Source: Xanthomonas rydalmerensis (lineage in GTDB: Bacteria > Pseudomonadota > Gammaproteobacteria > Xanthomonadales > Xanthomonadaceae). From it: a stretch of DNA of 64,000 nt. The notes beneath the pieces are model-generated. The model searched no databases, was not told the origin of the DNA, and worked only from the letters and a program-made list of their open reading frames with translations. A program made the position numbers and the translations under genes. The stretch covers positions 1,822,001 to 1,886,000 of the forward strand of contig NZ_CP126170.1 of assembly GCF_033170385.1 (NCBI RefSeq). The letters run 5' to 3'. Within the stretch, counting starts at the first letter, position 1, and the number at the start of each line of letters is the position of its first letter. Of this stretch, positions 1 to 64,000 are shown piece after piece.

Positions 1-220
1 TGCGAGCGCCTGCGCCGGCGATGTCGACGCTGACCTCGATGGGGTGCCGCCCGAGCTGGACGCGCCAGCCGCCGATACCGATCCACACGACGCACCGCTT
101 GCGGTCGCGCCGGCGTTGTTTCCGCCGACCCTCCTGATCCGGCCGATCTTGCCGGCGCCATCGGCAGCGCCTGGCCGCAGCTATCGCCGTCCCGCGCTGC
201 GTCCTCCCTCTCCAGCCTGA
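1..220 (+). CDS. C-terminal end of an unidentified protein (partial)
   Basis: A reading frame is open from the window edge (frame starting at base 2) to a TGA at 218-220. It would give about 72 residues rich in Ala, Pro and Asp and ending in a basic Pro/Arg stretch. No motif is recognisable and the start lies outside the window. In DNA this GC-rich a 220-base open frame can occur by chance, so this is only a candidate for the tail of the upstream gene. Confidence 0.35.
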   Translation, partial: ASACAGDVDADLDGVPPELDAPAADTDPHDAPLAVAPALFPPTLLIRPILPAPSAAPGRSYRRPALRPPSPA

Positions 221-322
221 CGCCTGCATCGCCGCTGGCGATGCCGATCCTTCTCTGCTGTTTGCGTCTGCGTCGTGCCAAGTGCGGCACGGCCTCTCTC
301 CCCCTGTGCCTGGAGATCCCCC

Positions 323-1012
323 ATGCAACGTCTGCTCGACGGTTTTCGCCATTTCCGCAACGAGGTCTATCCCCGTCAACGCGGGCTGTTCCGGCAACTC
401 GCCGCCGGCCAGACCCCGCACACGCTGTTCATCACCTGCGCCGATTCGCGGGTGATGCCGGAACTGATGTTCGCCGCGCAGCCCGGCGAGCTGTTCGTCT
501 ACCGCAACATCGGCAATGTGGTGCCGCCATACTCGCAGCACGTCAGCGGCGTGGTCGCGGCGATCGAGTACGCGGTGGCGGTGCTGCAGGTCGAGCACAT
601 CGTGATCTGCGGCCATACCGATTGCGGCGCGATGAAGGCCGTGCTCAATCCCGCATCCCTGCAGGACGTGCCGACCGTGGCGGCCTGGCTCAAGCACACC
701 GACAGCGCGCGCCAGGTCGCCGCGCAGCACGGCCATGCCGCCCATGCCGAGGATGCGCTGCACTGCCTGACCGAGGAGAACGTCGTGTCGCAGCTGGACC
801 ACCTGCGCACGCAGCCGGTGGTGGCGGCGCGGCTGGCGCGCGGCGCCCTGCGTATCCACGGCTGGATCTACGACATCGGCCATGGCGAGATCCGCGCCTT
901 CGACGCGGAGCAGGGGCGGTTCCTGCCGCTGCTGCCGGAAGCGGGCCGGCGCCCGCCCGATGCCACGCCGCCGCCGCGGCTGGCCCCGGTCCTGCGCAAC
1001 GTCGCCGTCTGA
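323..1012 (+). CDS. Beta-class carbonic anhydrase
   Basis: Interconverts CO2 and bicarbonate in the cytoplasm. The 229-residue product carries the beta-class zinc site: Cys39 in CADSR, with the Asp41/Arg43 dyad, and His98 and Cys101 in HTDC. Length is normal for the family. The ATG at 323 is chosen over an in-frame upstream ATG at 275 because GGAG lies 7 bases before it and homology to the family begins here. The SulP transporter follows after 10 bases, so the two are probably co-transcribed. That pairing suggests bicarbonate supply or pH control rather than sulfate uptake (inference). Family assignment is firm; physiological role is not. Confidence 0.93.
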   Translation: MQRLLDGFRHFRNEVYPRQRGLFRQLAAGQTPHTLFITCADSRVMPELMFAAQPGELFVYRNIGNVVPPYSQHVSGVVAAIEYAVAVLQVEHIVICGHTDCGAMKAVLNPASLQDVPTVAAWLKHTDSARQVAAQHGHAAHAEDALHCLTEENVVSQLDHLRTQPVVAARLARGALRIHGWIYDIGHGEIRAFDAEQGRFLPLLPEAGRRPPDATPPPRLAPVLRNVAV

Positions 1013-1022
1013 GGAGCCGCCT

Positions 1023-2597
1023 ATGCAAACGATGACAGAGCACGCTCCGGCCGGCGCTTCCGCGCTGGCCCGTTACCTGCGCGGCGGCGCCTTCGGTCGC
1101 GACCTGCTGGCCTCGGTGGTGGTCTTCCTGGTCGCCTTACCGCTGTGCATGGGCATCGCGATCGCGTCGGGCATGCCGCCGGCCGCCGGCCTGATCACCG
1201 GCATCGTCGGCGGCCTGGTGGTCGGGCTGATCGCCGGCTCGCCGTTGCAGGTCAGCGGTCCGGCCGCAGGCTTGGCGGTGCTGGTATTCGAGTTGGTGCG
1301 CACGCACGGGGTGGCGGCGCTGGGGCCGGTGATCCTGCTGGCCGGTGCGATCCAGCTGGTGGCCGGGTTGTGCCGCGCCGGCGTGTGGTTCCGCATGACC
1401 TCGCCGGCGGTGGTCGCCGGCATGCTCTCGGGCATCGGCATCCTGATCGTCGCCTCGCAATCGCACGTGCTGCTGGATGCGGCGCCGAAGGCGCGCGGCC
1501 TGGAGAACTTCGCCGCCTTGCCGGCGGCGCTGTGGCGCGCGCTGGATGCAGGCGTCGGCCGCGTCGCCTTGCTGATCGGTCTGGGCACCATCGCGATCAT
1601 GCTGGCGTGGGAGCGGCTGCGCCCGCAGCGCTTGCGCTTCGTCCCCGGCGCCTTGTTGGCGGTGGTGGCGATGACCGCGCTGGTGCAAGCGCAGGGGCTG
1701 GATGTACGCAAGGTCGACGTGCCGGCTAACCTGCTCTCGGCGATCCGGGTGCCGAGCCTGGACGACATGCTCGGCGTGCTCGATGCCACGCTGCTGCTGT
1801 CGGCGCTCACCTTCGCCTTCATCGCCAGCGCCGAGACGCTGTTGTCGGCGGCGGCGGTGGACCGCATGCATCAGGGACCGCGAACCCAGTACGACCGCGA
1901 ACTGGCCGCGCAGGGCGTGGGCAACATGCTGTGCGGTTTGCTCGGCGCGTTGCCGATGACCGGCGTGATCGTGCGCAGCGCGGCCAACGTGCAGGCCGGC
2001 GCGGCCACCCGCGTCTCCACCATGCTGCACGCGGGCTGGTTGCTGGTGTTCGCGCTGCTGCTGCCGTGGCTGCTGCGGATGACGCCGGTGGCGTGCCTGG
2101 CCGGCATCCTGGTCTACACCGGGCTGAAGATGGTCAAGCTGGGGCAGGTGCGCGACCTGGCCGCGTACGGCCGCGGCACCGCTGCGATCTACCTGGCGAC
2201 GACCTTCGCCATCGTCGCCACCGACCTGCTGACCGGCGTGCTGATCGGTTTTGCGTTGTCGCTGCTGCGCCTGGCGCTGCAGCAGTCGCGGCTGACGGTG
2301 GGAGTGCATGCGCACGAAGACGCCGGCGGCACGGATGCCGGTACTGGTCCTGGCAAGTTGCGCCTGTCGCTGGAGGGGTCGGCCACCTTCCTGCGCGTGC
2401 CGACCATGGCGCGGACCCTGGAGCGGCTGCCGCCGAACACCGAGTTGCATCTGGACGTGGCGCGGCTGCGCCACGTCGACCACGCGTGCCTGGAACTGCT
2501 GCGCGACTGGAGCCGCAACGCCGCGGCGCGCGGCTGCGCCCTGGTGGTGGACTGGAAGGAACTGGACCGGCGCGTGGAAGGGCAGCGTGCGGCGTAG
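1023..2597 (+). CDS. SulP family anion transporter with C-terminal STAS domain
   Basis: A 524-residue inner-membrane protein. Hydrophobic segments occupy about residues 28-420, including the SulP region around GSPLQVSGPAAGL. A soluble STAS-like domain of about 80 residues ends the protein. SulP members move sulfate, bicarbonate or dicarboxylates; the carbonic anhydrase gene 10 bases upstream favours bicarbonate (inference from context). The ATG at 1023 is preceded by GAGGAG overlapping the stop of the anhydrase gene. The frame is open further upstream inside that gene, but those residues are out-of-frame translation of it and were discarded. Substrate cannot be read from sequence. Confidence 0.9.
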   Translation: MQTMTEHAPAGASALARYLRGGAFGRDLLASVVVFLVALPLCMGIAIASGMPPAAGLITGIVGGLVVGLIAGSPLQVSGPAAGLAVLVFELVRTHGVAALGPVILLAGAIQLVAGLCRAGVWFRMTSPAVVAGMLSGIGILIVASQSHVLLDAAPKARGLENFAALPAALWRALDAGVGRVALLIGLGTIAIMLAWERLRPQRLRFVPGALLAVVAMTALVQAQGLDVRKVDVPANLLSAIRVPSLDDMLGVLDATLLLSALTFAFIASAETLLSAAAVDRMHQGPRTQYDRELAAQGVGNMLCGLLGALPMTGVIVRSAANVQAGAATRVSTMLHAGWLLVFALLLPWLLRMTPVACLAGILVYTGLKMVKLGQVRDLAAYGRGTAAIYLATTFAIVATDLLTGVLIGFALSLLRLALQQSRLTVGVHAHEDAGGTDAGTGPGKLRLSLEGSATFLRVPTMARTLERLPPNTELHLDVARLRHVDHACLELLRDWSRNAAARGCALVVDWKELDRRVEGQRAA

Positions 2598-2986
2598 TGG
2601 ATGTCGTGGCCGGCAGTGTTCCGGTTGGCCATTCGAAATGCTGCAGGCGCGCTTTTCAACCGCGACGGACGTAGGTGGATAGTGTTTGCTGCGGACATTG
2701 TCGCGGCTGAAGCCGCTCCTACAAGTGCTGCATCCAGCGAGCGTTCCAGGTGGAGTTGTAGGGGCGGTTTCAACCGCGACGAGCGCAGCGATAGGTTCAC
2801 GGTGTCGGCTGCTGTCGGGGCTGAAGCTCCTCCCACAACATCAGGTTTCGGCTCGCGGAACGCTATTGTAGGAGCGACTTCAGTCGCGACGAGCGCAGCG
2901 GCGGACGTCGCGTGGCGTACACGTTGCCGGCGCCGACATTGCCGGGCGCTGCACCGGCCAATGCTCAAGACACTGATGCAGCCCAC
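2598..2986. repeat. Gene-free stretch with four degenerate family A repeats
   Basis: This 389-base gap between the SulP gene and nth holds no convincing gene. It contains four copies or half-copies of family A, near 2699-2724, 2756-2790, 2810-2838 and 2864-2898, in alternating orientation. Two are followed by the same GACGAGCGCAGCG extension. The copies have diverged from one another, so this looks like an old cluster. Paired opposite copies can form hairpins between these two convergent genes and might stop transcription from both sides (inference). Confidence 0.75.
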
Positions 2987-3664
2987 TCAACCCGGCGTCT
3001 TGTCCTTGTACCGGCATAGGTCGCGGATCGCGCACTGCGGGCAGTCGGGCTTGCGTGCCTTGCACACGTAGCGGCCGTGCAGGATCAGCCAGTGATGCGC
3101 GTCGTGCAGGAACTGCGCGGGTACGCGTTTGAGCAGGGCATCCTCCACCGCACGCACGTCCTTGCCTGGGGCCAGCCCGGTGCGGTTGGCGACGCGGAAG
3201 ATGTGCGTATCCACCGCCATCGTCGGTTCGCCGAAGGCGGTGTTGAGCACCACGTTGGCGGTCTTGCGGCCGACCCCGGGCAGCGCTTCCAGCGCGGCGC
3301 GCGAATGCGGCACCTCGCCGCCGTGCTGCTCGACCAGGATGCGGCAGGTGGCGATGACGTTCTTGGCCTTGGCGTTGAACAGGCCGATGGTGGAGATGTA
3401 GCGCTTCAGCCCGTCCTCGCCCAGCGCCAGGATCGCCGCCGGCGTGTTCGCCACCGGATACAGGCGGCGGGTGGCCTTGTTGACGCCGACATCGGTGGCC
3501 TGCGCGGAGAGGATCACCGCGATCAGCAGTTCGAACGGCGTGGTGTACTCGAGCTCGGTGGTCGGGCTGGGGTTGAGTTCGGACAGACGCGAGAACAGTT
3601 CGTGGATCTCGTCCTTGCTCAGCAGGCGTCCGCGCCGTGCAGGCGCGCCGGCGGTCGCGCTCAT
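2987..3664 (-). CDS. nth: Endonuclease III (DNA glycosylase/AP lyase)
   Basis: Base-excision repair enzyme that removes oxidised pyrimidines and cleaves at abasic sites. The 225-residue product has the helix-hairpin-helix LPGVGRKTANVV with catalytic Lys134, catalytic Asp152 in VDTHIFRV, and the C-terminal 4Fe-4S loop with Cys201, Cys208, Cys211 and Cys217 (C-x6-C-x2-C-x5-C). Length matches the family. The start codon overlaps the stop of the preceding gene (3661-4059) by four bases, so translation is probably coupled. It is the last gene of a leftward group that starts with a crotonase. Confidence 0.97.
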   Translation of the reverse strand: MSATAGAPARRGRLLSKDEIHELFSRLSELNPSPTTELEYTTPFELLIAVILSAQATDVGVNKATRRLYPVANTPAAILALGEDGLKRYISTIGLFNAKAKNVIATCRILVEQHGGEVPHSRAALEALPGVGRKTANVVLNTAFGEPTMAVDTHIFRVANRTGLAPGKDVRAVEDALLKRVPAQFLHDAHHWLILHGRYVCKARKPDCPQCAIRDLCRYKDKTPG

Positions 3665-4059
3665 CGGCCGCCTCGCTGCGCGGCCTTGGCCTTGGCGCGG
3701 GCCAGGATCGCCGCGGCCGCCGCGGGCAGGGCCGGCGCGCTCGGTGCGGCCGTGGTTGCGGCCGAGGTCGAGGCAACCGGTATGGTTGCCGCACGCCGTG
3801 CCTGGCGCGCGTTGGCAAGGCGTTCCAGCCGCGCAGTGCGCGCCCGGTAGCGCGCGCGCGCGGCCCACGCCTCGCGCAGGCGCTGCTGCGCGGCGAGCAC
3901 CTGCGCGCGCAGATGCGGATGCGCCGGGTCCAAGCCATCGTCGCCGGGGTCGGTGCCGCGGTACTCCATCAGGCCGCCGTCGATCGCGGCATCCAGATCG
4001 TCGTCCAGGATCCAGCGCAGCAACTGCAGCGGCGTGGCGGGAGCGGGGGCGTGCGACAT
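3661..4059 (-). CDS. Small hypothetical protein with Ala/Arg-rich tail
   Basis: A 132-residue protein of unknown function. The N-terminal 50 residues are acidic (LLRWILDDDLDAAIDGG). The middle, about residues 50-90, is a probable Arg/Ala-rich helix. The C-terminus is low-complexity Ala/Pro followed by basic residues. No signal peptide or membrane segment is visible. It lies 11 bases after the crotonase gene, and its stop overlaps the nth start, which supports it as a real translated gene. I do not recognise the family and no function is proposed. Confidence 0.75.
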   Translation of the reverse strand: MSHAPAPATPLQLLRWILDDDLDAAIDGGLMEYRGTDPGDDGLDPAHPHLRAQVLAAQQRLREAWAARARYRARTARLERLANARQARRAATIPVASTSAATTAAPSAPALPAAAAAILARAKAKAAQRGGR

Positions 4060-4070
4060 CGTGCGCGGGC

Positions 4071-4853
4071 TCAGCGGTTGCGGAACTGCGGCGGGCGCCG
4101 CTCCAGGAAGGCGCGGGTGCCCTCGCGCATGTCCTCGCTGGAGAACAGCAAACCGAACTGTGCGGTCTCGTACTCCAGCCCCTGTTCGATCGCGCTTTCG
4201 CCGCCGATCTGGATCGCGTCGAGGATGCCGCGCAACGCCAGCGGTGCGGACTCGGCCAGTTGCTGCGCCAACTGCAGCGTGGTCGCACGCAGGTCGTCGG
4301 CCGTCACCACCCGGTTGACCAGGCCCAGCTGCAGCGCGCGCGTCGCGTCGATCGGCGCGCCGAGCAGGCACAGTTCCAGCGCCGCGGCGCGGCCGACCAG
4401 CCGCAGCAGGCGCTGCGTGCCGCCGAAGCCGGGAATCAGCCCGAGGTTGATCTCCGGCTGGCCCAGGCGCGCGCCCTCGGCGGCGACGCGCAGGTGGCAG
4501 GCCATCGCCAGTTCCAGCCCGCCGCCGAGGGCGAAACCGTTGACCATCGCCAGCACCGGCTTGGGCATGCGCTCGATCCGGCGCATCAGGCGCTGGCCGA
4601 GCTGCGAGAAATCGCGGCCCTGCACCGGTGTCAGTTCGTTCATTTCGGCGATGTCGGCGCCGGCCACGAAGGCCTTCTCGCCGGCGCCGGTCAGCACCAC
4701 CACGCGGATCTGCGGGTCGTCCGCGGCCTCGGCGAAGGCCGTCTCCAGTGCCTGCAAAACCTGGCGATTCAAGGCGTTGAGCTTGTCGGCTCGATTCACG
4801 GTGAGGATGCGGATCGCACCCTGGGTATCGGCGAGGACCGGCGTGCCGGACAT
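4071..4853 (-). CDS. Enoyl-CoA hydratase/isomerase family protein (crotonase fold)
   Basis: A 260-residue crotonase-fold enzyme, probably hydrating enoyl-CoA in fatty-acid or amino-acid breakdown. The oxyanion-hole regions are visible (KAFVAGADI near residue 61, NGFALGGGLELAM near 105). Both hydratase-type glutamates are present, Glu114 in GGGLELA and Glu134 in GQPEINLG, supporting hydratase rather than only isomerase activity. The ATG at 4853 is preferred to the ATG at 4859 because AGGA lies six bases before it and abuts the other. The exact acyl substrate cannot be told from sequence. Confidence 0.9.
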   Translation of the reverse strand: MSGTPVLADTQGAIRILTVNRADKLNALNRQVLQALETAFAEAADDPQIRVVVLTGAGEKAFVAGADIAEMNELTPVQGRDFSQLGQRLMRRIERMPKPVLAMVNGFALGGGLELAMACHLRVAAEGARLGQPEINLGLIPGFGGTQRLLRLVGRAAALELCLLGAPIDATRALQLGLVNRVVTADDLRATTLQLAQQLAESAPLALRGILDAIQIGGESAIEQGLEYETAQFGLLFSSEDMREGTRAFLERRPPQFRNR

Positions 4854-5013
4854 GTGCATTCCTGGTTGTTAAAAAAAAGTAATGGGAACTCTGGGCGGGC
4901 CGCGCCAGTCAGAGCAGCGTCGTCGGTAGCGGTTACGCGCCGCGGCGGCTATCCTAACGCGTCATCTCAGGCGGCACGGGCCGCCCTGTGCCACCACCCT
5001 GGAGAATTGTTTG

Positions 5014-5715
5014 ATGAAGTTGCGTTCTATTGCGGTCGCTGTCGCGGCCCTCGCCCTGAGCGGCAATGCGTTCGCCCAGGACACCTCGTCCGAGAAGGGC
5101 AAGCTGAGCTATTACTTCGGCTACGACTACGGCAACAACCTTGCCGAACTCACCGGCCGCGGCGAGCAGCTCGATATCAATGCGGTGGTGAAGGGCTTGC
5201 AGGACGCCTACGCCAAGAAGCAGCCGGCGGTCAGCGCCGACCAGCTGAAGCCGGCGGTGGAAGCGTTCCAGAAGCGCGAGCAGGCCCGCGCCCAGCAGGC
5301 CAAGGCCGACTACGAGAAGGCCGCTGCCGAGAACAAGACCAAGAGCGACCAGTTCATGGCCCAGAACAAGGCCAAGGCTGGCGTGCAGACGCTGCCCAGC
5401 GGTGTGCAGTACCGCGTGATCGAGGCCGGCAAGGGCGCCAAGCCGACCCAGGCCAGCACGGTGCAGCTGGAAGTGGCTGGTCCGTATCCGTTCGGCCAGC
5501 GTCCGGCGCAGGCGCGTCCGGCGCAGCAGATTCCGTCGATCAAGGTCAGCGAAGTCGAGATGCAGGCCATGCGCGACACGCTGCTGCAGATGCCGGCCGG
5601 CTCCAAGTGGGAAGTGACCCTGCCGCCGGACAAGGCCTACGGTGCCGACCCGCGTACGCCGTTCCCGCCGAACGTGGCGGTGCAGTTCGAGATCAAGCTG
5701 GTCAGCGTCAAGTAA
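5014..5715 (+). CDS. Exported FkpA/Mip-like protein with degenerate FKBP domain
   Basis: Periplasmic or outer-membrane-associated protein of 233 residues. Residues 1-21 form a signal peptide ending AFA before Gln22. Residues about 24-115 match the helical dimerisation region of FkpA/Mip proteins, and residues about 125-233 are FKBP-like. The second half of the FKBP fold is kept (QMPAGSKWEVTLPPDKAYG, then PFPPNVAVQFEIKLV). However, the usual Y-x-G-x-L-x-D-G-x-x-F-D-S stretch is replaced by a Gln/Pro/Ala-rich segment. Isomerase activity is therefore doubtful and a chaperone role likelier (inference). ATG 5014 is chosen over the TTG at 5011; GGAG is at 5001. Confidence 0.9.
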   Translation: MKLRSIAVAVAALALSGNAFAQDTSSEKGKLSYYFGYDYGNNLAELTGRGEQLDINAVVKGLQDAYAKKQPAVSADQLKPAVEAFQKREQARAQQAKADYEKAAAENKTKSDQFMAQNKAKAGVQTLPSGVQYRVIEAGKGAKPTQASTVQLEVAGPYPFGQRPAQARPAQQIPSIKVSEVEMQAMRDTLLQMPAGSKWEVTLPPDKAYGADPRTPFPPNVAVQFEIKLVSVK

Positions 5716-5738
5716 GCACGCTGTTTCAGTGCACGACG

Positions 5739-5773
5739 ATTGCGCCGGCAGCGATGCCGGCGCAATTTTTTTT
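5739..5773 (+). terminator. Rho-independent terminator after the FKBP-like gene
   Basis: A perfect 12-base-pair stem (ATTGCGCCGGCA and its complement) with a GCGA loop is followed by eight consecutive T on the + strand (5766-5773). It lies 24 bases after the stop codon. This is the clearest intrinsic terminator in the window. Confidence 0.93.
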
Positions 5774-5816
5774 GGCAGGCAACGACGGCGCCGACGAATC
5801 GCGCTAGGCTGGCAAG

Positions 5817-6629
5817 GTGTCGAATCCGATGGATCCCGTTCCGCATGCCCCGCTCACGCCTTGCATCGGTATCTGCCGTCTCGATGCGCAGGGCTATTGC
5901 GTGGGCTGCCTGCGCAGCGGCGACGAAATCGCAGGCTGGCGCGGCATGAGCGACGCCGAACGCCGCCGCTACATGGACGAGGTGCTGCCGGGCCGCGGCT
6001 GGTCGCCGTCGCCGGCGCAGCGTCTGGCCGAACGCGCGCATCTGCTGCGCGCGCTGCACCCATTGCAGCAGCCGCCAGCGGGGCCGGGCTGGAACCACCA
6101 CGAATTGCAGGACCTGCTGCCGGACGGCGCGCCGGTGGAAGCGGCGGTGCTGGCCGGCCTGGTGCCGCGCGCCGATGGCACCCATGTGCTGTTGACCCGG
6201 CGCACCGACAGCCTGCGTCACCACGGCGGCCAGGTCAGTTTCCCCGGCGGCCGCATCGAGGCGAGCGACGCCGATGCGGTGGCCGCGGCGCTGCGCGAGA
6301 GCGAGGAAGAGATCGCGCTGGCGGCGACGCAGGCCGAGCCGTTGGGTTACCTGGATCCGTTCGTCACCATCAGCGGCTTCCGGGTGATGCCGGTGGTCGC
6401 GGCGATCGATCCGCGCTTCGTGCCGCAGCCGCATCCGGGCGAGGTGGCGGAGGTGTTCGAAGTGCCGCTGGCCTACCTGATGGCGCCGGACAACCTGCGC
6501 AGCATCGAGACCGATTACCGCGGACGCCCGCGGGTCGTGCTGGAGTACGGCTGGCCCGGCCAGCGGATCTGGGGCGCGACCGCGGCGATCCTGCTCAACC
6601 TGCGCCGCCGATTGGAGCAAACCGCATGA
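5817..6629 (+). CDS. DUF1289 / Nudix fusion, CoA-pyrophosphatase-like
   Basis: A 270-residue two-domain protein. Residues about 13-60 are a DUF1289 module with four cysteines (16, 20, 28, 31) in the C-x3-C-x7-C-x2-C pattern expected for a metal site. Residues about 100-265 are a Nudix domain of the NudL/CoA pyrophosphatase type: HHGGQVSFPGGR leads into a Nudix box at 144-168 ending LRESEEEIAL. Such enzymes cleave CoA or related diphosphates. The GTG at 5817 gives the longest frame; the ATG at 5829 is equally possible. The stop overlaps the next gene's ATG by four bases, indicating an operon. Confidence 0.88.
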   Translation: MSNPMDPVPHAPLTPCIGICRLDAQGYCVGCLRSGDEIAGWRGMSDAERRRYMDEVLPGRGWSPSPAQRLAERAHLLRALHPLQQPPAGPGWNHHELQDLLPDGAPVEAAVLAGLVPRADGTHVLLTRRTDSLRHHGGQVSFPGGRIEASDADAVAAALRESEEEIALAATQAEPLGYLDPFVTISGFRVMPVVAAIDPRFVPQPHPGEVAEVFEVPLAYLMAPDNLRSIETDYRGRPRVVLEYGWPGQRIWGATAAILLNLRRRLEQTA

Positions 6630-7507
6630 CCGCAACGTCCCCCGCATGGCACACCCTGGTCGAGGCGCCGACGCTGGCGGCGGCGCTGGACGATCCCGAT
6701 CTGCGCCTGGTCGACGCGCGCTTCGCGCCAGCCGCGCTGCTCGATCCGAGCGCCGCCGCGGCGGCACGTGCGGCGTACGCGCAGTCGCACCTGCCCGGCG
6801 CGGTCTACGCCGATCTCAACGCCGATCTGTCCGATCTTGGCCGTCCCGGCCTGGGCCGGCACCCGCTGCCGGACGCCGCCGCGTTCGCGCGCACCCTGGG
6901 TCAATGGGGTATCGGCCCGCAGCACCAGGTGGTGGTGTACGACGCCGGCGACGGCAGCATGGCTGCCGCCCGCTTGTGGTGGATGTTGGGACTGCTCGGC
7001 CATCGCCGTGTCGCGGTGCTCGACGGCGGCCTGGCCGAATGGCGCCGGCTGGGCCTGCCGGAAACCGACGCGGTCACCGCGCCGTCGCCGCTGCCGCCGT
7101 ATCCGCAGGCCTTCGATGCGGCGCGCATCGTCTCTGCCGAGGAGGTCGCTGCACGCTTGCACGAGGCGCCGGGCTGGTTGTTCGATGCGCGCCCCGGCGA
7201 ACGCTTCCGCGGCGAGGTAGAGCCGATCGACCCGCTGCCCGGGCACGTGCCGGGCGCGCTCAACCGGCCGCTGGCGCAGAACCTGCGCGACGGTCGCCTG
7301 CGCCCGGCGCAGGAACTGCGCGCGGAGTTGCAGCCGCTGCTGCAGGGCCGCGATCCGCGCGAGGTGGTGCTGATGTGCGGCTCGGGCGTCACCGCCTGCC
7401 ATCTGCTGTTGGCGCTGGAACACGCCGGCCTGCACGGCGCGCGCGTCTATGCCGGCTCCTGGAGCGGCTGGATCGCCGATCCGGCGCGGCCGCGCGCCAT
7501 CGGCTAG
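6626..7507 (+). CDS. 3-mercaptopyruvate/thiosulfate sulfurtransferase (two-domain rhodanese)
   Basis: A 293-residue tandem rhodanese. The first domain (about 10-145) is inactive, with VYDAGDG at the active-loop position. The second (about 165-290) has Cys251 in the CGSGVTAC loop. CGSGVTA is the loop typical of 3-mercaptopyruvate sulfurtransferases, which transfer sulfane sulfur to cyanide or thiol acceptors. The ATG overlaps the Nudix stop (ATGA), so translation is likely coupled. It is cytoplasmic, as no signal sequence is seen. A gene for a lipoprotein follows 57 bases later and may share the transcript. Confidence 0.93.
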   Translation: MTATSPAWHTLVEAPTLAAALDDPDLRLVDARFAPAALLDPSAAAAARAAYAQSHLPGAVYADLNADLSDLGRPGLGRHPLPDAAAFARTLGQWGIGPQHQVVVYDAGDGSMAAARLWWMLGLLGHRRVAVLDGGLAEWRRLGLPETDAVTAPSPLPPYPQAFDAARIVSAEEVAARLHEAPGWLFDARPGERFRGEVEPIDPLPGHVPGALNRPLAQNLRDGRLRPAQELRAELQPLLQGRDPREVVLMCGSGVTACHLLLALEHAGLHGARVYAGSWSGWIADPARPRAIG

Positions 7508-7564
7508 GGCCGGCGTCGGCGCATACGGAACGCATGCACGATGACACGCGACCGGGGCGGCACC

Positions 7565-8500
7565 ATGCGTTGGCGTGAGGCCTGCGGGCTGGCGATGCTG
7601 TTGGGCCTGGCCGCCTGCGGCGACCGACGCGCGGCGGACGATGGCGCCGATGCCTCGCCGCGCGCGCAATCGGCCACGCACTATCGCGAATCTGTGCAGC
7701 GAGGCCGCGCGCAGCGCCTGGCGACGCTGCGCGCACCGTCGGGCTGGTTGAGTTTCACCGGCTCCGGCCGCCTGCATAGCGGCCTGCACCGGGTCGGCAG
7801 CGCACCCGACAACGACGTGCAGTTGCCGGCCGGTCCGGCGCATCTGGGCGTGCTGCAGGTGGATCTGCAGGACGGCGTGCATTTCCAGCCCGCGGCGGAC
7901 GCGACGGTGCAGGTGAACGGCCAGCCGTTCGCTGGTGGCCGCCTGGAGACCGACGCGGCGCACGACACCCAGACCCGCTTGATGCTGGGTGCGCAGGAGT
8001 TCTACGTGGTGCGCACCGGCAACCTGTTCGGCTGGCGCTTCCGCGATCCGCAAGCGCCGGCGCGCGAACGCTTCCCCGGCATCGACTACTTCCCGATCGA
8101 TCCGCAGTGGCGGGTGGTGGCCGACTGGCATCCGGTGCCGGCGCCGCAGGCGATGGTGCTGCTCACCTCGATCGGAACGCCGCAGCCGCTGGCGTTGGTC
8201 GGCAGCGCAGAATTCGTTCTGCAGGGGCGGCGCTACCGCCTGCAGGTGCTGCGCGACGGCGCCAGCCAGCGCCTGTTCCTGCCGTTCTCCGATCGCACCA
8301 GCGGCCGCGAGAGCTATGGCGGCGCTCGTTATCTGTTCGTGCCGACGCCGCAGGGCGACCGCATCGTGCTGGACTTCAATCTGGCGCAGAACCCGCCATG
8401 CGCGTTCACCTCGCACGTGGTGTGTCCGCTGGCGCCGGTCGGCAATCGCCTGGACGTGGCGGTGACCGCCGGCGAGAAGAACTACGTCGGCGCGCGCTGA
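7565..8500 (+). CDS. DUF1684 lipoprotein
   Basis: A 311-residue lipoprotein of the DUF1684 family, function unknown. From the ATG at 7565 the N-terminus is a short basic stretch, a hydrophobic core and a lipobox LAAC with Cys18 as the lipidation site. Starting at 7541 would add eight residues ahead of the signal and spoil it. The family signature region includes GWLSFTG near residue 62 and GRESYGGARYLF near 250. It follows the sulfurtransferase gene and precedes a family A palindrome that could end the transcript. Function cannot be inferred. Confidence 0.85.
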   Translation: MRWREACGLAMLLGLAACGDRRAADDGADASPRAQSATHYRESVQRGRAQRLATLRAPSGWLSFTGSGRLHSGLHRVGSAPDNDVQLPAGPAHLGVLQVDLQDGVHFQPAADATVQVNGQPFAGGRLETDAAHDTQTRLMLGAQEFYVVRTGNLFGWRFRDPQAPARERFPGIDYFPIDPQWRVVADWHPVPAPQAMVLLTSIGTPQPLALVGSAEFVLQGRRYRLQVLRDGASQRLFLPFSDRTSGRESYGGARYLFVPTPQGDRIVLDFNLAQNPPCAFTSHVVCPLAPVGNRLDVAVTAGEKNYVGAR

Positions 8501-8518
8501 GCGCGCGTGGAAAATCGC

Positions 8519-8587
8519 GTAGGAGCGGCTTCAGCCGCGACCGGACCGTTCCCGGTGAAGTCCGGTCGCGGCTGAAGCCGCTCCTAC
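8519..8587. repeat. Family A palindromic repeat
   Basis: Two opposite family A copies form a hairpin with a stem of about 29 bases (GTAGGAGCGGCTTCAGCC at the left edge, its complement at the right edge) and a short loop near 8550. It lies between the convergent DUF1684 and amidase genes, 18 bases after one stop and abutting the other. It could act as a bidirectional transcription stop or mRNA end protector (inference). Confidence 0.9.
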
Positions 8588-9174
8588 GCTGGGGCGCGAT
8601 CAACGGGTGGCGCATACGGCGCCAGCGCCACCGCCTCCAGCACCTGCGGCCACGGGAAGCGGGGTCCCGGATCGAGCTTGCGCTGTACCTGCCGCGTCGG
8701 ATCGTCGCTGGCCGGTTCCAGGCTGCGGTCCAGTGCTTCGTGTCCGGCGATGTGGCGCAGTTTCGGCAGTTCAGTACGCAACTGCTGCAACAGCCGGATC
8801 AGCGCCTGGATCTGCGCCGGAGCGTAGTCCTCGGTCATCGCCTGGTGGCGCGAATCCAGCCACAGCGGATAGCGCCCGCGGTTGACCAGTTCGATGCCCA
8901 GCGACTGTTGGTTGTAGCCGCGCACGTGGTGTGCGATCCGCTGCAGCGGCACGTAGCGGTGCACGCTGCCGTCGCGATCGATGTAGAAATGGCCGCTGTT
9001 GCCGGTGCCCGATGGATACAGCACGCGTTCGCCGTACAGGCGCGCGCTGGCCAGGTCCGGCAGTTCGGTGCAGTGGATCACCGCCAGCGTGATGCTGTCC
9101 GGCGCACGCTCCTCCAGCAGTCCGACGTAGGGCAGGGGCGCATCGTGGATCGGCAACGGCGAGGTGGGCGGCAT
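8584..9174 (-). CDS. N-acetylmuramoyl-L-alanine amidase (AmpD-like, Amidase_2)
   Basis: A 196-residue peptidoglycan amidase. Zinc ligands fit the family: His34 in AVIHCTE, His145 in HIAGHEALD and Asp168 in KLDPG. No signal peptide is apparent, so it could act on recycled muropeptides in the cytoplasm as AmpD does. The sequence HHVRGYNQQSLGIELVN near residues 82-98 is typical of the fold. The 3' end touches a family A palindrome. The start lies 22 bases from the divergent MOSC gene, so both promoters must overlap in a very short space. Confidence 0.9.
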   Translation of the reverse strand: MPPTSPLPIHDAPLPYVGLLEERAPDSITLAVIHCTELPDLASARLYGERVLYPSGTGNSGHFYIDRDGSVHRYVPLQRIAHHVRGYNQQSLGIELVNRGRYPLWLDSRHQAMTEDYAPAQIQALIRLLQQLRTELPKLRHIAGHEALDRSLEPASDDPTRQVQRKLDPGPRFPWPQVLEAVALAPYAPPVDRAPA

Positions 9175-9196
9175 GCGCGGATGCTAGCATTCGCCG

Positions 9197-9688
9197 ATGA
9201 CCCTGAATTCCGAAAGCCCGCTGGCGACCCTGCTGGCCACACTGCCGCGCGCCGGACGCGTGGAATGGATCGGCCTGCGCCCGGCGCGCGACGTGCCGAT
9301 GCACGAAGTCGACGCCGCTGCGGCGCAGACCGAGGGCGGCCTGCACGGCGACCGCTACGCCGGCCGCAACGGCAAGCGCGGCGTGACCCTGATCCAGGCC
9401 GAACACCTGCCGGCGATCGCCGCGCTGGCCGGCCATGCGACAGTGGCGCCGGCCACCCTGCGACGCAACGTGGTGGTCTCCGGCATTCCGCTGATCGCCC
9501 TGAAGGGGCGCCGTTTCCGGATCGGCGAGGTCGAGCTGGAAGGCATCGCGCCGTGCGATCCGTGCTCGCGCATGGAGCAGGCGCTGGGGCCGGGCGGCTA
9601 TAACGCCATGCGCGGCCACGGCGGACTGTGCGCGCGTATCGTGCACGGCGGCACGCTGCGGCTGGGCGATGCGGTGGTGGCGCTGTGA
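9197..9688 (+). CDS. MOSC domain protein
   Basis: A 163-residue MOSC-domain protein (molybdenum-cofactor sulfurase C-terminal type). Visible features are EGGLHGDRYAG near residues 46-56, HLPAIA, a conserved central region near LRRNVVVSGI (about 91-100) and the Cys pair in APCDPCSRME near 120, the likely sulfur- or metal-binding site. Stand-alone MOSC proteins such as YiiM handle sulfur or molybdenum-linked detoxification. The stop overlaps the GTG start of the next gene, making it the first gene of a three-gene coupled operon. Confidence 0.9.
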   Translation: MTLNSESPLATLLATLPRAGRVEWIGLRPARDVPMHEVDAAAAQTEGGLHGDRYAGRNGKRGVTLIQAEHLPAIAALAGHATVAPATLRRNVVVSGIPLIALKGRRFRIGEVELEGIAPCDPCSRMEQALGPGGYNAMRGHGGLCARIVHGGTLRLGDAVVAL

Positions 9689-10212
9689 GCCGCGGCCACT
9701 GCATCCTCTCGCACGGCTTCGAGAGCGGGCCGGACGCGATCAAGGTGACCGCATTGGCCGAGGTGGCCGAACGCCTGGGCTGGAGCCACTCGCGCCCGGA
9801 CTACACCGACCTGGACGCGCGCCGCGACATCAGCCCGCTCGGCGACGTGCCGACGCGGCTGCAGCGCCTGCTGGAACTGGCGCAGGCCGCGGCGCAGCGC
9901 GGACCGGTCGTTCTGGCCGGTTCCAGTCTCGGCGCCTACATCGCCGCGCAGGTGTCGCTGCACGTGCCGGTGCGCGGCCTGTTCCTGATGGTGCCGCCGA
10001 CGCGGATGGGCCACATGCCGGCGCTGGATGCGGCAGCGGTGCCGATCTCGGTGGTGCACGCCTGGCGCGACGAACTGATTCCCGCCGGCGAGGTGATCGC
10101 CTGGGCGCAGGCGCGCGCCGCGCGGCTGCTGCTGGTCGACGACACGCACCGCCTGGGCGAGCACGTGGCGACCTCGGCGCAGGCCTTCGCCGAACTGCTG
10201 GAGCGCCTGTGA
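9685..10212 (+). CDS. Small alpha/beta hydrolase
   Basis: A 175-residue alpha/beta hydrolase-like protein. HGFESGP follows the first strand (about residues 8-14). The nucleophile elbow AGSSLGAY (about 71-78) supplies the Ser, Asp is likely in HAWRDELIP and His in DDTHRLG near the end, giving a plausible catalytic triad. It is short, lacking most of the cap domain. The GTG at 9685 overlaps the previous stop as GTGA, and the gene ends in the same overlap with the acetyltransferase. Substrate is unknown; an esterase or thioesterase role is likely (inference). Confidence 0.85.
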   Translation: MSRGHCILSHGFESGPDAIKVTALAEVAERLGWSHSRPDYTDLDARRDISPLGDVPTRLQRLLELAQAAAQRGPVVLAGSSLGAYIAAQVSLHVPVRGLFLMVPPTRMGHMPALDAAAVPISVVHAWRDELIPAGEVIAWAQARAARLLLVDDTHRLGEHVATSAQAFAELLERL

Positions 10213-10730
10213 GCGCACCCGATGCGCTGCTGCTGCGCGCCGAGCGGCCGGCCGACGCGGCGGCGATCGAGGCGCTGACCCTGGTCGCCTTCTTCCGCGT
10301 CGCAGACAGCCGCCACGACGAGCAGGCCATCATCGAACGGCTGCGCGCGGACGGCGCGCTGACCCTGTCGCTGGTGATCGAGCACGACGGTTACGTCGTC
10401 GGCCACGTCGCGGTGTCGCCAGTGAGCCTGTCCGACGGCAGCCGCGGCTGGTACGGCCTGGGGCCGCTGTCGGTGGGACCAGGCCACCAACGTCAGGGCC
10501 TGGGCACGCGGCTGGTGCGCGAGGCGCTGGCGCAGTTGCAGGCGCTGGGCGCGGCAGGCTGCGTGGTGCTGGGCGACCCGGCGTACTACGCACGTTTCGG
10601 TTTCAGCCCGGAACCCGGGCTGACCCTGCCGGGTGCGCCGCTGGATGCCTTCCAGGCGCTGGCCTTCGGCGAGCGCCTGCCGCCGATGGCCGAGGTGGCC
10701 TACCACCCGGCATTTCTGTCCGCTGCCTGA
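10209..10730 (+). CDS. GNAT family N-acetyltransferase
   Basis: A 173-residue acetyl-CoA-dependent acetyltransferase. The acetyl-CoA loop is seen as GPGHQRQGLGTRLV (about 91-104), followed by GCVVLGDPAYYARFGFSP, a signature of the YhbS-like subgroup. The GTG start overlaps the hydrolase stop by four bases, so the three genes from 9197 are likely translated in series. The acetylated substrate is unknown. Nothing in the sequence links it to antibiotic resistance. Confidence 0.9.
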   Translation: MSAPDALLLRAERPADAAAIEALTLVAFFRVADSRHDEQAIIERLRADGALTLSLVIEHDGYVVGHVAVSPVSLSDGSRGWYGLGPLSVGPGHQRQGLGTRLVREALAQLQALGAAGCVVLGDPAYYARFGFSPEPGLTLPGAPLDAFQALAFGERLPPMAEVAYHPAFLSAA

Positions 10731-10900
10731 GCCAGCGCGGCGCGCCGTGGCCCTTCGGGCGCGCGGTGCGCTAGCATCGTCCCGCGTCCCACCCATCGAG
10801 GAACTCCGCCGATGCGCCATTGATGCCGCCGTCTTCGCGACGGCCTTCGTCCTTCCTGCCGATCTCTCGGCGGGCACGACCGGCATCCATGGAGGTTCCC

Positions 10901-12514
10901 ATGACGCATCCGCTGCTTGCGCTGGACAGCGCGACCCATGTTCTGCCCGACGGCAGGATCCTGTTTTCCGATCTGCACTTTGCGCTCGATGCGCGGCGCA
11001 CCGGCCTGGTCGGCCGCAACGGCGTCGGCAAGAGCGTGTTCGCGCGCCTGCTCGCCGGCGAACTGACCCCCAGCGCCGGACGCTGCGTGCGCCACGGCCG
11101 CCTGCATTACGTGCCGCAGCAGATTGCGCCGGCGCCGCACGCCACCGTCGCCGACCTGGCCGGCGTGGGCGCTGCGTTGCGGGCGCTGGCACGGATCGAG
11201 GCCGGCAGCGCCGACGTGGCGGATTTCGACGCGCTCGGCGAGCGTTGGGACATCGCCCAGCGCCTGCAGGCGCAGCTGCACGCGCACGACCTGGGCGCGC
11301 TGGAGCCGCAACGCTTGGCCAGCACGCTCAGCGGCGGCGAGACGATGCGGGTGGCGCTGATCGGCGCCTGGCTGGCCGATGCCGATGCGCTGATCCTGGA
11401 CGAGCCGACGCTGCACCTGGACGCGGCGCAGCGCCAGCGCCTGCGCGAGGCGCTGCAGCGCTGGCCGGGCGGCCTGCTGGTGATCAGCCACGATGCGTTG
11501 CTGCTGCAGGACATGCAGCGCACGCTGGAACTGTCGCCTGGCGGGCTGCGCGACTACGGCGGCGACTACGCGTTCTACCTGCAGTGCCGGGCGCGCGAGC
11601 GCGACGCCGCGCAGGCCGAACTGGCGCAGCACAAGCTGCAGCACGCGCGCGACAGCGTCGCCTGGCAGGCGCAGCACGATCGACAGCAGCGCCGCAGCGC
11701 ACGTGGCCGGCAGCAGGCCGGCACGGCCAACCAGGCGCCGATCCTGCTCGGCCGGCAGAAGCAGCGCAGCCAGGACAGCGCCGGCAAGCGCGTGCGCGAC
11801 CACCAGGCCACGCAGGCGCGCAGCCTGGCGCGGATCGCCGAGGCCGCGCGTCAGGTGCAGCCCGATGCGCCGGTGGCGCTGTTCGCGCCGCCGCCGGCCG
11901 ATGCGGCCAGCCGCCGCCTGGTCGAGCTGCAGGCGCTGCGACTGCCGTTCGCGCCGGCGACACGGCAGCCGCTGGACCTGGTGGTGCAGGGCAGGGCACG
12001 GATCGGCGTGGTGGGAGCGAACGGCAGCGGCAAGTCGACCCTGCTGCGCGCGCTGGCCGGGCAGGTGGCGGCGCTGTCCGGCAGTTGCCGGGTGCGCGCC
12101 GCCAGCGCCTATCTGGACCAGTCGTTGATGCTGCTGGACCCGGCCGCCACCGCGCTGGCACAGGTGCAGGCCGCGGCACCCGGCATCGCGCTCGCCGAGC
12201 TGCGCACGCGGCTGGCCCTGCTCGGCCTGGACGCGCAGCGCATCGGCGTGGCCTGCGGCCAGCTCAGCGGCGGCGAACGGCTGAAGACCGCGCTGGCGTG
12301 CGCCTTCTACCGCACGCCGCCGGCCGAGTTGTTGTTGCTGGACGAGCCGGACAACCACCTGGACCGCGAGGCTCGCGACGCGCTGCGCGCCGTGCTGTTG
12401 CAGTATCCCGGCGCGCTGCTGGTGGTGTCGCACGATGCGGACTTCCTGGACACGCTGCGCCTGCAACAGCGCCTGCAGGCCGATTCCGAGGCGTGGCGGC
12501 TGACGCCGTGGTGA
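10901..12514 (+). CDS. ABC-F family ATPase (duplicated ATP-binding cassettes)
   Basis: A 537-residue soluble protein with two ATP-binding cassettes and no membrane segments, the hallmark of ABC-F translation factors and resistance proteins. First cassette: Walker A GRNGVGKS at 38-45, signature LSGGE near 144, Walker B ILDEPTLHLD. A basic linker of about 80 residues (near 240-310) separates it from the second: GANGSGKS, LSGGERLKTA, LLDEPDNHLD. ABC-F proteins bind the ribosomal E site. The ATG at 10901 follows GGAGG by five bases. Which subfamily, and whether it serves housekeeping or resistance, is not clear. Confidence 0.92.
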   Translation: MTHPLLALDSATHVLPDGRILFSDLHFALDARRTGLVGRNGVGKSVFARLLAGELTPSAGRCVRHGRLHYVPQQIAPAPHATVADLAGVGAALRALARIEAGSADVADFDALGERWDIAQRLQAQLHAHDLGALEPQRLASTLSGGETMRVALIGAWLADADALILDEPTLHLDAAQRQRLREALQRWPGGLLVISHDALLLQDMQRTLELSPGGLRDYGGDYAFYLQCRARERDAAQAELAQHKLQHARDSVAWQAQHDRQQRRSARGRQQAGTANQAPILLGRQKQRSQDSAGKRVRDHQATQARSLARIAEAARQVQPDAPVALFAPPPADAASRRLVELQALRLPFAPATRQPLDLVVQGRARIGVVGANGSGKSTLLRALAGQVAALSGSCRVRAASAYLDQSLMLLDPAATALAQVQAAAPGIALAELRTRLALLGLDAQRIGVACGQLSGGERLKTALACAFYRTPPAELLLLDEPDNHLDREARDALRAVLLQYPGALLVVSHDADFLDTLRLQQRLQADSEAWRLTPW

Positions 12515-12705
12515 GTGGATGCGGCGGCGTCGCCGCGCTGGCGGCGTACTCGTGTCGTCCGGCGGCCTGGCGGTTGTGCGGCGTGCGGGAACGGGGGTGG
12601 ACGGCCAATGCGCCCGCGCGTCGTGGCTCCCTGCAGCGCTGCTGCCTGCACCGTGGGGCGATGGTGGCGAGGTTGCGCCTCGCCAGGCGCTCCGTCGGTG
12701 CTCGC

Positions 12706-13536
12706 TCAGGCATCGGTGGCACGGCTCACTGCCTCCCATGCGGCGATATCCGCCTTCAGGCGGTCGAGCTTGTCGCGCACCAGGGCCAGCGCGTCGCTAC
12801 CCAGCAGCAGGTGCGCGGGCGGCGCAGGCGCGTCGATCAGCGCCAGCATGGCCTGCGCGGCCTTGGCCGGGTCGCCGAGCTGGCGGCCGCTCTTGGCCTG
12901 GCGGGCGTCGCGGATCGGATCGAACAGCGCATCGTAGTCGGCGATGCTGCGCGGCGTCCTGACCATCGAGCGGCCCGCCCAGTCGGTGCGGAACGACCCC
13001 GGCGCCACCGCCGTCACGTGGATGCCCAGCGCGGCGACCTCCTGTCCCAATGCCTCGGAAATGCCCTCCAGCGCGAACTTGCTGCCGCAGTAGTAGGCGA
13101 TGCCGGGCATGGTGATGAAGCCCCCCATCGAGGTGATGTTGACGATGTGCCCGCGGCGCCGCTGGCGCATGGAGGGCAGCACCGCCTGCATCATCGCCAC
13201 GGCGCCGACCACGTTGACCTCGAGTTGGCGACGCAGGGCGTCCAGCGGCGACTCCTCCAGGATTCCCTCGTGGCCGTAGCCGGCATTGTTGACCAGCACG
13301 TCCAGCGGCCCGACCGTGGCTTCGATCTCGGCGACGATGCCGGGAATGGCGTCGACGTCGGTGACGTCCAGCACACGGGCGAGCGCCGCCGCGCCCAGCG
13401 CCTCGACCTCCTGCCGCGCCTGCGCGCTGCGCACGGTGCCGACGACGCGATGTCCGGCCGCCAGCGCCGCCTGGGCCAGCGCGCGGCCGAAGCCGCTGCT
13501 GGCGCCGGTGATGAGCAAGGTTTTCTGCGGCGCCAT
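12706..13536 (-). CDS. Short-chain dehydrogenase/reductase
   Basis: A 276-residue SDR enzyme using NAD(P). The coenzyme motif GASSGFG is at 11-17, NNAG near 83-86, and the catalytic residues are Ser136, Tyr149 and Lys153 (YCGSK). The length and C-terminal extension resemble the classical oxidoreductases often annotated as YbbO-like. It is divergent from an AraC-type regulator gene across 89 bases, a usual arrangement for a regulator and its target (inference). Substrate unknown. Confidence 0.92.
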   Translation of the reverse strand: MAPQKTLLITGASSGFGRALAQAALAAGHRVVGTVRSAQARQEVEALGAAALARVLDVTDVDAIPGIVAEIEATVGPLDVLVNNAGYGHEGILEESPLDALRRQLEVNVVGAVAMMQAVLPSMRQRRRGHIVNITSMGGFITMPGIAYYCGSKFALEGISEALGQEVAALGIHVTAVAPGSFRTDWAGRSMVRTPRSIADYDALFDPIRDARQAKSGRQLGDPAKAAQAMLALIDAPAPPAHLLLGSDALALVRDKLDRLKADIAAWEAVSRATDA

Positions 13537-13625
13537 GGCACGCTCCTGAGGGGATGAGCGGCGAATGATGCGATGATCGACGCGCCGGTCCGATGCCGCG
13601 ATCTCTGCAATTCTTGCCTGTTTCT

Positions 13626-14555
13626 ATGACTGCCGTCGCCAGTACCGTGGAATTGCTGCGTGCCCTGGCGCCGCAGGAGGGCTACAACCTGACCGCATTG
13701 CCGGATGTGCGGGTGCTGCGTTCGGACCGGCCGTTGACCGACACGCCGGTGCTGTACGACCCGGGCATCGTCATCGTCTGCCAGGGCGCCAAGCGCGGCC
13801 ATTTCGGCGAATCGGTGTTCGTCTACGACGAGCAGCACTATCTGTCCGTCGCCGTCCCGGTGCCCTTCACCATGCAGTCCGACGGCAGCGCGGAGCGGCC
13901 GTTGCTGGCGCTGTACCTGCATCTGGATTTCCCGCTTGCGGCGGGGCTGCTGGTCGAGCTCGACCAGATCGGTCCGGTGCCGGAGGCGCAGGCGCCGGCG
14001 AGCATGGTGTCCAGTCCGATGGACGACACCTTGCGGCAGATCGTGCAGCGCCTGCTGCAGGTGCTGAGCCGTCCGCTGGACGCGGCGATCCTCGGCCGCG
14101 CCCTCGTGCGCGAGCTGTACTTCCGCGTGCTGACGGGCCCGCAAGGCCACGGGCTGCGCGCGGCGCTGGCGCAACAGGGCCACTTCGGCCGCATCGGTCG
14201 CGCCCTGCGGCGCATCCACCGTGACCACGCCCAACGGCTCGACGTCGCGCAGCTGGCGCGCGAGGCCGGGATGAGTACGCCCTCGTTCCATGCGCATTTC
14301 AAGGCGGTGACCCAGGTCGCGCCGATGCAGTATCTGAAATCGATCCGCCTGCACCAGGCACGCCTGCTGATGGCACGCGAGGGCATGACCGCCGCGGCCG
14401 CCGGCCACGCGGTGGGCTATGAGAGCGCATCGCAGTTCACCCGCGAGTTCAAACGTCTGTTCGGCCGGCCGCCGATGGCGGAGGCACGGCGCCTGCGCGC
14501 CGATTTCGCGGTACCGCCGGCCATGCCCGGCGCAGGATTCGTCGCCTCGCATTGA
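13626..14555 (+). CDS. AraC family transcriptional regulator
   Basis: A 309-residue regulator. Residues about 20-170 form an AraC-type N-terminal ligand-binding cupin (YDPGIVIVCQGAK, then VPVPFTMQSDG). Residues about 205-300 hold two helix-turn-helix units (LAREAGMSTPSFHAHFKAVT and then AVGYESASQFTREFKRLFG). The start is uncertain. The ATG at 13626 begins at the conserved region, while an in-frame ATG at 13593 adds 11 residues, and neither has a good ribosome site. It is divergent from the SDR gene, which it probably controls in response to an aldehyde or similar ligand (inference). Confidence 0.88.
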   Translation: MTAVASTVELLRALAPQEGYNLTALPDVRVLRSDRPLTDTPVLYDPGIVIVCQGAKRGHFGESVFVYDEQHYLSVAVPVPFTMQSDGSAERPLLALYLHLDFPLAAGLLVELDQIGPVPEAQAPASMVSSPMDDTLRQIVQRLLQVLSRPLDAAILGRALVRELYFRVLTGPQGHGLRAALAQQGHFGRIGRALRRIHRDHAQRLDVAQLAREAGMSTPSFHAHFKAVTQVAPMQYLKSIRLHQARLLMAREGMTAAAAGHAVGYESASQFTREFKRLFGRPPMAEARRLRADFAVPPAMPGAGFVASH

Positions 14556-14884
14556 GCGATGCGGCGCGCGCCAAGGCTGCAGTGTCCGTGGCGCCGCCGG
14601 CACACCTGCCACGGCGCGGGTCGGTCGCGGCGTGAGCGGCAACGGGCGACGTCGCTGTACCAGGCGCGCGAGGCCCGTGACGGTCGCGGCGCGCATGACG
14701 CCAGGGCGTTGCGCGCCTGGCAGGGGCGCACAGGCCCTGTGGTATTCTGCGCGCCGTTGCGGTGCGGCGCGTTCGCGTGCTCACCCCCGATCCGCGGCCG
14801 CGGCAACGCCGGATCCGGCGCTGCGATGCGCCACGCGCGCGGTGTCCGCCGTGCCTCCCTCCCGTCTGTCCTGGTCCGCCTTCC
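14556..14884. promoter_or_regulatory. Upstream region of rlmKL with an extended -10 candidate
   Basis: This 329-base gap has no convincing gene. The best promoter-like feature is TGGTATTCT at 14740-14748, a TG-extended -10 about 137 bases before the rlmKL start. I see no matching -35 hexamer, which extended -10 promoters can lack. Nothing else stands out. Confidence 0.35.
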
Positions 14885-17059
14885 GTGAAATTCTTCGTCT
14901 CCTGTGCCAAGGGCCTGGAATACCTGCTCGTCGATGAGCTGCTCGCGCTCGGCGCGGCGCAGGCCACCGCCACCGTCGCCGGGGTCAATGCCGAAGGCAC
15001 CCTGCAGGACGCGCAGCGCGCGGTGCTGTGGTCGCGCCTGGCCAGCCGCGTGCTGTGGCCGCTGCAGTCCTTCGATTGCCCCGACGAGGCGGCGTTGTAC
15101 GCCGGCGTGGCCGCGCTGCCGTGGCGCAACCATCTGGCGCCGCAGCACACCCTGGCGGTGGACGCGCATGTGTCCGGCACCGGCATCACCCACGCGCGCT
15201 TCGCGGCGCAGCGGGTCAAGGATGCGGTGGTGGACACGCTGCGCGGCGAGGGCCTGGAGCGGCCGTCGGTGGACGTGGAGCACCCGGACCTGCGCCTGAA
15301 CCTGTCGCTGCGCAAGGGCCGCGCCACGCTGTCGGTGGACCTGGGCGGCGGCTCGCTGCATCGGCGCGGCTGGCGCCAGGCGCAGAACGAGGCGCCGCTG
15401 AAGGAGAACCTGGCCGCGGCGGTGCTGCTGCGCGGGCAGTGGCCGGCGCTGTACGCGCAGGGCGGTGGCCTGCTGGATCCGATGTGCGGCAGCGGTACGC
15501 TGCTGATCGAAGGCGCGCTGATGGCCGCCGATGTCGCACCGGGCCTGCTGCGTGGCGAACTGGCGGCGCAGCAGCGCGGCGACGCCGATGCGGACGCCGC
15601 GCCGAGCCGCTGGCTGGGGTTCGATGTGGCGGCCTGGCGCGGGTTGTTGGCCGAGGCGCGGCAGCGCGCCCAGGTGGGTCGTGCCGCGTTGCGGCCGGTG
15701 CTGTACGGCAGCGACATCGATCCGCATGCGCTGCGCGCGGCGCGCGAGAACGCGCTGGCGGCCGGCGTGGTCGAGGCGATCGCCTTCGCCGTGCACGACG
15801 TCGTCGCGTTGCCTGCGCCGGCGCAGGCACTGGGTACGGTGGTGTGCAACCCGCCCTACGACGAGCGCCTGGCCGCCGACGCGGCGCTGTACCGGCGCCT
15901 GGGCGATGCGCTCAAGCGCGCGGTGCCGCAGTGGCGCGCCAGCCTGCTGTGCGGCAGCGACGAACTGGCCTATGCCACCGGCCTGCGCGCGGCCAAGAAG
16001 TACCAGATGTTCAACGGCGCGCTGGAATGCCCGCTGATCGTCTGCGACCCGATCGCGATCGCGCCGCGGGCCGGTGCTAGCGAAGAACCGCGTGCGCTCA
16101 GCGATGGTGCGCAGATGGTCGCCAACCGCCTGCGCAAGAACCTGCGCAAGTTCAAGACCTGGCGCACGCGCGAGCGGATCAGTTGCTACCGCGCCTACGA
16201 TGCCGACCTGCCCGAGTACGCGGCGGCGATCGACGTGTACCAGGAGGACGGCGGCCAGGCGCGCACTTTCCTGCACGTGCAGGAGTACGCGGCGCCGGAC
16301 AGCATTCCCGATGTGGACGTGCGCCGCCGCCGTAACGAACTGCTGGCGGCCGTGCGCGAGGTGTTCGCGGTGCCGGCCGAACAGGTGGCGCTGAAGACCC
16401 GCGAGCGCGGCAAGGGCGGCAGCAAGTACGGCCGCTTCGAACAGCGCGGCGAGTTCCTGGTGGTGCGCGAGCACGACGCGCTGCTGCGGGTGAACCTGTT
16501 CGACTACCTGGATACCGGACTGTTCCTCGACCACCGTCCGCTGCGCGGGGTGATGGCGCAGCAGGCGCGCGGCAAGCGCTTCCTCAACCTGTTCTGCTAC
16601 ACCGGCGTGGCCAGCGTGCAGGCGGCGGTAGCCGGCGCCGATTCCACCACCAGCGTGGATCTGTCCGGCACCTACCTGCAGTGGTGCGCAGACAACCTGG
16701 CGTTCAACGGCAAGGGCGGCGCCCAGCACCGGTTGGTGCAGGCCGACGCGCTGAGCTGGCTGGAAGCGGAGAAGAACCGCTACGACGTGATCTTCTGCGA
16801 CCCGCCGACCTTCTCCAACTCCGCGCGCGCCGAGGATTTCGACATCCAGCGCGAGCATGTGCGGCTGTTGCGCGCGGCGGTGGCGCGGCTGATGCCCGAA
16901 GGCGTGCTGTACTTCTCCAACAATTTCCGCCGCTTCAAGCTGGACGAGAACGCGCTGGCCGAGTTCGCGGTGTGCGAGGAGATCAGCGCGCAGACCATCG
17001 ACGCCGATTTCGAGCGCAACCCGCGCATCCACCGCGCCTGGCGCTTGCAGCGGCGCTGA
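14885..17059 (+). CDS. rlmKL: 23S rRNA methyltransferase RlmKL (bifunctional)
   Basis: A 724-residue fusion of two rRNA methyltransferases that modify 23S rRNA at G2445 (RlmL half) and G2069 (RlmK half). An N-terminal THUMP region covers about residues 50-160. The RlmL N2-guanine motif NPPY starts at residue 322, preceded by the SAM-binding [17 protein letters not shown] near 200. The RlmK half has [15 protein letters not shown] near 565 and its catalytic-site motif DPPTFSNS at 639. The GTG at 14885 is used, since [12 protein letters not shown] is where the family starts. Length is close to the E. coli protein (about 700). Confidence 0.96.
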
Positions 17060-17282
17060 GCGCGCGGCGCCGCGTCTGTTTTTGTGGGAGCGGCTTCAGC
17101 GCGATGGCGTTACCGGTAACGCCCGTCGCGGAGCGTAGTGCGCTGTTCCTTCTCCATCCGGGAGAAGGTGCCCCGAAGGGGCGGATGAGGGTACGGGCGA
17201 AGCCTCGTGTCCTCCATCTCTGCGAGTCGCTTCGCGCCGTACCCTCACCCCAACCCCTCTCCCGGGGGGAGAGGGGCTTATA
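17060..17282. repeat. Repeat-containing spacer with terminator-like hairpin
   Basis: The spacer between convergent rlmKL and the HD-GYP regulator starts with a half family A copy (about 17092-17115). A second xanthomonad-style repeat, CTTCTCCATCCGGGAGAAGG near 17149, follows with a related inverted copy further on. It ends with a GC-rich palindrome, CCCTCTCCCGGGGGGAGAGG, near 17256-17277, directly beyond the stop of the regulator gene. No T run follows it, so factor-independent termination is only a possibility. Confidence 0.55.
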
Positions 17283-18326
17283 TCAGCTGCCGTGGTGCCG
17301 CAGCGTGGCCTGCGCCTTGCCGCGTTGCGGCAGGTCTTCCTCCGCCTCGCGCTCGCTCCAGTAGTGCTGGATCTGCAGGATCTGCGGCAGGATCGCCTCG
17401 AACAACTGCACCAGGCGCGGCTCGAACTGGCTGCCTGCCTTTTCGCGGAACAGCTCCATCGCCTGTTCCAGCGGCCACGCGTCCTTGTACGGGCGCGGCG
17501 AGGTGAGGGCATCGAACACGTCGGCCAGCGCCACGATGCGTGCCGATTCGGGAATCTGCGTGCCGGAGACGCCGGCCGGGTAGCCGCCGCCGTCCCAGTG
17601 CTCGTGGTGGTACAGCGAGACCTCGGCGGCGAGGCGGAACAGCGGCGCGCTGCTGCGGCTGAGGATGTCGTAGCCGATCCGCGGGTGCCGCTTCATCACC
17701 TGCCACTCGGCGGCGTCCAGCGGACCGGGCTTCTTCAGCACCGCATCGGGAATGCCGATCTTGCCGGTGTCGTGCATCGGCGCGGCCTGTTCCAGCAGAT
17801 CGGCGTCCTCGCGCGTCCAGCCGGCGGCCAGCGCCAGCGCACGGGCGTAGGCGGCCATGCGCCAGATGTGGGTGCCGGTGTCCGAGTCGCTGTAGTGGCC
17901 GGCCATGCCCAGCATCTCGATCGCGTCGCGGTGGCTGTCAGCCAGAATGGTGGCGCTGACCAGCGACAGGTGGGTGCGCACCCGCGCGCGCAGGATGCTC
18001 GGCGAGTAGGGCTTGGTGATGTAGTCCACGCCACCGGCGTCGAACCCGATGCTCTCGTCGGTGGCCTTGTCCTTGCCGGTGACGAAGATGATCGGGATCG
18101 CCGCGCTGCGCGCATCTTCCTTGAGGGTGCGGGCGAGGGTGTAGCCGTCGACGTCGGGCAGGTCGACGTCCAGCAGGATCAGCGCCGGGCGGTGCTTGGC
18201 CACCCCGCGCAGGGCTTCGGCACCGTTCTTGGCGAACACCAGCGCGTAGTCCTCGCGCAGAAGCTGCCGGATCAGCGCCAGGTTGCTGGGTTCGTCGTCG
18301 ACACACAGGATGCACGGTTGGGTCAT
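17283..18326 (-). CDS. pcrR: Response regulator with HD-GYP cyclic-di-GMP phosphodiesterase domain (PcrR-like)
   Basis: A 347-residue regulator. REC domain at about 1-120 with acceptor Asp53 in LLDVDLPD and Lys105 in TKPYSP. HD-GYP domain at about 130-325 with His185-Asp186 (HDTGKIGIPD) and HHEHWDGGGYP at 240-250, an intact catalytic signature, so it should hydrolyse cyclic di-GMP. It lies 22 bases downstream of the CHASE hybrid kinase and is surely its partner. The architecture equals RpfG, but the paired kinase is not RpfC-like. The X. campestris pair PcrK/PcrR, which senses plant cytokinin, has this arrangement; the symbol is given on that likeness, not on an alignment. Confidence 0.9.
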   Translation of the reverse strand: MTQPCILCVDDEPSNLALIRQLLREDYALVFAKNGAEALRGVAKHRPALILLDVDLPDVDGYTLARTLKEDARSAAIPIIFVTGKDKATDESIGFDAGGVDYITKPYSPSILRARVRTHLSLVSATILADSHRDAIEMLGMAGHYSDSDTGTHIWRMAAYARALALAAGWTREDADLLEQAAPMHDTGKIGIPDAVLKKPGPLDAAEWQVMKRHPRIGYDILSRSSAPLFRLAAEVSLYHHEHWDGGGYPAGVSGTQIPESARIVALADVFDALTSPRPYKDAWPLEQAMELFREKAGSQFEPRLVQLFEAILPQILQIQHYWSEREAEEDLPQRGKAQATLRHHGS

Positions 18327-18348
18327 GGTGATCTCTCGTTACGCGCGC

Positions 18349-21300
18349 TCAGTCGTGTGCATTGGCCAGCCATCGCCTGATTCTGGCCTCGGCCTCGCGG
18401 AAGGAAAAATTCTCCAGCAACTGCTGCAGCTCGGCGGCCTGCGCCGCCGGCAGGACGGGCGCCAGTTGCCGCAGCGTGTGGTCGATGCGGTCCGGATCGT
18501 CGCTGTCCAGCGCCTGCAACACCTGGTACCAGGACGCCTGCAGCGTCGCCGGGTCCACCTTTGCGTCGGATGCTGGCGCAGGTGCCGTCGCGACCGGGAT
18601 GGTATCGGCGAAGCGCAGCACTTCTGCAGCGGTGTCGGCCATCGCTGCGGCCAACGCGGCGATCTCCGCCTCGGCCTGCGTCGGCGCCGTGCCCAACCGC
18701 TCTTCGAGTGCGGCGCTGGCGACGCTCAACGCAGGCAACGCCAGCGATCCGGCCGAACCGCGCAACTTGTGTACCAGCGAGAGGGCGTCGGCCGGCCGCT
18801 GCGCCTCCAGCAGGGTGCGCACGCTCGCCGCCGGATCGGGATACTCCTGCAACAGCTTCAGCAGATAGCGCCGATACGGATCGCGCTCGCCCCACAGCCG
18901 CTGCGCCTGGACGGTATCGAGCAATGCCGGCTCGCTGGCCGGCCATTCGTCCGCCGGCAGCGCGGACGGTGGCGGCGCAAGCGGCAGTAGCGGCAGCGGG
19001 GTCAGGTTCGGCGGCAGGAACCGGCGGATGATCGCGATCAGTTCGTCGACCTGGAACGGTTTGGCGATGAAGCCGTTCATGCCGCTGGACAGCGCCATCT
19101 CTTGTTGCTGGCGGTAGGCGCCGGCGGTGAGGGCGATCACCGGCACGGCGGCCAGGGCCGGATCGGCGCGCAGTTGCCGGGTGGCTTCGTAGCCGTCCAT
19201 GGTCGGCATCTGCACGTCCATCAGCACCACGTGGAAGCGGCCGGGATCGCGGCGTAGCCGCTGCAACGCCTGTGCGCCGTCCTGCGCCAGATCGACCAGT
19301 GCGCCTTCGCCTTCGAGGATGCGCTGCGCGACCTCGCGGTTGATGTCGCTGTCGTCGACCACCAGCAAGCGCGCCCCGGCCAGGCGCACGATGCCGTCGC
19401 CGGTCTGCGGCGCGGGCATCTCGCCGTTGCGGCGCGCCAGCAGCATGGCGATGGTGCGCTGCAGGGCCGAGGCGGTGACCGGCTTGGTCATCACCGCATC
19501 CACGTCGGCGACGCCAGGCTGCTGCTCCTGGATCATGCGCCGCTCGTAGGCGGTGACCATGACGATGATCGGCTGCCGGTCCGGCGCCGATTGCGCGCGG
19601 ATGCGCTGGGCCACGCTCAGCCCGTCCAGGTCCGGCATGCGCCAGTCCAGCAGGATCACGTCGAACTCGGCGCGTTCCGGCGCGGCGGCGGCCAGTGCGG
19701 CGGTGCCGCTGGACACCGCTTCCACCTGCCAGCCGAAGCCGTTGGCGATGTCGGTCAGGCTGCGTCGTACCAGGTCGTGGTCGTCGGCGATCAGCACCCG
19801 CCGCGCCTGCGCCGGTTCGGCATCGGCGGCCGGCGCCGGCGTCACCGCGAACGGAATGACGAAGTAGAAATCGCTGCCCTGGCCGGGTGCGCTCTGGACT
19901 TCCAGTTGCCCGCCCATCAGCTCCACCAGGCGCCGGCTGATGGTCAGGCCCAGGCCGCTGCCGCCGTAGCGGCGGCTGGTGGAGGTATCGGCCTGCAGGA
20001 ACGGCGAGAAGATCAGGCTCTGCTTCTCGCGCGGGATGCCGATACCGGTGTCGCGCACCGAGAACAGTAGCTTGAGCTTGCCGGGTTCGGCACCGGGGAA
20101 GGCGCGGACCGACAACGCCACCTCGCCCTGTTCGGTGAACTTGATGGCGTTGCCCACCAGGTTGATCAGCACCTGGTTCAGGCGCAGCGCATCGCCGCGC
20201 AGCCAGCGGCAGCCCGGCGGCAGTGGCTCGACGATCATCTCCACCGGCTTGGCGCTGGTCGCCGAGGTCATCAGTGCGGCGATGTTCTCCAGCAACTCGT
20301 TGAGATCGAACGGCGCCGATTCCAGGTCGATGCGCCCGGACTCGATCTTGGAGAAGTCGAGGATGTCGTTGATGATCTCCAGCAGGTTGCGCGCGGACAG
20401 CTCGATCTTCTGGATCATGTCCTGCGCCGCCTGCGACAGGGCGCTGTGCCGCAATAGGTACAGCATGCCCAGGATCGCGTTCATCGGCGTGCGGATTTCG
20501 TGGCTCATGTTGGCCAGGAAGTCGCTCTTGGACTGGTTGGCGCTCTCGGCCGCGTCGATGGCCAGCCGCAACTCGCGCTCGCGGCGTTTCTGCTCGGTGA
20601 GATCGACCGCGATGCCGAGGTAGCCGATCACCCGGTCGTCGTCGTCGCGCAGCGTGCTCAGGGTGAGCAGCACCGGGAAGGCATGGCCGTCCTTGCTCAG
20701 GTAAGTCCACTCGCGGGTATCGCTGCGTCCCAGCGTGGACAGCGCCGCCACCGATTCGAACGAGGGCTGCACCGGCATGCCCGATTGCGCCGCCATGCGC
20801 TCGGCGCGCGCGCTCAGTTGTTCCGCGTCCAGGAACAGGCCGGTGGCCTTGCGCCCGATCATTTCGTGCGCGGCGTAGCCGAGCAGGGTTTCGGCGGCAG
20901 GGTTGAACAAGGTGATGACGCCGTCCGGGTCGGTGGCGACGATCGCGTAGCCGGCGTTGGTCAGGATCGCGCGCTGCAGCGCCGAATAGGTGACCAGTTC
21001 GGTGGTGCGTTCGGCCACCTGTTGCTCCAGCGTGGCGTTCAGCTCCAGCACCCTTGCCTGCGCGCGCACTTGCTCGGTGACGTCGTGCAGCAGGTGCGAA
21101 TGCCCGATGATGTCGCCACCGGTCCCGACGATCGGCGAAACGCTGGCCAGCACGCTGACCGTGTGACCGTCGCGATGACGCAGTTCGCGCACTCCGTCCC
21201 CGCTGTCGGCCGGATCGCGGATCCGCGCGCCGAGCAACTGCTGCAGCGGCTGGCCGATGGCCTGCTCCGGGGTGTAGCCGAAGATGCGCGTCGCCGCAGG

Positions 21301-22425
21301 GTTCCAGTGGGTTATCTGGCCCTGCAGGTCTTCGGCAACGATCGCCTCGCTGGTGCCGGCGACCAGGGCTGCCAGTTGGCTCTGCTCGCTCAAGATCAGG
21401 TCGCGGCGGCGCCGGCTGGTCAAGAAGACATAGAGCAGGGAGGCGAGCAGGAGCGCGATGCCCGCGGTCAGCACGCCTGCCAGCAGCGGCGAGGGCTGGT
21501 CGAGCGAGCGCACGAAGCCGGGCGTGGCCTGTGCGCCGAGTCGCCACTGCCGCCCATAGACCTGCACGCTGCGCTCGGCGGCGGGGGCGTCGGCCGCGGG
21601 CGCAGGGGCGGCATCACGATAGAACGGCTGTGTCGGCGTCTGGCTGTCGGCCAGGCTCAGGCGCACGGCGTTGCTGTGATCGTCGGAGGAGGCCAGCACC
21701 TCGGCGATGCTCAATGGCGCGTAGGCCCAGCCGGTGGTGGCCTGCCAGCGTTGTTCCGGGGTCTGCAGCGGCAGGCCTTCGCGGTACAGCGGCAACAGCA
21801 GCAGGAAGCCGCCCTTGCCCTTGCCCGGCGTCTGCACCAGTTGCACCGGCGCGGTGATCGTGGGAACGCCCGAGCGCGCGGCGGCGATCGCTGCCGCGCG
21901 CCGCCTCGGCTCCGACGCGATGTCGAAGCCCTCCGCGGCGTTGTTGGACCGCGTCGGCTGGATGTAGACGATGACGAAGCGGTCGCCGGTGTGCGGAGCC
22001 AGTTCGCCGATCCGCAGCGACGGCGCGCCGTCGGCATGCACCTGCTGCAGGAATGCGGCCTCGTCGGCACGCGCCACCCGTTGCACGTAGCCGAAACCGC
22101 GCACGCCGGGAAACTCCCGCAGGTAGTCGCGCGAAGCGCTGTAGCGGGCGAAGCGATCGCGCGAGATGCGCTCGCCGCCGGCCGCGATCACCGCGCCGCG
22201 CGCGCCGCGCAGGCCATGCTCGTACACGTCCAGGCGTTGCCGCAGATCGCTGGTCACATGCGTGACCAGTTGCTGGAACCGCGCCTGCGCCTGGGCGCGG
22301 TTGCGTTGTTGCACGCCGTGCGCGATCAGCAGCGCGGCAAGCAACCCGATGGCCAGCACGGCCAGGGCGGCGAGCCGCGCCGGTCGCGCAGGACCGGCGA
22401 CGGGTGTCCAGCGTTTTTTCGACAT
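18349..22425 (-). CDS. pcrK: CHASE-domain hybrid histidine kinase (PcrK-like)
   Basis: A 1358-residue membrane sensor. Membrane segment at about 17-37; periplasmic CHASE domain at about 70-290 ([13 protein letters not shown] near 105 is typical); second membrane segment at about 313-336; two PAS domains (about 350-455 and 480-610); HisKA with His642 in HEIRTPMN; ATPase domain ending near 860; REC1 with Asp927; REC2 with Asp1070; HPt with His1219 in [11 protein letters not shown] complete phosphorelay leads to the HD-GYP regulator gene 22 bases downstream. The ATG at 22425 has AAGGAAGGGGAG just before it. CHASE domains bind cytokinin-like ligands; X. campestris PcrK is the obvious comparison. 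Confidence 0.92.
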
Positions 22426-22723
22426 GCTCCCCTTCCTTTGGCGAACGCGCATTCGGCACGCGCATCGGCTTTCCCCCGACCGATTGCGGAATGGCGTTCA
22501 CAGTGGTGGCGAACGTTCCGCGGGCCGTGCCCCAACGCTAGCGCGGGTGCTGCGGTCACGCCAGCCCTGGCGACGAAAGAGCCTCGGCGTGTCTACACCT
22601 TGCTGCGTGGATGGCACGGTGTGTCGCGGGCGAGCGGTCCGCGGCACGCTGTGTCTGCCTCGCATCGCGTGTCGGCGCGTGGTCGACCGCGCAAGCGTGG
22701 CATTGCATCCTCGCCATCCACGC

Positions 22724-24025
22724 TCAGCCAAGCAATGTGACGGCAGCGTGCAGCGCCAGGCCGATCAGCCCGCCGACCAGGGTGCCGTTGAAGCGGATGT
22801 ACTGCAGGTCGCGGCCCACGCTCAGTTCCAGTTGCTCGACCAGGTGGCGTTCGTCCCAACCCTTCACGGTCTGTGCGATGTGCTCGGTGACGCCGCTGCG
22901 CAGGCGCTGGGTCAGCCGCTCGGCGCCGCCGAGCAGATGCTGGTTGAGCGCTTCGCGCAGGGCCGGATCCTGCGCCAGCGACTGGCCGAGCGCACCGAGG
23001 GCGCGCTGCAGGTGCTGCACCAGCGCGCCATCCTGACGCGACAGGTCCTCGCGCAGCGCGCTGTGGATCTGGTCCCACAGACCCTGCACGTACTCCTGCA
23101 CGCCGGGGTGTTCGATCAGCCGCTGCTTCATCGCCTGCACCTTGGCGGCGGTGGCCGGGTCGCCACGCAGTTGCTGCACATAGCCGCCCAGCCAGCGCTC
23201 GTAGTCCTGGCGCAGCGGATGCTGCGGCTGCGACAGCACGTCCTGCAGTTCCTCCAGCAGCGCGTGCGCCAGGCGCTCGGCGAGGGTGTCGGCGATGCCC
23301 TCGACCGGCTTCACCCATTCCACGGTGCCCACCAGCTTGGGCCACTCGCGACGCGCGTACTTGACGATCATCGCCGACACCCGCTGCTTGACCGCGGCAT
23401 CGTCCAGGTGCCGGCCGAGCCGGGTCAGCGCTTCGTCCAGCAGCGCCTGGTGGCGGCCATCGGCGGTCAGCAGGCCGAGCAGCTCGCCGGCGGTGGCGGC
23501 CGCATCCCAGTCGCGCAGTCGCGCCACCACGAAGCCATGGATGCGGCGCCGCACCGCGGCCTCGTCCAGCAGGTCCAACGCCTGCAGCGCCCAGCCGCGG
23601 GCGAGATCGGCCAGCCGTGCCGACTGCGCCGGTTCGGCCAGCCACTGGCCCAGCCGCGCCGCGGGATCGAAGGCGTTGAGCTTGGCCAGCAGCGCGCCCG
23701 GTTCCAGGAACTGGTCGCGCACGAACACCGCCAGGCTGTCGGCGATGCGCGCCTTGCTGTGCGGGATGATCGCGGTGTGCGGAATCGGCAGGCCCAGCGG
23801 ATGCCGGAACAGCGCCACCACCGCGAACCAGTCGGCCAGCGCGCCGACCGTGGCCGCTTCGCAGAACGCGCCGACCCAGGCCCACACGCCGTGCAGGCCC
23901 ATGGCATGGCTGAGCAGGAAGCCGCCGAGCATCGCCAGCAGCAACAGCGCGGCCAGCAGTTTCATCCGCCGCAGCTGCGCGCGGCGCGGATCGGGGGGCA
24001 GGGTGAGGTTGGGAGACGCGCTCAT
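22724..24025 (-). CDS. DUF445 family membrane protein
   Basis: A 433-residue inner-membrane protein of the DUF445/YjiN-like family, function unknown. One hydrophobic segment lies at about 22-42, followed by the family-typical EAATVGALADWFAVVALFRHP (about 57-77) and HTAIIPHSKARIADSL. A long, mostly helical soluble region with repeated LxxLL-like heptads fills the middle, and a C-terminal membrane segment ends GLIGLALHAAVTLLG. The start at 24025 is chosen because homology begins after the short N-terminal tail. The frame is open upstream with a nonspecific sequence. It is probably monocistronic. Confidence 0.88.
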   Translation of the reverse strand: MSASPNLTLPPDPRRAQLRRMKLLAALLLLAMLGGFLLSHAMGLHGVWAWVGAFCEAATVGALADWFAVVALFRHPLGLPIPHTAIIPHSKARIADSLAVFVRDQFLEPGALLAKLNAFDPAARLGQWLAEPAQSARLADLARGWALQALDLLDEAAVRRRIHGFVVARLRDWDAAATAGELLGLLTADGRHQALLDEALTRLGRHLDDAAVKQRVSAMIVKYARREWPKLVGTVEWVKPVEGIADTLAERLAHALLEELQDVLSQPQHPLRQDYERWLGGYVQQLRGDPATAAKVQAMKQRLIEHPGVQEYVQGLWDQIHSALREDLSRQDGALVQHLQRALGALGQSLAQDPALREALNQHLLGGAERLTQRLRSGVTEHIAQTVKGWDERHLVEQLELSVGRDLQYIRFNGTLVGGLIGLALHAAVTLLG

Positions 24026-24116
24026 GCGGGCGAGTCTACGCAGTGCGCGGTGAGCGCGGCTGCATGGCCGCGACAACCCCGGCGGTAGACCGGGGCGCCG
24101 ACGGCCTGCGTGTGGA

Positions 24117-24962
24117 TCAGTCCGGCAACTGCGCGCGCAGCGCCGCCACTTCCTCGCGCAGCGCCTGGTTCTCGGCTTCGAGATCGGCCACGCGCTGGCG
24201 CAGCGCCAGCGTCGCGTCGCCATCGGCATCCGCTGCCGGGACGGGGGCCGTGTCATCGGACGTGGCCGGCGGCGCCTGCTTCGGCTTGCGCTTGGACTCG
24301 CGGGCGCGCTTGGCGGCCTGCTTCAGTTCGTCCTTGCCGGCCATGGCCGCGGCGCGCTGCTCCTCCTCGGGCAGGCTGGCCACCGCCGCGGCGGCATTGA
24401 TCGAGATCGCGCCGGACTTGACCGCTTCCACCACCTCGGCGGCGGCCTGCTTCTGGATCTTCTCGATCTGCACCACCTGGCTGTTGCTGAGCCGCGCCAC
24501 GCGCGCCAGCTCGGCGCGGCTCAGCGGCGCCGGCGCGTCGGCCCAAGGCGGCGTGTCGGCATCGTTCGCGGCGTCAGTGGTGACATCCTGGTCGGCGGCG
24601 TCGGCAGCCGGTGTGTCCGCGGCGGCCGCAGCGGCGCGTCGCTCGGCGAGGATCTCGCGCTTGCGCAGCGCCAGCACGCCGCGCTGGAAATCGGAGACGC
24701 TGCGCCGGCCCAGGTGCTGGTCGATCATCCACAGGTGCACGTCCTGCAGCGACTGGAAGCGGGTGTTCTGCACGGTCTGGAACGGCAGGCCGTGCTTCTG
24801 GCAGATGCCGTAGCGGTTGTGTCCGTCGACCAGGATGTCGCCCCACAGCACCAGCGCATCGCGGCAGCCCTCGGCCAGCAGGCTGCGTTCCAGGGCGGCG
24901 TACTCGTCGGCGGTCAGCGGATCGATGTAGGCCTTGAGGTCTTCTTTGACAACGATGTTCAT
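24117..24962 (-). CDS. ParB N-terminal-domain protein (plasmid partition-like)
   Basis: A 281-residue ParB-like protein. Residues about 1-95 resemble the ParB/sulfiredoxin nucleotide-binding fold (ALVLWGDILVDGHNRYGIC, where DGHNRY corresponds to the ParB DGxxR motif). A helical segment near 150-200 (LSRAELARVARLSNSQVVQIEKI) could be a helix-turn-helix, and the C-terminus is a short leucine zipper (LRQRVADLEAENQALREEVA). There is no parA next to it. Similar chromosomal genes are labelled partition-related in xanthomonads; the true role is unknown. The ATG at 24962 is preferred because residues further upstream come from a family B repeat. Confidence 0.82.
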   Translation of the reverse strand: MNIVVKEDLKAYIDPLTADEYAALERSLLAEGCRDALVLWGDILVDGHNRYGICQKHGLPFQTVQNTRFQSLQDVHLWMIDQHLGRRSVSDFQRGVLALRKREILAERRAAAAAADTPAADAADQDVTTDAANDADTPPWADAPAPLSRAELARVARLSNSQVVQIEKIQKQAAAEVVEAVKSGAISINAAAAVASLPEEEQRAAAMAGKDELKQAAKRARESKRKPKQAPPATSDDTAPVPAADADGDATLALRQRVADLEAENQALREEVAALRAQLPD

Positions 24963-25008
24963 CAACGGGGCGGCACGGTGTGGCAGTGGGGGCGGCATTG
25001 TAGAGGGC

Positions 25009-25095
25009 CGGGATTGGGGATTGGCGGATTCGGGATTCGCAAATGCGCGAATCTGCGTGCTGTTGCCAATCCCCAACCCCCAATCCCCAATGCCC
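25009..25095. repeat. Family B inverted repeat
   Basis: GGGATTGGGGATTGGCGG at the left and a complementary run CCAATCCCCAACCCCC at the right face each other around a short palindrome near GCAAATGCGCGAATC. It lies between the EthD and ParB-like genes, just upstream of the latter. Confidence 0.8.
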
Positions 25096-25118
25096 AATCT
25101 CGGCTCGCGCCGCGAGCC

Positions 25119-25433
25119 TCACCCCACCACCACCTCGCTGATCTGCATCACCGGCGTCAGGTCGGTGTAGTTGGCGATGTCGGCCAGGATCTCCTCCGCG
25201 TGCGGGCCGAAGCCGGCCTGGAACGCCTCCACCGAATCGCTGAAGATATGGCACATGCCGACATAGGTCGGATCGCTGCCGGGGGTGCCGCCGGACAGGC
25301 CCTTGTCGACCGTGTAGCCGCGGCAGGCCGCGCCCATGCGCGCCTGCACCAGCGGCATGTGCGTGTCGCGGTAGTAGGCATGGTCGAAGCGGGCGCCTGG
25401 CGTGTACGGGTACATCACGCTGACCTTGATCAT
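25119..25433 (-). CDS. EthD family protein
   Basis: A 104-residue dimeric alpha-beta-barrel-type protein of the EthD family, beginning MIKVSVMYPYTPGARFDHAYY with HMPLV near residues 25-29, both typical of EthD. Members accompany diverse catabolic genes. Function here is unknown and no catabolic partner is adjacent. AGGAG lies about eight bases before the ATG at 25433. It stands alone between repeat-rich spacers. Confidence 0.88.
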   Translation of the reverse strand: MIKVSVMYPYTPGARFDHAYYRDTHMPLVQARMGAACRGYTVDKGLSGGTPGSDPTYVGMCHIFSDSVEAFQAGFGPHAEEILADIANYTDLTPVMQISEVVVG

Positions 25434-25529
25434 GGAGCGTCTCCTGTGGCGGCGGTAGCCCCCGGCCGGATGCCGGGGTGGCGCAAGGCTACACCCGGCT
25501 CCGGCTGCATGTGTTGCGATGCGGCGGGC

Positions 25530-25661
25530 GTTGGGCCGGGAATGGGGAATGGCGAATGGCAACAGCAAGAGCAAGAGCAAGCGATGCGGCTGACTGATTG
25601 CCAAATGCGCGCGCTGCGGTGCTTTTTCGATTCCCTATTTCTGATTCTCCATTCCCGGCCT
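25530..25661. repeat. Family B inverted repeat with GCAAGA microsatellite
   Basis: Arms GGCCGGGAATGGGGAATGG and a complementary run ending CCATTCCCGGCC bracket about 70 bases that include a short AACAGCAAGAGCAAGAGC tract. It sits downstream of alanine dehydrogenase and could fold as a hairpin at its transcript end. Confidence 0.75.
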
Positions 25662-25673
25662 CACAGGCAACCG

Positions 25674-26786
25674 TCAGCCCAGCGCGTCCAGCGGCCGCAC
25701 GAAGTCCTGGCCCAGCGCCTGCGCCACCGCACGGTGGGTGAGTTTGCCGGCGTGCACGTTGAGGCCGTTGCGCAGGTCCTGGTCGTCGCGCAGCGCCTGC
25801 AGGCCGTGTTCGGCCAGCAGCAGCACGAACGGCAGGGTGGCGTTGGTCAGGGCGAAGGTGGAGGTGCGGGCCACGCCGCCGGGCATGTTGGCCACGCAGT
25901 AATGGACGATGCCGTCGACCTCGTAGGTCGGCTGCTGATGCGTGGTCGCGTGGCTGGTCTCGAAGCAGCCGCCCTGGTCGATGGCCACGTCCACCAGCAC
26001 CGAGCCGGGCCGCAGCAGCGCCAATTGTTCGCGCGACACCAACTTGGGCGCGGCCGCGCCGGGGATCAGCACCGCGCCGATCACCAGGTCGGTGTGCGGC
26101 AGGCACTGCTCGATCGCATCGCGGGTGGAGTACAGCGTGGTCAGCTGCTGGCCGTAGAGTTCGTCCAGGTACTTGAGCCGCTCCAGCGAGCGATCCAGCA
26201 CGGTCACGCGCGCGTGCAGGCCCATCGCCATGCGTGCGGCGTTGATGCCGACTACGCCGCCCCCGATCACCAGCACCTGCGCCGGCGCGACCCCGGGCAC
26301 GCCGCCGAGCAGCACGCCGGAGCCGCCCTGCGCCTTCTCCAGCGCATGCGCGCCGGCCTGGATCGCCATGCGCCCGGCGACCTCGCTCATCGGCGCCAGC
26401 AACGGCAGGCCGCCGTGGCCGTCGGTGACGGTCTCGTAGGCGATGGCGGTGCAGCCGGAGCGCTGCAGTGCCGCGGCCTGCTGCGGATCCGGCGCCAAGT
26501 GCAGATAGGTGAACAGCAATTGCCCGGGGCGCAGCAGCGCGCATTCCTCGGGCTGCGGTTCCTTGACCTTGACGATCATCTCGGCCTGCGCGAACACGCT
26601 GGCCGCATCCTCGGCGATGCGCGCGCCGGCGCGTTCGTAGTCGGCATCGGTCAGGCCGATGGCCTGGCCGCCGCCGCGCTGCACCAGCACCTGATGGCCG
26701 TGCAGCACCAGCTCGCGGACCCCGGACGGGGTCAGCCCGATCCGGTACTCGTGGTTCTTGATCTCTTTCGGAACGCCGACCAGCAT
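25674..26786 (-). CDS. ald: Alanine dehydrogenase
   Basis: NAD-dependent oxidative deamination of L-alanine to pyruvate and ammonia. The 370-residue product begins [20 protein letters not shown], diagnostic of the family. The catalytic Lys75 and His96 are in place, and the NAD-binding loop is [12 protein letters not shown] near 172-183. It lies 67 bases downstream of a pyruvate-dependent transaminase and is probably in the same transcript. There it would regenerate pyruvate from the alanine the transaminase makes (inference from pathway logic). Confidence 0.96.
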
Positions 26787-26853
26787 GAGCGGTTCTCCAG
26801 GCAGACGCGGCGCGTGGGGAGCGCAGGCGGTGGGTTGGTGGGTGAGGGTGGGG

Positions 26854-28230
26854 TCAGGGCGTGCTGCGGATCATGTCCGCCAGCACCGCGAACATGCGCT
26901 CGATGTGGGTAGGCTCGACGATCAGCGGCGGCGACAGTGCGATGGTGTCGCCGGTGACGCGGATCAGCAGGTCGCCCTCGTGGAAGCAGCGCTCGAAGAT
27001 CTCGTAGGCGCGCGCCCCGGGCGCGCCCTTGCGCGGCGCCAGTTCGATCGCGCCGATCAGGCCGAAGTTGCGGATGTCGATGACGTGCGGCAGATCGCGC
27101 AGCGCGTGGATCGCTTCCTCCCACACCGGGCCCAGTTCGATCGCCTTGTCGAACAGTTGCTCCTCGGCATAGGTGTCCAGCGTCGCCAGCGCCGCGGCGC
27201 AGGCCAGCGGATGGCCGGAGTAGGTGTAGCCGTGGAACAGGTCGATGGCGTTGGCCGGGCCGTGCGCGAACGCTTCGTGGATGGCGTGGGACACGAACAC
27301 CGCGCCCATCGGCACGCAGCCGTTGGTCAGCCCCTTGGCGGTGGTGATCATGTCCGGGGTCACCCCGAAGCGCTGCGCTGCGAAGGCGTGGCCGACGCGG
27401 CCGTAGCCGGTGATGACCTCGTCGAAGATCAGCACGATGCCGTGCTTGTCGCACAGTTCGCGGATGCGTTGCAGGTAGCCGTGCGGCGGCAGCACCACGC
27501 CGGCCGAGCCGGAGATCGGCTCGATGATCACCGCGGCGATGGTGGATGCATCGTGCAGCGTCACCAGCCGCTCCAGGTCCTCGGCCAGTTCCGCGCCATG
27601 CGTCGGCAGACCGCGCGAGAATGCGTTGCGCTCCAGATCGAGCGTGTGTCGCAGATGGTCCACGCCGGGCAGCAGCGGACCGAACGCCTTGCGATTGTTC
27701 GGCAGGCCACCCACCGAGATGCCGCCGAAGCCGACCCCGTGGTAGCCCTTCTCGCGGCCGATGAAGCGGGTGCGCTGGCCCTCGCCACGGGCGCGGTGGT
27801 AGGCCAGTGCGATCTTCAGCGCGGTGTCCACCGACTCGGAGCCGGAGTTGGTGTAGAACACGTGGTCCAGGCCCGGTGGCGACAGTTCCACCAGTCGTTC
27901 GGCGAGCACGAACGGCAACGGCGAACCCATCTGGAAGGTGGGGGCGAAATCCAGCGTGGCGACCTGCCGCGCCACCGCCTCGACGATGCGCGGCCGCGCG
28001 TGACCGGCGTTGCAGCACCACAGCCCGGCGGTGCCGTCGAGGATCTGGCGCCCGTCCACGCTGCGGTAGTGCATGCCCTCGGCCGAGGCCAGCAGCCGCG
28101 GCCGTGCCTTGAACTGGCGGTTGGCGGTGAACGGCATCCAGAACGCCTCCAGCGTGTCCGGCTCGCGGGTGGCCTGCGCGGCGTAGTGGTCGGACAGCGC
28201 CTGGGGCGAGAGGGGCGGCTGAGGGCGCAT
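26854..28230 (-). CDS. Class III omega-aminotransferase (beta-alanine/polyamine:pyruvate type)
   Basis: A 458-residue PLP enzyme. Lys299 in TTAKGLTNG is the PLP lysine, DEVITGYGR holds the cofactor-binding Asp, and YTNSGSESVDTALK is the phosphate-binding region. The sequence DTLEAFWMPFTANRQFK near the N-terminus is typical of beta-alanine:pyruvate transaminases. Likely amino donors are beta-alanine or a diamine, with pyruvate as acceptor. The ATG at 28230 is preceded by GGAG at six bases; the longer GTG form (28242) contains that site. It is divergent from a cupin repressor gene, with a shared operator motif at 28261-28269. Confidence 0.92.
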   Translation of the reverse strand: MRPQPPLSPQALSDHYAAQATREPDTLEAFWMPFTANRQFKARPRLLASAEGMHYRSVDGRQILDGTAGLWCCNAGHARPRIVEAVARQVATLDFAPTFQMGSPLPFVLAERLVELSPPGLDHVFYTNSGSESVDTALKIALAYHRARGEGQRTRFIGREKGYHGVGFGGISVGGLPNNRKAFGPLLPGVDHLRHTLDLERNAFSRGLPTHGAELAEDLERLVTLHDASTIAAVIIEPISGSAGVVLPPHGYLQRIRELCDKHGIVLIFDEVITGYGRVGHAFAAQRFGVTPDMITTAKGLTNGCVPMGAVFVSHAIHEAFAHGPANAIDLFHGYTYSGHPLACAAALATLDTYAEEQLFDKAIELGPVWEEAIHALRDLPHVIDIRNFGLIGAIELAPRKGAPGARAYEIFERCFHEGDLLIRVTGDTIALSPPLIVEPTHIERMFAVLADMIRSTP

Positions 28231-28250
28231 CGCAGGCTCCACGCGAGGGA

Positions 28251-28269
28251 TGTTGAAAAAACTTTACAC
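28251..28269 (-). promoter_or_regulatory. Putative operator (GTGTAAAGT) before the transaminase gene
   Basis: On the minus strand this reads GTGTAAAGTTTTTTCAACA, just ahead of the transaminase start. The same GTGTAAAGT plus CAACA pattern recurs on the plus strand at 28386-28405 before the repressor gene, with one extra spacer base. Facing copies between divergent genes suggest binding sites for the adjacent cupin repressor (inference). Confidence 0.5.
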
Positions 28270-28385
28270 CATGCCGGCGCGCCCGGTGTGACTCGGCGTG
28301 TCGCCGTTCGCGCGATTGCTGCAGGCGTTTCCCGGTTGCGCCGCAACACGGGCGCGGCGCGCGAAATTGACCGCCTGGGACGGCT

Positions 28386-28405
28386 GTGTAAAGTATCCGG
28401 CAACA
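28386..28405 (+). promoter_or_regulatory. Putative operator (GTGTAAAGT) before the cupin repressor gene
   Basis: GTGTAAAGTATCCGGCAACA lies 45 bases before the repressor ATG and mirrors the site at 28251-28269. Autoregulation of the repressor and coordinate control of both transcripts would follow if it is bound. Confidence 0.5.
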
Positions 28406-28430
28406 CCGCCACTGGCGATTCCCATTCGCG

Positions 28431-28979
28431 ATGGATATCGGCGCCCGCCTGCACCGGGTTCGCACCGCCCACGGCCTGAGCCAGCGCGAGCTGGCCAAGC
28501 GGGTGGGCGTGACCAACAGCACCATCTCGTTGATCGAGCAGAACAAGGTCAGCCCGTCGGTCAGTTCGCTGAAGAAGGTGCTGGACGGCATCCCGATCTC
28601 GCTGGCCGAATTCTTCACCCTGGACCTGGACGCCGGCGCGGCCGATGCACCGTTCTACCGCGCCGACGAATTGCCCGACGTCGGCAGCGACGGCATCCAC
28701 TACTACCTGGTCGGCCGGCATCGCCCGCAGCGGCAGATGTGCATCCTGCGCGAGGTGATGCCGCCCGGCAGCGACACCGGCAGTGCGATGCTGGTGCACG
28801 ACGGCGAAGAGGGCGGGGTGGTGGTGGTCGGCGAAGTGGAGATCACCGTCGGCAGCCAGGTGCGGGTGCTGCGCGCCGGCGAAGGCTACTATTTCGAGAG
28901 CCGGGTGCCGCACCGGTTCCGCAACGTCGGCAGCGAGACCGCGGTGCTGGTCAGCGCCAATACGCCGGCCACGTTCTGA
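28431..28979 (+). CDS. XRE-cupin transcriptional regulator (PuuR-like)
   Basis: A 182-residue regulator with an N-terminal helix-turn-helix (residues about 7-60, [23 protein letters not shown]) and a C-terminal cupin (about 105-180, ending [15 protein letters not shown]). This layout is that of PuuR, the putrescine-responsive repressor of E. coli. It heads a two-gene rightward unit with an aldehyde dehydrogenase 70 bases on, and is divergent from a transaminase/alanine dehydrogenase pair. It probably represses both units and is released by a polyamine or its product (inference). Confidence 0.93.
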
Positions 28980-29049
28980 GCCGCATGCGCACCGCGCCGC
29001 CGCTGGCCGTCGCGTTCTTCCGATCCTTCCTTCGCAGCAGGAGTTCCCG

Positions 29050-30552
29050 ATGACCGCACCCCGCACCCGCGACGCCTGGCAGGCGATGGCCGACACGCTG
29101 CGTCCGCGGACCCAGGCCTTCATCGACGGCCGCTATGTGGATGCCGCCAGCGGCAAGACCTTCGACTGCATCAGCCCGATCGATGGCCGCCTGCTCGGCC
29201 GCGTCGCCGAGGGCGAGGCCGAGGACATCGACCGCGCGGTCGCCGCGGCACGGCGCAGCTTCGAGGCCGGGCACTGGTCGCAGGCCAAGCCGGCGCAGCG
29301 CAAGAAGACCCTGCTGGCGCTGGCCCAGTTGGTCGAACGCCACGCCGACGAACTGGCCTTGCTGGAGTCGCTGGACATGGGCAAGCCGGTGCGCGATGCG
29401 CGCCGGGTCGACCTGGCGGCGACGGTGCGCTGCCTGTCCTGGACCGCCGAGGCGGTGGACAAGCTGTACGGCGAAGTGGCGCCGACCGGGCAGGACGAAC
29501 TGGGCTTGATCACCCGCGAGCCGCTGGGCGTGGTCGGCGCGATCGTGCCGTGGAATTTCCCGTTGCTGATGGCGGCGTGGAAGATCGCGCCGGCGCTGGC
29601 CGCGGGCAACTCGGTGGTGCTCAAACCGTCGGAAAAATCGCCGTTGAGCGCGCTGCGCCTGGCCGAGCTGGTGGCCGAAGCCGGCATACCCGACGGCGTG
29701 TTCAACGTGGTGCCGGGCTTCGGCAAGGGCGCTGGCGAGCCGCTGGCGCTGCACATGGACGTGGACGGGCTGGTGTTCACCGGCTCCACCGCGGTCGGTC
29801 GGCGCCTGCTGCAGTGCGCCGGGCTGTCGAACATGAAGCGCGCCTACATGGAATGCGGCGGCAAGAGCCCGAACCTGGTGTTCGCCGATGCGCCGGACCT
29901 GGAGCAGGCGGCGCAGGCGGCGGCCGCGGCGATCTTCTACAACCAGGGCGAAGTCTGCACCGCGGCCTCGCGTCTGCTGGTGGAGCGCTCGATCAAGGAC
30001 AACTTCGTCGAGCGCGTGGTCGCCGCCGGCCGCGCGCTGCAGCCGCGGCATCCGTTCGACGACGACGCGGCCATGGGCGCGTTGGTGGACGAGACCCAGA
30101 CCCACCGCGTGCTCGACTACATCGCCCGCGGCAACGCCGAAGGCGCGCGCCTGCTGCTCGGTGGCAAGCGCGTGGAGGTGGTGCCCGGCGGCTGCTACGT
30201 GGAGCCGACCATCTTCGACGAAGTCGGCCACGAACACACCATCGCCCGCGAGGAGATCTTCGGCCCGGTGCTGTCGGTGATCGCCTTCGACGACGAGGCG
30301 CACGCCCTGCGCATGGCCAACGACAGCGACTACGGCCTGGCGGCGGGCGTGTGGACCCGCGACATCGGCCGCGCGCACCGCGTGGCGCGCAAGCTGCGCG
30401 CCGGCAGCGTGTGGGTGAACTACTGGGACGGCGGCGACATGACCGCCCCGTTCGGCGGCTACAAGCAATCGGGCAACGGCCGCGACAAGTCGCTGCATGC
30501 CTTCGACAAGTACACGGAGATGAAGGCGACCTGGATCAATCTGGGTGGTTAG
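29050..30552 (+). CDS. puuC: Aldehyde dehydrogenase, PuuC-like
   Basis: A 500-residue NAD(P)-dependent aldehyde dehydrogenase. Catalytic Cys303 in [11 protein letters not shown] and Glu268 in MECGGKSPN are present, with GSTAVGRRL for coenzyme binding. The start, [20 protein letters not shown], resembles gamma-glutamyl-gamma-aminobutyraldehyde dehydrogenases (PuuC) that oxidise the aldehyde step of putrescine breakdown. AGCAGGAG precedes the ATG at 29050. Co-transcription with the PuuR-like gene supports the assignment. The rest of the putrescine genes lie about 14 kb away, so the pathway is split into two loci. Confidence 0.9.
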
Positions 30553-30556
30553 CGGA

Positions 30557-30758
30557 GATTGGGGAGTCGGGATTGGGGATTGGTCAAAAGCGCAGCTGCG
30601 GGCGCGGATGTCGTAGGAGCGGCTTCAGCCGCGACAGGCGTTTCTGGTAACGCCATCGCGGCTGAAGCCGCTCCTACAACGACGGCGGTGTTCCCGAAAC
30701 GACAGCGGTGCTCCAGGTCGCAGTACAGCCAATCATCCCCAATCCCGACTCCCCAATC
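30557..30758. repeat. Nested inverted repeats: family B arms around a family A palindrome
   Basis: Outer arms at 30557-30583 (starting GATTGGGGAGTCGGGATT) and 30729-30758 are complementary apart from a three-base insertion. Inside them lies a family A palindrome at 30613-30677. The right arm runs into the 3' end of the DUF1203 gene and encodes its last residues and stop. Confidence 0.88.
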
Positions 30759-31230
30759 CCGGCTCCCGCTCCACCCGGCACGCAAAACAGCCTTGCCGCG
30801 CATGATGCAGGTGCAGGTAGCGCACCTGCGGGTCGGCGAAGGCGCAGGCGATCGCGGTGGCGATGCGTTCGCCCGGTTGCACGTCGGCGGTGATCAGCAT
30901 GTCGCGGGCATCGTAGCCGCGCAGCGAGATCAGGCGGCGGACGATGGCATCGGGCACCTCGCCCGGCGCCGGTGCGGCGGTGACGACATGGCGGCGCACG
31001 TAGATCGGGCCGGCGGCGCGGTACGGCGTCTGCGCGGGTTGATGCAGATAGTGCAGCAACAGCAGTTCCTCGCCGGGCCGTGCGTCCTCCAGGCTGATCC
31101 TGCAGGGATAACCCAGCGCGCTGTCGGCGTGGAGCCGTTGCGCGTGGCGCTCCTGCAGTTGGGCGTCGTCGAGGTCGAACAGGGCGGCGAACGGCGCGGC
31201 CGGCAGGCCGACACAACGGAAGCTGGACAT
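30733..31230 (-). CDS. DUF1203 family protein
   Basis: A 165-residue cytoplasmic protein of the DUF1203 family, function unknown. The family core is visible as PCRISLEDARPGEELLLLHYLHQPAQTPY (about 42-70), GPIYVRR, and RLISLRGYDARDMLITADV near 99-117. The last nine residues (PGLGSRDWG) and the stop codon are encoded by the arm of a family B repeat, so the original C-terminus has probably been replaced. The normal family end, YLHLHHARQGCFAC, is intact just before it, so function may be kept. Confidence 0.85.
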   Translation of the reverse strand: MSSFRCVGLPAAPFAALFDLDDAQLQERHAQRLHADSALGYPCRISLEDARPGEELLLLHYLHQPAQTPYRAAGPIYVRRHVVTAAPAPGEVPDAIVRRLISLRGYDARDMLITADVQPGERIATAIACAFADPQVRYLHLHHARQGCFACRVEREPGLGSRDWG

Positions 31231-31468
31231 GGGCGCTCCAGGAGCGGATTGGAGCGCGCAGCGTGCCGGTCACCGCGACGGCGTGCTGGCCGCATTCGGA
31301 CGCGGCATTCGTGCGGCGCCGGGACCGGCGCGTGACACAGCATCGGGGCAAGCCGCATGCACGGAGGGCGATGACGCGCCACCGTGGCGGTGCGTCGCCG
31401 CTTCGGTACTTGGACAGGCCGCGCGTGTCGATAACGACGGCGCGGCCTGCCGATGGCGCGTTCCCGCC

Positions 31469-32059
31469 TCAGCGCGGGACGTAGTCGGCGAAGCCGACCG
31501 GATGCTTCGGATCGGCCGACTGCACCTTGTCGCCGTCCTTGACCAGCGCCTCGGCGTCGGGCGTGGGATTGGGGTTCATTTCCCAGCGCTGCTGGATGCG
31601 CTTGTGGAACAGCCACTGCTTGCGCTGCGGGTCGTAGCGGAAGGTGATGAAGTCGGTCCAGTGCTGGCCGCAGGACACCCCGTTCTGCACGGTGAAGTAG
31701 CGGCCCTTGGCGGCGAACGGATCCTCGTCGGGATCGAACGGATCGCACTGGCCGCCCTGGTCGCGCTTGAGGATCACATGGTCGTTGCGCGCCGCCAGCC
31801 GGTAGTGGCCGTCTGCCAGTTGCACGAAGATCAGCAGCGGTCGTGCCGGGGCCGGATCGCGCTGCGCTTCGCCGCGCTGCTGCAACGCGACCAGGTAGTC
31901 GGCACGGCCGTCGCCATCGAGATCGGCCTGCAACTGCGCCAGCGGCTGGTAGCCGGACGGCACCTGACGCAGCACATCGGTGGGCAGTGCGGCGGCGTGG
32001 GCGAGGTGGCTGGCGAGCAGCAGGCTGGCGGCGAGGCCGAAGCGGTAGGGAAGGGGCAT
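31469..32059 (-). CDS. Secreted hypothetical protein with EF-hand-like motif
   Basis: A 196-residue exported protein. A signal peptide covers residues 1-22 (ending HLAHA before Ala). DLDGDGRAD at 46-54 has the Asp spacing of a calcium-binding loop like those in FG-GAP repeats. Two cysteines (in GGQCDPFDPDEDPF and NGVSCGQHW) could form a disulfide. The rest is not recognised. The ATG at 32059 is chosen because the signal begins there; the long open frame upstream looks like noise. Function unknown. Confidence 0.78.
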   Translation of the reverse strand: MPLPYRFGLAASLLLASHLAHAAALPTDVLRQVPSGYQPLAQLQADLDGDGRADYLVALQQRGEAQRDPAPARPLLIFVQLADGHYRLAARNDHVILKRDQGGQCDPFDPDEDPFAAKGRYFTVQNGVSCGQHWTDFITFRYDPQRKQWLFHKRIQQRWEMNPNPTPDAEALVKDGDKVQSADPKHPVGFADYVPR

Positions 32060-32360
32060 GGGACGATTTCGCAGGCAAGGGGGCGCAAGCCTAACCGACC
32101 GGGCAGGCTCCGGCGGAATCGCGCATTGGCCGGCGTCGCGTGCGCTGGCGGATCGGCGGGGGCCGCGCCCGGCGGTCGTGCGCCGCACAAGGATTGGCGA
32201 GCCGCACACTTCCGGCCGATGGCGCGGCACCACTGCGCGTTTTGTACTACGCTCGGCGCGTGCGGTCGCGCGTCGGCGGGCCGTTCGCAGGCGGCATCGT
32301 GCAGAGGCCGCCGGCACGTCATCCGCACCCAGGGCGCCGACGCATCCGAGGGGACACCAG
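32060..32360. other. Gene-free spacer before the OFA transporter gene
   Basis: About 300 bases between divergent genes. I see no gene and no repeat. The only AT-leaning patch is TTTTGTACTACG near 32241-32252, which could hold a -10 (TACTAC) without a recognisable -35. Confidence 0.4.
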
Positions 32361-34043
32361 ATGAACGACTTGCACCGCGTTGCCGGTTCCGCGCCGACCG
32401 ATCGTGCCGGCCTGCTCTCGAAGGAACGCATCGTTGCCGGGCCGGGCTTCAACCGCTGGCTGGTGCCGCCTGCGGCATTGGCGATCCACCTGTGCATCGG
32501 CATGGCCTATGGCTTCAGCGTGTTCTGGCTGCCGCTGTCCAAGGCGCTGGGCATCACTGAGGCGGTGGCCTGCCCGGCCGACATGGGCTTCCTGGCGCGC
32601 ATCGTCTCGGCCAGCTGCGACTGGAAGATCAGCGAACTGCAGTGGATGTACACGCTGTTCTTCGTGTTGCTGGGTTGCTCGGCGGCGCTGTGGGGCGGCT
32701 GGCTGGAACGCGCCGGCCCGCGCAAGGCCGGCGTGGTCGCGGCGCTGTGCTGGTGTGGCGGGCTGGTGATCTCGGCGCTGGGCATCCACCTGCACCAGAT
32801 CTGGCTGCTGTGGCTGGGCTCGGGCGTGATCGGCGGCATCGGCCTGGGGCTGGGCTACATCTCGCCGGTGTCCACGCTGATCAAATGGTTCCCGGACCGT
32901 CGCGGCATGGCCACCGGCATGGCGATCATGGGCTTCGGCGGCGGCGCGATGATCGGCAGCCCGCTGGCCGACGCGCTGATGCGGCATTTCGCCGGCCCCG
33001 GCTCGGTGGGGGTGAAGGAAACCTTCCTGGTCATGGCTGGCCTGTACTTCGTGTTCATGATGGCCGGCGCGTTCGGTTACCGGGTGCCCCCCAGCGGCTG
33101 GACCCCGGCCGGCTGGAGCGCGCCGACCGCCAGCGCCAACGCCATGATCACCGCGAACCACGTGCACGTGCGCAAGGTCTGGGGCATCCCGCAGTTCTGG
33201 CTGCTGTGGGGCGTGCTGTGCCTGAACGTGTCGGCCGGCATCGGCGTGATCGGCATGGCCTCGCCGATGCTGCAGGAGGTGTTCGGCGGCCGCCTGATCG
33301 GCGTGAACGCCGGCTTCGCCAGCCTCGATCCCACGCAACTGGCGGCCATTGCCGCCATCGCCGCCGGCTTCACCGGCCTGCTCAGCCTGTTCAACATCGG
33401 CGGGCGCTTCTTCTGGGCCAGCATGTCCGACAAGCTCGGCCGCAAGCACACCTACTCGCTGTTCTTCGTGCTCGGCATCGCCCTGTACGCGGCGGCGCCG
33501 TGGGCCGGCAAGCTCGGCGGCACTGCGCTGTTCGTGGGCATCTTCTGCGTGATCGTGTCGATGTACGGCGGCGGCTTCGCCACCATCCCCGCGTACCTGG
33601 CCGACCTGTTCGGCACGCAGATGGTCGGCGCCATCCACGGCCGCCTGCTGACCGCCTGGGCCACCGCCGGCATCCTCGGCCCGGTGGTGGTCGGCTACAT
33701 GCGTGAGTACCAGTTGGGCATGGGCGTGCCGCCCTCACAGGTGTACAACACCACCATGTACATCCTGGCGGGGATGCTGGTGCTGGGCCTGATCTGCAAC
33801 CTGCTGGTACGGCCGGTGGCGGCCAGGCACTTCATGACCCCGGAGGAGCTGGCCGCGGAGAAGCTGCTGGCCCACGAGCGGGTCGGCCGCAGCGGGCAGG
33901 CGTCGCCGGATGCGGCGCAGCTGGCGGTGGTCGGCCGCGGCGGCAATCCGCTGCTGCTGGCGCTGGCCTGGCTGGCGGTCGGGCTGCCGATGCTGTGGGG
34001 CATCTGGGTCACCCTGCAGAAAGCGTTCGTGCTGTTCCACTGA
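32361..34043 (+). CDS. OFA-type MFS transporter (oxalate/formate antiporter family)
   Basis: A 560-residue inner-membrane carrier with about 12 hydrophobic segments and OFA features: PPAALAIHLCIGMAYGFSVF in the first helix, WFPDRRGMATGMAIMGFGGGA in the fifth to sixth region, and GRFFWASMSDKLGRKHTYSLF near the middle. Family members carry formate, oxalate and other monocarboxylates. The fdhD gene starts 15 bases after its stop and a formate-dehydrogenase-like gene follows, so formate is a reasonable substrate (inference). The ATG at 32361 follows GAGGGGA. Confidence 0.9.
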   Translation: MNDLHRVAGSAPTDRAGLLSKERIVAGPGFNRWLVPPAALAIHLCIGMAYGFSVFWLPLSKALGITEAVACPADMGFLARIVSASCDWKISELQWMYTLFFVLLGCSAALWGGWLERAGPRKAGVVAALCWCGGLVISALGIHLHQIWLLWLGSGVIGGIGLGLGYISPVSTLIKWFPDRRGMATGMAIMGFGGGAMIGSPLADALMRHFAGPGSVGVKETFLVMAGLYFVFMMAGAFGYRVPPSGWTPAGWSAPTASANAMITANHVHVRKVWGIPQFWLLWGVLCLNVSAGIGVIGMASPMLQEVFGGRLIGVNAGFASLDPTQLAAIAAIAAGFTGLLSLFNIGGRFFWASMSDKLGRKHTYSLFFVLGIALYAAAPWAGKLGGTALFVGIFCVIVSMYGGGFATIPAYLADLFGTQMVGAIHGRLLTAWATAGILGPVVVGYMREYQLGMGVPPSQVYNTTMYILAGMLVLGLICNLLVRPVAARHFMTPEELAAEKLLAHERVGRSGQASPDAAQLAVVGRGGNPLLLALAWLAVGLPMLWGIWVTLQKAFVLFH

Positions 34044-34058
34044 ATCCGGAGAATCGCG

Positions 34059-34898
34059 ATGTATTCGGGTGCGTCATCCAGGCCAGGTGCGGTCGCGCGC
34101 GGCGTGCACCGCCATCGCGACGGGCGCACGACCATCGCCCAGGACCTGGTGGCGGCCGAGGTGCCGGTGGCGTTCGCCTACAACGACACGCCGTTCGTGG
34201 TGATGATGGCCACGCCGGAAGACCTGGAGGATTTCGCGCTGGGCTTCTCGCTCAGCGAGGGCATCGTCGAGACGCCGGCGCAGTTGCGCATCGAGGCGGT
34301 GGAGACCTATCTGGAGGGCGTGTCGCTGCGCCTGCGGATCCCGCCGGCGCAGGCCGCGGCGTTGCAGGCGCGGCGCCGCAACCTTGATGGGCGCAGCGGC
34401 TGCGGGGTGTGCGGCAGCGAGTCGCTGGAGGCGGTGCTGCGCACGCCGCGGCCGGTGCCGGCCGGCGCGCCCATCGTGGCCGCGGCGCTGGCCCGCGCCT
34501 TGCGTGCCTTGCGTGCGCGGCAGACCCTCAACGCGCTGACCGGCGCCACCCATGCCGCCGCCTGGGCCGATGCGCAGGGCGACCTGCAACTGATCCGCGA
34601 AGACGTCGGCCGCCATAACGCGCTGGACAAGCTGATCGGCGCCTTGGTCGGCGCCGGTCTCGATCCCGGCGCCGGCTTTGCCGTGGTGACCAGCCGCGCC
34701 AGCTACGAGATGGCGCTGAAGGCCACCCAGGCCGGCATCCCGCTGCTGGCCGCCATTTCCGCACCCACCGCGCTGGCCGTCGCGCTCGCCGACAGCGCCG
34801 GCCTGACCCTGATCGGCTTCGCCCGCGATCACGATTACGTCGTCTACAGCCATCCGCAGCGCCTAGCGCAGACCGAACCCGCCGGAGAGCCCGCATGA
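34059..34898 (+). CDS. fdhD: Formate dehydrogenase sulfurtransferase FdhD
   Basis: A 279-residue accessory protein that passes sulfur from a cysteine desulfurase to the molybdenum cofactor of formate dehydrogenases. The catalytic cysteine pair is Cys115 and Cys118 in RSGCGVCG. The family blocks LREDVGRHNALDK (as LIREDVGRHNALDKLIG) and SRASYEMALKATQAGIP are intact. The stop overlaps the ATG of the oxidoreductase gene by four bases, and the transporter gene ends 15 bases before it, so all are one operon. Confidence 0.96.
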   Translation: MYSGASSRPGAVARGVHRHRDGRTTIAQDLVAAEVPVAFAYNDTPFVVMMATPEDLEDFALGFSLSEGIVETPAQLRIEAVETYLEGVSLRLRIPPAQAAALQARRRNLDGRSGCGVCGSESLEAVLRTPRPVPAGAPIVAAALARALRALRARQTLNALTGATHAAAWADAQGDLQLIREDVGRHNALDKLIGALVGAGLDPGAGFAVVTSRASYEMALKATQAGIPLLAAISAPTALAVALADSAGLTLIGFARDHDYVVYSHPQRLAQTEPAGEPA

Positions 34899-37243
34899 GC
34901 AAGAAGACCATCCAGCCGTACACGCAACCGGCCGGCGGTTGGGGCGCGCTGCGCGCCGTGGCCAAGCACCTGATGGAGCAGGACGTGGCGGTGCAGGGGG
35001 CCAAGACCCTGCTGCACGCCAACCAGCCCGACGGCTTCGACTGTCCCGGCTGCGCCTGGCCCGACCGCGACCACACCTCCACGTTCGAGTTCTGCGAGAA
35101 CGGCGCCAAGGCGGTGGCCGCCGAATCCACCGCACGCCGCGCCACGCCGGAGCTGTTCGCCCAGCACAGCGTCGCGCAACTGGCGCGCTACAGCGACTAC
35201 TGGCTGGAAGGGCAGGGCCGGCTGACCCAGCCGCTGCGCTACGACGCCGACACCGATCACTACGTGCCGATCGACTGGGATGCGGCGTTCGCGCTGATCG
35301 CCCAGCACCTCAATGGCTTGGCCTCGCCGGACGAGGCGATCTTCTACACCTCCGGCCGCACCAGCAACGAAGCCGCGTTCCTGTACCAGCTGTTCGTGCG
35401 CGAGTTCGGCACCAACAACTTCCCGGACTGCTCCAACATGTGCCACGAGCCGTCCGGCACTGCGCTCAAGGCGCAGATCGGGGTCGGCAAGGGCACCGTC
35501 TCGCTGCAGGATTTCGAACTGGCCGATGCGATCTTCATCTTCGGCCAGAACCCGGGCACCAACCATCCGCGCATGCTCGGCGAACTGCGCCAGGCGGCCA
35601 AGCGTGGCGCGGCGATCGTCTCGTTCAACCCGTTGCGCGAACGCGGCCTGGAGAAATTCGCCGATCCGCAGGACAAGCTGGAGATGCTGCACAACGGCTC
35701 CACGCGCATCTCCTCGGACTATTTCCAGCTGAAGATCGGCGGCGACCTGGCCGCGGTCAAGGGCATCATCAAGCATGTGCTGGAGCGCGATGCCGAGGCG
35801 GCCAGTGGCGGCCAGCCGCGGCTGCTGGACATGGAGTTCATCGACCGCCACACCGCCGGCTTCGAGGCCTTCGCCGCCGAGGTCGCGGCCGAGCCGTGGG
35901 ACACCATCGTCGAGGAATCCGGGCTGAGCGAGCCCGCACTGCGCAAGGCCGGCGAGATCTACCTCAAGGCCGAGCGGCTGATCGCCTGCTGGGGCATGGG
36001 CATCACCCAGCACAAGCATTCGGTGGCGACCATCCAGATGATCGCCAACCTGCTGCTGCTGCGCGGCCACCTCGGCCGCCCCGGCGCCGGCCTGTGCCCG
36101 GTACGTGGCCACAGCAATGTGCAGGGCGACCGCACCATGATGATCTACGAGCAGCCGCCACAGGCGTTCCTGGACCGGCTGCAGAAGGTGTTCGGCTTCG
36201 CCCCGCCGCGCGCGCCCGGCTACGACACGGTCGGTGCGATCGAGGCGATGGCCGACGGCCGCGCCAAGGTGTTCTTCGCCATGGGCGGCAATTTCGCCAC
36301 CGCCACGCCCGATACCGATGCCACCCATCGCGCGCTGCGCCGTTGCCAATTGACCGTTCACGTCACCACCAAGCTCAACCGCAGCCACCTGGTGCACGGG
36401 CGCGACGCGCTGATCCTGCCGTGCCTGGGCCGCACCGAGATCGACATCCAGGAGGGCGGACCGCAGCACGTCAGCGTCGAGGATTCGATGAGCATGGTGC
36501 ACCTGTCCGGCGGCATCAATCCGCCGGCCTCGCCGCAGTTGCTGTCCGAGCCGGCGATCGTGGCGGGCCTCGCCGAGGCCACGCTCGGTGCGCGCAGCAC
36601 GATACGCTGGCGCTGGCTGGTGGCCGACTACGATCGCATCCGCGACCTGATCGCGCAGATGTTCGACGACTTCGCCGACTTCAACGCGCGGGTGCGGGTG
36701 CCGGGCGGCTTTCGCCTGTCCAATGGCGCGCGCGATCGCGTGTGGGACACGCCCGAGGGCCGCGCGGTGTTCAAGCCGCATGCGGTGCCCACCGACAACC
36801 CGATCCACCGCGCACGCCGGGAGCATCCGGGCGAGTTGGTGTTCACCCTGGCCACCACGCGCTCGCACGACCAGTACAACACCACCATCTACGGCCTGGA
36901 CGACCGCTACCGCGGCGTGTTCGGCGAGCGCCGGGTGCTGTTCATCAACGCCGCCGACATCGCCGACCTGGGCATGCAGGCGGGCGACTGGGTGGACCTG
37001 CACAGCCTGTGCGAGGACGGCGTGCCGCGCCAGGCCAAGCGCTTCATGCTGGTCGAGTACAACATCCCGCGCGGCTGCCTGGCCGCCTACTACCCGGAGA
37101 CCAATGCGCTGGTGCCCTTGTCCAGCTTCGCCGACGAGGCGCGCACGCCCACCTCCAAGTCGATTCCGGTGGTGGTCACCGCACATCTGGCCGACGCCGC
37201 CGCGGCCGCCCCACGCGACATCGGTGTGGCGCTTGTCCGCTGA
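34895..37243 (+). CDS. FdhF/YdeP family molybdopterin oxidoreductase
   Basis: A 782-residue cytoplasmic molybdoenzyme of the FdhF/YdeP family. Cys50 and Cys53 (DCPGCAWPD) with Cys67 (FEFCENGAKA) are candidate iron-sulfur ligands. SGRTSNEAAFLYQLF and GQNPGTNHPRML are pterin-binding regions, and the C-terminal domain starts near ELVFTLATTRSHDQYNTT. At the catalytic region it has NMCHEPSGTALK, the YdeP-like version, with no in-frame TGA, so no selenocysteine. YdeP contributes to acid resistance in E. coli, so formate oxidation is not certain. It overlaps fdhD, which supports dependence on FdhD. Confidence 0.93.
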   Translation: MSKKTIQPYTQPAGGWGALRAVAKHLMEQDVAVQGAKTLLHANQPDGFDCPGCAWPDRDHTSTFEFCENGAKAVAAESTARRATPELFAQHSVAQLARYSDYWLEGQGRLTQPLRYDADTDHYVPIDWDAAFALIAQHLNGLASPDEAIFYTSGRTSNEAAFLYQLFVREFGTNNFPDCSNMCHEPSGTALKAQIGVGKGTVSLQDFELADAIFIFGQNPGTNHPRMLGELRQAAKRGAAIVSFNPLRERGLEKFADPQDKLEMLHNGSTRISSDYFQLKIGGDLAAVKGIIKHVLERDAEAASGGQPRLLDMEFIDRHTAGFEAFAAEVAAEPWDTIVEESGLSEPALRKAGEIYLKAERLIACWGMGITQHKHSVATIQMIANLLLLRGHLGRPGAGLCPVRGHSNVQGDRTMMIYEQPPQAFLDRLQKVFGFAPPRAPGYDTVGAIEAMADGRAKVFFAMGGNFATATPDTDATHRALRRCQLTVHVTTKLNRSHLVHGRDALILPCLGRTEIDIQEGGPQHVSVEDSMSMVHLSGGINPPASPQLLSEPAIVAGLAEATLGARSTIRWRWLVADYDRIRDLIAQMFDDFADFNARVRVPGGFRLSNGARDRVWDTPEGRAVFKPHAVPTDNPIHRARREHPGELVFTLATTRSHDQYNTTIYGLDDRYRGVFGERRVLFINAADIADLGMQAGDWVDLHSLCEDGVPRQAKRFMLVEYNIPRGCLAAYYPETNALVPLSSFADEARTPTSKSIPVVVTAHLADAAAAAPRDIGVALVR

Positions 37244-37481
37244 TCCGCTGCTGACCGCGCGCCTGCTGCCCTTGCTGGCCGAGGCGCCGGAGGGCATGGC
37301 CCTGGCCCGGGTGTGCAAGCGGCTGGACGTGCGCATGAGCGTGTTGTTGCGCACCCTGGCCTGGCTGGGCGATGCCGAACTCGCCGGGCAGGCGGGGCCG
37401 GGCTGGGTGCGGGTGGAACGGGCGGGCGAGCGCGAGCTAGCGGTGCTGACTGCCGCAGGTCGCGCACAACTGCCGCATTGA
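37224..37481 (+). CDS. Small winged-helix-like protein of the formate operon
   Basis: An 85-residue protein overlapping the end of the oxidoreductase gene by 20 bases in another frame. The GTG at 37224 or the TTG at 37233 could start it. LARVCKRLDVRMSVLLRTLAWLGDAEL looks like a helix-turn-helix with a following wing (GPGWVRVERAGERELAVLTAAGRAQL). Its position suggests regulation or maturation of the molybdoenzyme, but no function is established. The protein-like composition and helix pattern argue that it is real. Confidence 0.65.
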   Translation: MWRLSADPLLTARLLPLLAEAPEGMALARVCKRLDVRMSVLLRTLAWLGDAELAGQAGPGWVRVERAGERELAVLTAAGRAQLPH

Positions 37482-38151
37482 GCACGAAGCGGCAGCTACT
37501 TCAGATACCTCCCAATACCTGCACGCTGCGACGTCGGCTTCGCCGCGGGCGTGCTGCAGTCCGCTCCCGACCGGGTGGCCGGCTTTGGATATCGACATTG
37601 GTACGTGTGCACTGCCGGCATATCTGCAGCGGGCGGTCATCGCACCATCTGGAAAAGCGCGTTGCGCTTGCGCGCCTCCAGCTCCGTCGCTCCGGCAACG
37701 AGTAGGTCGCCCTTTTTGTGTTAACGGAAGCACGCGGAAATTGATAATCAATTCTCGTCGCGTGGAAATATAATTTTAATACTTTCCCGTGGTAAGTGAT
37801 CCAGTCGCGATTTAGTGCGTTTGGCGCGCGGAAGTCTTTCCCTGTCTCAATCCGTGAGAATTCCGGATCCGACGCTGCAGGTTGTTTCCACGAAGTGGGC
37901 CGGCGCAGCCGATCGAACATGCGGCCAGGCCAAGATCCGGATTCTGCCAGGCGGCGGCGTGGCTTTGCGGTTACGACGCACGCCCATTTCGTGGAAATGC
38001 GGCAGGTACCTCGCCAGGCGTCTCTGGCGGTGGCCATGCCCATTGACCGTCGCAGCCGGAGTGGATGCGATGCAGCAGCGTTTTCCGTTGCAGGTCGCGG
38101 ATTCGTCCTGGGAAAACATCCTGTTTTTCATGCCCATAAGAGGATGATGCG
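37482..38151 (+). promoter_or_regulatory. AT-rich leader of the ice nucleation gene
   Basis: A 670-base gene-free region, clearly poorer in G+C than its surroundings between about 37690 and 37800. It holds a perfect palindrome AATTGATAATCAATT (37739-37753), a perfect -10 hexamer TATAAT (37769-37774), and an inverted pair TTTCCACGAAGTGGG (37885-37899) and CCCATTTCGTGGAAA (37983-37997), 14 of 15 complementary. A transcript from the TATAAT would carry about 370 bases of leader. The ribosome site AGAGG is at 38138-38142. Open frames in the region have random-looking composition. Confidence 0.6.
37739..37774 (+). promoter_or_regulatory. Candidate promoter with Fur-like palindrome
   Basis: TATAAT at 37769-37774 is the best -10 in the window. 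A 7-1-7 perfect palindrome centred on 37746 sits where the -35 would be. Over 19 positions it matches the E. coli Fur consensus at 13. No good -35 is present at 16-18 bases, which fits an activator-dependent or repressible promoter. Role and start site are inferred. Confidence 0.5.
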
Positions 38152-41100
38152 ATGATCACTGGAAAGATTTTGGCGTTGCGCACATGTGCCAATAATATGG
38201 CCGATCACTGTGGCTTGATCTGGCCGATATCGGGTTATGTGGAATGCAAATACTGGAAACCGTCCAGATTGCACGAGAACGGCCTGACGGGCCTGTTGTG
38301 GGGAAGAGGGGACTGGGCACATCTGAGTGCGCATGCCGATGCCCACTGGGTCGTCTGTGAAGTCGACGCCGGCGACGCGCTGCAGTTGCCAGAGGAGGGG
38401 ATGATCAAGTTCCCGCGTGCGGCCGTGCTGCTTGTCGGGAATCGGAACGAGGCGCTGGACTATATTGCGCACAACATCCAGTTCTATGAGATGGCAAGTC
38501 AGGCAGCGGTGTCCGCCGAATCGCCGGACGTGCCGAGCCCAGGGGTGGCGCTGTCTGCACGGGCGACCCAGGCAACCCAGGGAACCCAGCCCAACTGGCC
38601 CACCCCGCCGCCCTTTGCAACACCGGTCGCCCCGGTTGCGGCGGTCATCGCGGCGAATCCTGGTGCATCGCGCCACGACGCCGTCGCAAGGAAGACCGAA
38701 ACAGGTGTCTATGGCAGTACGCTCACCGGCTCCGACCAAAGCCGGCTGATCGCTGGCTACGGCAGTACCGAAACCGCCGGCGACCACAGCGATCTGATCG
38801 CCGGCTATGGCAGCACCGGAACCGCGGGATCCGACAGTTCCATCCTTGCCGGATACGGCAGCACCCAGACCGCCGCCGTCAGGAGCACGCTCATTGCGGG
38901 CTATGGCAGTACCCAGACGGCGCAGGAAGGCAGCCGCCTGACGTCCGGTTATGGCAGTACCGCGACCACGGGTGCCGACAGCGCCGTGATCTCCGGCTAC
39001 GGCAGTACGCAGACCTCGGGTAGCGACAGTTCGCTGACGGCCGGTTACGGCAGCACGCAGACTGCACAGCAAGGCAGCGACATTACCGCCGGCTATGGCA
39101 GCACCGGCACTGCTGGCGCGGACAGCACGTTGATCGCCGGCTACGGCAGCACTCAGACCGCCGGTAGCGACAGCTCGCTGACGGCCGGTTACGGCAGCAC
39201 GCAGACCGCGCGGCAGGGCAGCGACGTCACTGCCGGCTATGGCAGCACGGGCACCGCTGGCGCGGACAGCACGTTGATCGCCGGCTACGGCAGCACCCAA
39301 ACTGCTGGCAGCGACAGCTCGCTGACGGCCGGTTACGGCAGCACGCAGACGGCGCAGCAAGACAGTTCGCTCACCACCGGCTACGGCAGCACCTCCACGG
39401 CGGGTCACGACAGCACGCTGATCGCGGGCTACGGCAGCACGCAGACCGCAGGCGGCGACAGTTCGCTGACGGCCGGTTACGGCAGCACCCAGACCGCGCG
39501 CCAGGGCAGTGACGTCACCGCTGGCTACGGCAGTACCGGCACCGCAGGCGCCGACAGTTCGTTGATTGCCGGCTATGGCAGCACGCAGACCGCAGGCAGC
39601 GACAGCTCGCTGACGGCCGGTTATGGCAGCACCCAGACCGCGCGGCAGGGTAGCGACGTGACCGCGGGCTATGGAAGTACCGGCACCGCAGGTGCCGACA
39701 GTTCGCTGATCGCGGGCTATGGCAGCACGCAGACCGCCGGCAGCGACAGCTCGTTGACGGCCGGTTACGGCAGCACCCAGACCGCTCGGCAGGGTAGCGA
39801 CGTGACCGCCGGCTACGGCAGCACCGGCACCGCGGGCGCCGACAGTTCGTTGATTGCCGGCTATGGCAGCACGCAGACCGCAGGCAGCGACAGTTCGCTG
39901 ACGGCCGGTTACGGCAGCACGCAAACGGCGCGGCAGGGCAGCGACGTGACCGCCGGCTACGGCAGCACCGGCACCGCGGGCGCGGACAGCGCGCTGATCG
40001 CCGGCTATGGCAGCACGCAGACCGCCGGCAGCGACAGTTCGCTGACGGCGGGTTACGGCAGCACGCAAACGGCGCGGCATGGCAGCGACGTGACCGCCGG
40101 CTATGGAAGTACTGGCACCGCTGGCGCGGACAGCACGCTGATCGCCGGCTATGGCAGCACGCAGACCGCCGGCAGCGACAGTTCGCTGACGGCGGGTTAC
40201 GGCAGCACCCAGACCGCTCGGCAGGGCAGCGACGTGACCGCCGGCTATGGCAGTACTGGCACCGCGGGTGCGGATAGCACGCTCATTGCCGGCTATGGCA
40301 GCACGCAGACCGCAGGCAGCGACAGCTCGCTGACGGCCGGTTATGGCAGCACGCAGACAGCGCGGCAGGGCAGCGACGTCACCGCCGGCTACGGCAGTAC
40401 CGGCACTGCAGGTGCGGACAGCACGCTGATCGCCGGCTATGGCAGCACGCAGACCGCCGGCAGCGACAGCTCGTTGACGGCCGGTTACGGCAGCACGCAA
40501 ACGGCGCGGCATGGCAGCGATATCACTGCCGGCTATGGAAGTACCGGCACTGCCGGCGCCGACAGTTCGCTGATCGCCGGCTACGGCAGCACCCAGACCG
40601 CGGGCTACAACAGTAGCCTGACCACGGGCTACGGCAGCACCCAGACCGCTCGGGAGAGCAGTTCCCTCACCGCCGGCTACGGCAGCACCTCGACGGCGGG
40701 CTACGACAGCACGTTGACCGCGGGCTATGGCAGCACGCAAACCGCCGGCTACAACAGTACGCTGACCGCGGGCTATGGCAGCAACTCGACCGCCGGCCAC
40801 GACAGTTCGTTGATTGCCGGTTATGGCAGTACCCAAACTGCCGGCTATGAGAGCACGTTGACCGCGGGATACGGCAGTTCGCTGACCGCGCAGCAGAATA
40901 GTTCGCTGACCGCCGGCTACGGGAGTACCGAGATCGCCGGCTACGCTAGCACGCTGATCGCCGGCTACGGCAGTTCCCAGACCGCCGGGTACGAGAGCAC
41001 CCTGACCGCCGGCTACGGCAGTACCCAGATGGCCGAACACAGCAGTTCGCTGACGGCGGGCTACGGCAGCACCGGCATCGCCGGGCAGGACAGCTCGCTG

Positions 41101-41784
41101 ATCGCCGGCTACGGCAGCAGCCTGACCAGTGGCGTGCGCAGCTTCCTGACGGCGGGCTACGGCAGCAACTTGATCGCCAGCTACGGTAGCTCGCTGATCG
41201 CCGGCCATGACTGTATCCAGATCGCCGGCCACAAGAGCATGCTGATCGCAGGCAAAGGCAGCTCTCAGACGGCGGGGTCTCGCAGCACCCTGATTGCCGG
41301 TGCCGAAAGCGTGCAGACCGCTGGCGACCGCAGCAAGCTGATCGCCGGTGCCGACAGTACCCAAACCGCCGGCGATCGCAGCAAATTGTTGGCCGGACGC
41401 AACAGCCATCTCACCGCCGGCGACAGGAGCAAGCTCACCGCCGGGGACGACAGCACGCTGATGGCCGGCGACCGCAGCAAGCTGACTGCTGGCAAGAACA
41501 GCGTCTTGACCGCCGGCGCTCGCAGCAGGCTCATCGGCAGTCTGGGTTCGACGCTGACCGGCGGGGAGAATTCGACGCTCATTTTCCGCTGCTGGGACGG
41601 CGAGCGCTACACCAACCTCGTGGTCACGACCGGCGAGCAAGGCGTGGAAGCCGATATGCCGTATCAGGTCGACGAGCAAGGCAACCTCGTCGGAAGGGCC
41701 GATGCCGCCGAGGTGCTGGAGCTGGTGCCGTGCGTGCCCTCGGACCGTGATCCAGATGCCTTAAAGGACGCGCGCGACGCCTGA
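38152..41784 (+). CDS. inaX: Ice nucleation protein
   Basis: A 1210-residue outer-membrane-associated protein that orders water into ice nuclei. Residues 1-185: N-terminal domain beginning near LRTCANNMADHCGLIWP, then a Pro/Ala linker. Residues 186-1145: exactly 60 repeats of 16 residues, consensus GYGSTQTAGSDSSLTA. Repeats 1-50 mostly keep TxT and GYGS. The last ten carry Arg or Lys at position 12 (GDRSKL type), like the C-terminal R-coils of other ice proteins. Residues 1146-1210: C-terminal cap starting RCWDGERY. AGAGG precedes the ATG by nine bases. It is shorter than the X. translucens InaX as I recall it (about 1560 residues). Confidence 0.97.
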   Translation: MITGKILALRTCANNMADHCGLIWPISGYVECKYWKPSRLHENGLTGLLWGRGDWAHLSAHADAHWVVCEVDAGDALQLPEEGMIKFPRAAVLLVGNRNEALDYIAHNIQFYEMASQAAVSAESPDVPSPGVALSARATQATQGTQPNWPTPPPFATPVAPVAAVIAANPGASRHDAVARKTETGVYGSTLTGSDQSRLIAGYGSTETAGDHSDLIAGYGSTGTAGSDSSILAGYGSTQTAAVRSTLIAGYGSTQTAQEGSRLTSGYGSTATTGADSAVISGYGSTQTSGSDSSLTAGYGSTQTAQQGSDITAGYGSTGTAGADSTLIAGYGSTQTAGSDSSLTAGYGSTQTARQGSDVTAGYGSTGTAGADSTLIAGYGSTQTAGSDSSLTAGYGSTQTAQQDSSLTTGYGSTSTAGHDSTLIAGYGSTQTAGGDSSLTAGYGSTQTARQGSDVTAGYGSTGTAGADSSLIAGYGSTQTAGSDSSLTAGYGSTQTARQGSDVTAGYGSTGTAGADSSLIAGYGSTQTAGSDSSLTAGYGSTQTARQGSDVTAGYGSTGTAGADSSLIAGYGSTQTAGSDSSLTAGYGSTQTARQGSDVTAGYGSTGTAGADSALIAGYGSTQTAGSDSSLTAGYGSTQTARHGSDVTAGYGSTGTAGADSTLIAGYGSTQTAGSDSSLTAGYGSTQTARQGSDVTAGYGSTGTAGADSTLIAGYGSTQTAGSDSSLTAGYGSTQTARQGSDVTAGYGSTGTAGADSTLIAGYGSTQTAGSDSSLTAGYGSTQTARHGSDITAGYGSTGTAGADSSLIAGYGSTQTAGYNSSLTTGYGSTQTARESSSLTAGYGSTSTAGYDSTLTAGYGSTQTAGYNSTLTAGYGSNSTAGHDSSLIAGYGSTQTAGYESTLTAGYGSSLTAQQNSSLTAGYGSTEIAGYASTLIAGYGSSQTAGYESTLTAGYGSTQMAEHSSSLTAGYGSTGIAGQDSSLIAGYGSSLTSGVRSFLTAGYGSNLIASYGSSLIAGHDCIQIAGHKSMLIAGKGSSQTAGSRSTLIAGAESVQTAGDRSKLIAGADSTQTAGDRSKLLAGRNSHLTAGDRSKLTAGDDSTLMAGDRSKLTAGKNSVLTAGARSRLIGSLGSTLTGGENSTLIFRCWDGERYTNLVVTTGEQGVEADMPYQVDEQGNLVGRADAAEVLELVPCVPSDRDPDALKDARDA
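38707..41586 (+). repeat. 60 tandem 48-bp repeats inside the ice nucleation gene
   Basis: The coding repeats are 48 bases each with no length variation. From about repeat 8 to 39 they form near-identical 144-base triplets (coil types TAGADS, TAGSDS and TARQGSD), implying recent duplication or gene conversion. Outside that block repeats are more diverged. The array also creates a spurious 1183-codon open frame on the minus strand. Confidence 0.95.
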
Positions 41785-42154
41785 GGTGCGAGGTGACGGC
41801 GCAGGTCGTGGTCGCAACGGGACTCTGGATGCGTTCGAAGCCGCCCGGTTGCGTGCGTAGTTCGATTGCCTAGTTTTCCGGCCGCTCCCGGATGTGCTCG
41901 TGCGAGGCGCGCACGGGCACATCCGTGGTCGATCGTCGCGGTGTGGTGGGTGTCGTGCGACACGCTTTTGCGTTGTGCCCTTCGCCGGTTGCAACCGTTG
42001 CGGCCGTCGTCCGCTTCCGGACAGCTGATGTCACTTGCGGCATGGTGCACGAGGGATTCCAGGCGGCGGCAGCGCGGCACGGAACGGCTGCGCCACGCTG
42101 CGAAAGGGAGGGCGATCTGCCAGAATCGGCCGGTTGCCCGTCGATACCGCCTCC
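41785..42154. other. Gene-free spacer after the ice nucleation gene, with strong hairpin
   Basis: A 370-base gap with no convincing gene. At 41890-41924 a 15-base stem (GGATGTGCTCGTGCG and its partner, one G-T wobble) with loop AGGCG forms a strong hairpin 105 bases after the stop. No T run follows, so it may be a protective 3' structure or a factor-dependent terminator. I see nothing else. Confidence 0.6.
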
Positions 42155-43435
42155 ATGACCGCTGCCGCGTCCGCCGTTCCGCCCGTAAACTCGCCGCGTC
42201 GCGTGCTGCTGGCCAGCCTGGTCGGCACCACCATCGAGTTCTTCGACTTCTACATCTACGCCACCGCTGCGGTGTTGGTGTTCCCCAAGCTGTTCTTCCC
42301 CAAGGGCGACGCCGATGCGGCGCAGCTGCAGTCGCTGGCGACCTTTGCGGTGGCCTTCATCGCGCGGCCGTTGGGATCGGCGCTGTTCGGTCATTTCGGC
42401 GACCGCATCGGCCGCAAGGCCACCCTGGTGGCGGCGCTGCTGACCATGGGCCTGTCCACCGTGCTGATCGGCCTGTTGCCCGGCTACGACCGGATCGGCC
42501 TGTGGGCGCCGGCCTTGCTGGTGCTGTGTCGCTTCGGCCAGGGTCTGGGCCTGGGCGGGGAGTGGGGCGGGGCGGTGCTGCTGGCCACCGAGAACGCGCC
42601 GCCGGGCAAGCGCGCCTGGTACGGGATGTTCCCGCAGCTGGGCGCGCCGCTGGGCTTCCTGCTGTGTTCGGGCATCTTCCTGCTGCTGGGCGCGGTGCTG
42701 GATGATGCGCAGTTCCTGCGCTGGGGCTGGCGCATCCCGTTCGTCGCCAGCGCCCTGTTGGTGATCACCGGGCTGTGGGTGCGCCTGCGCATCCACGAGA
42801 CCCCGGACTTCCAGCGCGCGCTGGACCGCAACGAGCGCGTGCGCCTGCCGATGCAGACGGTGCTGTCGCAGCACGCGGGCGCGACGGTGCTGGGCACGTT
42901 CGCGGTGCTGGCGACCTTCGTGCTGTTCTACCTGATGACGGTGTTCGCGCTGGGCTACGGCACCACCACGCTGCACTACAGCCGCGAGCAGTTCCTGCTG
43001 CTGCAGATGGTCGGCATCCTGTTCTTCGCCGCCGGCATCCCGTTGTCGGCGTGGTACGGCGACCGCCGCGGCACGCGTCCGGCGATGCTCGTGGCCAGCG
43101 TGGCCATCATCGCGTTCGGGCTGCTGTTCGCGCCGCTGTTCCAGGCCGGGCAGCCCTGGCAGGTGCTGGCCTTCCTGGCGCTCGGGTTCTTCTTCATGGG
43201 CCTGACCTATGGCCCCTGCGGCACCCTGCTGGCCGAACTGTATCCGGTGCCGGTGCGCTACACCGGCGCCTCGCTGGCGTTCAACCTTGCCGGCATCGTC
43301 GGCGCGGCGCCGGCGCCGTATGTCGCGGTGTGGCTGGCCACGCACTACGGCCTGCCGTGGGTGGGCTACTACCTCAGCGCGGCGGCGCTGCTGACCGTGC
43401 TGGCACTGCTGGCGATCAGGCGGCCGCGTCGCTGA
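42155..43435 (+). CDS. MFS transporter, metabolite:H+ symporter (ProP/ShiA-like) family
   Basis: A 426-residue inner-membrane transporter with 12 predicted helices. The MHS signature is clear: SLVGTTIEFFDFYIYATAA in the first helix, FGHFGDRIGRKATLV in the loop after the second, and GQGLGLGGEWGGAVLL in helix 4-5. Members import organic acids, betaines or shikimate with protons; the substrate here is unknown. The ATG at 42155 lacks a good ribosome site but fits the family start. Its 3' end overlaps the convergent diguanylate cyclase gene by 20 bases. Confidence 0.9.
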   Translation: MTAAASAVPPVNSPRRVLLASLVGTTIEFFDFYIYATAAVLVFPKLFFPKGDADAAQLQSLATFAVAFIARPLGSALFGHFGDRIGRKATLVAALLTMGLSTVLIGLLPGYDRIGLWAPALLVLCRFGQGLGLGGEWGGAVLLATENAPPGKRAWYGMFPQLGAPLGFLLCSGIFLLLGAVLDDAQFLRWGWRIPFVASALLVITGLWVRLRIHETPDFQRALDRNERVRLPMQTVLSQHAGATVLGTFAVLATFVLFYLMTVFALGYGTTTLHYSREQFLLLQMVGILFFAAGIPLSAWYGDRRGTRPAMLVASVAIIAFGLLFAPLFQAGQPWQVLAFLALGFFFMGLTYGPCGTLLAELYPVPVRYTGASLAFNLAGIVGAAPAPYVAVWLATHYGLPWVGYYLSAAALLTVLALLAIRRPRR

Positions 43436-44753
43436 GCGCCGGCTCCGCCGGCGGCGCGTGTTCGACCCGGTTGCGGCCGCCGGCCTTGGCCAGGTACAGG
43501 TACTTGTCGGCCTCGGTCAGCAGGGGATGCAGGGTCTGGCGTTGTGCGCCGCTGCTGCTGACGCCGATGCTGATGGTGAGGCGCAGGATCTGCGCGCCCA
43601 GCGGGATCTTGAGGTCGGCGATGCGCGCGCGCAGGGTTTCGAAGTAGTCGGCCGCCGCGGTGGCGTCCAGGCCCGGCACCAGCATGCAGAATTCCTCGCC
43701 GCCGAAGCGCGCCACCATGTCCTGCGGGCGCGCGTGCGCGGCCAGGGCTGCGGCGACCCCGCGTAGCGCTTCGTCGCCGGCCTCGTGGCCGAACGTGTCG
43801 TTGATGTGCTTGAAGTGGTCGATGTCGAGCATCGCCACGGCGACCGGCTCCTGCCGCGCCAGCCACTTCGCCAGCACGCGCTGGCTCTGTTCGAGGAAAT
43901 GCCGGCGGTTGGGCAGGCTGGTGAGGAAGTCGCGCGTCGCCAGGTCCTGCAGGGTCCCGATCAGTTCCAGCTGGTCCACGTTCTGCGAGACCCGGCAGAA
44001 GAATTCCTCGCGCGAAAAGGGCTTGCGCAGGAAGTCGTTGGCGCCGTTCTTGAGGAAGCGCGGCACCAGCGACGGGTCGTTGTTGCCGGACAGGCCGATC
44101 ACCGCCAGCATGTCGCGTGCGCGCAACGCACGCAGCCTGCGGGTGAATTCCACGCCTTCCATGCCCGGCATCTCCTGGTCCACCACCGCCAGACGGATCG
44201 ACGGGTTGGCCTCGATCGCGCGCAGCCCGGCGGCGCCGTCGGCGGCCTCGACCACGCGGTAGCCGTACATCGACAGCAAGCAGGCGGCATAGGCGCGCGC
44301 CGACGGCGAGTCGTCCACCACCAGCGCGGTGATGGACCGGTTGCGCGCCAGCCGCTGCACCAGCCAGGCCAGGTAGTCGATGCTGTCCGGTGCGTTCTTC
44401 AGCACGAAGTCGATGATCTGCTGGGTCAGGATGCGCTTGCGCAGGCTTTCGTCGTAGACGCCGCTGACCACCACCGTCGGCAGTCCGCGTGCGACGAAGA
44501 AATCCACCACCGTGTCGCGGTCGCCGTCGGCCAGCACCAGTCCGGTCAGCGCCAGGAACCAGGGGCCGCCGTCATCCAGGGCGGCGGCAGCCTCGGCCAG
44601 GGTGGAGACCACGACCACCGGCAGTTCGACCCGTTGCTCGATCGCCGCGCGCAGCAGGTCGGTGAAGGTGCGCGAGTTTTCCACCAGCAGGATGCGCTGC
44701 TGTGCAGGGCTGCCGTCGGGGGCGATCGGGGAGATCGGCAGCGGGTGCGACAT
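43416..44753 (-). CDS. Diguanylate cyclase with two receiver domains
   Basis: A 445-residue regulator making cyclic di-GMP. REC1 (about 20-135) lacks the acceptor Asp: the position reads TGLVLADGD, with Gly71 where Asp is expected. REC2 (about 142-262) is intact, with Asp192 in AVVDQEMPG and Lys244 in RKPFS. The GGDEF domain (about 270-430) has a complete GGEEF at 351-355 and an inhibitory-site RxxD at 342-345, so it should be active and product-inhibited. No kinase gene is adjacent. It may counter the HD-GYP phosphodiesterase elsewhere in the window (inference). Confidence 0.93.
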   Translation of the reverse strand: MSHPLPISPIAPDGSPAQQRILLVENSRTFTDLLRAAIEQRVELPVVVVSTLAEAAAALDDGGPWFLALTGLVLADGDRDTVVDFFVARGLPTVVVSGVYDESLRKRILTQQIIDFVLKNAPDSIDYLAWLVQRLARNRSITALVVDDSPSARAYAACLLSMYGYRVVEAADGAAGLRAIEANPSIRLAVVDQEMPGMEGVEFTRRLRALRARDMLAVIGLSGNNDPSLVPRFLKNGANDFLRKPFSREEFFCRVSQNVDQLELIGTLQDLATRDFLTSLPNRRHFLEQSQRVLAKWLARQEPVAVAMLDIDHFKHINDTFGHEAGDEALRGVAAALAAHARPQDMVARFGGEEFCMLVPGLDATAAADYFETLRARIADLKIPLGAQILRLTISIGVSSSGAQRQTLHPLLTEADKYLYLAKAGGRNRVEHAPPAEPALSDAAA

Positions 44754-44842
44754 GCGTGCCTCGCGGGCGGCAATCCAGGGGTGGAACCCCGGTTAGCGGC
44801 CGCGCGCGCGCGAACTTGAGGGCGGCGCAGTCGCGCCGGCGG

Positions 44843-46117
44843 TCACCACAGCGCGTCGCGCAGCTTGTACCAGGACATCGCCGCCACCAGCAGCGGCGTG
44901 CGCAGCAGGCGGCCGCCAGGGAAGGGGGCGTGCGGGATCCGCGCGAACACGTCCAGCCGCTGCGCCTGCCCGGCGATCGCCGCGGCGATGACCGCGCCGG
45001 CTAGGCCGGTGGCGGCCACGCCATGGCCTGAGAATCCCTGGGCGAAGTACACGTTCGGGGTCAGCCGGCCCCAGTGCGGGGCGCGGTTGCGGGTGATGTC
45101 GACGTAGCCACCCCAGACCGACGCCATCTCGACCTGGCGCAATTGCGGGAACACCCGCCGCATGCGCCGGGTCATCACCCCGCGCAGGCCCGGCGGCGGC
45201 AGCGACGAATAGCTGGCACGGCCGCCGAACAGCAGCCGATGGTCGCGGCTGAGGCGGAAGTAGTCCAGCGCCCAGTTGACGTCGGCCACCGCCATGTCGT
45301 TGCCGATCAGCTCGCGCGCCAGCGCCTCGCCCAGCGGCGCGCTGGCGCCGATGTAGGTGCCCACCGGCATGATCCGTGATTCCAGTTCCGGGGCGATGCC
45401 GCGCAGCCAGGCGTTGCCGGCGAGGATGGCGAATTCGCCTTCGACCTCGCCGTGCGCGCTGCGCAGGATCGGTCGCGCCCCGCGCACCAGTTGCGTGACC
45501 GGGGTCTGCTCGTAGATGCGTACGCCGGCGGCCAGCGCCGCCCGCGCCAGGCCGCGCGCGTACTCCAGCGGATGCAGGTGGCCGCTGGCCGCGTCGTACA
45601 TCGCTCCCAGGTAGCGCGGGCTGCGCAGCTGCGACTGCAACTGCGCGCGGTCCCACCATTGCAGCGGATAGCCGTAGCGCTGCGCCATCTCGATGATGCC
45701 GGCGCGCAGCGCGCGCTCCTGGCGCGGCTTGATCGCCACGTGCGCGTGGCCGTCCCGCCAGTCGCAGGCGATGCCGTGGCGGGCGATGCGGGTGCGCAGC
45801 AGCTGCATGCCGTCGCGGGAGAAATCGAACAGCCGCCGCGCATCGTCCTGGCCGACCAGGGCTTCCAGGGTGTGCTGCTCGCAGCCGTAGCCGACGATGG
45901 CCTGCCCGCCGTTGCGCCCGGACGCGCCCCAGCCGACCCGCTGCGCCTCCAGCACCGCCACCCGATACCCGGCCTCGGCCAGGGCCAGCGCCGCACTCAG
46001 CCCGGTGTAGCCCGCGCCAAGGATGCACACGTCGGCGCGCACCTGCCCGCGCAGCGGTTCCTGCGCCGGGAACGGCGCGGCGCTTTGGGTATACCAGTTG
46101 CGGGAGTGGGAGGGCAT
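44843..46117 (-). CDS. puuB: Gamma-glutamylputrescine oxidase-like FAD oxidoreductase
   Basis: A 424-residue DAO-family flavoenzyme. The FAD-binding GxGxxG is ILGAGYTGLSAALAL with Gly34, Gly36 and Gly39, followed by RVGWGASGRNGGQ, typical of PuuB/OrdL oxidases. The C-terminal FAD region VYFAQGFSGHGVAATGLAG is intact. The enzyme oxidises gamma-glutamylputrescine to the aldehyde. The puuA gene lies upstream in the same direction with a 145-base repeat-filled gap. Assignment rests on family motifs plus the polyamine gene cluster; other amines are possible substrates. Confidence 0.9.
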   Translation of the reverse strand: MPSHSRNWYTQSAAPFPAQEPLRGQVRADVCILGAGYTGLSAALALAEAGYRVAVLEAQRVGWGASGRNGGQAIVGYGCEQHTLEALVGQDDARRLFDFSRDGMQLLRTRIARHGIACDWRDGHAHVAIKPRQERALRAGIIEMAQRYGYPLQWWDRAQLQSQLRSPRYLGAMYDAASGHLHPLEYARGLARAALAAGVRIYEQTPVTQLVRGARPILRSAHGEVEGEFAILAGNAWLRGIAPELESRIMPVGTYIGASAPLGEALARELIGNDMAVADVNWALDYFRLSRDHRLLFGGRASYSSLPPPGLRGVMTRRMRRVFPQLRQVEMASVWGGYVDITRNRAPHWGRLTPNVYFAQGFSGHGVAATGLAGAVIAAAIAGQAQRLDVFARIPHAPFPGGRLLRTPLLVAAMSWYKLRDALW

Positions 46118-46123
46118 GCGAAT

Positions 46124-46260
46124 GGGGATTCGGGATTGGGAATTAGAGATTGGGAATTAGAGATTGGGAGTCGCGCTGCTGGGAACTGGGTTCATCGGAC
46201 CAGAAGAGGGCCGTCGTGCTGCCGTTACGAATCCCCAATCCCGAATGCCCAATCCCCGCA
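46124..46260. repeat. Family B inverted repeat between puuA and puuB
   Basis: ATGGGGATTCGGGATTGGG, followed by a duplicated AATTAGAGATTGGG unit, faces a complementary AATCCCCAATCCCGAATGCC about 90 bases on. The structure fills the intergenic space and could lower expression of the downstream puuB relative to puuA (inference). Confidence 0.8.
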
Positions 46261-46262
46261 CC

Positions 46263-47642
46263 TCACACCGTCCGCAGATACCAGCGATAGTCCACATCGC
46301 TGACCTGCGCCTGGAAATCCAGCAGCTCGCGGCGCTTCTGCTGGCCGTAGATATGCCGGAAGCGTGTGCCGAAATGGGTGGCGGCGAAGTCGCTGCCCAG
46401 GAAGCGGGCGATTGCGCCGCGCCAGTCCGGTTCGCGTGCGGCGTGTTGCGCGTAGGCGTTGCCCTGGGTCGGCGGGCCCGGATCGAGGCCCTGCGCCAGG
46501 CCGTGTTCGATGCCGGCCAGCACCGCCGCGGCGACCAGGTAGGGATTGGCGTCGGCGCCGGCGATGCGGTGTTCGATGCGGGTGTTGGCCGGGTCGCTGT
46601 GCGGCACCCGCATCGCCACGGTGCGGTTGTTGAAGCCCCAACTGTCGTTGAGCGGAACGAAGGCATTGGCGACGAAACGCCGGTAGCTGTTGGCGTGCGG
46701 CGCGAACAGCAGCAGGCAGTCCTCGGCGCTGCGCTGCAAACCGCCGATGGCATGGCGCAGCGGCGCGGCCGGCGCCTGCGGGGTGCAGGCGAACACGTTG
46801 TGGCCGGCGTCGTCGAGCAGGCTCACGTGCACATGCAGGCCGCTACCGGACTGCGCGGCGAACGGTTTGGCCATGAAGCTGGCGAGCAGCCCCTGCTGCT
46901 GCGCGATCGCCTTGATCGCGCGCTTGAGCAGCACCGCATCGTCGCAGGCGGCCAGCGCATCGGCGCGATGCTTGAGGTTGATCTCGAACTGGCCGGGCGC
47001 GTACTCGGCCACCGCGGTGTCGGCCGGAATGCCCTGCGCGCGGCAGGCCTGCGCGACCGCATCGGTGAAGCCGCGCTGGTCGTCCAGTTCCTGCATGTAA
47101 TAGACCTGGGTGCTGTCGTTGCGCAGCCCGCTGTGGGCGTGCAGCGGCGGCTGCGGGCGGCCGTGCGCGTCGGCGTGCGGGTCGAACAGGTAGAACTCCA
47201 GTTCCACCGCGATCACCGGGGTCAGCCCGCGCGCCTGCAGGCGCGCCAGCACCTGCGCCAGCACCTGGCGCGGGGCGAAGTCGAGCGCGCCGCCGGCGCC
47301 GTCCTGCATCGCCAGCAGCAGTTGCGCCGAGGGCACCGGCGCCCACGGCACCGGTCGCAGGCTGCCCGGTACCGGGAAGCACAGCCGGTCCTCGTCGCCG
47401 ATGTCGTAGCCCAGCCCGGTTTCCTCGACGGTGTTGCCGGTGATATCGGTGGCGATCAGCGACATCGGCAGGCACACGCCGTCGCGGTAGACCTTGTCCA
47501 GCGCGTCGCGGGCGATGCGCTTGCCGCGCAGCAGGCCGTTGCAGTCCGGCAGCAACAGGTCGATCTGCTCGCAGCCGGCGATGCGCTGCAGGGTCTGGGC
47601 GTCGTCCGGGGGCAGCAGCGGGGCATCGTGCATGCGGGTCAT
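46263..47642 (-). CDS. puuA: Gamma-glutamylpolyamine synthetase (glutamine synthetase family)
   Basis: A 459-residue GlnA-fold ligase that would join glutamate to putrescine with ATP. Glutamine-synthetase landmarks are present: VELEFYLF (metal Glu), EYAPGQFEINLKH, MAKPFAAQSGSGLHVHVSL, and NRTVAMRVPHSD with RIEHRIAGADANPYL. The ATG at 47642 is chosen over the TTG at 47693, which would add an unlikely N-terminus; an ATG at 47633 is also possible. It is divergent from puuD and a second puuA-like gene, giving two synthetase paralogues around puuD. Confidence 0.92.
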   Translation of the reverse strand: MTRMHDAPLLPPDDAQTLQRIAGCEQIDLLLPDCNGLLRGKRIARDALDKVYRDGVCLPMSLIATDITGNTVEETGLGYDIGDEDRLCFPVPGSLRPVPWAPVPSAQLLLAMQDGAGGALDFAPRQVLAQVLARLQARGLTPVIAVELEFYLFDPHADAHGRPQPPLHAHSGLRNDSTQVYYMQELDDQRGFTDAVAQACRAQGIPADTAVAEYAPGQFEINLKHRADALAACDDAVLLKRAIKAIAQQQGLLASFMAKPFAAQSGSGLHVHVSLLDDAGHNVFACTPQAPAAPLRHAIGGLQRSAEDCLLLFAPHANSYRRFVANAFVPLNDSWGFNNRTVAMRVPHSDPANTRIEHRIAGADANPYLVAAAVLAGIEHGLAQGLDPGPPTQGNAYAQHAAREPDWRGAIARFLGSDFAATHFGTRFRHIYGQQKRRELLDFQAQVSDVDYRWYLRTV

Positions 47643-47908
47643 CGCGGCGGACTGCGGGAGTGCTTCGAGCTTAGCAGAGCGCCATGGCGTCAAGAATACT
47701 CAACAGGTGCCCGGCGCGATGTGCCGGCGTTCGATCAAGCGGTTGCGCGGCGGTTGCGCGGTTTTGCCGAGTTGCAGGCGCAATGCACGCATTGCACAGG
47801 TCCGGCAATCGCTGCGTGCGCGCGCTCTGTGTTGCGTTCCGCAGTGCGTCGTGTTGTAAAAATAAAACGCCCGCGGTAAGTTGCGGCGACGCCGCACGAG
47901 TTCTTCGC
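47643..47908 (+). promoter_or_regulatory. Divergent puuA/puuD control region
   Basis: This 266-base spacer separates the two putrescine units. For the rightward unit TTGCGT (47832-47837) and TGTAAA (47855-47860) are 17 bases apart, about 50 bases before the puuD ATG. The -10 lies in GTGTTGTAAAAATAAAAC, loosely like the GTGTAAAGT motif near the PuuR-like gene, so common regulation is possible but unproven. Confidence 0.4.
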
Positions 47909-48664
47909 ATGGCCGTATCGCCCCTGGTCGGCGTGCCGACCGACCGCAAGCTCATCGGCCACCATCCGTTCCTGGCGGCAGGCGAAAAGTATCTGCGCGC
48001 CGCCGTCGATGGAGCCGGGGTGACCCCGGTGTTGCTGCCGTCGCTGCAGCCGCCGGTGGACGCCCGCGCCTGGCTGACGCGCCTCGACGGCCTGCTGCTG
48101 ACCGGCGCGGTCAGCAACATCGAGCCGCATCACTACAGCGACGAGCCGAGCTGGCTCGGCAACATTCACGACCCGGCGCGCGACGCCAACACCCTGGACC
48201 TGATTCCGCAGGCGATTTCGCTGGGCCTGCCGATCCTGGCGATCTGCCGCGGCTTCCAGGAAGTCAACGTCGCCCTCGGCGGCACGCTGCATCAGAAGGT
48301 GCATGCGCAGCCGGGGTTGTCCGATCACCGCGAGGATCCGCAGGCGTCGCTGGAGGCCCAGTACGCGCCGGCGCACGAGGTGACGCTGAGCCACGGCGGC
48401 TGGCTGGAGGAGATCGCCGGCCGCGACCGGGTGCGGGTCAACTCGCTGCACGGGCAGGGCGTGGCCCGGCTCGGCGGCGACCTGATCGTCGAGGCGCTGG
48501 CGCCGGACGGGCTGATCGAGGCCTTTCGCGGCATCGGCCCCGGCTTCCTGCTGGGCGTGCAATGGCATCCGGAGTGGCGGGTGCTGGACGACGCGTTCTA
48601 TCTCGGCATCTTCCAATCCTTCGGCGACGCCTGTCGCCACTATGCGGCCACCCGCAGGCACTGA
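47909..48664 (+). CDS. puuD: Gamma-glutamyl-gamma-aminobutyrate hydrolase
   Basis: A 251-residue class I amidotransferase-like hydrolase that releases GABA from gamma-glutamyl-GABA. The triad is visible: Cys113 in AICRGFQEVN, His220 and Glu222 in VQWHPEW, numbers within two of E. coli PuuD. The sequence LLTGAVSNIEPHHY near residues 63-76 is typical. The second synthetase gene starts five bases after its stop, so they are co-transcribed. Cytoplasmic. Confidence 0.95.
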   Translation: MAVSPLVGVPTDRKLIGHHPFLAAGEKYLRAAVDGAGVTPVLLPSLQPPVDARAWLTRLDGLLLTGAVSNIEPHHYSDEPSWLGNIHDPARDANTLDLIPQAISLGLPILAICRGFQEVNVALGGTLHQKVHAQPGLSDHREDPQASLEAQYAPAHEVTLSHGGWLEEIAGRDRVRVNSLHGQGVARLGGDLIVEALAPDGLIEAFRGIGPGFLLGVQWHPEWRVLDDAFYLGIFQSFGDACRHYAATRRH

Positions 48665-48669
48665 TTCCC

Positions 48670-50052
48670 ATGGCCAGTCGACCCCGATCGCGCAAGCACA
48701 CCCCGGAACAGCAGGAAAGCTCGCTGCGGCGCTGGCTCAAGGAACGCCACATCACCGAGGTCGAGTGCCTGGTGCCGGACATCACCGGCAACGCCCGCGG
48801 CAAGATCATTCCCGCCGCCAAGTTCTCGCACGACTACGGCACGCGCCTGCCCGAGGGCATCTTCGCCACCACCGTCACCGGCGACTACCCGGACGACTAC
48901 TACGACCTGACCTCGCCCTCGGATTCGGACATGCAACTGCGCCCGGACCCGGACACGGTGCGGATGGTGCCGTGGGCCGCCGACCCCACCGCGCAGGTGA
49001 TCCACGATTGCTACACCAAGGAAGGCCAGCCGCACGAACTGGCGCCGCGCAACGTGCTGCGCGGGGTGCTGGCGGCGTATGCGGCGATCGGCTACAAGCC
49101 GGTGGTGGCGCCGGAGCTGGAGTTCTTCCTGGTGCAGAAGAACACCGACCCGGACTTCCCGTTGCTGCCGCCGGCCGGTCGCTCGGGCCGTCCGGAGACG
49201 GCGCGGCAGTCGTACTCGATCGACGCGGTCAACGAGTTCGACCCGATCCTGGACCTGATGTACGACTATTGCGACGCGATGGAACTGGACGTGGACACGC
49301 TGATCCACGAATCCGGCGCGGCGCAGCTGGAGGTCAACTTCACCCACGACGACGCGTTGTCGCGCGCCGACCAGGTGTTCCTGTTCAAGCGCACCATGCG
49401 CGAGGCGGCGCTGCGCCACGGCGTCTACGCGACCTTCCTGGCCAAGCCGATGGAGAACGAGCCGGGCAGCGCGATGCACATCCATCAGAGCCTGGTGGAC
49501 AAGCACGGCAAGAACGTCTTCAGCGGCCGCCGCGCCGGCGAGTACAGCCGCACCTTTGCGCATTACTTGGCCGGCCTGCAGAAGTACGTGCCGATGGCAA
49601 TGGCGGTGCTGGCGCCGAACGTCAATTCCTACCGCCGGCTGATGTTCGGCGAGGTGTCGCCGAGCAACGTGCTGTGGGGCTTCGACAACCGCACCTGCGG
49701 CCTGCGCGTGCCGATCGACACGATCGAGAACATGCGCGTGGAGAGCCGCTTCGCCGGTTCCGACGCCAACCCGTACTTGGCGATGGCGGCGACGCTGGCC
49801 TGTGGCCTGCTGGGCATCCGCGAGAAGCTGGAGCCGACCGCGCCGATCAGCGGCAACGGCAAGGAGTTGGGCTATCAGTTGCCGCGCTCGCTGGGCGAGG
49901 CGCTGGACGAGTTGGAGCGGTGTGCGCCGTTGCAGGAGTTGCTGGGGCCGCGCTTCGTGCGGGCGTACATTTCGGTCAAGCGCAAGGAGTACGAGACGTT
50001 CTTCCGGGTGATCAGTTCGTGGGAGCGGGAGTTTTTGTTGTTGAACGTGTGA
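48670..50052 (+). CDS. Second gamma-glutamylpolyamine synthetase-like protein
   Basis: A 460-residue glutamine-synthetase-family enzyme, paralogous to but well diverged from the one at 46263-47642. Key regions: VECLVPDITGNARGKI at the N-terminal domain, APELEFFLV, AQLEVNFTHDDAL, FLAKPMENEPGSAMHIHQSL, and NRTCGLRVPIDTIENMRVESR. The ATG at 48670 lies five bases after puuD. Possible roles are a different polyamine (spermidine, cadaverine) or a different induction condition; sequence cannot decide. A 918-base repeat-rich gap follows. Confidence 0.9.
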   Translation: MASRPRSRKHTPEQQESSLRRWLKERHITEVECLVPDITGNARGKIIPAAKFSHDYGTRLPEGIFATTVTGDYPDDYYDLTSPSDSDMQLRPDPDTVRMVPWAADPTAQVIHDCYTKEGQPHELAPRNVLRGVLAAYAAIGYKPVVAPELEFFLVQKNTDPDFPLLPPAGRSGRPETARQSYSIDAVNEFDPILDLMYDYCDAMELDVDTLIHESGAAQLEVNFTHDDALSRADQVFLFKRTMREAALRHGVYATFLAKPMENEPGSAMHIHQSLVDKHGKNVFSGRRAGEYSRTFAHYLAGLQKYVPMAMAVLAPNVNSYRRLMFGEVSPSNVLWGFDNRTCGLRVPIDTIENMRVESRFAGSDANPYLAMAATLACGLLGIREKLEPTAPISGNGKELGYQLPRSLGEALDELERCAPLQELLGPRFVRAYISVKRKEYETFFRVISSWEREFLLLNV

Positions 50053-50099
50053 GCTGCTTGCGGACGCTCTGGTTGGGCTGCTTCAGGCTTGTTCGTACT

Positions 50100-50184
50100 C
50101 ATCGTCGGTGCTTCGGCTTCGGCTTCGGCTCGGCTTCGGCTTACGCTTCCGCTGTTGCTTCGGCTGTTGTCTTTGGCTTTTGAT
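50100..50184. repeat. Imperfect hexanucleotide tract (left flank of structured element)
   Basis: About 85 bases of GGCTTC-type hexamers (on the minus strand GAAGCC, shifting to AACAGC). It abuts the TTACCGGG edge of the left structured element. Confidence 0.8.
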
Positions 50185-50421
50185 TTACCGGGTTCCCTTC
50201 CGAAGCGGCGAACCAGACGGGAAAAACCCGAAGGGCGGCGCACAGGGACGTGCGCCGTCCGCGGCAGGGGCAGGATGCCCCTTCCGCGGATCCCGTCTGG
50301 TTCGCGGACCCGGAGCGCGCAGCGCGGAGGGCGCGTAGGCAGGGCGCGCTTTCTTTTGGTTACCTTTTCTTTGCGCGAGCAAAGAAAAGTAACTCGCCCG
50401 CAAGGGCGAAAGCCTTTGCTG
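50185..50421 (-). repeat. Structured repeat element, left copy
   Basis: About 237 bases. Stem I, 15 bp: 50208-50222 with 50291-50305. It encloses a small CCC-GAA-GGG hairpin (50227-50235), stem II of 8 bp (50236-50243 with 50250-50257) and stem III of 7+6 bp (50258-50264/50284-50290 and 50267-50272/50276-50281). Stems II, III and I abut without gaps, giving a compact junction. Further on are an 11-bp hairpin CTTTTCTTTGC at 50364-50389 and a TCGCCC hairpin near 50394-50408. The strand is arbitrary; it is set so that the hexamer tract follows the element. Confidence 0.85.
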
Positions 50422-50454
50422 TTGCTTCAGGCTTGAGTGTCGGATGAGAAAGAC

Positions 50455-50522
50455 TGTAGGAGCGGCTTTAGCCGCGACCAACGTAATTGGTCATACCTGT
50501 CGCGGCTGAAGCCGCTCCTACA
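50455..50522. repeat. Family A palindrome at the centre of the structured pair
   Basis: TGTAGGAGCGGCTTTAGCC and its complement flank a short centre containing ACCAACGTAATTGGTCA. It sits midway between the two inverted structured elements. Confidence 0.88.
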
Positions 50523-50550
50523 ATCCAGCGGCGCCGCCGCATCAGCTAGA

Positions 50551-50818
50551 GCAAGAGCAAAGCTTTCGCCTGGCGGCGAGTCACTTTTCTTTGCTTGTGC
50601 AAAGAAAAGTAACCAAAAGAAGCGCTTTACCACAGCCGAAGGCTGGTCAAGCACACCCTGCCTCGCGCCCTCCGCGCTAACGCGCTCCGGGTCCGCGTCC
50701 ACCCCGGGGATTCGCGGAAGGGGCATCCTGCCCCTGCCGCGAACGGCGCACGTCCCTGTGCGCCGCCCCTTCGGGGTTTTTCCCCGGGCCGGCCGCCGCT
50801 TCGGAAGGGAACCCGGTA
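50551..50818 (+). repeat. Structured repeat element, right copy (inverted)
   Basis: Inverse of the left copy with diverged sequence but the same stems: stem I 50703-50710 with 50781-50788; CCCC-TTC-GGGG 50767-50776; stem II 50744-50751 with 50758-50765; stem III 50711-50717 with 50737-50743 and 50720-50725 with 50729-50734; hairpin CTTTTCTTTGC 50584-50609; TCGCC hairpin 50566-50579. Several differences from the left copy are paired changes that keep base pairing. Confidence 0.85.
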
Positions 50819-50934
50819 AGGCAAGGGCAACAGCGAGAGCAACGGCAACAACAAGAGCGCCAGCAACAGCAAGAGCAACGGCAACAACAAGTGCACCAAC
50901 AACAGCAACAGCAACAGCAACAGCAAAGCTTGGT
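50819..50934. repeat. Imperfect AACAGC/GCAACG microsatellite (right flank)
   Basis: About 115 bases of drifting GCAACA, GCAAGA and AACAGC hexamers directly after the GGTAA edge of the right structured element, ending 37 bases before the aminotransferase ATG. Copy number is likely to vary between strains. Confidence 0.85.
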
Positions 50935-50970
50935 CGCGGCGGCGGCCTTGGCACCGACATTGGAGTGGAC

Positions 50971-52335
50971 ATGGACCGGATCGACACGCGTGCGCTGCAG
51001 GACCTGGATGCCGCGCACCACCTGCACCCGTTCAACGACAACGCCGCCCTGGCGCAGAAAGGCACCCGCATCCTCACCCGCGGCGACGGCGCCTACGTCT
51101 GGGATGCCGACGGCAATCAATTGCTCGACGCCTTCGCCGGCCTGTGGTGCGTCAACGTCGGCTACGGGCGGAAGGAACTCGGTCAGGCCGCCGCGCGGCA
51201 GATGGAGCAGCTGGCGTACTACAACAGCTTCTTCCAGTGCACCACCGAACCCACCATCCGCCTGGCCGCCAAGCTCGCCGAGCTGGCACCGGGCGACCTC
51301 GACCATGCCTTCTTCACCAACTCCGGCTCCGAGGCCAACGACACCATCCTGCGCCTGGTGCGGCACTTCTGGGCAGTGCAGGACCAGCCGCAGAAAACCA
51401 TCTTCATCGGCCGCCACGACGGCTACCACGGCACCACCATGGCCGGCGCCAGCCTCGGCGGGATGAAGGGCATGCATCGCCAGGGGGGCCTGCCGATCCC
51501 GGATATCCACCACATCGATCCGCCCTACGGGTTCGGCGACGGCGGCGACATGGATCCGGACGAGTACGGGCTGCTGGCCGCGCGGCGGCTGGAAGACAAG
51601 ATCCTGGAACTGGGGCCGGAGCGGGTGGCCGCGTTCATCGGCGAACCGATCATGGGCGCGATCGGCGTGTACATCCCGCCGCGCAGCTATTGGCCGGAGA
51701 TCGAGCGCATCTGCCGCCGCTACGACGTGCTGCTGGTCGCTGACGAGGTGATCTGCGGCTTCGGCCGGACCGGCGAATGGTTCGGGTCGCAGCACTTCGG
51801 CTTCCAGCCGGACGTGATGACCATCGCCAAGGGCATCACCTCCGGCTACATCCCGCTCGGCGCGGCGATGTTCGGCACGCGCGTGGCCACGGTGCTGAAG
51901 GAGCAGGGCGGCGAGTTGGCGCACGGCTGCACCTATTCCGGCCACCCGGTGTGCGCGGCGGTGGCGCTGGAGAACCTGCGCCTGCTGCAGGACGAGGGCA
52001 TCGTCGCACGCGCGCGCAGCGAGATCGCGCCGTACCTGGCGCAGCGCTGGGCCGAGCTGGGCGAGCATCGGCTGGTCGGCGAGGCGCGCATCGTCGGCAT
52101 GATCGGTGCGCTGGAACTGGTGCCGGACAAGCCACGCCGGCACTACTTCCCCGAGCGCGGCAAGGTCGGCGCGCTGTGCCGCGACAAAGCGCTGCGCCGC
52201 GGCCTGATCCTGCGCGCCACCAACGACGCGATGCTGCTGTCGCCGCCGTTGATCCTCAGCCGCGCCCAGGTCGACGAACTGTTCGACAAGGCCTGGCTTG
52301 CGCTGGAGGATACGGCGCAGGCCCTGGGCAAATAG
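50971..52335 (+). CDS. spuC: Putrescine:pyruvate aminotransferase-like (class III)
   Basis: A 454-residue PLP transaminase. Lys287 in TIAKGITSG binds PLP, DEVICGFGRTGEWFG holds the cofactor Asp, and FTNSGSEANDTILR binds the phosphate. The start MDRIDTRALQDLDAAHHLHPF resembles SpuC/YgjG-related polyamine transaminases of pseudomonads. It would convert putrescine to 4-aminobutanal. GGAG lies five bases before the ATG at 50971. The frame is open back to 50437 through repeats, but that extension is repeat-derived. It shares the direction of the puuD unit and of potF. Confidence 0.92.
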   Translation: MDRIDTRALQDLDAAHHLHPFNDNAALAQKGTRILTRGDGAYVWDADGNQLLDAFAGLWCVNVGYGRKELGQAAARQMEQLAYYNSFFQCTTEPTIRLAAKLAELAPGDLDHAFFTNSGSEANDTILRLVRHFWAVQDQPQKTIFIGRHDGYHGTTMAGASLGGMKGMHRQGGLPIPDIHHIDPPYGFGDGGDMDPDEYGLLAARRLEDKILELGPERVAAFIGEPIMGAIGVYIPPRSYWPEIERICRRYDVLLVADEVICGFGRTGEWFGSQHFGFQPDVMTIAKGITSGYIPLGAAMFGTRVATVLKEQGGELAHGCTYSGHPVCAAVALENLRLLQDEGIVARARSEIAPYLAQRWAELGEHRLVGEARIVGMIGALELVPDKPRRHYFPERGKVGALCRDKALRRGLILRATNDAMLLSPPLILSRAQVDELFDKAWLALEDTAQALGK

Positions 52336-52426
52336 CCCGGCGCTGGGTAGTCTGGAACGTCGACCCCGGATCCGGCTCGCCTCGCCGATCCTCCCCCTCT
52401 TGCCCATGGACCTGCGGAGACCTGCC

Positions 52427-53548
52427 ATGACCTTGCGACTGCTCACTCTTTCCCTGGCCACGGCGCTGCTCGCCGGCTGCGGCGGCTCCGGCAGCGATGC
52501 GGACAAGGCGGGGCAGGGCGAGGCGAAGGTGCTCAACGTGTACAACTACTCGGACTACATCGCCGAGAACACGATTCCCGACTTCGAAAAGCAGACCGGC
52601 ATCAAGGTCACCTACGACGTCTTCGACAGCGACGAGATGGTGGAGACCAAGCTGCTGGCCGGCGGCAGCGGCTACGACGTGGTGGTGCCGACGCTGAACT
52701 TCTTCGGCCGGCAGATCCAGGCCGGCGTGTTCCTGCCGCTGGACAAGAGTAAGATCCCCAACCTGGGCAATCTCGACCCGCAGATCATGCAGCGCATCGC
52801 GCAGCAGGATCCGGGCAACAAGTACGGCGTGCCGTACATGGTCGGCACCACCGGCATCGGCTACAACGTGGACAAGGTCAAGGCCGCGTTCGGCAGCACC
52901 GACATCGCCAACAGCTGGGACCTGGTGTTCAAGCCCGAGAACCTGTCCAAGCTCAAGGACTGCGGCGTGACCCTGCTGGACACGCCCTCGGACCTGATCC
53001 CGATCGCGCTGCACTACCTGGGCGAGGATCCGCACAGCACCGATCCCGCCAAGATCGAGCAGGCCGCGGCGCTGATCAAGCGCATCCGCCCGTACGTGCA
53101 GAACTTCCACTCCTCGCAGTACGTGACCTCGCTGGCCAACGGCAGCACCTGCCTGGCGGTGGGCTGGTCCGGCGACATCATCCAGGCGCGCGACCGCGCC
53201 GAAGAAGCCAAGAACGGCGTGCACGTGGCCTATTCGATCCCCAAGGAAGGCGCACCGCAATGGTTCGACATGCTGGCCATCCCCAAGGACGCCAAGCATC
53301 CGGAGAACGCCTACGCGTTCATCAACTACCTGCTGACGCCGAAGGTGGCCGCGGCCAACACCGACTTCATCCATTACGCCAACCCGGTGCCGCAGGCGAC
53401 CCCGCTGGTGGACGCGGCGATCCGCAACGACCCCACCATCTATCCGCCGCCGGACGTGGCCGCGAAGATGTTCACCTATTCGATCAACCCGCCCGAGGTG
53501 GACAAGCTGTACACCCGCCTGTGGACGGAGATCAAGACCGGCCGCTGA
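52427..53548 (+). CDS. potF: Polyamine ABC transporter substrate-binding lipoprotein
   Basis: A 373-residue putrescine-binding protein of the PotF/SpuD family. LNVYNYSDYIAENTIPDFEKQ starts the mature domain, with SDYI carrying binding-site residues; FDSDEMVETKLLAG and the binding-pocket VGWSGDI are also present. Unlike E. coli PotF it has a lipobox (LLAGC, Cys18), so it should be membrane-anchored. GGAGA precedes the ATG at 52427; an ATG at 52406 is in frame but breaks the signal. Its ATPase and permease genes lie more than 6 kb downstream, past an insertion sequence and an efflux operon. Confidence 0.93.
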   Translation: MTLRLLTLSLATALLAGCGGSGSDADKAGQGEAKVLNVYNYSDYIAENTIPDFEKQTGIKVTYDVFDSDEMVETKLLAGGSGYDVVVPTLNFFGRQIQAGVFLPLDKSKIPNLGNLDPQIMQRIAQQDPGNKYGVPYMVGTTGIGYNVDKVKAAFGSTDIANSWDLVFKPENLSKLKDCGVTLLDTPSDLIPIALHYLGEDPHSTDPAKIEQAAALIKRIRPYVQNFHSSQYVTSLANGSTCLAVGWSGDIIQARDRAEEAKNGVHVAYSIPKEGAPQWFDMLAIPKDAKHPENAYAFINYLLTPKVAAANTDFIHYANPVPQATPLVDAAIRNDPTIYPPPDVAAKMFTYSINPPEVDKLYTRLWTEIKTGR

Positions 53549-53969
53549 GCCGCTGGCGTTCGCGGTCCGGGTAACGCTTTGCGGTTTGACCCGGACAGCT
53601 ATCGCACTGCGCTTGCCCAAGCGACCAGGGTGAGGGTAAGAGGCTGTTGTGGGAGGGACATCAGTCCCGACGCCATGCCGCCCGGGACATCTGGCGTCTT
53701 CGCTCGTCGCGGCTGAAGCCGCTCCTTGTATCTGGACCTGGCGCCCCTAAACAGGCGTCATGTCTTCCGACTGATCATCGGAGGAGGTGTGGGAAGTCCA
53801 GTCGCTCCTGAAGCTTAGAGCTTGCATCGTAGATCGGCTCCCCTCTCCACATGCTGGCCCTTGGGTGTCCGAACGGTATCCAGAGTCCGCCCCCGGCGTG
53901 AACTCGCATCGACAAGGCAGGACCGGGCACAGCGCCGATCATGACCCTGACACGATGGAGGAATCGCGT
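53549..53969. other. Spacer with hairpin, repeat remnants and left end of an IS110 element
   Basis: At 53565-53596 an 8-bp GTCCGGGT stem 17 bases after potF may end its transcript, though no T run follows. Degenerate family A copies occupy about 53645-53732. From about 53736 to 53969 the sequence is probably the non-coding left end of the IS110 element, where related elements encode their bridge RNA; a TCCGA/TCGGA hairpin is seen near 53768-53783. The outer boundary of the element cannot be fixed by eye. Confidence 0.55.
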
Positions 53970-54941
53970 ATGTCTCCCGTCATCGGCATCGACGTCGCCA
54001 AGCGCAGTTTCGATGTGGCCAGCGAGCTGACCAATGGCAAGCACCGTACCAAGGCCAAGTTGTCCAACGATGCCAAGGGCTTCCAGGCCCTGCAGGCATG
54101 GCTGCAGACCCATGCGCAGCCCGATAGCTGGATCGCCATGGAGGCCACTGGCACCTACCACCAGGCACTGGCCGAGTTCCTCCACGCACGAGGCTATCGG
54201 GTGTGCGTGCTCAACCCGGCGCAGACGGCCGCGTATGCACGCAGCCAGCTCAGCCGGGTCAAGACCGATCGCAGCGATGCCAAGCTGATCGCCAGCTATG
54301 CCCTGCGTCACCGCGAGCAGTTACGCCGTTGGCACCCTGATCCGCCGGCGCTCAAGCAACTCAAGGCACTGGTGCGCCGGCGCCAGGACTTGCAACAGAT
54401 GCTGCAGATGGAGCGCAACCGGCTGGACGTCGCTCCGGCCCAGGTGAAGGACTCGATCCAGGTCCATCTGGCCGATCTGCAACATCACATCGCCCAGATC
54501 GAGCAGGCCATCGATGACCATATCGACCAGGATCCGACCTTGCGGGGGCAGCGCGAGTTACTGGTGAGCATCCAGGGCATCGCCGACACCAGTGCGGCCT
54601 TGATGCTGGCCGAGCTTGGCGATGTGAGGCGCTTTGCCGATGCCTCGGCGGTGACCGCCTTCGCCGGCCTGAATCCGTGCCTGCAGGAGTCGGGCGACCG
54701 CAAAGGCCATGTCTGCATCTCGCGCACCGGCTCGCCCCGCCTGCGCGCGGGCCTGTTCATGCCGGCCCTGGTGGCCATGACCCACAACCCGGTCATCCGG
54801 GCGCTGAAACAGCGGCTAAGCGAACGCGGCAAAGCCGGCAAGCAGATCGTGTGCGCCGCTATGCGCAAGCTCCTGCACCTCGCCTATGGCGTCCTCAAAT
54901 CGGGCACCGCGTTCGACCCGAAAAGGAGCCTTGCCTGCTAG
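53970..54941 (+). mobile_element. IS110 family transposase (insertion sequence)
   Basis: A 323-residue, apparently intact IS110-type recombinase. The RuvC-like DEDD residues fit Asp8 (GIDVAK), Glu58 (MEATGTY), Asp100 and Asp103 (KTDRSDAKL). The C-terminal Transposase_20 region starts LLVSIQGIADTSAALMLAEL and carries the serine motif SRTGSPRLR (251-259). GGAGG precedes the ATG at 53970 by eight bases. The long non-coding part is upstream, as in the IS110 rather than the IS1111 group. Inverted ends are not expected for the group. It lies between potF and the efflux operon and interrupts no gene I can see. Confidence 0.94.
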
Positions 54942-55341
54942 GGGGTAAGACGGTATCTACAAGGTTTGCTGGCGCACGCAGGTACCGCGCCGGCGGGCTC
55001 TCCCGGTTGAGATCGGACAGGCAGGAACCGCTCCCGTAGAAGCGGCTTCAGTCGCGACGGGCCTTCCCGATAGCGCCTCGTCGCGCGGCTGAAGGGCGCC
55101 CCGAAGCATCGGTCCCCCATCGGGATGAGAGACCGGGACATCGCTCCCTCGACGCGAGCGACCGGGTCTGGCGCTGACCAAGCGTCCGCAATCGCGTAGA
55201 CGCCGCAGGGCCATCGCCACGCGATGCTCACATACTCTGTACTCGCCGGTACAAATAATGCGCCGGCCGGCGTACGCTACCGTTTGGTGGTGTCGCCGTC
55301 CCGACCCGGCGACGTTCTTCCTCTCCCCAGGAATCAGCGAC
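54942..55341. promoter_or_regulatory. Spacer before the efflux operon, with repeat remnant and operator-like palindrome
   Basis: The first part probably contains the short right end of the IS110 element. A degenerate family A pair follows at about 55034-55095. At 55238-55253 TGTAC-TCGCCG-GTACA is a 5-6-5 inverted repeat directly before AATAAT (55254-55259), a possible -10, about 85 bases upstream of the emrA start. This could be the operator of a TetR or MarR regulator; none is encoded nearby. Confidence 0.45.
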
Positions 55342-56595
55342 TTGAGCAACCACGACCCAGACTCCTCGCAGGCGCCGCGGCAGGCCGCCGCGCACGACGC
55401 CCACGCCGACCAGGGCCAGGCCGGCAAGCGCCGGGACGACGCGGGCGGCGACGACGCCGGCAAGGCCGACACTCCGTCGCCGCTCAAGAACCCGAAGGTC
55501 AAATGGACCCTGCTGCTGATCGGCCTGGTGGTGGTGATCGGCCTGGTGGTGTGGCTGATCTACTACCTCACCACCGGCCGCTACCTGCAGGAGACCAACA
55601 ACGCCTATCTGCAGGCCGACACGGTTGCGGTGGCGCCGCGGGTCAACGGCTACGTGACCGCGGTGTACGTGCGCGACAACCAGACCGTCGCCGCCGGGCA
55701 GCCGCTGCTGGAGATCGACCCGCGCACCTACCGCGCCACCCTGGAGCAGGCGCAGGCCGCCATTGCGGTACGCCAGGCGAACATCGCCGCCGCCGAGGCC
55801 GGGCTGCAGGCGCAGCGCGCCAGCTTGCTGCAGGCACGCACCCAGGTGACCGCGGCCGCGGCCAGCCTGCGCTTCGCCCAGGGTGAGGCCAAGCGCTTCG
55901 GGCCGTTGGCCGCCTCCGGTGCCGACACTCACGAACACTACGAAAGCATCCTGCACGACCGCGACCGTGCGCAGGCGCAGTTCGATGCGGCCAAGGCCCA
56001 GGTGGTCGCCGCCGAGAGCCAGGTGCAGGGCACCAGTGCCCAGCTCGACCAGGCGCGCGCCGCGCTGGTGCAGGCGCAGGCCGATGCCGACCAGGCGCAG
56101 GTGGCGGTGGAGGACACCCGCCTGACCGCGCGCATCGCCGGGCGCATCGGCGACAAGACCGTGCAGGTCGGCCAGTTCGTCGCCGCCGGCACCCGGCTGA
56201 TGAGCGTGGTGCCGGTGGAGGCGCTGTACCTGAGCGCCAATTTCAAGGAAACCCAGGTCGGGCTGATGCGGCCCGGGCAGCCGGCGCGGATCGAGGTCGA
56301 TGCGCTGTCGGGCGTGGAACTGGACGGCGTGGTCGAGAGCATCGCGCCGGGCACCGGCTCGCAGTTCGCGCTGCTGCCGCCGGAGAACGCCACCGGCAAC
56401 TTCACCAAGGTGGTGCAGCGGGTACCGGTGCGGATCCGGCTCAAGGCCGGCGCGGAAGCGCGCAAGGTGCTGGTGCCGGGCATGTCGGTCACCGTGACCG
56501 TCGATACGCGCGGCGCCAAGGACGCCAAGGAGCGCGTGAAGCAGGAAGACGCGCAGGGCCAGGATGCGGTCGCCCCGCGCGGGCGCAACCCGTGA
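55342..56595 (+). CDS. emrA: EmrA-type membrane fusion protein
   Basis: A 417-residue periplasmic adaptor. A charged cytoplasmic tail of about 50 residues precedes a single membrane anchor at about 55-76. The biotinyl-lipoyl halves are TNNAYLQADTVAVAPRVNGYV and DTRLTARIAGRIGDKTVQVGQFV, separated by a coiled-coil hairpin rich in Ala/Gln (about 140-270). The TTG at 55342 is chosen because CCAGGA lies nine bases before it; the open frame before it has no family match. The stop overlaps emrB. It should connect the EmrB pump to the outer-membrane protein encoded next. Confidence 0.9.
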   Translation: MSNHDPDSSQAPRQAAAHDAHADQGQAGKRRDDAGGDDAGKADTPSPLKNPKVKWTLLLIGLVVVIGLVVWLIYYLTTGRYLQETNNAYLQADTVAVAPRVNGYVTAVYVRDNQTVAAGQPLLEIDPRTYRATLEQAQAAIAVRQANIAAAEAGLQAQRASLLQARTQVTAAAASLRFAQGEAKRFGPLAASGADTHEHYESILHDRDRAQAQFDAAKAQVVAAESQVQGTSAQLDQARAALVQAQADADQAQVAVEDTRLTARIAGRIGDKTVQVGQFVAAGTRLMSVVPVEALYLSANFKETQVGLMRPGQPARIEVDALSGVELDGVVESIAPGTGSQFALLPPENATGNFTKVVQRVPVRIRLKAGAEARKVLVPGMSVTVTVDTRGAKDAKERVKQEDAQGQDAVAPRGRNP

Positions 56596-58169
56596 GCGAA
56601 GCGGCCGCGGCGGCTGGCGCGCAGGCGCCGCGCAAGGCCGACAGCGGCGCCTGGCTGGCGGTCGCGGCCGGCACCATCGGTTCGTTCATGGCGACGCTGG
56701 ACATCTCCATCGTCAACGCCGCGCTGCCGACCATCCAGGGCGAGGTCGGCGCCAGCGGCACCGAGGGGACCTGGATCTCGACCTCCTACCTGGTCGCCGA
56801 GATCGTGATGATCCCGCTGACCGGCTGGTTCGTGCGCACCCTGGGGCTGCGCAATTTCCTGCTGATCTGCGCGCTGCTGTTCACCTTCTTCTCGGTGGTG
56901 TGCGGGCTGTCCAACAGCCTGACCATGATGATCCTCGGCCGCGTCGGCCAGGGCTTCGCCGGCGGCGCTTTGATCCCCACCGCGCTGACCATCGTCGCCA
57001 CGCGCCTGCCGCCAGCGCAGCAGACCCTGGGCACGGCGCTGTTCGGCATGACCGTGATCCTGGGTCCGGTGATCGGGCCGCTGCTGGGCGGCTGGCTCAC
57101 CGAGAACGTCAGCTGGCATTACGCGTTCTTCCTCAACGTGCCGGTCTGCGCTGGCCTGGTGGCGCTGCTGCTGCTCGGCCTGCCGCACGAGCGCATGTAC
57201 CTGCGCGGGCTGCTGGATGCCGACTGGCTCGGCATCTTCGGCCTGGCCGCGGGGCTGGGCGCGTTGACCGTGGTGCTGGAAGAAGGCCAGCGCGAGCGCT
57301 GGTTCGAATCCACCGAGATCGTGCTGCTGAGCGTGGTCTCGCTGGTCGGCTTCATCGCCCTGGTGGCCTCGCAGTTTTTCAGCCGGCAGCCGGTGATCCG
57401 CCTGTCGATCCTGCTGCAGCGCAGTTTCGGCGCGGTGTTCGTGATGGTGATGGCAGTGGGCATGATCCTGTTCGGGGTCATGTACATGATCCCGCAGTTC
57501 CTGGCGGTGATCTCCGGCTACAACACCGAGCAGTCCGGCTACGTGGTGCTGCTGTCGGGCATTCCCACGGTGTTGCTGATGCCGATGATGCCCAAGTTGC
57601 TGACCACGGTGGACGTGCGCGTGCTGGTGCTCGGCGGGCTGACCTGCTTCGCTACGGCCTGTTTCGTCAACATGCACCTGACCGCCGAGTCGGTCGGCAT
57701 GCACTTCGTCGCCGGGCAGCTGTTGCAGGGCTGCGGGCTGGCGCTGGCGATGATGTCGCTGAACCAGGCGGCGATCTCCTCAGTGCCGCCGGACCTGGCA
57801 GGCGACGCCTCGGGCCTGTTCAATGCCGCGCGCAACATGGGTGGCTCGATCGGCCTGGCGCTGATCTCCACCTTCCAGGAGCGGCGCATGGTGTTCCATA
57901 CGCAGATGCTCGGCAGCGGCACCACCGCCAACTCTCCATTGGCGCAGGACTACCTGCACGGCATCAGCGCGCAACTGCAATCGGTCTCCGGTGCTGGTGC
58001 GGCGATGCAGTCGCTGGCGCAACTGGCGCGGCTGGTGCAGCAGCAGGCGCTGGTGATGACCTACAACGACCTGTTCTGGATCTTCGGGGTGATCGTGGTC
58101 TGCACGATCCCGCTGGCGTTCCTGCTCAAGCCGCTGCCCAAGGGCGGCGCTCCGCTCGCGATGCATTGA
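56592..58169 (+). CDS. emrB: EmrB/DHA2 family MFS drug:H+ antiporter
   Basis: A 525-residue inner-membrane pump with about 14 hydrophobic segments. The DHA2 features are FMATLDISIVNAALPTIQ in helix 1, the helix-5 motif C region GMTVILGPVIGPLLGGWL, and SWHYAFFLNVPVC. The GTG at 56592 overlaps the emrA stop by four bases. With the adaptor and the NodT-type channel it forms a tripartite efflux system. The substrate is unknown; its position inside a polyamine transport locus could hint at polyamine or related amine export (inference only). Confidence 0.93.
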   Translation: MSEAAAAAGAQAPRKADSGAWLAVAAGTIGSFMATLDISIVNAALPTIQGEVGASGTEGTWISTSYLVAEIVMIPLTGWFVRTLGLRNFLLICALLFTFFSVVCGLSNSLTMMILGRVGQGFAGGALIPTALTIVATRLPPAQQTLGTALFGMTVILGPVIGPLLGGWLTENVSWHYAFFLNVPVCAGLVALLLLGLPHERMYLRGLLDADWLGIFGLAAGLGALTVVLEEGQRERWFESTEIVLLSVVSLVGFIALVASQFFSRQPVIRLSILLQRSFGAVFVMVMAVGMILFGVMYMIPQFLAVISGYNTEQSGYVVLLSGIPTVLLMPMMPKLLTTVDVRVLVLGGLTCFATACFVNMHLTAESVGMHFVAGQLLQGCGLALAMMSLNQAAISSVPPDLAGDASGLFNAARNMGGSIGLALISTFQERRMVFHTQMLGSGTTANSPLAQDYLHGISAQLQSVSGAGAAMQSLAQLARLVQQQALVMTYNDLFWIFGVIVVCTIPLAFLLKPLPKGGAPLAMH

Positions 58170-58176
58170 GGATTCC

Positions 58177-59685
58177 ATGGCCCAGCGTTTCTCCCGCGTT
58201 CTTGTCGCCGCCGCGCTGCCGTCGCTGCTGTCGGCCTGCATGCTCGGCCCGGACTATGTGAAGCCGCCGCCGGTGGCCGAGGCGGCGCTGGCACAGCCTC
58301 GGCTGCATCGCGCCGATGCCACGGCCGCCGCCGCCGGGGTGGTGCCGGCACCGCCGCCGCAGCGTTGGTGGGAAACCCTGCACGACCCGCAGTTGAACAC
58401 GCTGGTCGAGCAGGCCCTGCAGCACAGCCCGAACCTGCGGGTGGCACAGGCGCGCCTGCGCGCCTCGCGCGCGCTGGTGGACCAGCGCCACGCCGAGCAG
58501 TTGCCCAGCGTCGGCGCCAACGCGGCCTATCTCAACGCGCACGCGCCGGATGCGCTGACCGACCGCCTGGGCAGCATCGCCGCCGGCACCGGCCAGCCGG
58601 TGGAGATCGATCCGCGCGCACAGCTCTACAGCGTCGGCATCGATGCCAGTTGGGAACTGGATTTCTTCGGCCGCCGCCGTCGCGCCAGCGAGGGCGCACT
58701 GGCCGATGCCCAGGCCGACGAGGCCGACCTCGCCGATACCCAGGTGCAGATCGCCGCCGAAGTGGGGCAGGCCTACCTGGGCTACCGCAGCACCCGTGCG
58801 CGCATGGCCGTGGCCCAGCGTAATCTGGAGGCCGCCCGGCGGACCCTGCAACTGACCCGCCAGCGCCGCGAGCGCGGCGCCGATGCCGACCTGCAGGTGG
58901 AACGCGCGCAGGCCCAACTGCAGCAGCAGGAAGCGGTGCTGCCGGACCTGCAGGCCCAGGCGCAGGTGGCGCTGGACCAACTGGCGCTGATGATCGGCCG
59001 CGAGCCCGGGGCGCTCGACGCCGAACTGGCCGCCGACCGCCCGTTGCCGACGCTGCCGGCCAGCGTGCCGGTGGACGATGCCGGTGCGCTGATCCGGCGG
59101 CGCCCGGACGTGCGCCGTGCCGAGCGCCAGCTGGCCGCCTCGTCGGCGAAGATCGGCGAAGCGCTGACCGCGTATTTCCCGCAGGTCACGTTGCTGGGCA
59201 ACATCGGCATGGCCGCGACCTCGCCGGGCGATCTCGGCCGCGACGCGGTCAACAGCGTGGTGGCGCCGTTCCTGCGCTGGTCGATCTTCGACTTCGGCGG
59301 CACCCGCGCCAAGGTCGAGCAGGCCCGTGCCGGCAATGCCGCGCGGCTGGCCGCCTACGAGGGCACGGTGCTGGCCGCGCTGCAGGATGCCAACGGCGCG
59401 CTGGCGCGGTTCGGCGCCGCGCGCCAGCAGGCGCTGGCGGCGGACAAGGCCGCGGCCTCGGCGGATCGTTCCGCCGCGTTGCTGCAGCAGCGCTATGCCG
59501 CCGGCGCCTCGTCGCTGATCGATGCGCTGGACGTGCAGCGCCAGCAAGCCTCCGCGCAGGACAGCGCGCTGCAGGCGCACACCCAGGTGCTGCTGCGCTA
59601 CGTCGCGTTGCAGAAGAGTCTGGGCCTGGGTTGGGCGGCACCGGAGGCTCCGTCGTCCGCGCCAGCGCCAGCCACGGCGCGCTGA
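58177..59685 (+). CDS. NodT family outer-membrane efflux lipoprotein
   Basis: A 502-residue TolC-like outer-membrane channel. The signal ends in a lipobox LLSAC with Cys21, followed by MLGPDYVKPP, the usual NodT/OprM start. The two OEP repeats are visible: LNTLVEQALQHSPNLRVAQARL near 70 and the second half near RRRPDVRRAERQLAASSAKIGEALTAYFP (about 306-334). It begins seven bases after emrB and completes the tripartite pump. Confidence 0.93.
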   Translation: MAQRFSRVLVAAALPSLLSACMLGPDYVKPPPVAEAALAQPRLHRADATAAAAGVVPAPPPQRWWETLHDPQLNTLVEQALQHSPNLRVAQARLRASRALVDQRHAEQLPSVGANAAYLNAHAPDALTDRLGSIAAGTGQPVEIDPRAQLYSVGIDASWELDFFGRRRRASEGALADAQADEADLADTQVQIAAEVGQAYLGYRSTRARMAVAQRNLEAARRTLQLTRQRRERGADADLQVERAQAQLQQQEAVLPDLQAQAQVALDQLALMIGREPGALDAELAADRPLPTLPASVPVDDAGALIRRRPDVRRAERQLAASSAKIGEALTAYFPQVTLLGNIGMAATSPGDLGRDAVNSVVAPFLRWSIFDFGGTRAKVEQARAGNAARLAAYEGTVLAALQDANGALARFGAARQQALAADKAAASADRSAALLQQRYAAGASSLIDALDVQRQQASAQDSALQAHTQVLLRYVALQKSLGLGWAAPEAPSSAPAPATAR

Positions 59686-59697
59686 GCGCGCGCTGCT

Positions 59698-59735
59698 TTT
59701 ACGAATCCCCAATCCCGACTCCCGAATCCCGCGCC
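59698..59735. repeat. Single-arm family B repeat
   Basis: TTTACGAATCCCCAATCCC and a following CGACTCCCGAATCCC lie between the NodT-type gene and potG. There is no opposing arm. Confidence 0.7.
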
Positions 59736-59821
59736 GTCACAGCTACACTGCGGTTCACCGCGCCGCGGTCGCCACTGCATCGGCGCTCCGCACGACGGCG
59801 TGTTTCACGGGGAAATCACCA

Positions 59822-60964
59822 ATGGCGTTGAGCGAAGCGAGAACCGACCATCTGCCGGCGCCGCCGCCGGCCAAGGGGGCCGGTTATGTGTCCATCGCCG
59901 GCCTGCGCAAGGAGTTCGACGGGTTCGTCGCGCTGGACGACATCGATCTGGACATCGGCCAGGGCGAGATCTTCGCGCTGCTCGGCGGCTCCGGCAGCGG
60001 CAAGTCGACGCTGCTGCGCTGCCTGGGCGGGTTCGAGCAGCCCAGCCGCGGCCGCATCGTGCTCGACGGCCAGCCGCTGGATGGGCTGCCGCCGTACCAG
60101 CGGCCGCTCAACATGATGTTCCAGTCCTATGCGCTGTTCCCGCACATGAGCGTGGAGCAGAACATCGCCTTCGGGCTGAAGCAGGACGGGTTGTCGCGCA
60201 GCGCCATCGCCAGCCGCGTCGGCGAGATGCTGGAGCTGGTGCGGCTGGGCACGCTCGGCAAGCGCAAGCCGCACCAGCTCTCCGGCGGCCAGCAGCAGCG
60301 CGTGGCGCTGGCGCGCTCGTTGGCCAAGCGGCCGAAATTGCTGCTGCTGGACGAACCGATGGGCGCGCTGGACAAGAAGCTGCGCTCGCAGATGCAACTG
60401 GAGCTGGTGTCCATCATCGAGACCTCGGGGGTGACCTGCGTGATGGTCACCCACGACCAGGAGGAGGCGATGACCATGGCCACGCGCATCGCGCTGATGG
60501 AGCAGGGGCGCATCCGTCAGGTCGGTACGCCGGGCGACATCTACGAATCGCCGAACAGCCGTTTCGTTGCCGAGTTCATCGGCTCGGTGAACATGTTCGA
60601 GGGCCGCATCGGCGAAGACCACCCCGACCACGTGACCGTGCTCTGCCCGCAGTTCCCGGTGCCCATCTACATCAGCCACGGCATCACCGGCGTGGAAGGG
60701 CAGGAGGTGGCGTTCGCGGTGCGTCCGGAAAAGGTCTGGATCACCAAGGGCGAACCCGAGCAGACCTACAACAAGGCGCGCGGCACCATCGAGGACATCG
60801 CCTATTTCGGTAGCCACTCGATCTTCCACGTGCGCCTGCCCAGCGGTATCCGCGTGCAATCCAACTTCGCCAACCAGAAGCGCTGGGACAGCGAAGGCAT
60901 GACCTGGGGCGACACGGTGTGGGTGTCGTGGGACGACAACGACGGCGTGGTGCTGACCGCATGA
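59822..60964 (+). CDS. potG: Polyamine ABC transporter ATP-binding protein
   Basis: A 380-residue ATPase of the PotG/PotA type. Walker A is GGSGSGKST (55-63), the signature LSGGQQQRVALARSL starts at residue 153, Walker B is LLLLDEPMGALD, and the H-loop is MVTHDQEEAMTMA. A C-terminal TOBE-like domain follows (about 290-380, with VRPEKVWI). GGGGA precedes the ATG at 59822. The stop overlaps potH by four bases. With the PotF lipoprotein upstream and PotHI it should drive putrescine uptake. Confidence 0.95.
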   Translation: MALSEARTDHLPAPPPAKGAGYVSIAGLRKEFDGFVALDDIDLDIGQGEIFALLGGSGSGKSTLLRCLGGFEQPSRGRIVLDGQPLDGLPPYQRPLNMMFQSYALFPHMSVEQNIAFGLKQDGLSRSAIASRVGEMLELVRLGTLGKRKPHQLSGGQQQRVALARSLAKRPKLLLLDEPMGALDKKLRSQMQLELVSIIETSGVTCVMVTHDQEEAMTMATRIALMEQGRIRQVGTPGDIYESPNSRFVAEFIGSVNMFEGRIGEDHPDHVTVLCPQFPVPIYISHGITGVEGQEVAFAVRPEKVWITKGEPEQTYNKARGTIEDIAYFGSHSIFHVRLPSGIRVQSNFANQKRWDSEGMTWGDTVWVSWDDNDGVVLTA

Positions 60965-61923
60965 GCGCGCCCGTCGTGCCGGTGCCGCCCGACTCGACAC
61001 TGCGGCTGCGCCTGCAGCAGCGCTTGCGCCTGCGCTCCCTGCCGGTGATGCGCTGGCTGGTGATCGCCGCGCCGTACCTGTGGCTGCTGCTGTTCTTCGC
61101 GATCCCGTTCCTGATCGTGCTGCGCATTTCCTTCGCCGAACAGGCGATCCGCAGCCCGCCGTACAGCGAGCTGCTGCAGGTCCGCGACGGCGTGCTGACG
61201 CTGAAGCTGACCCTGCAGAACTACCTGGCGCTGCTGCGCGACCACCAATACATCGAGGCCTACTGGGGCTCGATCAAGATCGCCGGCATCTCCACCGTGC
61301 TGACCCTGCTGATCGGCTACCCGATGGCCTACGCGATCGCACGGCTGTCGCCGTCGGCGCGCAACATCGCGATGATGCTGGTGGTGCTGCCGTCGTGGAC
61401 CTCGTTCCTGATCCGCGTCTATGCCTGGATCGGCATCCTCGACAGCAACGGCGTGCTCAACCGGGCGTTGCTGGCGCTGGGCCTGATCGATGCGCCGCTG
61501 CACATCCTGTACACCCCGGTCGCGGCCTACATCGGCATCGTCTACTGCTACCTGCCGTTCATGGTGCTGCCGCTGTACGCGACCCTGGTCAAGCTCGACC
61601 AGCGCCTGCTCGAGGCCGCCTACGATCTCGGCGCGCCGCCGTGGAAGGCATTCCTGACCGTGACCCTGCCGTTGTCGCGGCCGGGCATCGTCGCCGGCTG
61701 CATGCTGGTGATGATCCCGGCGGTGGGCGAGTTCGTGATCCCGGAGATGCTCGGCGGTCCGGACACGCTGATGATCGGCCGGGTGCTGTGGGGCGAGTTC
61801 TTCAACAACCGCGACTGGCCGACCGCCTCGGCGGTGGCGATCGCGATGCTGGCGTTGCTGATGGTGCCGATCCTGATCTTCAACCGCTACCAGCAGCGCC
61901 AGCTCGAAGGCGGGCAGGCATGA
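60961..61923 (+). CDS. potH: Polyamine ABC transporter permease (PotH type)
   Basis: A 320-residue inner-membrane permease with six predicted helices after a basic cytoplasmic N-terminus. VLPLYATLVKLDQRLLEAAYDLGAPPWKAFLTVTLPL contains the EAA loop that contacts the ATPase. LPSWTSFLIRVYAWIGIL is typical of PotB/PotH. It overlaps both potG and potI by four bases, so the three are translationally coupled. Confidence 0.95.
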   Translation: MSAPVVPVPPDSTLRLRLQQRLRLRSLPVMRWLVIAAPYLWLLLFFAIPFLIVLRISFAEQAIRSPPYSELLQVRDGVLTLKLTLQNYLALLRDHQYIEAYWGSIKIAGISTVLTLLIGYPMAYAIARLSPSARNIAMMLVVLPSWTSFLIRVYAWIGILDSNGVLNRALLALGLIDAPLHILYTPVAAYIGIVYCYLPFMVLPLYATLVKLDQRLLEAAYDLGAPPWKAFLTVTLPLSRPGIVAGCMLVMIPAVGEFVIPEMLGGPDTLMIGRVLWGEFFNNRDWPTASAVAIAMLALLMVPILIFNRYQQRQLEGGQA

Positions 61924-62771
61924 GCGGCGCGCGCGGCGGCATGGGCACGGTGCTGCGCTGGACGGTGCTGGGCGCCGGCTTCGCCTTCCTGTACCTGCCG
62001 ATCCTGCTGTTGATGGTGTATTCGTTCAACGCCTCCAAGCTGGCGACGGTGTGGGCCGGCTTCTCCACCAAGTGGTACGGCGAGTTGCTGCGCGACCGGC
62101 AGATCCTGCAGGCGGCGTGGATCAGCCTGAAGGTGGCGTTCTGGACCGCCACCGCGTCGATGGTGCTCGGCACGCTGGCGGCGATGGCGATGACCCGCTT
62201 CCGCCGCTTTCCCAGCAAGAGCCTGTTCGGCGCGCTGGTGACCGCGCCGCTGGTGATGCCCGAGGTGATCATCGGCCTGTCGATCATGATGATGCTGGTG
62301 TCGATGGGCGGCGTGCTCGGCATCCCGCCCAAGGGGGTGATGGCGATCTGGGCCGCGCACGTCACCTTCACCCTGTCCTTCGTCACCGTGGTGGTGTCCT
62401 CGCGCCTGCAGGAGCTGGACCGCTCGCTGGAAGAGGCGGCGATGGACCTCGGCGCCAACCGGCTCAAGGTGTTCTTCCTGATCACCGTGCCGATCATCGC
62501 GCCGGCGCTGGTGTCGGGTTGGCTGCTGGCGTTCACCCTGTCGCTGGACGACGTGGTGATCGCCAACTTCGTCGCCGGCCCGGATTCGACCACGCTGCCG
62601 ATGACCGTGTTCTCCTCGGTGCGCATGGGCTTGAAGCCCAAGATCAACGCGCTGGCCACGCTGATGGTGCTGGCGGTGTCGATCGCCGCCGTCGTCGGCT
62701 GGTGGTTGATGGCGCGCAACGAGAAGCGGCGTCAGCGCGATATCCAGCTGGCTCAGCAGCAAGCCGGCTAA
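61920..62771 (+). CDS. potI: Polyamine ABC transporter permease (PotI type)
   Basis: A 283-residue partner permease with six predicted helices. FLYLPILLLMVYSFNASKL opens it, and the EAA loop is LEEAAMDLGANRLKVFFLITVPII near residues 169-192. FTLSLDDVVIANFVAGP is characteristic of PotC/PotI. It ends the transport operon; a family A palindrome follows 18 bases later. Confidence 0.95.
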   Translation: MSGARGGMGTVLRWTVLGAGFAFLYLPILLLMVYSFNASKLATVWAGFSTKWYGELLRDRQILQAAWISLKVAFWTATASMVLGTLAAMAMTRFRRFPSKSLFGALVTAPLVMPEVIIGLSIMMMLVSMGGVLGIPPKGVMAIWAAHVTFTLSFVTVVVSSRLQELDRSLEEAAMDLGANRLKVFFLITVPIIAPALVSGWLLAFTLSLDDVVIANFVAGPDSTTLPMTVFSSVRMGLKPKINALATLMVLAVSIAAVVGWWLMARNEKRRQRDIQLAQQQAG

Positions 62772-62789
62772 GGTGTTGCGTTGCTCCGC

Positions 62790-62858
62790 GTAGGAGCGGC
62801 TTCAGCCGCGACTGGGCATTGCCGGTAACGGCCCCGTCGCGGCTAAAGCCGCTCCTAC
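62790..62858. repeat. Family A palindromic repeat after potI
   Basis: GTAGGAGCGGCTTCAGCC at the left pairs with its complement at the right (one mismatch) across a 20-base centre containing GCCGGTAACGGC. It separates the pot operon from the dehydrogenase gene and may end or stabilise the pot transcript (inference). Confidence 0.9.
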
Positions 62859-62962
62859 GGGCCTTGCGGAACACTGTGAGCCATCGCACTCGGCATGATC
62901 GCCACGCCGCCGCAACTTCCGCCGCGCTAGGCTGACCGGACATTTTCCGAGGAGTCCGCGCG

Positions 62963-64000
62963 ATGCCTTACGACACCGTCAACCCGGCCAACGGCCAGGT
63001 CGAATACAGTCTCGAGCTGATGGATGCCGCTGCCGTCGAGCAGCGCCTGGCCGCCGCGGCGCAGGCGTTCCCGGGCTGGGCGGCGACGCCGCTGGAGCAG
63101 CGCGGCGCGCTGGTGCGCAAGGTCGGTGCGCAGTTGCGCGACCAGCGCGACGCGATCCAGCGGGTGATGACCGCGGAAATGGGCAAGCTGCGCAAGGAAG
63201 CCCTGGCCGAACTCGACAAGTGCGCCGCGGCCTGCGACTACTACGCCGAGCACGCGGCCGAGTACCTGCGCGAGCAGGCGGTGGCCACCGATGCGCAGCG
63301 CAGCTATGTGCGCTACGAACCGCTGGGCTGCGTGCTGGCGGTGATGCCGTGGAACTTCCCGATCTGGCAGGTGTTCCGCTTCCTGGCGCCGGCGCTGATG
63401 GCCGGCAACGTCGCCCTGCTCAAGCACGCCAGCAACGTGCCGCGCTGCGCCGACGCGATCGCCAAGGTGCTGGCCGACGCCGGCCTGCCGACCGGCGTGT
63501 TCGACGTGCTGCACATCGACAACGACCAGGCCGCCGAGGTGCTGCGCGATGCACGGGTGGCCGCGGTCACCCTGACCGGCAGCGAGCGCGCCGGCCGCTC
63601 CATCGCCGCCAACGCCGGTGGGCAGCTGAAGAAGTGCGTGATGGAACTGGGCGGCAGCGACGCCTTCGTGGTGCTGGACGACGCCGATCTAGACGCTACC
63701 GTGGCCGCGGCGGTGAAGTCGCGCTTCGACAACGCCGGGCAGACCTGCATCGCCGCCAAGCGCTTCGTGGTGGTGGAGGCGATCGCCGACGAATTCGTGC
63801 GTCGCTTCGTGGCCGCCGCCGCCGAGCGTCGCCTCGGCGATCCGCAGGACGAGGCGACCACGCTGGCGCCGATGGCGCGCCAGGACCTGCGCGACGAACT
63901 GCACAAGCAGGTGCAGGCCAGCATCGCCAAGGGGGCCAAGCCGCTGCTCGGTTGCGAGCCCGAGCGCGGCAGTCACGCAGGCTATCCGGCGTCGATCCTC
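62963..64000 (+). CDS. Succinate-semialdehyde-type aldehyde dehydrogenase (partial, runs off the window)
   Basis: The first 346 codons of an NAD(P)-dependent aldehyde dehydrogenase; the 3' end lies beyond the window. Catalytic Glu228 (MELGGSD) and Cys262 (NAGQTCIAAKR) are present. The start MPYDTVNPANGQVEYS and the PWNFPIWQVFRFLAPALMAGN region resemble the Sad/YneI subgroup of succinate semialdehyde dehydrogenases, which finish GABA breakdown to succinate. GAGGAG lies eight bases before the ATG. Its place after the putrescine uptake genes fits that role. Confidence 0.92.
   Translation, partial: MPYDTVNPANGQVEYSLELMDAAAVEQRLAAAAQAFPGWAATPLEQRGALVRKVGAQLRDQRDAIQRVMTAEMGKLRKEALAELDKCAAACDYYAEHAAEYLREQAVATDAQRSYVRYEPLGCVLAVMPWNFPIWQVFRFLAPALMAGNVALLKHASNVPRCADAIAKVLADAGLPTGVFDVLHIDNDQAAEVLRDARVAAVTLTGSERAGRSIAANAGGQLKKCVMELGGSDAFVVLDDADLDATVAAAVKSRFDNAGQTCIAAKRFVVVEAIADEFVRRFVAAAAERRLGDPQDEATTLAPMARQDLRDELHKQVQASIAKGAKPLLGCEPERGSHAGYPASIL

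Follow-up and report, generated by a model that had tools for sequence, protein, structure and literature searches.

An inverted pair of structured repeats in Xanthomonas rydalmerensis represents a widespread, covarying element of Xanthomonadales with loops of CsrA/RsmA type and sequence kinship to TwoAYGGAY

The stretch of 64,000 nucleotides of Xanthomonas rydalmerensis analysed here (the window; the host genome is a single 5.04-Mb contig) contains a pair of elements for which the original prediction knew no named family. What are these elements, and is their fold under selection? Both units are present as predicted, unit A on the + strand (50185-50409) and unit B on the − strand (50566-50819), in mutual inverted orientation. 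Their folds beat those of dinucleotide shuffles (z −7.7 for A and −6.4 for B), and none of 200 shuffles equals either of them. A and B align over almost their full length, but B has an extra hairpin (50622-50649) without counterpart in A. The upstream neighbour is a glutamine-synthetase-like gene that ends at 50052 and whose best NCBIfam matches, the glutamate--ammonia ligase and gamma-glutamylputrescine synthetase models, are both below cutoff. The downstream neighbour is an aminotransferase gene from 50971 (PRK07480, above cutoff), followed by a PotF-like gene (below cutoff). These gene identities place the units inside a putrescine-type catabolic region. An IS110-family transposase gene lies downstream of the PotF-like gene (53787-54941; NCBIfam NF033542, 237.6 bits). 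Degenerate GCTGTTGCT / GCAACAGCAAC trimer tracts stand beside the units (50090-50180 and 50820-50935), and like tracts border many inspected copies. No sigma-70-like promoter was found in 50053-50970.

Unit A consists of a core, a third hairpin, a pseudoknot-like tail and a TCGCCC hairpin. Its core (50185-50313, contig 1872185-1872313) scores 145.7 bits with model R1, a covariance model of the core built from 18 own-genome copies; the core of B on the − strand (50687-50819, contig 1872687-1872819) scores 144.4 bits. On the + strand of A, stem I (50209-50222 with 50291-50304) encloses the mini-hairpin CCC-GAA-GGG (50227-50235), stem II (50236-50257) and stem III (50258-50290). The loop of stem II is AGGGAC (50244-50249) and that of stem III AGGAT (50272-50276), both closed by a C-G pair (CANGGANG and CAGGATG, respectively). 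In B the stem II loop CANGGANG is at 50751-50758 on the − strand. The stems and the mini-hairpin had all been recognised in the original prediction, and the four paired differences that it listed between the copies, in stem I, stem III, the mini-hairpin and the junction hairpin, are real on alignment of A with B. It is important to note that the arms of A and B are complementary at 83% over 90 nt, so that one unit could pair with the other and silence it.

Copies of the element are numerous. BLAST in the own genome gives 59 matching pieces, and R1 finds 26 copies there, 25 of them with the tail pattern and at least five with an insertion of ~92 nt in the stem III loop. R1 also matches in 20 out of 20 genomes of the genus (2-28 copies each), in 96 out of 198 genomes of the family (39 of the 54 genera sampled) and in 45 out of 200 genomes of the order (21 of 69 genera, other families among them). 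Model R2, built from 96 matches (genus, family and f12 copies, none from family f7), gives matches in 35 of 369 genomes of the class (30 of 272 genera) and 14 of 398 genomes of the phylum. The spread beyond the family is thinner and goes to other Gammaproteobacteria. An exact-pattern scan of named genomes found at least 116 stretches; among the matches listed are Xanthomonas, Lysobacter, Luteimonas, Pseudoxanthomonas, Stenotrophomonas, [Pseudomonas] boreopolis, Lysobacteraceae and one gammaproteobacterial MAG. Judged by a crude codon score, the units are intergenic. Where ORFs are called into units (L007, L020, L021, L050), the stretch within the unit has negative codon scores, and a more favourable start is available outside it or right at its edge.

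Compensatory changes had been taken to imply selection on a folded RNA or single-stranded DNA. In the 18 own-genome cores both sides are changed in 19 of 42 pairs. The wider alignment comprises 96 matches from 60 loci (93 distinct) in 19 other genomes of the genus and in other genera of the family and the order. In it 95.0% of cells are paired, 37 of the 42 pairs have double changes, and double-change cells number 791, as compared to 222 ± 17 after shuffling and 84-122 with the partners slid. A distant set of 22 rows (A4) is 88.6% paired, with 39 of 42 pairs doubly changed and 250 double-change cells (control 81 ± 7). As all these alignments were fitted to the covariance model, they lean towards its structure. 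Covariation was also compared with a phylogeny-aware null, an R-scape-like script of our own in which Fitch substitutions on a FastTree tree are redistributed within branches (150 null alignments, G statistic with product correction, 107 of 149 rows). Thirty-two column pairs are significant, and 29 of them belong to the structure, i.e. 29 of the 42 helix pairs. The 13 structure pairs without significance are in the outer helix, the mini-hairpin, the loop-closing pairs and stem I (four pairs), several of them nearly invariant. Double changes and covariation above phylogenetic expectation thus bear out selection on a folded nucleic acid. The element is under selection and unannotated.

Regarding the choice between RNA and single-stranded DNA, alignment A3 has 125 G-U against 30 A-C cells (outer helix 47:1, stem I 69:28, stem II 2:0, stem III 7:1). 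This excess, together with the parallel-strand covariation of the tail described below, favours RNA of the element's own strand and narrows the original alternative. A5 has 119 G-U and 62 A-C contexts; in A4 the relation is reversed (28 A-C and 19 G-U contexts). Stems II and III are nearly all Watson-Crick, with 9 G-U in 2041 cells, a share that we judge to be low for RNA. RNA nature of the element is likely.

A separate 11-bp hairpin had been predicted. The hairpin exists, but it is not separate: with a third strand and a loop pairing it belongs to the pseudoknot-like tail. In A (+ strand) the tail spans S1a to the 3' hairpin arm (50344-50393). S1a, GCGCGC (50344-50349), pairs with the loop of the tail hairpin; it is followed by the pyrimidine third strand TTTCTTTT (50350-50357) and the hairpin arms (50359-50373, with one C bulged, and 50380-50393). 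The tail of B (50581-50656, − strand) has the extra hairpin between S1a and the third strand. The TCGCCC hairpin (50394-50409) closes unit A and a TCGCC hairpin (50566-50579, − strand) closes unit B. In the collected copies the upstream strand, hairpin and loop of the tail vary in concert. Purine tracts such as AAAGAAAA, AAAAGAAA, AAAGAGAA, AAAAGAGAA, AAAGGAGAA and AAGAGAAA, among others, have parallel complements on their 5' side (TTTCTTTT, TTTTCTTT, TTTCTCTT, TTTTCTCTT, TTTCCTCTT, TTCTCTTT). In asymmetric tails the third strand fully matches the purine arm in parallel in 83 of 98 cases and in antiparallel in 10 of 98, while shuffled upstream strands give a mean of 35.2 parallel matches and a maximum of 45. 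Without the commonest tract the values are 40 of 45 and 5 of 45, with a shuffled mean of 12.2 and a maximum of 21. Between the loop and S1, the segment 5' of the third strand, the longest Watson-Crick run has a mean length of 4.37 over 67 distinct combinations; the shuffled control has a mean of 3.00 and a maximum of 3.28. Only 2-3 loop-S1 pairs are found in 16 of 115 tails, several with an extra hairpin among them, and the loop-S1 rule is therefore not universal. In an independent sample anchored on the tail the loop pairing is legible by eye in most members (TATCC/GGATA, TCGCC/GGCGA, CGGCC/GGCCG, CAGC/GCTG).

Given this covariation, the tail is a putative triple-helix pseudoknot. The pseudoknot of telomerase RNA is of the H type, with a major-groove triple helix. 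The tail has the same order of strands, S1a-L1-S2a-S1b-S2b, and its L1, a pyrimidine strand, runs parallel to the purines of S2b; the resemblance is topological alone, we claim no kinship, and the triple helix of the tail is deduced from covariation.

Tails also occur under other heads. Among 22 distinct tails outside the own genome, a GGA hairpin (stem of at least 5) lies upstream of 6, and two or more such hairpins upstream of 4; R2 matches a core at E<=0.001 in 7 of 18 tail loci. Nine out of 12 inspected tail loci have another head, a hairpin that ends in TGAGCGCAGCGAGTT or a related sequence, and their frame is mostly shared (CCGAGCATCGCAG...GAGAAGCGCAGGG or close). Such another head (hairpin end TGTYTGAGCGCAGCGAGTT or relative), with a similar frame and the same tail, is seen in L325, L326, L328, L330, L333, L335, L338, L342 and L344. 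No Rfam family was found for the TGAGCGCAGCGAGTT-type head. The few GGA heads and the TGAGCGCAGCGAGTT heads indicate that no fixed link ties frame and tail to CsrA; both may act in their own right, a CsrA-type head being one option.

The loops of stems II and III are constant to a degree that the stems are not. GGA is in the loop of stem II in 91 and in that of stem III in 91 of 96 matches; 86 matches have it in both loops and all 96 in one or both. Stem II, by contrast, occurs in 26 and stem III in 20 different sequences. The commonest loops are CATGGATG in stem II (46 of 96) and CAGGATG in stem III (51 of 96); since the search models include GGA loops, this constancy is partly due to search selection. 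In 122 distinct elements C-A(N)GGAN-G hairpins number 226 in sense and 2 in antisense, with none in 4 elements, one in 25, two in 83, three in 5 and four in 5. The five four-hairpin members (L095, L108, L109, L114, L115) carry CAGGATG, CAGGAAG or CAGGGATG as loops of their third and fourth hairpins, which lie outside the model. The 26 own copies have two GGA hairpins in 20 cases and one in 6. Among C-G-closed hairpins with loops of 5-6 nt, 226 of 334 are of the motif type in the elements, while outside them the window has 5 among 970. The string CANGGANG by itself occurs 35 times in the window, where 41 are expected, and so is not enriched; the enrichment exists only in hairpin context. Consensuses given for RsmE/CsrA are A/U-CANGGANG-U/A and RUACARGGAUGU, and CATGGATG is described as functional in P. 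putida cfcR (PMC6849547); for RsmA a Xanthomonas paper gives ACARGGAUG (PMC3937308). In their letters, the stem II and III loops fit the CsrA/RsmA-site consensus C-A(N)GGAN-G. A single copy of csrA is present in each of the 20 genomes of the genus.

That no named family was known for the element is correct for Rfam at cutoffs, where nothing is found in the window, but TwoAYGGAY (RF01731) is a real relative, seen through other copies. In the window RF01731 has no match at E<=5 (cutoff 43 bits), and strict filters list none in the own genome and two other genomes of the genus. Low-scoring Rfam matches in the window at E<=5, for instance to microRNA models, were taken as chance. At or above cutoff, RF01731 is present in 8 of 151 genomes of the order, in some of them in several copies with neighbours oppositely oriented. 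On relatives it scores just below cutoff at L276 (40.6 bits), L278 (39.0) and L104 (38.8) and above cutoff at L322 (46.1) and L340 (54.1), the last lying ~25 nt upstream of the element's tail. In turn R2, with no family f7 copies in it, matches the RF01731 places at L312, L314, L315 and L340 (E 1e-6 to 3e-4) and at L313 another place only. These reciprocal matches argue for common descent of the element with above-cutoff TwoAYGGAY members. The TwoAYGGAY member at L314 (family f7) is inside a very long perfect inverted repeat (ACACGGTGGGCGCTTATGGATTGT and its complement), and a C4 antisense RNA (71.4 bits) lies near an element-like match at L319 (2367-2452).

The element and TwoAYGGAY both have a closing stem and two adjacent hairpins, in TwoAYGGAY with A-Y-GGA-Y loops closed by C-G, and in genomes of family f7 TwoAYGGAY also occurs in several copies per genome, some close together in opposite orientation. 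The loop letters are shared in part, as the window has AGGGAC and AGGAT rather than strict AYGGAY. The Xanthomonadales form differs by its mini-hairpin, its pseudoknot-like tail and its 26-28 copies, and some members also have extra GGA hairpins (a third and a fourth) or an insertion in a loop; four inspected above-cutoff TwoAYGGAY loci of family f7 are without tail by eye. TwoAYGGAY was listed in 2010 from human gut, gamma-Proteobacteria and Clostridiales (PMC2864571) and predicted in 2014 as a CsrA binder with validation pending (PMC4333381). Among the papers listed as naming TwoAYGGAY, titles and abstract openings mention no functional test of it, a paper on the present repeat was not noticed in the open-access literature, and a literature search with sequence letters gave unrelated virus papers only. 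Rfam clan CL00106 contains TwoAYGGAY and RsmW. CsrB, RsmX, RsmY, RsmZ and RsmW, as these families are generally known, likewise have several one-strand GGA-loop hairpins fitting CANGGANG, but none of them matched in the window, and the element consists of dispersed, often paired repeats without a promoter seen rather than one or a few sRNA genes. RsmU of Xanthomonas campestris is also described as a candidate RsmA-sequestering RNA with GGA motifs; it differs in length, 77 nt with a longer isoform besides, and in its origin from the 3' UTR of a single gene, a comparison by description only (PMC7694677). GTAG REP/REPIN sequences are extragenic, paired and palindromic as well, but the element is much longer and more complex.

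Based on these results, the element is best read as a CsrA/RsmA-binding structured RNA, the putative Xanthomonadales branch of a TwoAYGGAY superfamily, a reading to which we give a probability of about 0.55. The reported absence of rsmB homologues from Xanthomonas (PMC3937308, PMC7831014) makes such an RNA the best reading. Each unit would be the gene, or a module, of a structured RNA some 225-255 nt long. The core would show two adjacent hairpins with loops as CsrA/RsmA recognition sites (C-ANGGAN-G). The tail would form an H-type pseudoknot with the pyrimidine strand in the major groove of the hairpin, in U.A-U and C+.G-C triples, and would probably shield the RNA from nucleases. With inverted pairing, transcription from either side would read one unit in sense, and RNA from the scattered copies may bind and titrate CsrA/RsmA. 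CsrA binding by the element is plausible. Counting against this reading are the lack of a sigma-70-like promoter, the near-pure Watson-Crick pairing of stems II and III, the reversal in A4, the 6 of 26 own copies with a single GGA hairpin, the GGA heads on few tails (6 of 22), the A/B arm complementarity and the GGA loops built into the search models. More tentatively, the element may belong to a modular class of bacterial RNAs with a common frame, exchangeable heads (paired CsrA-site hairpins in one branch, TGAGCGCAGCGAGTT in another), a triple-helix tail, inverted pairs and dozens of copies; in Xanthomonadales this class would provide the RsmA-titrating RNA that is reported missing.

Dispersal over the genome also suits a non-autonomous mobile DNA element. 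Its hairpins, folded in single-stranded DNA, would serve as recognition sites of an enzyme from elsewhere; this enzyme would touch the GGA loops, and the inverted pairs would result from copying. Strict Watson-Crick pairing in stems II and III fits this view, and among 65 cases of neighbouring units 60 are inverted, 34 of them convergently and 26 divergently (some pairs being orthologous and thus not all independent); a further 61 loci have one unit only. Six other own sites are filled, at most of them, in only some relatives (3/5, 3/5, 3/5, 3/4, 3/5 and 5/5). However, the window site is old in the genus. Among 20 genomes, 13 have both units at the site, 2 have a collapsed pair, 2 are cut by a contig end and 3 lack the units. 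In these 3 the next gene is missing beside the site or matches only 95 bases (L260); the 15 genomes with both the gene end and the next gene at the site are those with both units or the collapsed pair. The collapsed pairs (L242, L247) consist of unit positions 1-76 forward and back, with the inner parts gone. A GTAG-type REP inverted repeat between the units (50452-50526) is outside the element; of the 13 orthologous sites that have both units, 6 gave no match to it, and so it arrived later than they did, as a separate insertion. Target duplication was not noticed at two sites read by eye, where the intergenic sequence is too diverged to tell, and in one of two empty-site comparisons the next gene is also different in the empty genomes. 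There is no fixed outer end, because both pair orientations occur, and the G-U excess over A-C in A3 speaks against a DNA element as well. The collection viral_contigs has no exact core or tail match, patterns that would miss divergent copies, and a phage origin was dropped on this ground. Taken together, a mobile DNA element is possible but unlikely.

Still less probable is a 3'-end element, a terminator or RNA-stability module whose hairpins and tail end or protect neighbouring transcripts, the inverted pair serving both directions. The intergenic position would suit it, as would a terminator-like match, GGAGGGCGCG...CGCGC-TTTCTTTT at 50326-50354; the region has 4 such matches, shuffled sequence 1.8 ± 1.3. 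So would the tail module on a Burkholderia cepacia plasmid (L324, 1501-1573), which stands by itself between lpdA and aceF; there the plasmid matches are to the tail and no core was found. On the other hand, 7 single units between co-directional genes are 2 in sense and 5 in antisense. Unit direction is thus unlinked to gene direction (gene calls read by eye), and the operon-internal attenuator of the original prediction was dropped as unsupported. Constant CANGGANG loops would be unneeded in a 3'-end element, and S1 covaries with the downstream loop, a result that does not cover an alternative pairing of S1a with the upstream stem.

Template switching yields inverted, not parallel, complements, so a functionless repeat with compensatory changes from template switching in palindromes and gene conversion between copies, for which near-perfect stems II and III and an apparently exchanged core would speak, is very improbable in view of the parallel tracking of the purine arm in 40 of the 45 rarer asymmetric tails (antiparallel 5 of 45), of loops that are constant while stems differ and of the G-U over A-C excess in A3. 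The exchanged core is seen by eye at one orthologous site (L280 against L281; genomes G011 and G009), where the whole core is swapped between alike flanking stem I strands; this suggests gene conversion, and copies seem to exchange modules.

By its sequence the element is a much amplified, unrecognised relative of a known, unexplained RNA family, and TwoAYGGAY gains a large covarying alignment. With its tail a bacterial repeat offers a natural case in which covariation backs a candidate triple-helix pseudoknot. Xanthomonads have RsmA/CsrA as a global regulator, yet an RsmB-type antagonist is reported missing from them (PMC3937308, PMC7831014). An order-wide, unannotated candidate RNA with conserved CsrA-type sites makes this gap directly testable, and copy number itself might set the titrating capacity.
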